A stretch of 11,534 nt of DNA from Herminiimonas sp. (GTDB lineage: Bacteria > Pseudomonadota > Gammaproteobacteria > Burkholderiales > Burkholderiaceae), in NCBI GenBank assembly GCA_014377155.1, contig JACMQD010000301.1:1-11534 (forward strand), written 5' to 3'. The position numbers were made by a program, and so were the translations under genes. Below the pieces are notes generated by a model. That model made no database searches. It was given only the letters and a program-made list of their open reading frames with translations, and had not been told where the DNA came from. Below are positions 1-11,534 of this stretch, piece after piece; within the stretch, counting starts at the first letter, position 1; each line of letters starts with the position of its first letter.

Positions 1-43
1 ATTCGTTGCCCGGCGGTGGCCACCTCGTGTGATCCAGTTACAT

Positions 44-72
44 AAAAACGGCCTTTTTTAGGACCGTTTTTT
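44..72. terminator. Terminator-like hairpin, probably bidirectional
   Basis: The arms AAAAACGG (44-51) and CCGTTTTT (64-71) pair perfectly. CC (52-53) pairs with GG (61-62) across one bulged A, leaving a 7-base T-rich loop. The plus strand ends in a run of six T and the minus strand in a run of five, so it could stop transcription either way. It probably ends a gene left of the window and/or the minus-strand lipoprotein transcript. The first 45 bases may be the tail of an upstream gene, but three short frames end there and none can be preferred. Confidence 0.7.
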
Positions 73-197
73 CGAGGATCAAAATTGTGAGGCGCGCTGC
101 TCCGCAAAGCTGATAAGGGTGAGAAATGTCTGAACCCTTGATGGCCGATTTTCGCGCTACCTTTGGTGGTACGTCACGAGGCCGCGACCTTAGGGCT

Positions 198-227
198 GTC
201 TCTGCATCGACGATGCAAAGACTTTTT
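198..227 (+). terminator. Second hairpin followed by a T run
   Basis: GTCT (198-201) pairs with AGAC (219-222), and TGCAT (203-207) pairs with ATGCA (213-217), with one C-A mismatch between them and a CGACG loop. On the plus strand the stem is followed directly by five T (223-227), the layout of an intrinsic terminator for rightward transcription. The T run touches the stop codon of the minus-strand lipoprotein gene. For that gene's own mRNA the hairpin lies just past the stop codon but has no U tail. It may be a backup stop for transcription entering from the left. Confidence 0.45.
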
Positions 228-993
228 ACTTTGCCCCGTTGCGCAGCGCTTTTGCAGTACTCGCTGCTGCCTCGTCAATGAAGCCATGAATCCAATTGAC
301 GACCGGTGCAAATTCGGCGGGGGTTAGATTCTTGTAGTCGGCGGGCTCTTTGAATCCGGCCAGTGGCAGTACTCTCAGTTCCAGTTGACTTTTAAGGGGC
401 TGCGCGCTGCTGAGTTCGACCGCAGGGTCCAATATAAATACTTTCATTTCCATTGCCGCGACTGCCCTGAACCGACTGATATTCAAGAAGCTAAGGCTGA
501 ACAGTCCGCTTCTTTCCATCTGACGATCTGAACATGGTCCTCCGGCGCACCCAAGATCAGCACTTACACGAGCCTCAGTCATGACAACAATGGCTCGGAG
601 GCCAAGTTCATTGCGTAAGCGGTTAAGCTGGGTCAACTGATCTGGATTAGCAACCCAATGTTGCCCGTCACTTTTAGCGAGTGCATTGACGTCTGAAATC
701 TTCCAGCCTAATGGCTTCAGATCGACCGGCTGGAATCCATTTTCCCGCAGCCGTGTAGTGATCCTGTTGGTGGCGCTCGCGTCCAACGTTTCTGGAAGTT
801 CATACGGCTTCGTAAAATTATTGAATACAGTCGTTCCGATATGAAGATGTACGGGCGACGAAGGCAGCGAGACCAACAAGCCTACTTTGCTTCCCGGCGA
901 AATTGCGAAGCTTGGAACCGGTACTGGCGCCGTTGCGCACCCAGTCATCAAAATCAAAATAAATATCAACAACGATGTGCCAATTCGACTCAT
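226..993 (-). CDS. Putative lipoprotein of unknown function
   Basis: Predicted 255-residue lipoprotein that I do not recognise as a named family. The chosen start is the ATG at 993, because GGGAGG lies four bases upstream and a signal peptide follows at once. A start at 1053 would place 20 extra residues before the signal. The N-terminus has MSRIG, a hydrophobic run of about 12 residues and a lipobox-like MTGC with Cys19 as the lipidation site, so the protein is expected to be anchored to the outer or inner membrane. The mature part begins with a Pro-rich linker (TAPVPVP). It carries a close cysteine pair (Cys149 and Cys154) that could form a disulfide in the periplasm. No transmembrane segment is seen after the signal. 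A possible -10 box, TATACT, lies at 1026-1021 on the minus strand, with no good -35. GC is visibly lower than in the divergent operon (40% at 781-840). Its role and any link to the neighbouring operon are unknown. Confidence 0.8.
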   Translation of the reverse strand: MSRIGTSLLIFILILMTGCATAPVPVPSFAISPGSKVGLLVSLPSSPVHLHIGTTVFNNFTKPYELPETLDASATNRITTRLRENGFQPVDLKPLGWKISDVNALAKSDGQHWVANPDQLTQLNRLRNELGLRAIVVMTEARVSADLGCAGGPCSDRQMERSGLFSLSFLNISRFRAVAAMEMKVFILDPAVELSSAQPLKSQLELRVLPLAGFKEPADYKNLTPAEFAPVVNWIHGFIDEAAASTAKALRNGAK

Positions 994-997
994 GGTA

Positions 998-1003
998 CCT
1001 CCC
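998..1003 (-). promoter_or_regulatory. Ribosome binding site of the lipoprotein gene
   Basis: On the minus strand GGGAGG is followed by TACC and then ATG. This strong Shine-Dalgarno match decides the start at 993 over the upstream in-frame ATG at 1053. Confidence 0.75.
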
Positions 1004-1235
1004 ATAATTTTCAATGGGTCAGTATAAAAACACCCTTCGACATAAGCTTTCAACGATCTCCGTTTTAGTCCTGCTGGTAACTTCGCAGCTCTTAATAAGT
1101 CATACCAAGTAATGTCATGTAGGTTGCCTACTGTGTTTCAATGCCGAGCAACACTGAGAGACGACAAACGAGTAAGGTCTCCGCCAAAAAGTTACTTTTG
1201 AGATATGCTAAACGGTCAAACATCGAGCCAATGAA

Positions 1236-1242
1236 AAGGTGA
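1236..1242 (+). promoter_or_regulatory. Ribosome binding site of the HIT gene
   Basis: AAGGTGA lies 7 bases before the GTG at 1250 and supports this non-ATG start. Upstream, TATGCT at 1204-1209 could serve as a -10 box, but no -35 hexamer is visible at the right distance, so the operon promoter remains unplaced within 1054-1230. Confidence 0.6.
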
Positions 1243-1249
1243 TCGCCTC

Positions 1250-1633
1250 GTGAGCAAACCCTGTCCATTCTGCACCTTAGCTCCCGAAAGGATCATCGAC
1301 ACCAATGGCACTGGCGTTGTAATTGCCGATGGTTTTCCGATTTCACCGGGCCATACACTCGTCATCCCGCAACGCCATGTCGCTTCATTTTTCGAACTTG
1401 ACTCCAGGGAGCGGGAGGGTTTGCTGGCATTGGTTGACCGCGCGAAGGCCACGCTCGATCGGGACCTGCACCCCGCCGGCTACAACATCGGCATTAACGA
1501 TGGCGCCGCTGCAGGACAGACGGTCCCTCACCTGCACATTCATCTGATCCCACGCTACGACGGCGACCAGAAAGATCCACGTGGCGGTGTACGCTGGATT
1601 TTTCCGGACAAGGCAGACTACTGGACGCCGTGA
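1250..1633 (+). CDS. HIT-family nucleotide hydrolase
   Basis: A 127-residue histidine-triad protein. HIT enzymes hydrolyse or transfer nucleotides at an alpha-phosphate, for example splitting ApnA, AMP-lysine or adenylated nucleic-acid ends, through a covalent nucleotidyl-histidine intermediate. The signature PHLHIHLIPR is complete, with His94, His96 and His98. Asn83 in GINDG and the upstream ISPGHTLVIP strand also fit the family. Cys5 and Cys8 (PCPFC) form a CxxC pair typical of zinc-binding HIT proteins, with His43 a possible further ligand. After the triad comes a tail of about 25 residues (DPRGGVRWIFPDKADYW), longer than in minimal HIT proteins. The start is GTG with a good ribosome binding site, and no earlier start fits. 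The stop codon overlaps the HNH gene by four bases (GTGA), so the two are probably translationally coupled. The substrate is not known. The context suggests nucleotide-signal or nucleic-acid-end processing in a defence operon, but plain ApnA housekeeping cannot be excluded. Confidence 0.92.
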   Translation: MSKPCPFCTLAPERIIDTNGTGVVIADGFPISPGHTLVIPQRHVASFFELDSREREGLLALVDRAKATLDRDLHPAGYNIGINDGAAAGQTVPHLHIHLIPRYDGDQKDPRGGVRWIFPDKADYWTP

Positions 1634-2691
1634 CGCATCGGTCGTGGCCGGAACCGGACGCGGCTGCGCGGCTCGCGTTCCTCCAGCATTTGCAGCGCCT
1701 GTTCCAGGAAGGCGATTTTTCAGCGACGTACAAGTACGCATTGCTGCTCGCGCTGGCCGAGCTGGCGATCGAATGTGACTGTGCCGATGGCGCACCGCTG
1801 GAGATTCCGATGCGCCGCCTCGCTGACAAATTCGCAGAGTTCTACTGGCTGCAGGCCACGCCCTATATCGGTACGCATGACCACGACGGCGTCCTGATCC
1901 AGAATAAGGGCAAGCAGGCGGCAGTCGTTCGTCACCTGATCGCCCTGCGCGCGACTGGCGCCACGACGCTGGCGCAAGCGCACCAGCATCCGCGCTGGAA
2001 CAGCACGATCCGCGACATCGCAAAAGTCGTTCGCGACATGCCAGTGCGCTTCCTGCAAAACATCCCTGGCGGTACCGTCCATTTTCTGTACGACCCGGAG
2101 TCGGCGCAAACATCGCTGACCTTGTTACCAGGCGTCGCCTTCAACTTGCGCCGGTTTCAGGGGTTCATTCAGCAGCTGGTTCGTGCAGGTTGGGTCAATC
2201 ACATCAGGAGCAACCGGTGCAATGCGCATCTAGTGGGCGCGGGCGCCGATCTCGAATCCTTCATGTTCGGAACACCCCGCGCCTTACTGGCAAAGGTTCA
2301 GAAGGTCCTCGCGCCCATGCAGGACCACCGGTGCTTTTTCTGCGCCGAGGCGCTCGATACCCGGACCGCCGTGGACCACTTCATTCCCTGGTCGCGGTAC
2401 CCGCGCGACACCGCACTGAATTTTGTCGTGGCACATGCGACATGCAATGCCGACAAGCGCGACCTGTTGGCCGGCGGGCGGCACCTGGAGCGCTGGCTGG
2501 TGCGCAATGGCCGCGATGGCGACACGATCTCGGGCGAATTACAGCTGGCTGGTTTTTCATCCGAGCCGGGCGTGGCATCGACGGTGGCTTCGTGGGCATA
2601 CGGTGAGGCGGTCACGGCAGGTGTGCACGTCTGGCAGGCACGCGGCCAAACGGAACGGATCTCACCTGATCTGTTGCGGGCGTTTGCATGA
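1630..2691 (+). CDS. HNH endonuclease with unassigned N-terminal region
   Basis: A 353-residue protein with a C-terminal HNH (beta-beta-alpha metal) nuclease domain at about residues 230-280. Visible motif residues are Cys235 and Cys238 (CFFC), Asp249-His250 (DHFIPWSRYP), Asn264 (LNFVVAH), Cys272-Asn273 and Lys276 (CNADK). This is the usual order of a zinc-supported HNH site, so metal-dependent DNA cleavage is expected. Residues 1-230 look mostly helical, with charged and aromatic patches (TYKYALLLALAELAIE at about 33-48). I cannot assign them to a family; they may recognise the target or partner proteins. No signal peptide or membrane segment is seen, so the protein is probably cytoplasmic. 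The GTG start at 1630 overlaps the HIT stop codon and has only a weak Shine-Dalgarno, which fits translational coupling. The helicase gene starts 46 bases after the stop. The nuclease assignment is firm; the defence role is inferred from context. Confidence 0.9.
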   Translation: MTHRSWPEPDAAARLAFLQHLQRLFQEGDFSATYKYALLLALAELAIECDCADGAPLEIPMRRLADKFAEFYWLQATPYIGTHDHDGVLIQNKGKQAAVVRHLIALRATGATTLAQAHQHPRWNSTIRDIAKVVRDMPVRFLQNIPGGTVHFLYDPESAQTSLTLLPGVAFNLRRFQGFIQQLVRAGWVNHIRSNRCNAHLVGAGADLESFMFGTPRALLAKVQKVLAPMQDHRCFFCAEALDTRTAVDHFIPWSRYPRDTALNFVVAHATCNADKRDLLAGGRHLERWLVRNGRDGDTISGELQLAGFSSEPGVASTVASWAYGEAVTAGVHVWQARGQTERISPDLLRAFA

Positions 2692-2737
2692 GGCCGGTTG
2701 AAACGTCAGTCTTGATCAACCACTATAAATCTGCTCA

Positions 2738-5700
2738 ATGACACTTCCCCAAGGCCTGTACGACCGCTTGATCAATGAAGACGAAGTCGCGTCACTCGAT
2801 TCGATTGCTGCGGCTTTTGGGGCGTTGATCGACAAGCCGTCGCGGGCACAGCAACGCGAACATTTGATCGACTCGCTGACGGCACGATTGCCCGAACTGC
2901 TTGATATCGTTGCCAACGGTGCGAAGGGCGATGCCGAACAATCGCGCGCCGAGTTGCAGCTGATTGCGGGGCTTCTACGCGAAGCGCGCAAGCTGGGTGG
3001 CGATGACGCGGTCGGCGCTTCTCCAGCAGAGCCGCTACGCGTACTGCGCGCCTTGCATGCCCCGAGCGTCGTGCCGATCCTGCCGCAGACCGGGCTGCGT
3101 CAGCCCTGGATATTTACCTCTGCGCGTACCGACCCGTCGCTCTTGAACGAGCTTCGTGCCGAGCTCAGTTCGGTTGATCGGGTCGATATCCTGGTGAGCT
3201 TCATCACCTGGAGCGGTGTGCGCAAGCTGATCGATGTCCTGCAACTGGCGACTGCACAGGATGCGAACGGTCAGCCCCGAACCCGATTCCGTATCCTGAC
3301 GACGACCTATATCGGCGCGACCGAGGTGAAGGCGGTCGATGCGCTCGCCGCCCTTCCGGGCGTCGAACTCCGGATTTCACTCGATGGTCGTCGGACGCGG
3401 CTGCATGCCAAAGCGTGGCTCTTTCACCGCGCGACCGGATTCGGCACCGCGTTTGTTGGCAGTGCCAACCTGTCCGAGTCCGCACTGATCGGTGGCATCG
3501 AATGGACCGTCAAGTTCACCCAATCTGGAAACGTCAATCTGTACACGGCAGCCTGCGCGAACTTCGAGACGCTGTGGAACGACGGGGAGTTTCAGCTTTA
3601 CGATCCGCGGGATGAAGAACAACGGACCGCCTTGATGGTTGCGTTGACTGAGCAACGCCGGCGTCCAGGCAGTAAGGCCGACACTTCGGAACCGATTTCG
3701 ATCCACACCTGGTTCGACCTTCGTCCCAAAGCCTATCAGCTTGAAATGCTGGAACGCCTTGCCGCCGAGCGCAAACACGGGCGCATGCGCAATCTGGTCG
3801 TGGCTGCCACCGGTACGGGCAAGACGGTGGTCGCCGCCTTCGATTATCAACGCTTGGCGCTGAAAGAAGGCAGTCCCCCACGACTGCTTTTCATCGCGCA
3901 TCGCATCCAGATATTGAAGCAGGCGCTCGCAACATTCCGGCAGGTGCTTCGGGATCCATCGTTTGGTGATCTGATGGACGGAGAAAATGCGCCGTCGCAG
4001 ACCACCCATCTTTTTGCGACGATCACGACTATCCATTCGCGCCAATTGGTTCAGCAGCTTGGTGCAGAGTACTGGCGCGTCGTGGTCGTCGATGAAGCGC
4101 ATCACTTGCCCGCGACCACCTTCGATCAGTTCGTCACTACGATCCGTCCGCACATCCTTCTTGGTCTGACCGCCACGCCGGAGCGCACTGATGGTCGCAG
4201 TCTGAATGCCTACTTCGATTGCCGTCCAGATGGTTCGCCTGCGGTGTCACTTCGACTTTGGGACGCGCTCGGGCAGCAGCTACTGGCGCCCTTCGAATAC
4301 TATGCGACTGCCGATGACACAGATCTACGCAGCGTCAGCTGGAATCGCGCAGAGGAAGTCAGCAAGCTCGACTCCCTTATTTCGAGTAATACAGTGCGCG
4401 CACGCCTGGTCATCGAAGCGCTGCAACGCTACGTGTCGCGCCTGGATCAACTCAAGGCGGTCGTGTTTTGTGTGAGCGTGGCCCACGCCAGGTTCATGGC
4501 ATCGTGCTTCGAGCAGGCAGGGCTGAGGGCATGCAGCCTGACTGGCGCGAATTCCACGACGGAGCGCGACCAGGCGATTCGCGATCTGCGTGGCGGCACC
4601 ATCAAATTGATCTGCACGTGCGACCTGTTTAACGAGGGTGTCGATATTCCTGAAATCAATACGCTGCTGCTTTTGCGACCGACCCAAAGCGCAGTGATTT
4701 TTCAGCAGCAGATCGGCCGTGGGCTGCGCTTATCTGATGGTAAGGACAGTTGCCTGGTTCTCGACTTCGTCGGGATGGTTGGGGACGGGTTTCGCTTCGA
4801 TACCTTGCTACGATCGATTACCGGCCAGACTCGTGCCCAATTGAAGGATGCGGTTGAAAACGGATTTGGCCTGCTGCCGACCGGATGCCACATCCAGTTC
4901 GACCGGGTCGCGCGTGAGCGGGTGCTGTCGAGCCTGCGCAGTGCGCTGCAATTCAATGCCGTCAGGTTGAGGCAGGAACTTGCGGCCTGGGCTGCATTGC
5001 GGGTGGGGAAGCCGATCCGCTTGAAGGATTTCATACGGGAGAACGCGCTGACGCTGGCCGATCTTTATGCGAACAATCGGTCGTGGACCAGCTACAAGCG
5101 CGATGTCGGGCTACCGGTTGACCCACCGGGGACCAGGGAATTGGAGCTGTCGCGCAGGATGGGAAGCCTGCTGCACACAAATGATCCGGAATTCATCGAG
5201 TTGTGGGGCAAAGCGTTCGTGACCGGCGAAGTGCATCAGGTGCGCATGCAGATGCTGGCCTATCAGGTGTTGCCCGATGCGGGTGAACTCATCACACCGG
5301 ATGGTTTCGCCGCGCTCATGCATGCGCATCCGGCTTTGCGCGATGAGATTCTGGAAATCGGCGAATGCCTCATGGATGAGACAACCGTGTTCTGGGAAGC
5401 GCTTCCGGTGGCCCCGGCCACATGGCCGCTATCACTGCACGCACGCTATGGGCGGCGGGAGATCCAGGCGGCGATCGGGCACATCACGCCAACCACCCGA
5501 CCGCAATTCAGAGAGGGATGCTTGCCGCGCCCGGCAGAGAAGATCGAGCTCATGTTCGTCACGCTCGACAAGCGCGAAGGCTTTGGCGAGACCGTACAGT
5601 TTCACGATTATGCGATCAGCCCGGAACGGTTTCATTGGCAGACGCAGAACCGAGCCGGTCAGAACAATGCCACGGGCAAGCGGTATCTGGAGAGCAAAAC

Positions 5701-5878
5701 GAATGGCTGGGGATTTCAGCTGTTTGTTCGGGAAGATACGGACAGCGCTTTCATTGCGCTGGGGCCGGTCGACCTTGAAAGCTCCGAGGGTGACCGGCCG
5801 ATTTCGATTGTCTGGCGACTGCGGGTACCGATGCCGATCGAGATGTTCCGGAGGTTTAGTGTGTTGCGGGATAGTTAG
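2738..5878 (+). CDS. PLD nuclease-SF2 helicase fusion with DUF3427-like C-terminus
   Basis: A 1046-residue protein in three parts. (a) Residues about 125-290 form a PLD-like nuclease domain with His223-x-Lys225 (LHAKAW), GSAN at 241-244 and Glu255 (GGIEW). The aspartate of the full HxKx4D motif is replaced by His230. (b) Residues about 325-680 form a superfamily 2 helicase of the ResIII/DEAH type. Visible motifs are motif I GTGKT (359-363), motif II DEAH (452-455), motif III TAT (478-480), a motif V region (FNEGVDIPEIN, 631-641) and motif VI QQIGRGLR (657-664). (c) Residues about 700-1046 fit the DUF3427 region known from such fusions, with a beta-rich end (FHDYAISPERFHWQTQ, then NGWGFQLFV). 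The protein is expected to move along DNA or RNA with ATP and to cut it through the PLD site. The ATG at 2738 is the only usable start, since an in-frame TGA lies at 2699-2701, but it has no clear Shine-Dalgarno. The reading frame is intact. No T-tailed terminator follows; 5885-5910 holds two weak hairpins only. Confidence 0.93.
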   Translation: MTLPQGLYDRLINEDEVASLDSIAAAFGALIDKPSRAQQREHLIDSLTARLPELLDIVANGAKGDAEQSRAELQLIAGLLREARKLGGDDAVGASPAEPLRVLRALHAPSVVPILPQTGLRQPWIFTSARTDPSLLNELRAELSSVDRVDILVSFITWSGVRKLIDVLQLATAQDANGQPRTRFRILTTTYIGATEVKAVDALAALPGVELRISLDGRRTRLHAKAWLFHRATGFGTAFVGSANLSESALIGGIEWTVKFTQSGNVNLYTAACANFETLWNDGEFQLYDPRDEEQRTALMVALTEQRRRPGSKADTSEPISIHTWFDLRPKAYQLEMLERLAAERKHGRMRNLVVAATGTGKTVVAAFDYQRLALKEGSPPRLLFIAHRIQILKQALATFRQVLRDPSFGDLMDGENAPSQTTHLFATITTIHSRQLVQQLGAEYWRVVVVDEAHHLPATTFDQFVTTIRPHILLGLTATPERTDGRSLNAYFDCRPDGSPAVSLRLWDALGQQLLAPFEYYATADDTDLRSVSWNRAEEVSKLDSLISSNTVRARLVIEALQRYVSRLDQLKAVVFCVSVAHARFMASCFEQAGLRACSLTGANSTTERDQAIRDLRGGTIKLICTCDLFNEGVDIPEINTLLLLRPTQSAVIFQQQIGRGLRLSDGKDSCLVLDFVGMVGDGFRFDTLLRSITGQTRAQLKDAVENGFGLLPTGCHIQFDRVARERVLSSLRSALQFNAVRLRQELAAWAALRVGKPIRLKDFIRENALTLADLYANNRSWTSYKRDVGLPVDPPGTRELELSRRMGSLLHTNDPEFIELWGKAFVTGEVHQVRMQMLAYQVLPDAGELITPDGFAALMHAHPALRDEILEIGECLMDETTVFWEALPVAPATWPLSLHARYGRREIQAAIGHITPTTRPQFREGCLPRPAEKIELMFVTLDKREGFGETVQFHDYAISPERFHWQTQNRAGQNNATGKRYLESKTNGWGFQLFVREDTDSAFIALGPVDLESSEGDRPISIVWRLRVPMPIEMFRRFSVLRDS

Positions 5879-5957
5879 TCGGTGGTTGGCGTCATCCAAC
5901 ACTGACAGTGGCCGATGCCCCATTTATCCACAGGCCAACGGTTGAATTACTAGGTCA

Positions 5958-5982
5958 GGCGAATCACTAATAGTCATTCGCC
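5958..5982. repeat. 25-base palindrome formed by two motif copies
   Basis: Two copies of the 13-base motif face each other around a central A at 5970. Eleven of the twelve base pairs match; the only mismatch is C5965 with C5975. The left arm reads GGCGAATCACTA and the right arm TAGTCATTCGCC. It could bind a dimeric protein or fold as a hairpin in single-stranded DNA or RNA. Confidence 0.75.
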
Positions 5983-5985
5983 AGG

Positions 5986-6037
5986 GTGGTGCTAGTAACT
6001 GACGGCGAATCACTATGCAACGGTCGCCTAGCACCAC
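5986..6037. repeat. Perfect 10-base inverted repeat around a motif copy
   Basis: GTGGTGCTAG (5986-5995) and CTAGCACCAC (6028-6037) are exact reverse complements separated by 32 bases. The spacer contains one forward motif copy (6004-6015). Such nested symmetry suggests a binding site for a recombinase or a folded single-stranded element. Its function is not known. Confidence 0.65.
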
Positions 6038-6463
6038 GTTCGCAACGTATCCGCAAGAACACCCCGCCGAATTACTAGATCCTCGAAAGCGTCTTTTTCG
6101 TACCGTTTTTCGACCGGAAGATAGTTGGGTCGCTAGCTCGCGCCAGTAGGCACGTGCAGACACACGCAACATCGAACGATGCATGATTGCGTGAACTCAA
6201 TAGCTGGGTGGCATTCGAGCAAACGCCCTAGTGATTCGCCGTGGATTTGCGCTGGTCGGCATAGTGAATCACCCGGCGGTGTACTTCATGTAGATTGGTC
6301 TGGCAGACACATAATCGAAAATCGAATGACTACAACTTAGCTCGGCCAAATCAGGTGAATCCGGCAAGTGCGTTTTTCATGAGAATTGCCCCATGGACGG
6401 AACAAGGTTGCCAAATATCCGAACCCCGCGACCGATCATTCTTGCATCGGTTTGGGGCGCCCG

Positions 6464-6955
6464 TCAGCAGCCTGTCGCACGGTACCGAGCACGACTTTGA
6501 AACAAGCTATTCTGGATCATGTGCTGCCCGGCCGCGCCTGCAGTCCGTTCAGCCGCCTCGCTCTCCAGAATGCGCCGGTCAAGCGCGGCACACTCGTTTT
6601 TCGCACTAGCCGATAAATGGAACCGCTTGATCTGCGTCTCCCGCTCTTTCTGGTTCAACCCGGTAATCGGTCTGATCGCCTCGCCCATGATTTCGCTGTG
6701 CCGTTCCCGCAATACATCGGCACCCGTCAATTCCTTGCCGGTGGATTTGTTCATGCCGCGCGTCGGTGTAATCTCGATTCGCTGGGCGCCCAGGCACGGC
6801 GCATCGCTGTAAGTTGCTTTGCCATCGACCACACATTTGAAGACGGTACGAGTGGGACTGGGGAGCGTACCGGTTTGTGCGACCGCCGTCATCGGAACGA
6901 CCGCACTGATTAATGAAATGGAAAACAGCCAAAGCGAATTTGATAGGACTGCCAT
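6464..6955 (-). CDS. Secreted DUF4124-domain protein
   Basis: A 163-residue protein with a Sec signal peptide: a hydrophobic stretch at about residues 4-22 and a likely cleavage after Ala-Val-Ala (24-26), before Gln27. A short DUF4124 motif follows at about 38-60, with VFKCVVDGKATYSDAPC holding the family's typical K-x-V-D-G-K-x-x-Y-S-D pattern and Cys41 and Cys54. This small domain is common in periplasmic proteins of beta- and gamma-proteobacteria and has no established biochemical function. The rest is charged and probably helical, with Cys122 and a C-terminal Cys163, so up to two disulfides are possible. The ATG at 6955 was chosen because it gives a complete signal peptide; the ribosome binding site is weak. 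The gene follows the Mrr-type endonuclease gene on the same strand after 121 bases. A small hairpin at 7021-7034 (GCTCA and TGAGC) lies between them, so a shared transcript is uncertain. Confidence 0.85.
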   Translation of the reverse strand: MAVLSNSLWLFSISLISAVVPMTAVAQTGTLPSPTRTVFKCVVDGKATYSDAPCLGAQRIEITPTRGMNKSTGKELTGADVLRERHSEIMGEAIRPITGLNQKERETQIKRFHLSASAKNECAALDRRILESEAAERTAGAAGQHMIQNSLFQSRARYRATGC

Positions 6956-7076
6956 GATTGCCGCACTGGTGTGGTGATTGAACTTCAGTTGGATATCGGC
7001 CTCGCACGCGGCAAGGATCTGCTCAATACTGAGCGGGCACTATGGTGCGGCTCCATCGCCTGAACCGGGGATACCG

Positions 7077-7997
7077 TCAGGCTTTGATGGGAAAGGCGCT
7101 TCTGCAGCGGGGGAAGTTCAAGCATCCATGGAATGGACCACGCTTGCCTTCACGCCGAACCATCTTGATGCCGCACGACGCACAGGACGGCGTGCTGTAG
7201 TCACCCTCGAACGCAAAGGCGAGCAGCGCTTTCTGTGCCGATTCCGGCAGGCCGCTGATCTTCGCCAGAAACGCAGGTCCGTCGATGAGCTGGATCGGAT
7301 TGGCAGATGCAAATGCGATCGCCTCGTTGCTGAAGGTGGAGGTCGTCACTAAAATGCCGCGTCCGACCTTCCCCGACGTGATCACGCCAAGGAGTTCGCG
7401 TGCTGTCACTACCCCGACTTTTGCATTGTTGCGCGCCTTGCATTGGACCAGCGCGATTGGATTGTTCGGATCGCTGCGGTAGAGCCTGATATCGATGCCG
7501 CCATCTGGACCGAATGGGATGGTCTCCGTCTTGAATCCTGCAGCTTCGTAGTACTTTCCGCAGAGCAGTTCAAAGCGCTTCCATTCGATTGCGCGGAGTG
7601 CGTCCAGCGTCCATTCGTGGAAGGTGGTCGCCGTTGCGGTGGATTGCCCGGAAGCTGCTGCGTTATGACCCCATTGCTCTTGTCCAGCGGTCTGGCTGGA
7701 ACGGGCCGTCCATGGCGGCATCGGGCGGTGACCATTCGCCGATGCAAGCGGTTGCATCTGTTGTAATGCATTTGGCTGTGTCAGTGAGCGCACCCAGGCG
7801 ACCAATGCAACCATGCCAAACAGCACCACAGGCATCCAGGCCAGTGAAGGTCCGACCGGCTTCAGGATAGGCGGCAGTAGCGCAGGCATAATCCATCGAC
7901 AGGCAATGTACCCACCGGCCGCGAAGGACCCACTTACCCACCACGGCAAGACGACCAGGATGTCGACCAGACTTTCTGCTTTTTTGCGACGCGCCAT
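7077..7997 (-). CDS. Membrane-anchored Mrr-type restriction endonuclease with zinc finger
   Basis: A 306-residue protein from the ATG at 7997. It has three parts. Residues about 10-39 and 53-72 are two hydrophobic membrane segments. A low-complexity Gln/Ser/Ala linker follows to about 125. An Mrr_cat nuclease domain spans about 130-250, with Glu143 (FELLC), Asp165 and Asp169 (GPDGGIDI), and Gln185-x-Lys187 (VQCKAR). The D...QxK set is the known catalytic signature. The C-terminus is a topoisomerase-type C4 zinc finger with Cys272, Cys275, Cys292 and Cys298. Mrr-like enzymes cleave DNA, often methylated or foreign. This two-helix plus Mrr plus zinc-finger layout puts a nuclease at the inner membrane, but its target is not established. 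The frame stays open to 8225. I rejected that longer start because the extra 76 residues are AT-rich at the DNA level and precede the basic MARRKKAES start. The ribosome binding site at 7997 is weak. Confidence 0.88.
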   Translation of the reverse strand: MARRKKAESLVDILVVLPWWVSGSFAAGGYIACRWIMPALLPPILKPVGPSLAWMPVVLFGMVALVAWVRSLTQPNALQQMQPLASANGHRPMPPWTARSSQTAGQEQWGHNAAASGQSTATATTFHEWTLDALRAIEWKRFELLCGKYYEAAGFKTETIPFGPDGGIDIRLYRSDPNNPIALVQCKARNNAKVGVVTARELLGVITSGKVGRGILVTTSTFSNEAIAFASANPIQLIDGPAFLAKISGLPESAQKALLAFAFEGDYSTPSCASCGIKMVRREGKRGPFHGCLNFPRCRSAFPIKA

Positions 7998-8058
7998 ACC
8001 GTTAGTACCTGCGAGGATGTAGTGCTGGGAAACCCGGGTCTGGGTTGACTGCCTATTA

Positions 8059-8085
8059 AATACTAAAAAGTTGCCTTGTAGTATT
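8059..8085. promoter_or_regulatory. Inverted repeat in the probable Mrr promoter region
   Basis: AATACTA (8059-8065) and TAGTATT (8079-8085) are exact reverse complements separated by 13 bases. They lie 62-88 bases upstream of the ATG at 7997, in an AT-rich segment. On the minus strand TTTACG and TAATAC, separated by about 18 bases, could be a weak -35/-10 pair overlapping the repeat. An operator is possible but unproven. Confidence 0.3.
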
Positions 8086-8252
8086 AATTTGAGATTGATC
8101 GAGTCGTAAATTGCATTAGTGCGACACTTTTCAGTTGCCGGGCGAGGCTCAAACAGCGTATGAGGCAAGTCGATAGATTCCCTGAGTACTGGCGCCGTCT
8201 TTTCATGTGAGCTCGTGCCTTCCATCAGTTCCCTTTACCCAACTACGGTCCC

Positions 8253-8291
8253 GATTAAAGCCAGATTAAAAAAAGATTAGTAAACCGATTA
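8253..8291. repeat. Four GATTA boxes phased with the DNA helix
   Basis: GATTA occurs at 8253-8257, 8264-8268, 8275-8279 and 8287-8291, with start-to-start distances of 11, 11 and 12 bases. All boxes therefore face nearly the same side of the helix. A run of seven A lies between the second and third boxes. This could be a protein-binding array or a bent-DNA element. It lies about 255 bases upstream of the Mrr-type start. Confidence 0.45.
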
Positions 8292-8652
8292 GCGGGCATC
8301 ATCGGATCGCGCACACCGCTGATCCTCGCACGCCTTGGCATCGACGATGGCGGGTTCCTCCGACATGTCTTGCCGCCGAATGCAAGGACGGCAAACCGTC
8401 GTCCGATCCCGTTCAGGACGGCGTTCGGCACGCCGGCACAGCTAATGGCAACGGCGGCGCGTTGGGGTCGGAGATTCTTCAAGGGACTGATGTCGGCACG
8501 GCGATTATTTTCGGGCGCTCCGCTCGCACCGAATGGTTTTCTGCTCGTTGCTTGACTGTGCTTTCAAGCGTTACGGTTAGGTTAGGCGCAAATACGACAT
8601 TCGATAATCTCCCTAGCGTAAATGGTACGGGCTCGTATCTTTACAGGGCCTG

Positions 8653-8674
8653 GCAGCACGCGTAATCGTGCTGC
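8653..8674. repeat. Perfect stem-loop downstream of the immunity gene
   Basis: GCAGCACG (8653-8660) and CGTGCTGC (8667-8674) pair exactly around a 6-base loop. No proper T run follows on either strand; the plus strand reads ATTCATCTTTC. It may protect or end the 3' end of the minus-strand Rhs-immunity transcript, about 150 bases after the immunity stop codon, but an intrinsic terminator is not supported. Confidence 0.4.
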
Positions 8675-8824
8675 ATTCATCTTTCATACACAGTGGCGCC
8701 TACATGTTTTATTCAAGGGATGCCCGGGGACGAACCTGGCTAGCACGCGGCTTTTACTGTTGAAATATTATGGGTGTCCCGACTTGCGTCTTCGGAGTGA
8801 GTTTTGCATTACCTGCCCAATAAA

Positions 8825-9064
8825 TTATTGCAGGGCTTCGTCAAGTTTTGTGTGGAGTATACGCATACGTTCTTTTGTATCCTTTGATAAGCCCTGTGCG
8901 TTTAATAGCGGTGTCAGTCGAAATCTCAAAATCATAAATATTTCCGTTCCTGAAGTACCGTCTTTTATAGCATCAAGAATTTGCACCGACTCGGACGCCA
9001 TACCCTGCGCTGCAAGCAATGCAGCGATTTTTTTTGCTTCTTCGTAATGATCGTAAATATCCAT
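8825..9064 (-). CDS. Candidate Rhs immunity protein
   Basis: A 79-residue protein, probably all helical, with no signal peptide or membrane segment. I do not recognise a named family. It begins MDIYDHYEEAKKIAALLAAQG and ends in a charged helix (HTKLDEALQ). Immunity to the preceding toxin is inferred from position: it starts 12 bases after the Rhs stop codon on the same strand. This is where immunity genes of polymorphic toxins normally sit, so that producing cells are protected by direct binding of the toxin domain. DNA composition supports a transferred pair: 8881-8940 is 38% GC against 68% in the Rhs core at 10741-10800. The ATG at 9064 is the first start after the toxin. The ribosome binding site is poor (ACTGAGTC), so translation may depend on coupling. 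The next plausible structure downstream is the stem-loop at 8653-8674. Confidence 0.75.
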   Translation of the reverse strand: MDIYDHYEEAKKIAALLAAQGMASESVQILDAIKDGTSGTEIFMILRFRLTPLLNAQGLSKDTKERMRILHTKLDEALQ

Positions 9065-9076
9065 TTTTGACTCAGT

Positions 9077-10003
9077 TTATTTTGTACCAAAATAATGTAA
9101 TCGAACACCGCCGGGCGGAACAACCACTTCAATGCCTCCACCTGGATTTGGTCCGACTGCCGGTGCAGGACGTGTAATGTACGGCGATCCAGGCGGAACA
9201 CGTGCCATCTCAATAAAGTCTGCATTCACAACGTTCTCAGGAGGGATGCCATATCGACCAGCATAGCCCGGATTCGCTGGATTTTCGAGTGACCAAAACT
9301 GCGCTTCCCCTGCCTGACTTTTACCAAGTGTGCCAATTCGATAGAGCGTTGCTCCTTGATCCACTTGAGCGCGCGCTGCCATAGCTGCTGCATTAGAGCT
9401 TTGCAGCGCATCACCATATGGAGTGGCAATGGCTTTGGGAATCGGATCTAAAATTGTGCCTTTGCTCGCCGTTACCTTATTTGCCCCAACAGAATCGATA
9501 CTGAGGAGTGCATTTCTTCCCGTAGTCGCTTGGCCTCGGACATAGGCAATAACATCCCGAACCCCATTCGCAATACGCGTCAAGCCACCATTCCGAGTGA
9601 TACCCACTGCCCCCGCAGCACCGCCACCAATCCCTCCGGCCGCCGCAACCAGTTTGTTAGCCGCTATGCGTGCAGCCGCAGTCAGGTCTGGATCGCACTT
9701 TGCGGTTGTAGCGCCGTTATGCAACGCCATCACGGCTTGGTATAAATCGATTACGCCAGATCCCAATGCGTAATAGCTCAATCCGAGGATCGCTGCATCC
9801 ATGATCCAACCAACAGGTGTACCTTGGGTTACAGCCCATGCAGCAAACACCGCCCCCATCGCCGCCACATTCCCCGGCTGCACCATCTCCAGCAACGCCG
9901 CACCAATCTCCCCCGGCACCATCGGCGCCGTGCGCTTGACGATCTCGACGAACTTGTCTTCGTAACTGGCCTTGCTCCAGTCCGTGGTGGCAGCGGTGGG
10001 TGC
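9077..10003 (-). other. Rhs C-terminal toxin module, possible ADP-ribosyltransferase
   Basis: This part of the Rhs gene encodes the variable tip after the DPLGL motif. Its first half is hydrophobic and glycine-rich: codons at about 9880-9713 give AAMGAVFAAWAVTQG and WIMDAAILGLSYYALG, followed by GGIGGGAAGAVG. It may help the toxin cross a membrane. The last 113 residues (about 9418-9080) look like the enzymatic domain. They contain LYRIG, AQFWSLENP, YAGRYGIPPENV, a second Arg in YITRPAP, and GGGIEVVVPPGGV near the end. An Arg in an LYR strand, a middle FWS.E segment and a late Glu in GGGIEVV fit the R-S-E order of ADP-ribosyltransferase folds. This is a pattern match by eye, not a confirmed family. 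The coding DNA from about 9077 to 9835 is less GC-rich than the core. Confidence 0.5.
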
Positions 10004-11534
10004 GAGGCCCAACGGATCGGCCATCGTTTGTGGCCGGTTTAGCGCAAACGCATGCAGGTCCGGACCGACTGCGAGACCGAGCGGGTCCGGCGTCAGGTAG
10101 CGCCCGGCAACCGGGTCGTAATAGCGGCGCGTGTTGTAGTGCAGGCCGCTTTCGCGATCGAAGTACTGGTTAGAGCCGCGCAGGTCGAAGGACACTGCGC
10201 CGAAGTGCGCGCCGCTTGCGGGCGTGGCCTGCAGATAGTCGGCCACGTTCGCCTGCCAGACGACGTTGCGGGAAGCGTCGGTCAGGGCAAGAGGTGCATT
10301 GCGGTGGTCGGTGTGGATCGCGTAGAGCTGGCCGCGTCGCAGCAGGGCGACCGGCTTGTCATTGATCCAGATGTATTGGCTGGCGTCTTGTCTGGTTGCT
10401 TCTGCCATGACGGCGGGTCGCTTGCCACCGGCCGATGTCTGCCTGATCCCTGGCTTGCCGTCAGAGGACTGTCCCGTCGGCTCGCCTTCGAATGCCAGTT
10501 GGCTGCCATCATAAAAATAATGCGTGGTCCGGGTTGCGTTGCCGTTGGTGAGGGCAACGGTCTTGGCGATGCGCTGGCCGAACAGGTTGTAGCGATAACG
10601 CGCCACGGGGGCCGGGCCGCCATCGGTCGCGCGTTCGATGCCGGTCAGCCGGTTCAGGCTGTCGTAGCTAAAGCGTAATGCACCCTTGCGGATCTGGCGG
10701 TCGTGTCCATCAAAACTGGCAGCACCGAGATCGGGCTGGATGCCGGGAAGGGTCAGGGAGGTTGTCTCGGCCTCACCCGCGCGATCGTCCCACTGTGTGG
10801 AAATGCGGTGAATGCGACTTCGCAGGGCTTGCACGACCGTGGCGTCTGCGTAGGTCAAGGCACGCTGTCCCGGTAGTACAGGATGCATGGTGCGCACGCT
10901 GGTCGGGTAAGCGGGGTCGGTCGGCGCCGACGTGCCCGCATACTGCAATCGCGTCTGCCCGACTTCTTCATTGCCGGCGCTGACGACACGCCCTTGCCGG
11001 TCGAGCAGCACGGTGTTCGGCAAGCCATTCCCGAAGCGCAGGGTGCGGCGCGCGTAACGGTCGGTGGCGTCATTCATCCCGGCGACGATCGGCCGGGCGA
11101 GTGCGTCGTTCGTCAACGCGTTGGCGGTGTCGCTGGCAAATCCTTGGAGCCAGACCGATTCGAGCAAGCCGGCGCGTGGATGCGCGGTGTCCCGATAACG
11201 GTAACGCAGGGTCTGGCCATCCGGAAGGGTCTTGCCCGTAATCCGGCCGGCACTGTCATAGCGGTAGTGCAGCGTGTAGTGCTGACCATCGACGGTCTGC
11301 TCATGGGCGATCAGGCGATTGGCGGCGTCGTAGTCGAACCGCTCTTCGCCTGCCAGATAAGTGATGCGCACGGGTTTGCCTGAGCGGCCCCATGCAATGG
11401 TGGCGTTTTCATCGAGGGTGTTGCCGGCGCCGGTGGCGCGCAGCGCAATGACGCGACCGGCAGCGTCGCGCTCGTAGTCGGCATGGCTGCCATCCTGACG
11501 TGCCTCGCCCACGATGCGGTCGGCAGCGTCGTAG
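9077..11534 (-). CDS. Rhs polymorphic toxin, 5' end outside the window
   Basis: The C-terminal 818 residues of an Rhs/YD-repeat protein; the frame is open to the window edge and the start lies beyond 11534. YD repeats are visible throughout the core (YDAADRIVG at the edge, then FDYDAANRL, YRYDSAGRITG, FSYDSLNRLTG, YNLFGQRI). These repeats build a hollow shell that encloses the toxin. The core ends with a segment like YYDPVAGRYLTPDPLGL and then PQTMADPLGL, an exact PxxxxDPxGL motif. In Rhs proteins this motif marks autoproteolytic release of the C-terminal toxin; here the cut would fall after the codon at 10004-10006. About 308 residues follow (9077-10003). The protein is probably delivered by a type VI or other export system, but no VgrG, PAAR or adaptor gene is in view. 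The candidate immunity gene follows after 12 bases. The frame is intact. Confidence 0.93.
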   Translation of the reverse strand, partial: YDAADRIVGEARQDGSHADYERDAAGRVIALRATGAGNTLDENATIAWGRSGKPVRITYLAGEERFDYDAANRLIAHEQTVDGQHYTLHYRYDSAGRITGKTLPDGQTLRYRYRDTAHPRAGLLESVWLQGFASDTANALTNDALARPIVAGMNDATDRYARRTLRFGNGLPNTVLLDRQGRVVSAGNEEVGQTRLQYAGTSAPTDPAYPTSVRTMHPVLPGQRALTYADATVVQALRSRIHRISTQWDDRAGEAETTSLTLPGIQPDLGAASFDGHDRQIRKGALRFSYDSLNRLTGIERATDGGPAPVARYRYNLFGQRIAKTVALTNGNATRTTHYFYDGSQLAFEGEPTGQSSDGKPGIRQTSAGGKRPAVMAEATRQDASQYIWINDKPVALLRRGQLYAIHTDHRNAPLALTDASRNVVWQANVADYLQATPASGAHFGAVSFDLRGSNQYFDRESGLHYNTRRYYDPVAGRYLTPDPLGLAVGPDLHAFALNRPQTMADPLGLAPTAATTDWSKASYEDKFVEIVKRTAPMVPGEIGAALLEMVQPGNVAAMGAVFAAWAVTQGTPVGWIMDAAILGLSYYALGSGVIDLYQAVMALHNGATTAKCDPDLTAAARIAANKLVAAAGGIGGGAAGAVGITRNGGLTRIANGVRDVIAYVRGQATTGRNALLSIDSVGANKVTASKGTILDPIPKAIATPYGDALQSSNAAAMAARAQVDQGATLYRIGTLGKSQAGEAQFWSLENPANPGYAGRYGIPPENVVNADFIEMARVPPGSPYITRPAPAVGPNPGGGIEVVVPPGGVRLHYFGTK

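Follow-up and report, generated by a model that had tools for sequence, protein, structure and literature searches.

A histidine-triad enzyme fused to, or exchanged beside, DNA nucleases suggests that bacterial immunity has an unexplained chemical helper

The stretch of DNA that was analysed, here called the window, comprises 11,534 nucleotides of a contig of Herminiimonas sp. (JACMQD010000301.1). It contains three co-directional open reading frames, which encode a small HIT protein, an HNH protein and a large protein with nuclease and helicase-like parts (Table 1). The HIT and HNH genes overlap by 4 nt, and a gap of 46 nt separates the HNH gene from the helicase gene. An initial annotation had described three tightly packed genes with an intact HIT triad, an intact HNH site, a fusion of a PLD nuclease to an SF2 helicase and a DUF3427-like end, and had proposed them as a candidate defence system. 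The reading frames and their spacing were confirmed, and the protein features were recovered as well, the PLD part with the qualifications given below.

Table 1. Features of the three-gene cassette in the window
Feature	Position	Strand	Evidence
HIT-family hydrolase or transferase, 127 aa	1250..1633	+	PF01230, E 6.8e-24
HNH endonuclease, 353 aa	1630..2691	+	PF13395 (HNH_4), 24.1 bits, cut-off 22
HNH protein, N-terminal domain, residues 8-216	1651..2277	+	ScoMcrA sulfur-binding-domain-like fold, weak, fold level only
HNH protein, catalytic and zinc region, residues 235-278	2332..2463	+	resembles Cas9 HNH domain
SauUSI-related protein, 1046 aa: PLD nuclease, SF2 ATPase, DUF3427	2738..5878	+	
PLD nuclease half-site, residues 196-280: His223, Lys225, Gly241-Ser242-x-Asn244	3323..3577	+	
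SF2 helicase-like ATPase core, residues 328-665	3719..4732	+	Pfam
DUF3427 region, residues 897-1040	5426..5857	+	Pfam, E 8.5e-19

The triad of the HIT protein (His94, His96 and His98) lies in QTVPHLHIHLIPR and is followed by the subfamily signature DxxDPRGGVRWxxPxKAxYW. The three histidines were kept in 51 of 51 rows of an alignment of the window protein with 50 paired HIT proteins, in which one locus was entered twice (as L076 and L124). The tail signature DxxDPRGGVR was common to the HNH-paired and the helicase-fused HIT proteins in the alignment, and single HNH-HIT chains varied at its first letters. The closest solved relatives were HIT family proteins, Ap4A phosphorylase and Fhit. With the latter two the window protein shares the histidine triad and the HIT fold family, but it differs from them by its own C-terminal signature and its genetic tie to nucleases. 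According to passages of PMC8565338, a type II variant of the Thoeris defence system has a HIT protein, ThsC, attached to it. The window HIT protein matched the PADLOC model of ThsC weakly (48.9 bits), but none of the eight window proteins scanned matched ThsA or ThsB.

The active-site residues and zinc ligands of the HNH protein (Cys235, Cys238, Asp249, His250, Asn264 and Cys272) were kept in 87 of 87 HNH proteins, and PADLOC matched the window protein to generic HNH models only. Like ScoMcrA and other SBD-HNH endonucleases, it has a C-terminal HNH nuclease; its N-terminal domain may correspond to their sulfur-binding domain, on the basis of a weak structural resemblance at fold level only. 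In contrast to ScoMcrA, it has no SRA domain, and its family has a HIT or methyltransferase partner. Sequence searches did not link the two: a PDB profile search retrieved no ScoMcrA chain at E <= 10, no Pfam match above chance was found in 38 HNH members, and NF045808, searched in 40 genomes, gave matches in seven, all under its cut-off, where the three ORFs inspected were unlike SBD-HNH by eye. Foldseek with the whole HNH model yielded no match at E <= 0.001. The weak fold match, together with background biochemistry, underlies one reading of the HIT protein as a desulfurase or pool cleaner: the HNH protein would read phosphorothioate-like DNA via its N-terminal domain, and the HIT enzyme would turn nucleoside 5'-phosphorothioates into phosphates and thereby keep the mark from re-entering the DNA of the host. 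We regard this desulfurase activity as quite improbable.

The large protein carries ResIII, Helicase_C and DUF3427, all above the Pfam cut-offs and in the order found in SauUSI, a type IV restriction enzyme of Staphylococcus aureus (PDB 7clg). The SauUSI chain 7clg_A aligned with residues 124-778 (256 bits), and the PADLOC model mREase_IV with residues 107-1037 (642 bits). PLDc_2 remained under the Pfam cut-off (18.0 bits vs 27); the residues of the PLD half-site, which form HxK and GSxN motifs present in both proteins, were identical in all of the 120 close relatives compared. Glu126 of SauUSI, part of its HxKx4E motif, corresponds to His230, and a histidine was found at this position in 110 of the 120 relatives; therefore the protein is called a SauUSI relative and not a strict member. 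Six residues of the modified-cytosine pocket of SauUSI were used for comparison (Met829, Tyr831, Phe841, Ile842, Asp858 and Trp868). Four of them align with Phe940, Val941, Asp957 and Trp967, with a score of no more than 9.6 bits for this part of the alignment, the stretch with the other two lying outside the aligned region; Asp957 and Trp967 were invariant in all 120 relatives. The window protein also differs from SauUSI by about 110 extra N-terminal residues and by the HIT and HNH genes upstream, and its relatives have partners of the HIT, methyltransferase or NUDIX kind; SauUSI, by contrast, acts as a single polypeptide (passages of PMC3874153). According to parts of PMC7913695, both the dimer and the active site of SauUSI are formed by its PLD domains, modified cytosine is read by a C-terminal domain of SRA fold, and this recognition triggers ATP-driven translocation. 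DUF3427 had already been predicted to bind modified DNA in a 2020 survey (passages of PMC7159879). Judged by its sequence, the large protein is homologous to an established restriction enzyme and probably modification-dependent, and the three genes look like defence genes. The proposed PADLOC search was positive for the large protein, but PADLOC contains no HIT-HNH system. Among related helicase genes, an interrupted copy (L089, L110) has one stop codon within the match, which suggests gene decay there. The helicase genes at L109, L111, L112 and L115 appeared to adjoin gyrB (by eye from ORF starts), possibly a hotspot of restriction genes.

The initial annotation had named conserved HIT-HNH-DUF3427 triplets across distant genera as a finding that would support its proposal. 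A survey of 392 genomes of one family, with a helicase threshold of E <= 1e-100, revealed the helicase in eight genomes, the HNH gene in 13 and both in one, on different contigs; five of the 13, and the genome with both genes, had been included because they carry the HNH gene. None of the nine helicase loci from these eight genomes had a HIT, HNH or other partner gene beside the helicase. In a set of 80 HNH loci (L001-L080) a related helicase was near the HNH gene in four (L002, L035, L048 and L080), a count that leaves out further, weak helicase matches at L012 and L046, and the same vicinity was found on three plasmid records. On these counts one conserved HIT-HNH-helicase system was rejected. 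The co-occurrence of the three genes, the lack of which had been named beforehand as speaking against the proposal, was largely lacking.

The same counts are what would be expected if defence genes had only clustered in the window, i.e., if HIT and HNH formed a stand-alone two-gene module and a SauUSI-like gene had landed beside it, with no joint function. HIT-HNH pairs indeed stand alone in three loci (L001, L118 and L176), and in a hand-picked set of 30 proteins the pair or the HNH gene adjoined Dsr1, Hhe, GmrSD-like, type I and type IIG restriction-modification and EVE-HNH-like genes. However, HNH and SauUSI-like genes meet in several gene orders: HIT-HNH-helicase in the window, NUDIX-helicase-HIT-HNH at L002, helicase-HIT-HNH at L035 and HNH-NUDIX-helicase at L080. 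At L185, a Bacteroidota locus of a second HNH clade, HNH, HIT, an IS, NUDIX and helicase follow in a row, which is an independent gathering of the trio of the window. By rough arithmetic, chance neighbours would amount to about 0.02 per 80 loci, a figure that clustering of defence genes would raise. In addition, at L152 HIT, PLDc_2, ResIII and DUF3427 are found in one chain, with HIT at the N-terminus. A search with this HIT end retrieved 1251 proteins from 1864 candidates, which were length-limited, so that stand-alone HIT proteins were excluded by design. All 120 listed of the 1251 matches carry HIT and helicase Pfam domains, and among these 120 HxHxHxxPR is kept in 118 and the PLD motif in 119. 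Because such fusions exist, this HIT subfamily does work with PLD-SF2-DUF3427 enzymes, which argues against clustering as the whole explanation. Clustering without joint function nevertheless retains a considerable probability, somewhat short of even.

The HIT gene turned out to be one of several partners. With adjacency defined as same strand and -60 to 250 nt from the HNH gene, 43 of the 80 loci L001-L080 had a HIT gene directly beside HNH and 22 a gene for a small SAM-methyltransferase; the other 15 had neither. Gene calls revealed a methyltransferase at three of these 15 (L047, L048 and L071), and at a fourth, L041, the partner is a Pol-beta nucleotidyltransferase; in the labels used for the tree below, 11 of the 80 loci are without HIT or methyltransferase, in addition to L041. 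In the 392 genomes a HIT gene was beside 12 of the 13 HNH genes, and the thirteenth is truncated by a contig end. The second, distant HNH clade is linked to the first with an hhalign probability of 97%. Seven of its ten plasmid records were opened and had HIT (two), methyltransferase (two) or neither (three) as partner; these methyltransferases are annotated as class I.

The exchange extends to other nucleases. At L150 and L167 the N-terminus of PLD-SF2-DUF3427 carries a fused small SAM-methyltransferase, and other SauUSI-like genes have either a small methyltransferase or a NUDIX gene, closest to MutT, directly upstream. Two genome samples together gave 34 distinct helicase loci, of which 11, the locus of the query among them, had a HIT, methyltransferase or NUDIX partner; several of these partners have low scores of 34-43 bits. 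Single chains of an HNH domain (PF01844) and a C-terminal HIT domain of the same subfamily were found at L127, L132 and L135 (also at L128 and L133), and the HNH domain of the first three differs from that of the window. A link of HIT to nucleases, which had been noted as unusual, therefore held in a wider form, as conserved operons and fusions with DNA nucleases, and failed as a fixed trio. The place of HIT can be taken by a small SAM-methyltransferase, by a NUDIX hydrolase or, at a single locus, by a Pol-beta nucleotidyltransferase. Hence the helper probably acts on a small substrate that these enzymes have in common, and is probably no part of the cutting site. Searches of one open-access library, which covers few subscription papers, returned no paper that links HIT to HNH or DUF3427 enzymes; DUF3427 occurs in two of its papers, and neither of the passages on it mentions HIT.

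Two further candidates were rejected. The Acinetobacter methyltransferase partner is not a DNA methyltransferase of classical restriction-modification, as Pfam assigns it to the small-molecule type Methyltransf_25/TehB, and an N-terminal domain common to the window HNH protein and the HNH-HIT chains received an hhalign probability of 0.6%. The fusion at L150 also has a Peptidase_S24 match, and the HNH-HIT chain at L133 adjoins an EVE-HNH-like gene.

The partners also bear on what the HIT enzyme may act on. It might hydrolyse dinucleoside polyphosphates such as Ap4A, or remove AMP from adenylated DNA or RNA ends, and would then serve signal control or end repair during restriction. The solved relatives named above fit this activity, and so does the alternative NUDIX partner, since NUDIX proteins also include nucleotide hydrolases, here closest to MutT. 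Many of the listed HIT fusions are named "diadenosine tetraphosphate (Ap4A) HIT family hydrolase" at JGI, but these names are automatic only, and a small methyltransferase in the place of HIT is no obvious fit. An activity on Ap4A or adenylated ends is therefore possible, though on the unlikely side.

In a tree of the HNH proteins the partner labels required 11 changes, compared with a mean of 32.5 after shuffling, i.e., the partners cluster. HIT and HNH distances were correlated (r 0.56; 0 of 2000 permutations as high), which would also be expected from shared descent alone, with or without interaction. HIT-HNH loci occur in Pseudomonadota, Planctomycetota, Verrucomicrobiota, Acidobacteriota and Gemmatimonadota, and Bacteroidota are found in the second clade. 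The HNH alignment retrieved two loci from viral contigs, one of them merely a short partial match. A phage origin was rejected, as no HNH match was found in 50,697 phage records and no helicase relative in viral contigs.

The surroundings of the cassettes were compared with PADLOC models. Of 30 proteins in or beside cassettes, chosen by hand and without a control set, 16 matched a model at E <= 1e-8; some of these matches are generic (WYL, DEDDh, mad2), and two belong to the partners, namely the methyltransferase and NUDIX. The matched neighbours include Dsr1, Hhe, type I and type IIG methyltransferases and GmrSD-like proteins, and EVE-HNH-like genes are also nearby. As regards a location mainly in core genome regions, which had been named as another argument against a defence role, some HIT-HNH pairs are surrounded by what look by eye like housekeeping genes (L118 and L120), and others are near defence genes.

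Several further genes were observed. A protein of about 380 aa with NOV_C, which corresponds to PADLOC PDC-S36 and is similar to PD-T4-1 and TmtA, repeatedly adjoins HIT-HNH (L014, L022, L039, L042, L046 and L121). At L018 and L019 an HNH gene without HIT is part of a large operon with genes for 1191, 1327 and 1229 aa and a WYL regulator; the operon looks BREX-like by eye, with the WYL match as the sole computed basis. In the window, close to the cassette, a gene on the minus strand (7077-8225) encodes an Mrr_cat nuclease with a topoisomerase-type zinc ribbon, possibly another modification-dependent restriction gene. An RHS-repeat protein (9077-11533, minus strand) runs off the window end, and the 79-aa ORF just downstream of its gene (8825-9064, minus strand) could be its partner or immunity gene.

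The gene order, the homology, the conserved catalytic residues and the repeated pairing and fusion are direct observations. Taken together, we consider it fairly probable that the window encodes a small restriction cassette against modified DNA, which consists of a SauUSI-related nuclease-translocase, a McrA-like HNH nuclease and an accessory HIT enzyme. The C-terminal domain of the large protein, which has an SRA fold in SauUSI, would bind modified cytosine of incoming DNA, and ATP hydrolysis would then drive translocation and cutting by a PLD dimer, as has been shown for SauUSI. The HNH protein would cut DNA selected by its own N-terminal domain, and the HIT enzyme may act on a nucleotide or nucleotidylated product of nuclease action and thereby protect or tune the system. 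We prefer the view that the helper would handle products of cutting marked DNA. Several results count against a cassette: the subfamily of the 1046-aa helicase is mostly without these partners (none at the nine loci of eight genomes), partners were present at only 11 of the 34 helicase loci of the two genome samples, Glu126 is replaced by His230, 11 of 80 HNH loci (15 by the adjacency definition) lack HIT and methyltransferase, some pairs lie among apparent housekeeping genes, and PADLOC has neither a HIT-HNH system nor a specific model for the HNH protein.

Type IV restriction enzymes are not known to have a protective methyltransferase, which raises the question how a host avoids self-damage after digesting marked DNA. 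HIT, the small SAM-methyltransferase, NUDIX and the Pol-beta nucleotidyltransferase might form an unrecognised class of interchangeable helpers of modification-dependent nucleases, which would neutralise the small products of cutting marked DNA (modified or thio-nucleotides) and so prevent any re-use of the mark in host DNA, a form of self-protection in place of the protective methylation of restriction-modification; this generalisation is speculative and rather unlikely. A HIT enzyme that is fused to cutters or swapped beside them suggests a chemical helper of bacterial immunity whose role is as yet unexplained. The fusions provide a basis for labelling many HIT-PLD-helicase-DUF3427 proteins, which are now named helicases or Ap4A hydrolases only, and a catalytic helper that is fused, operonic or swapped beside several nuclease families offers a direct handle on the self-damage question of type IV restriction.
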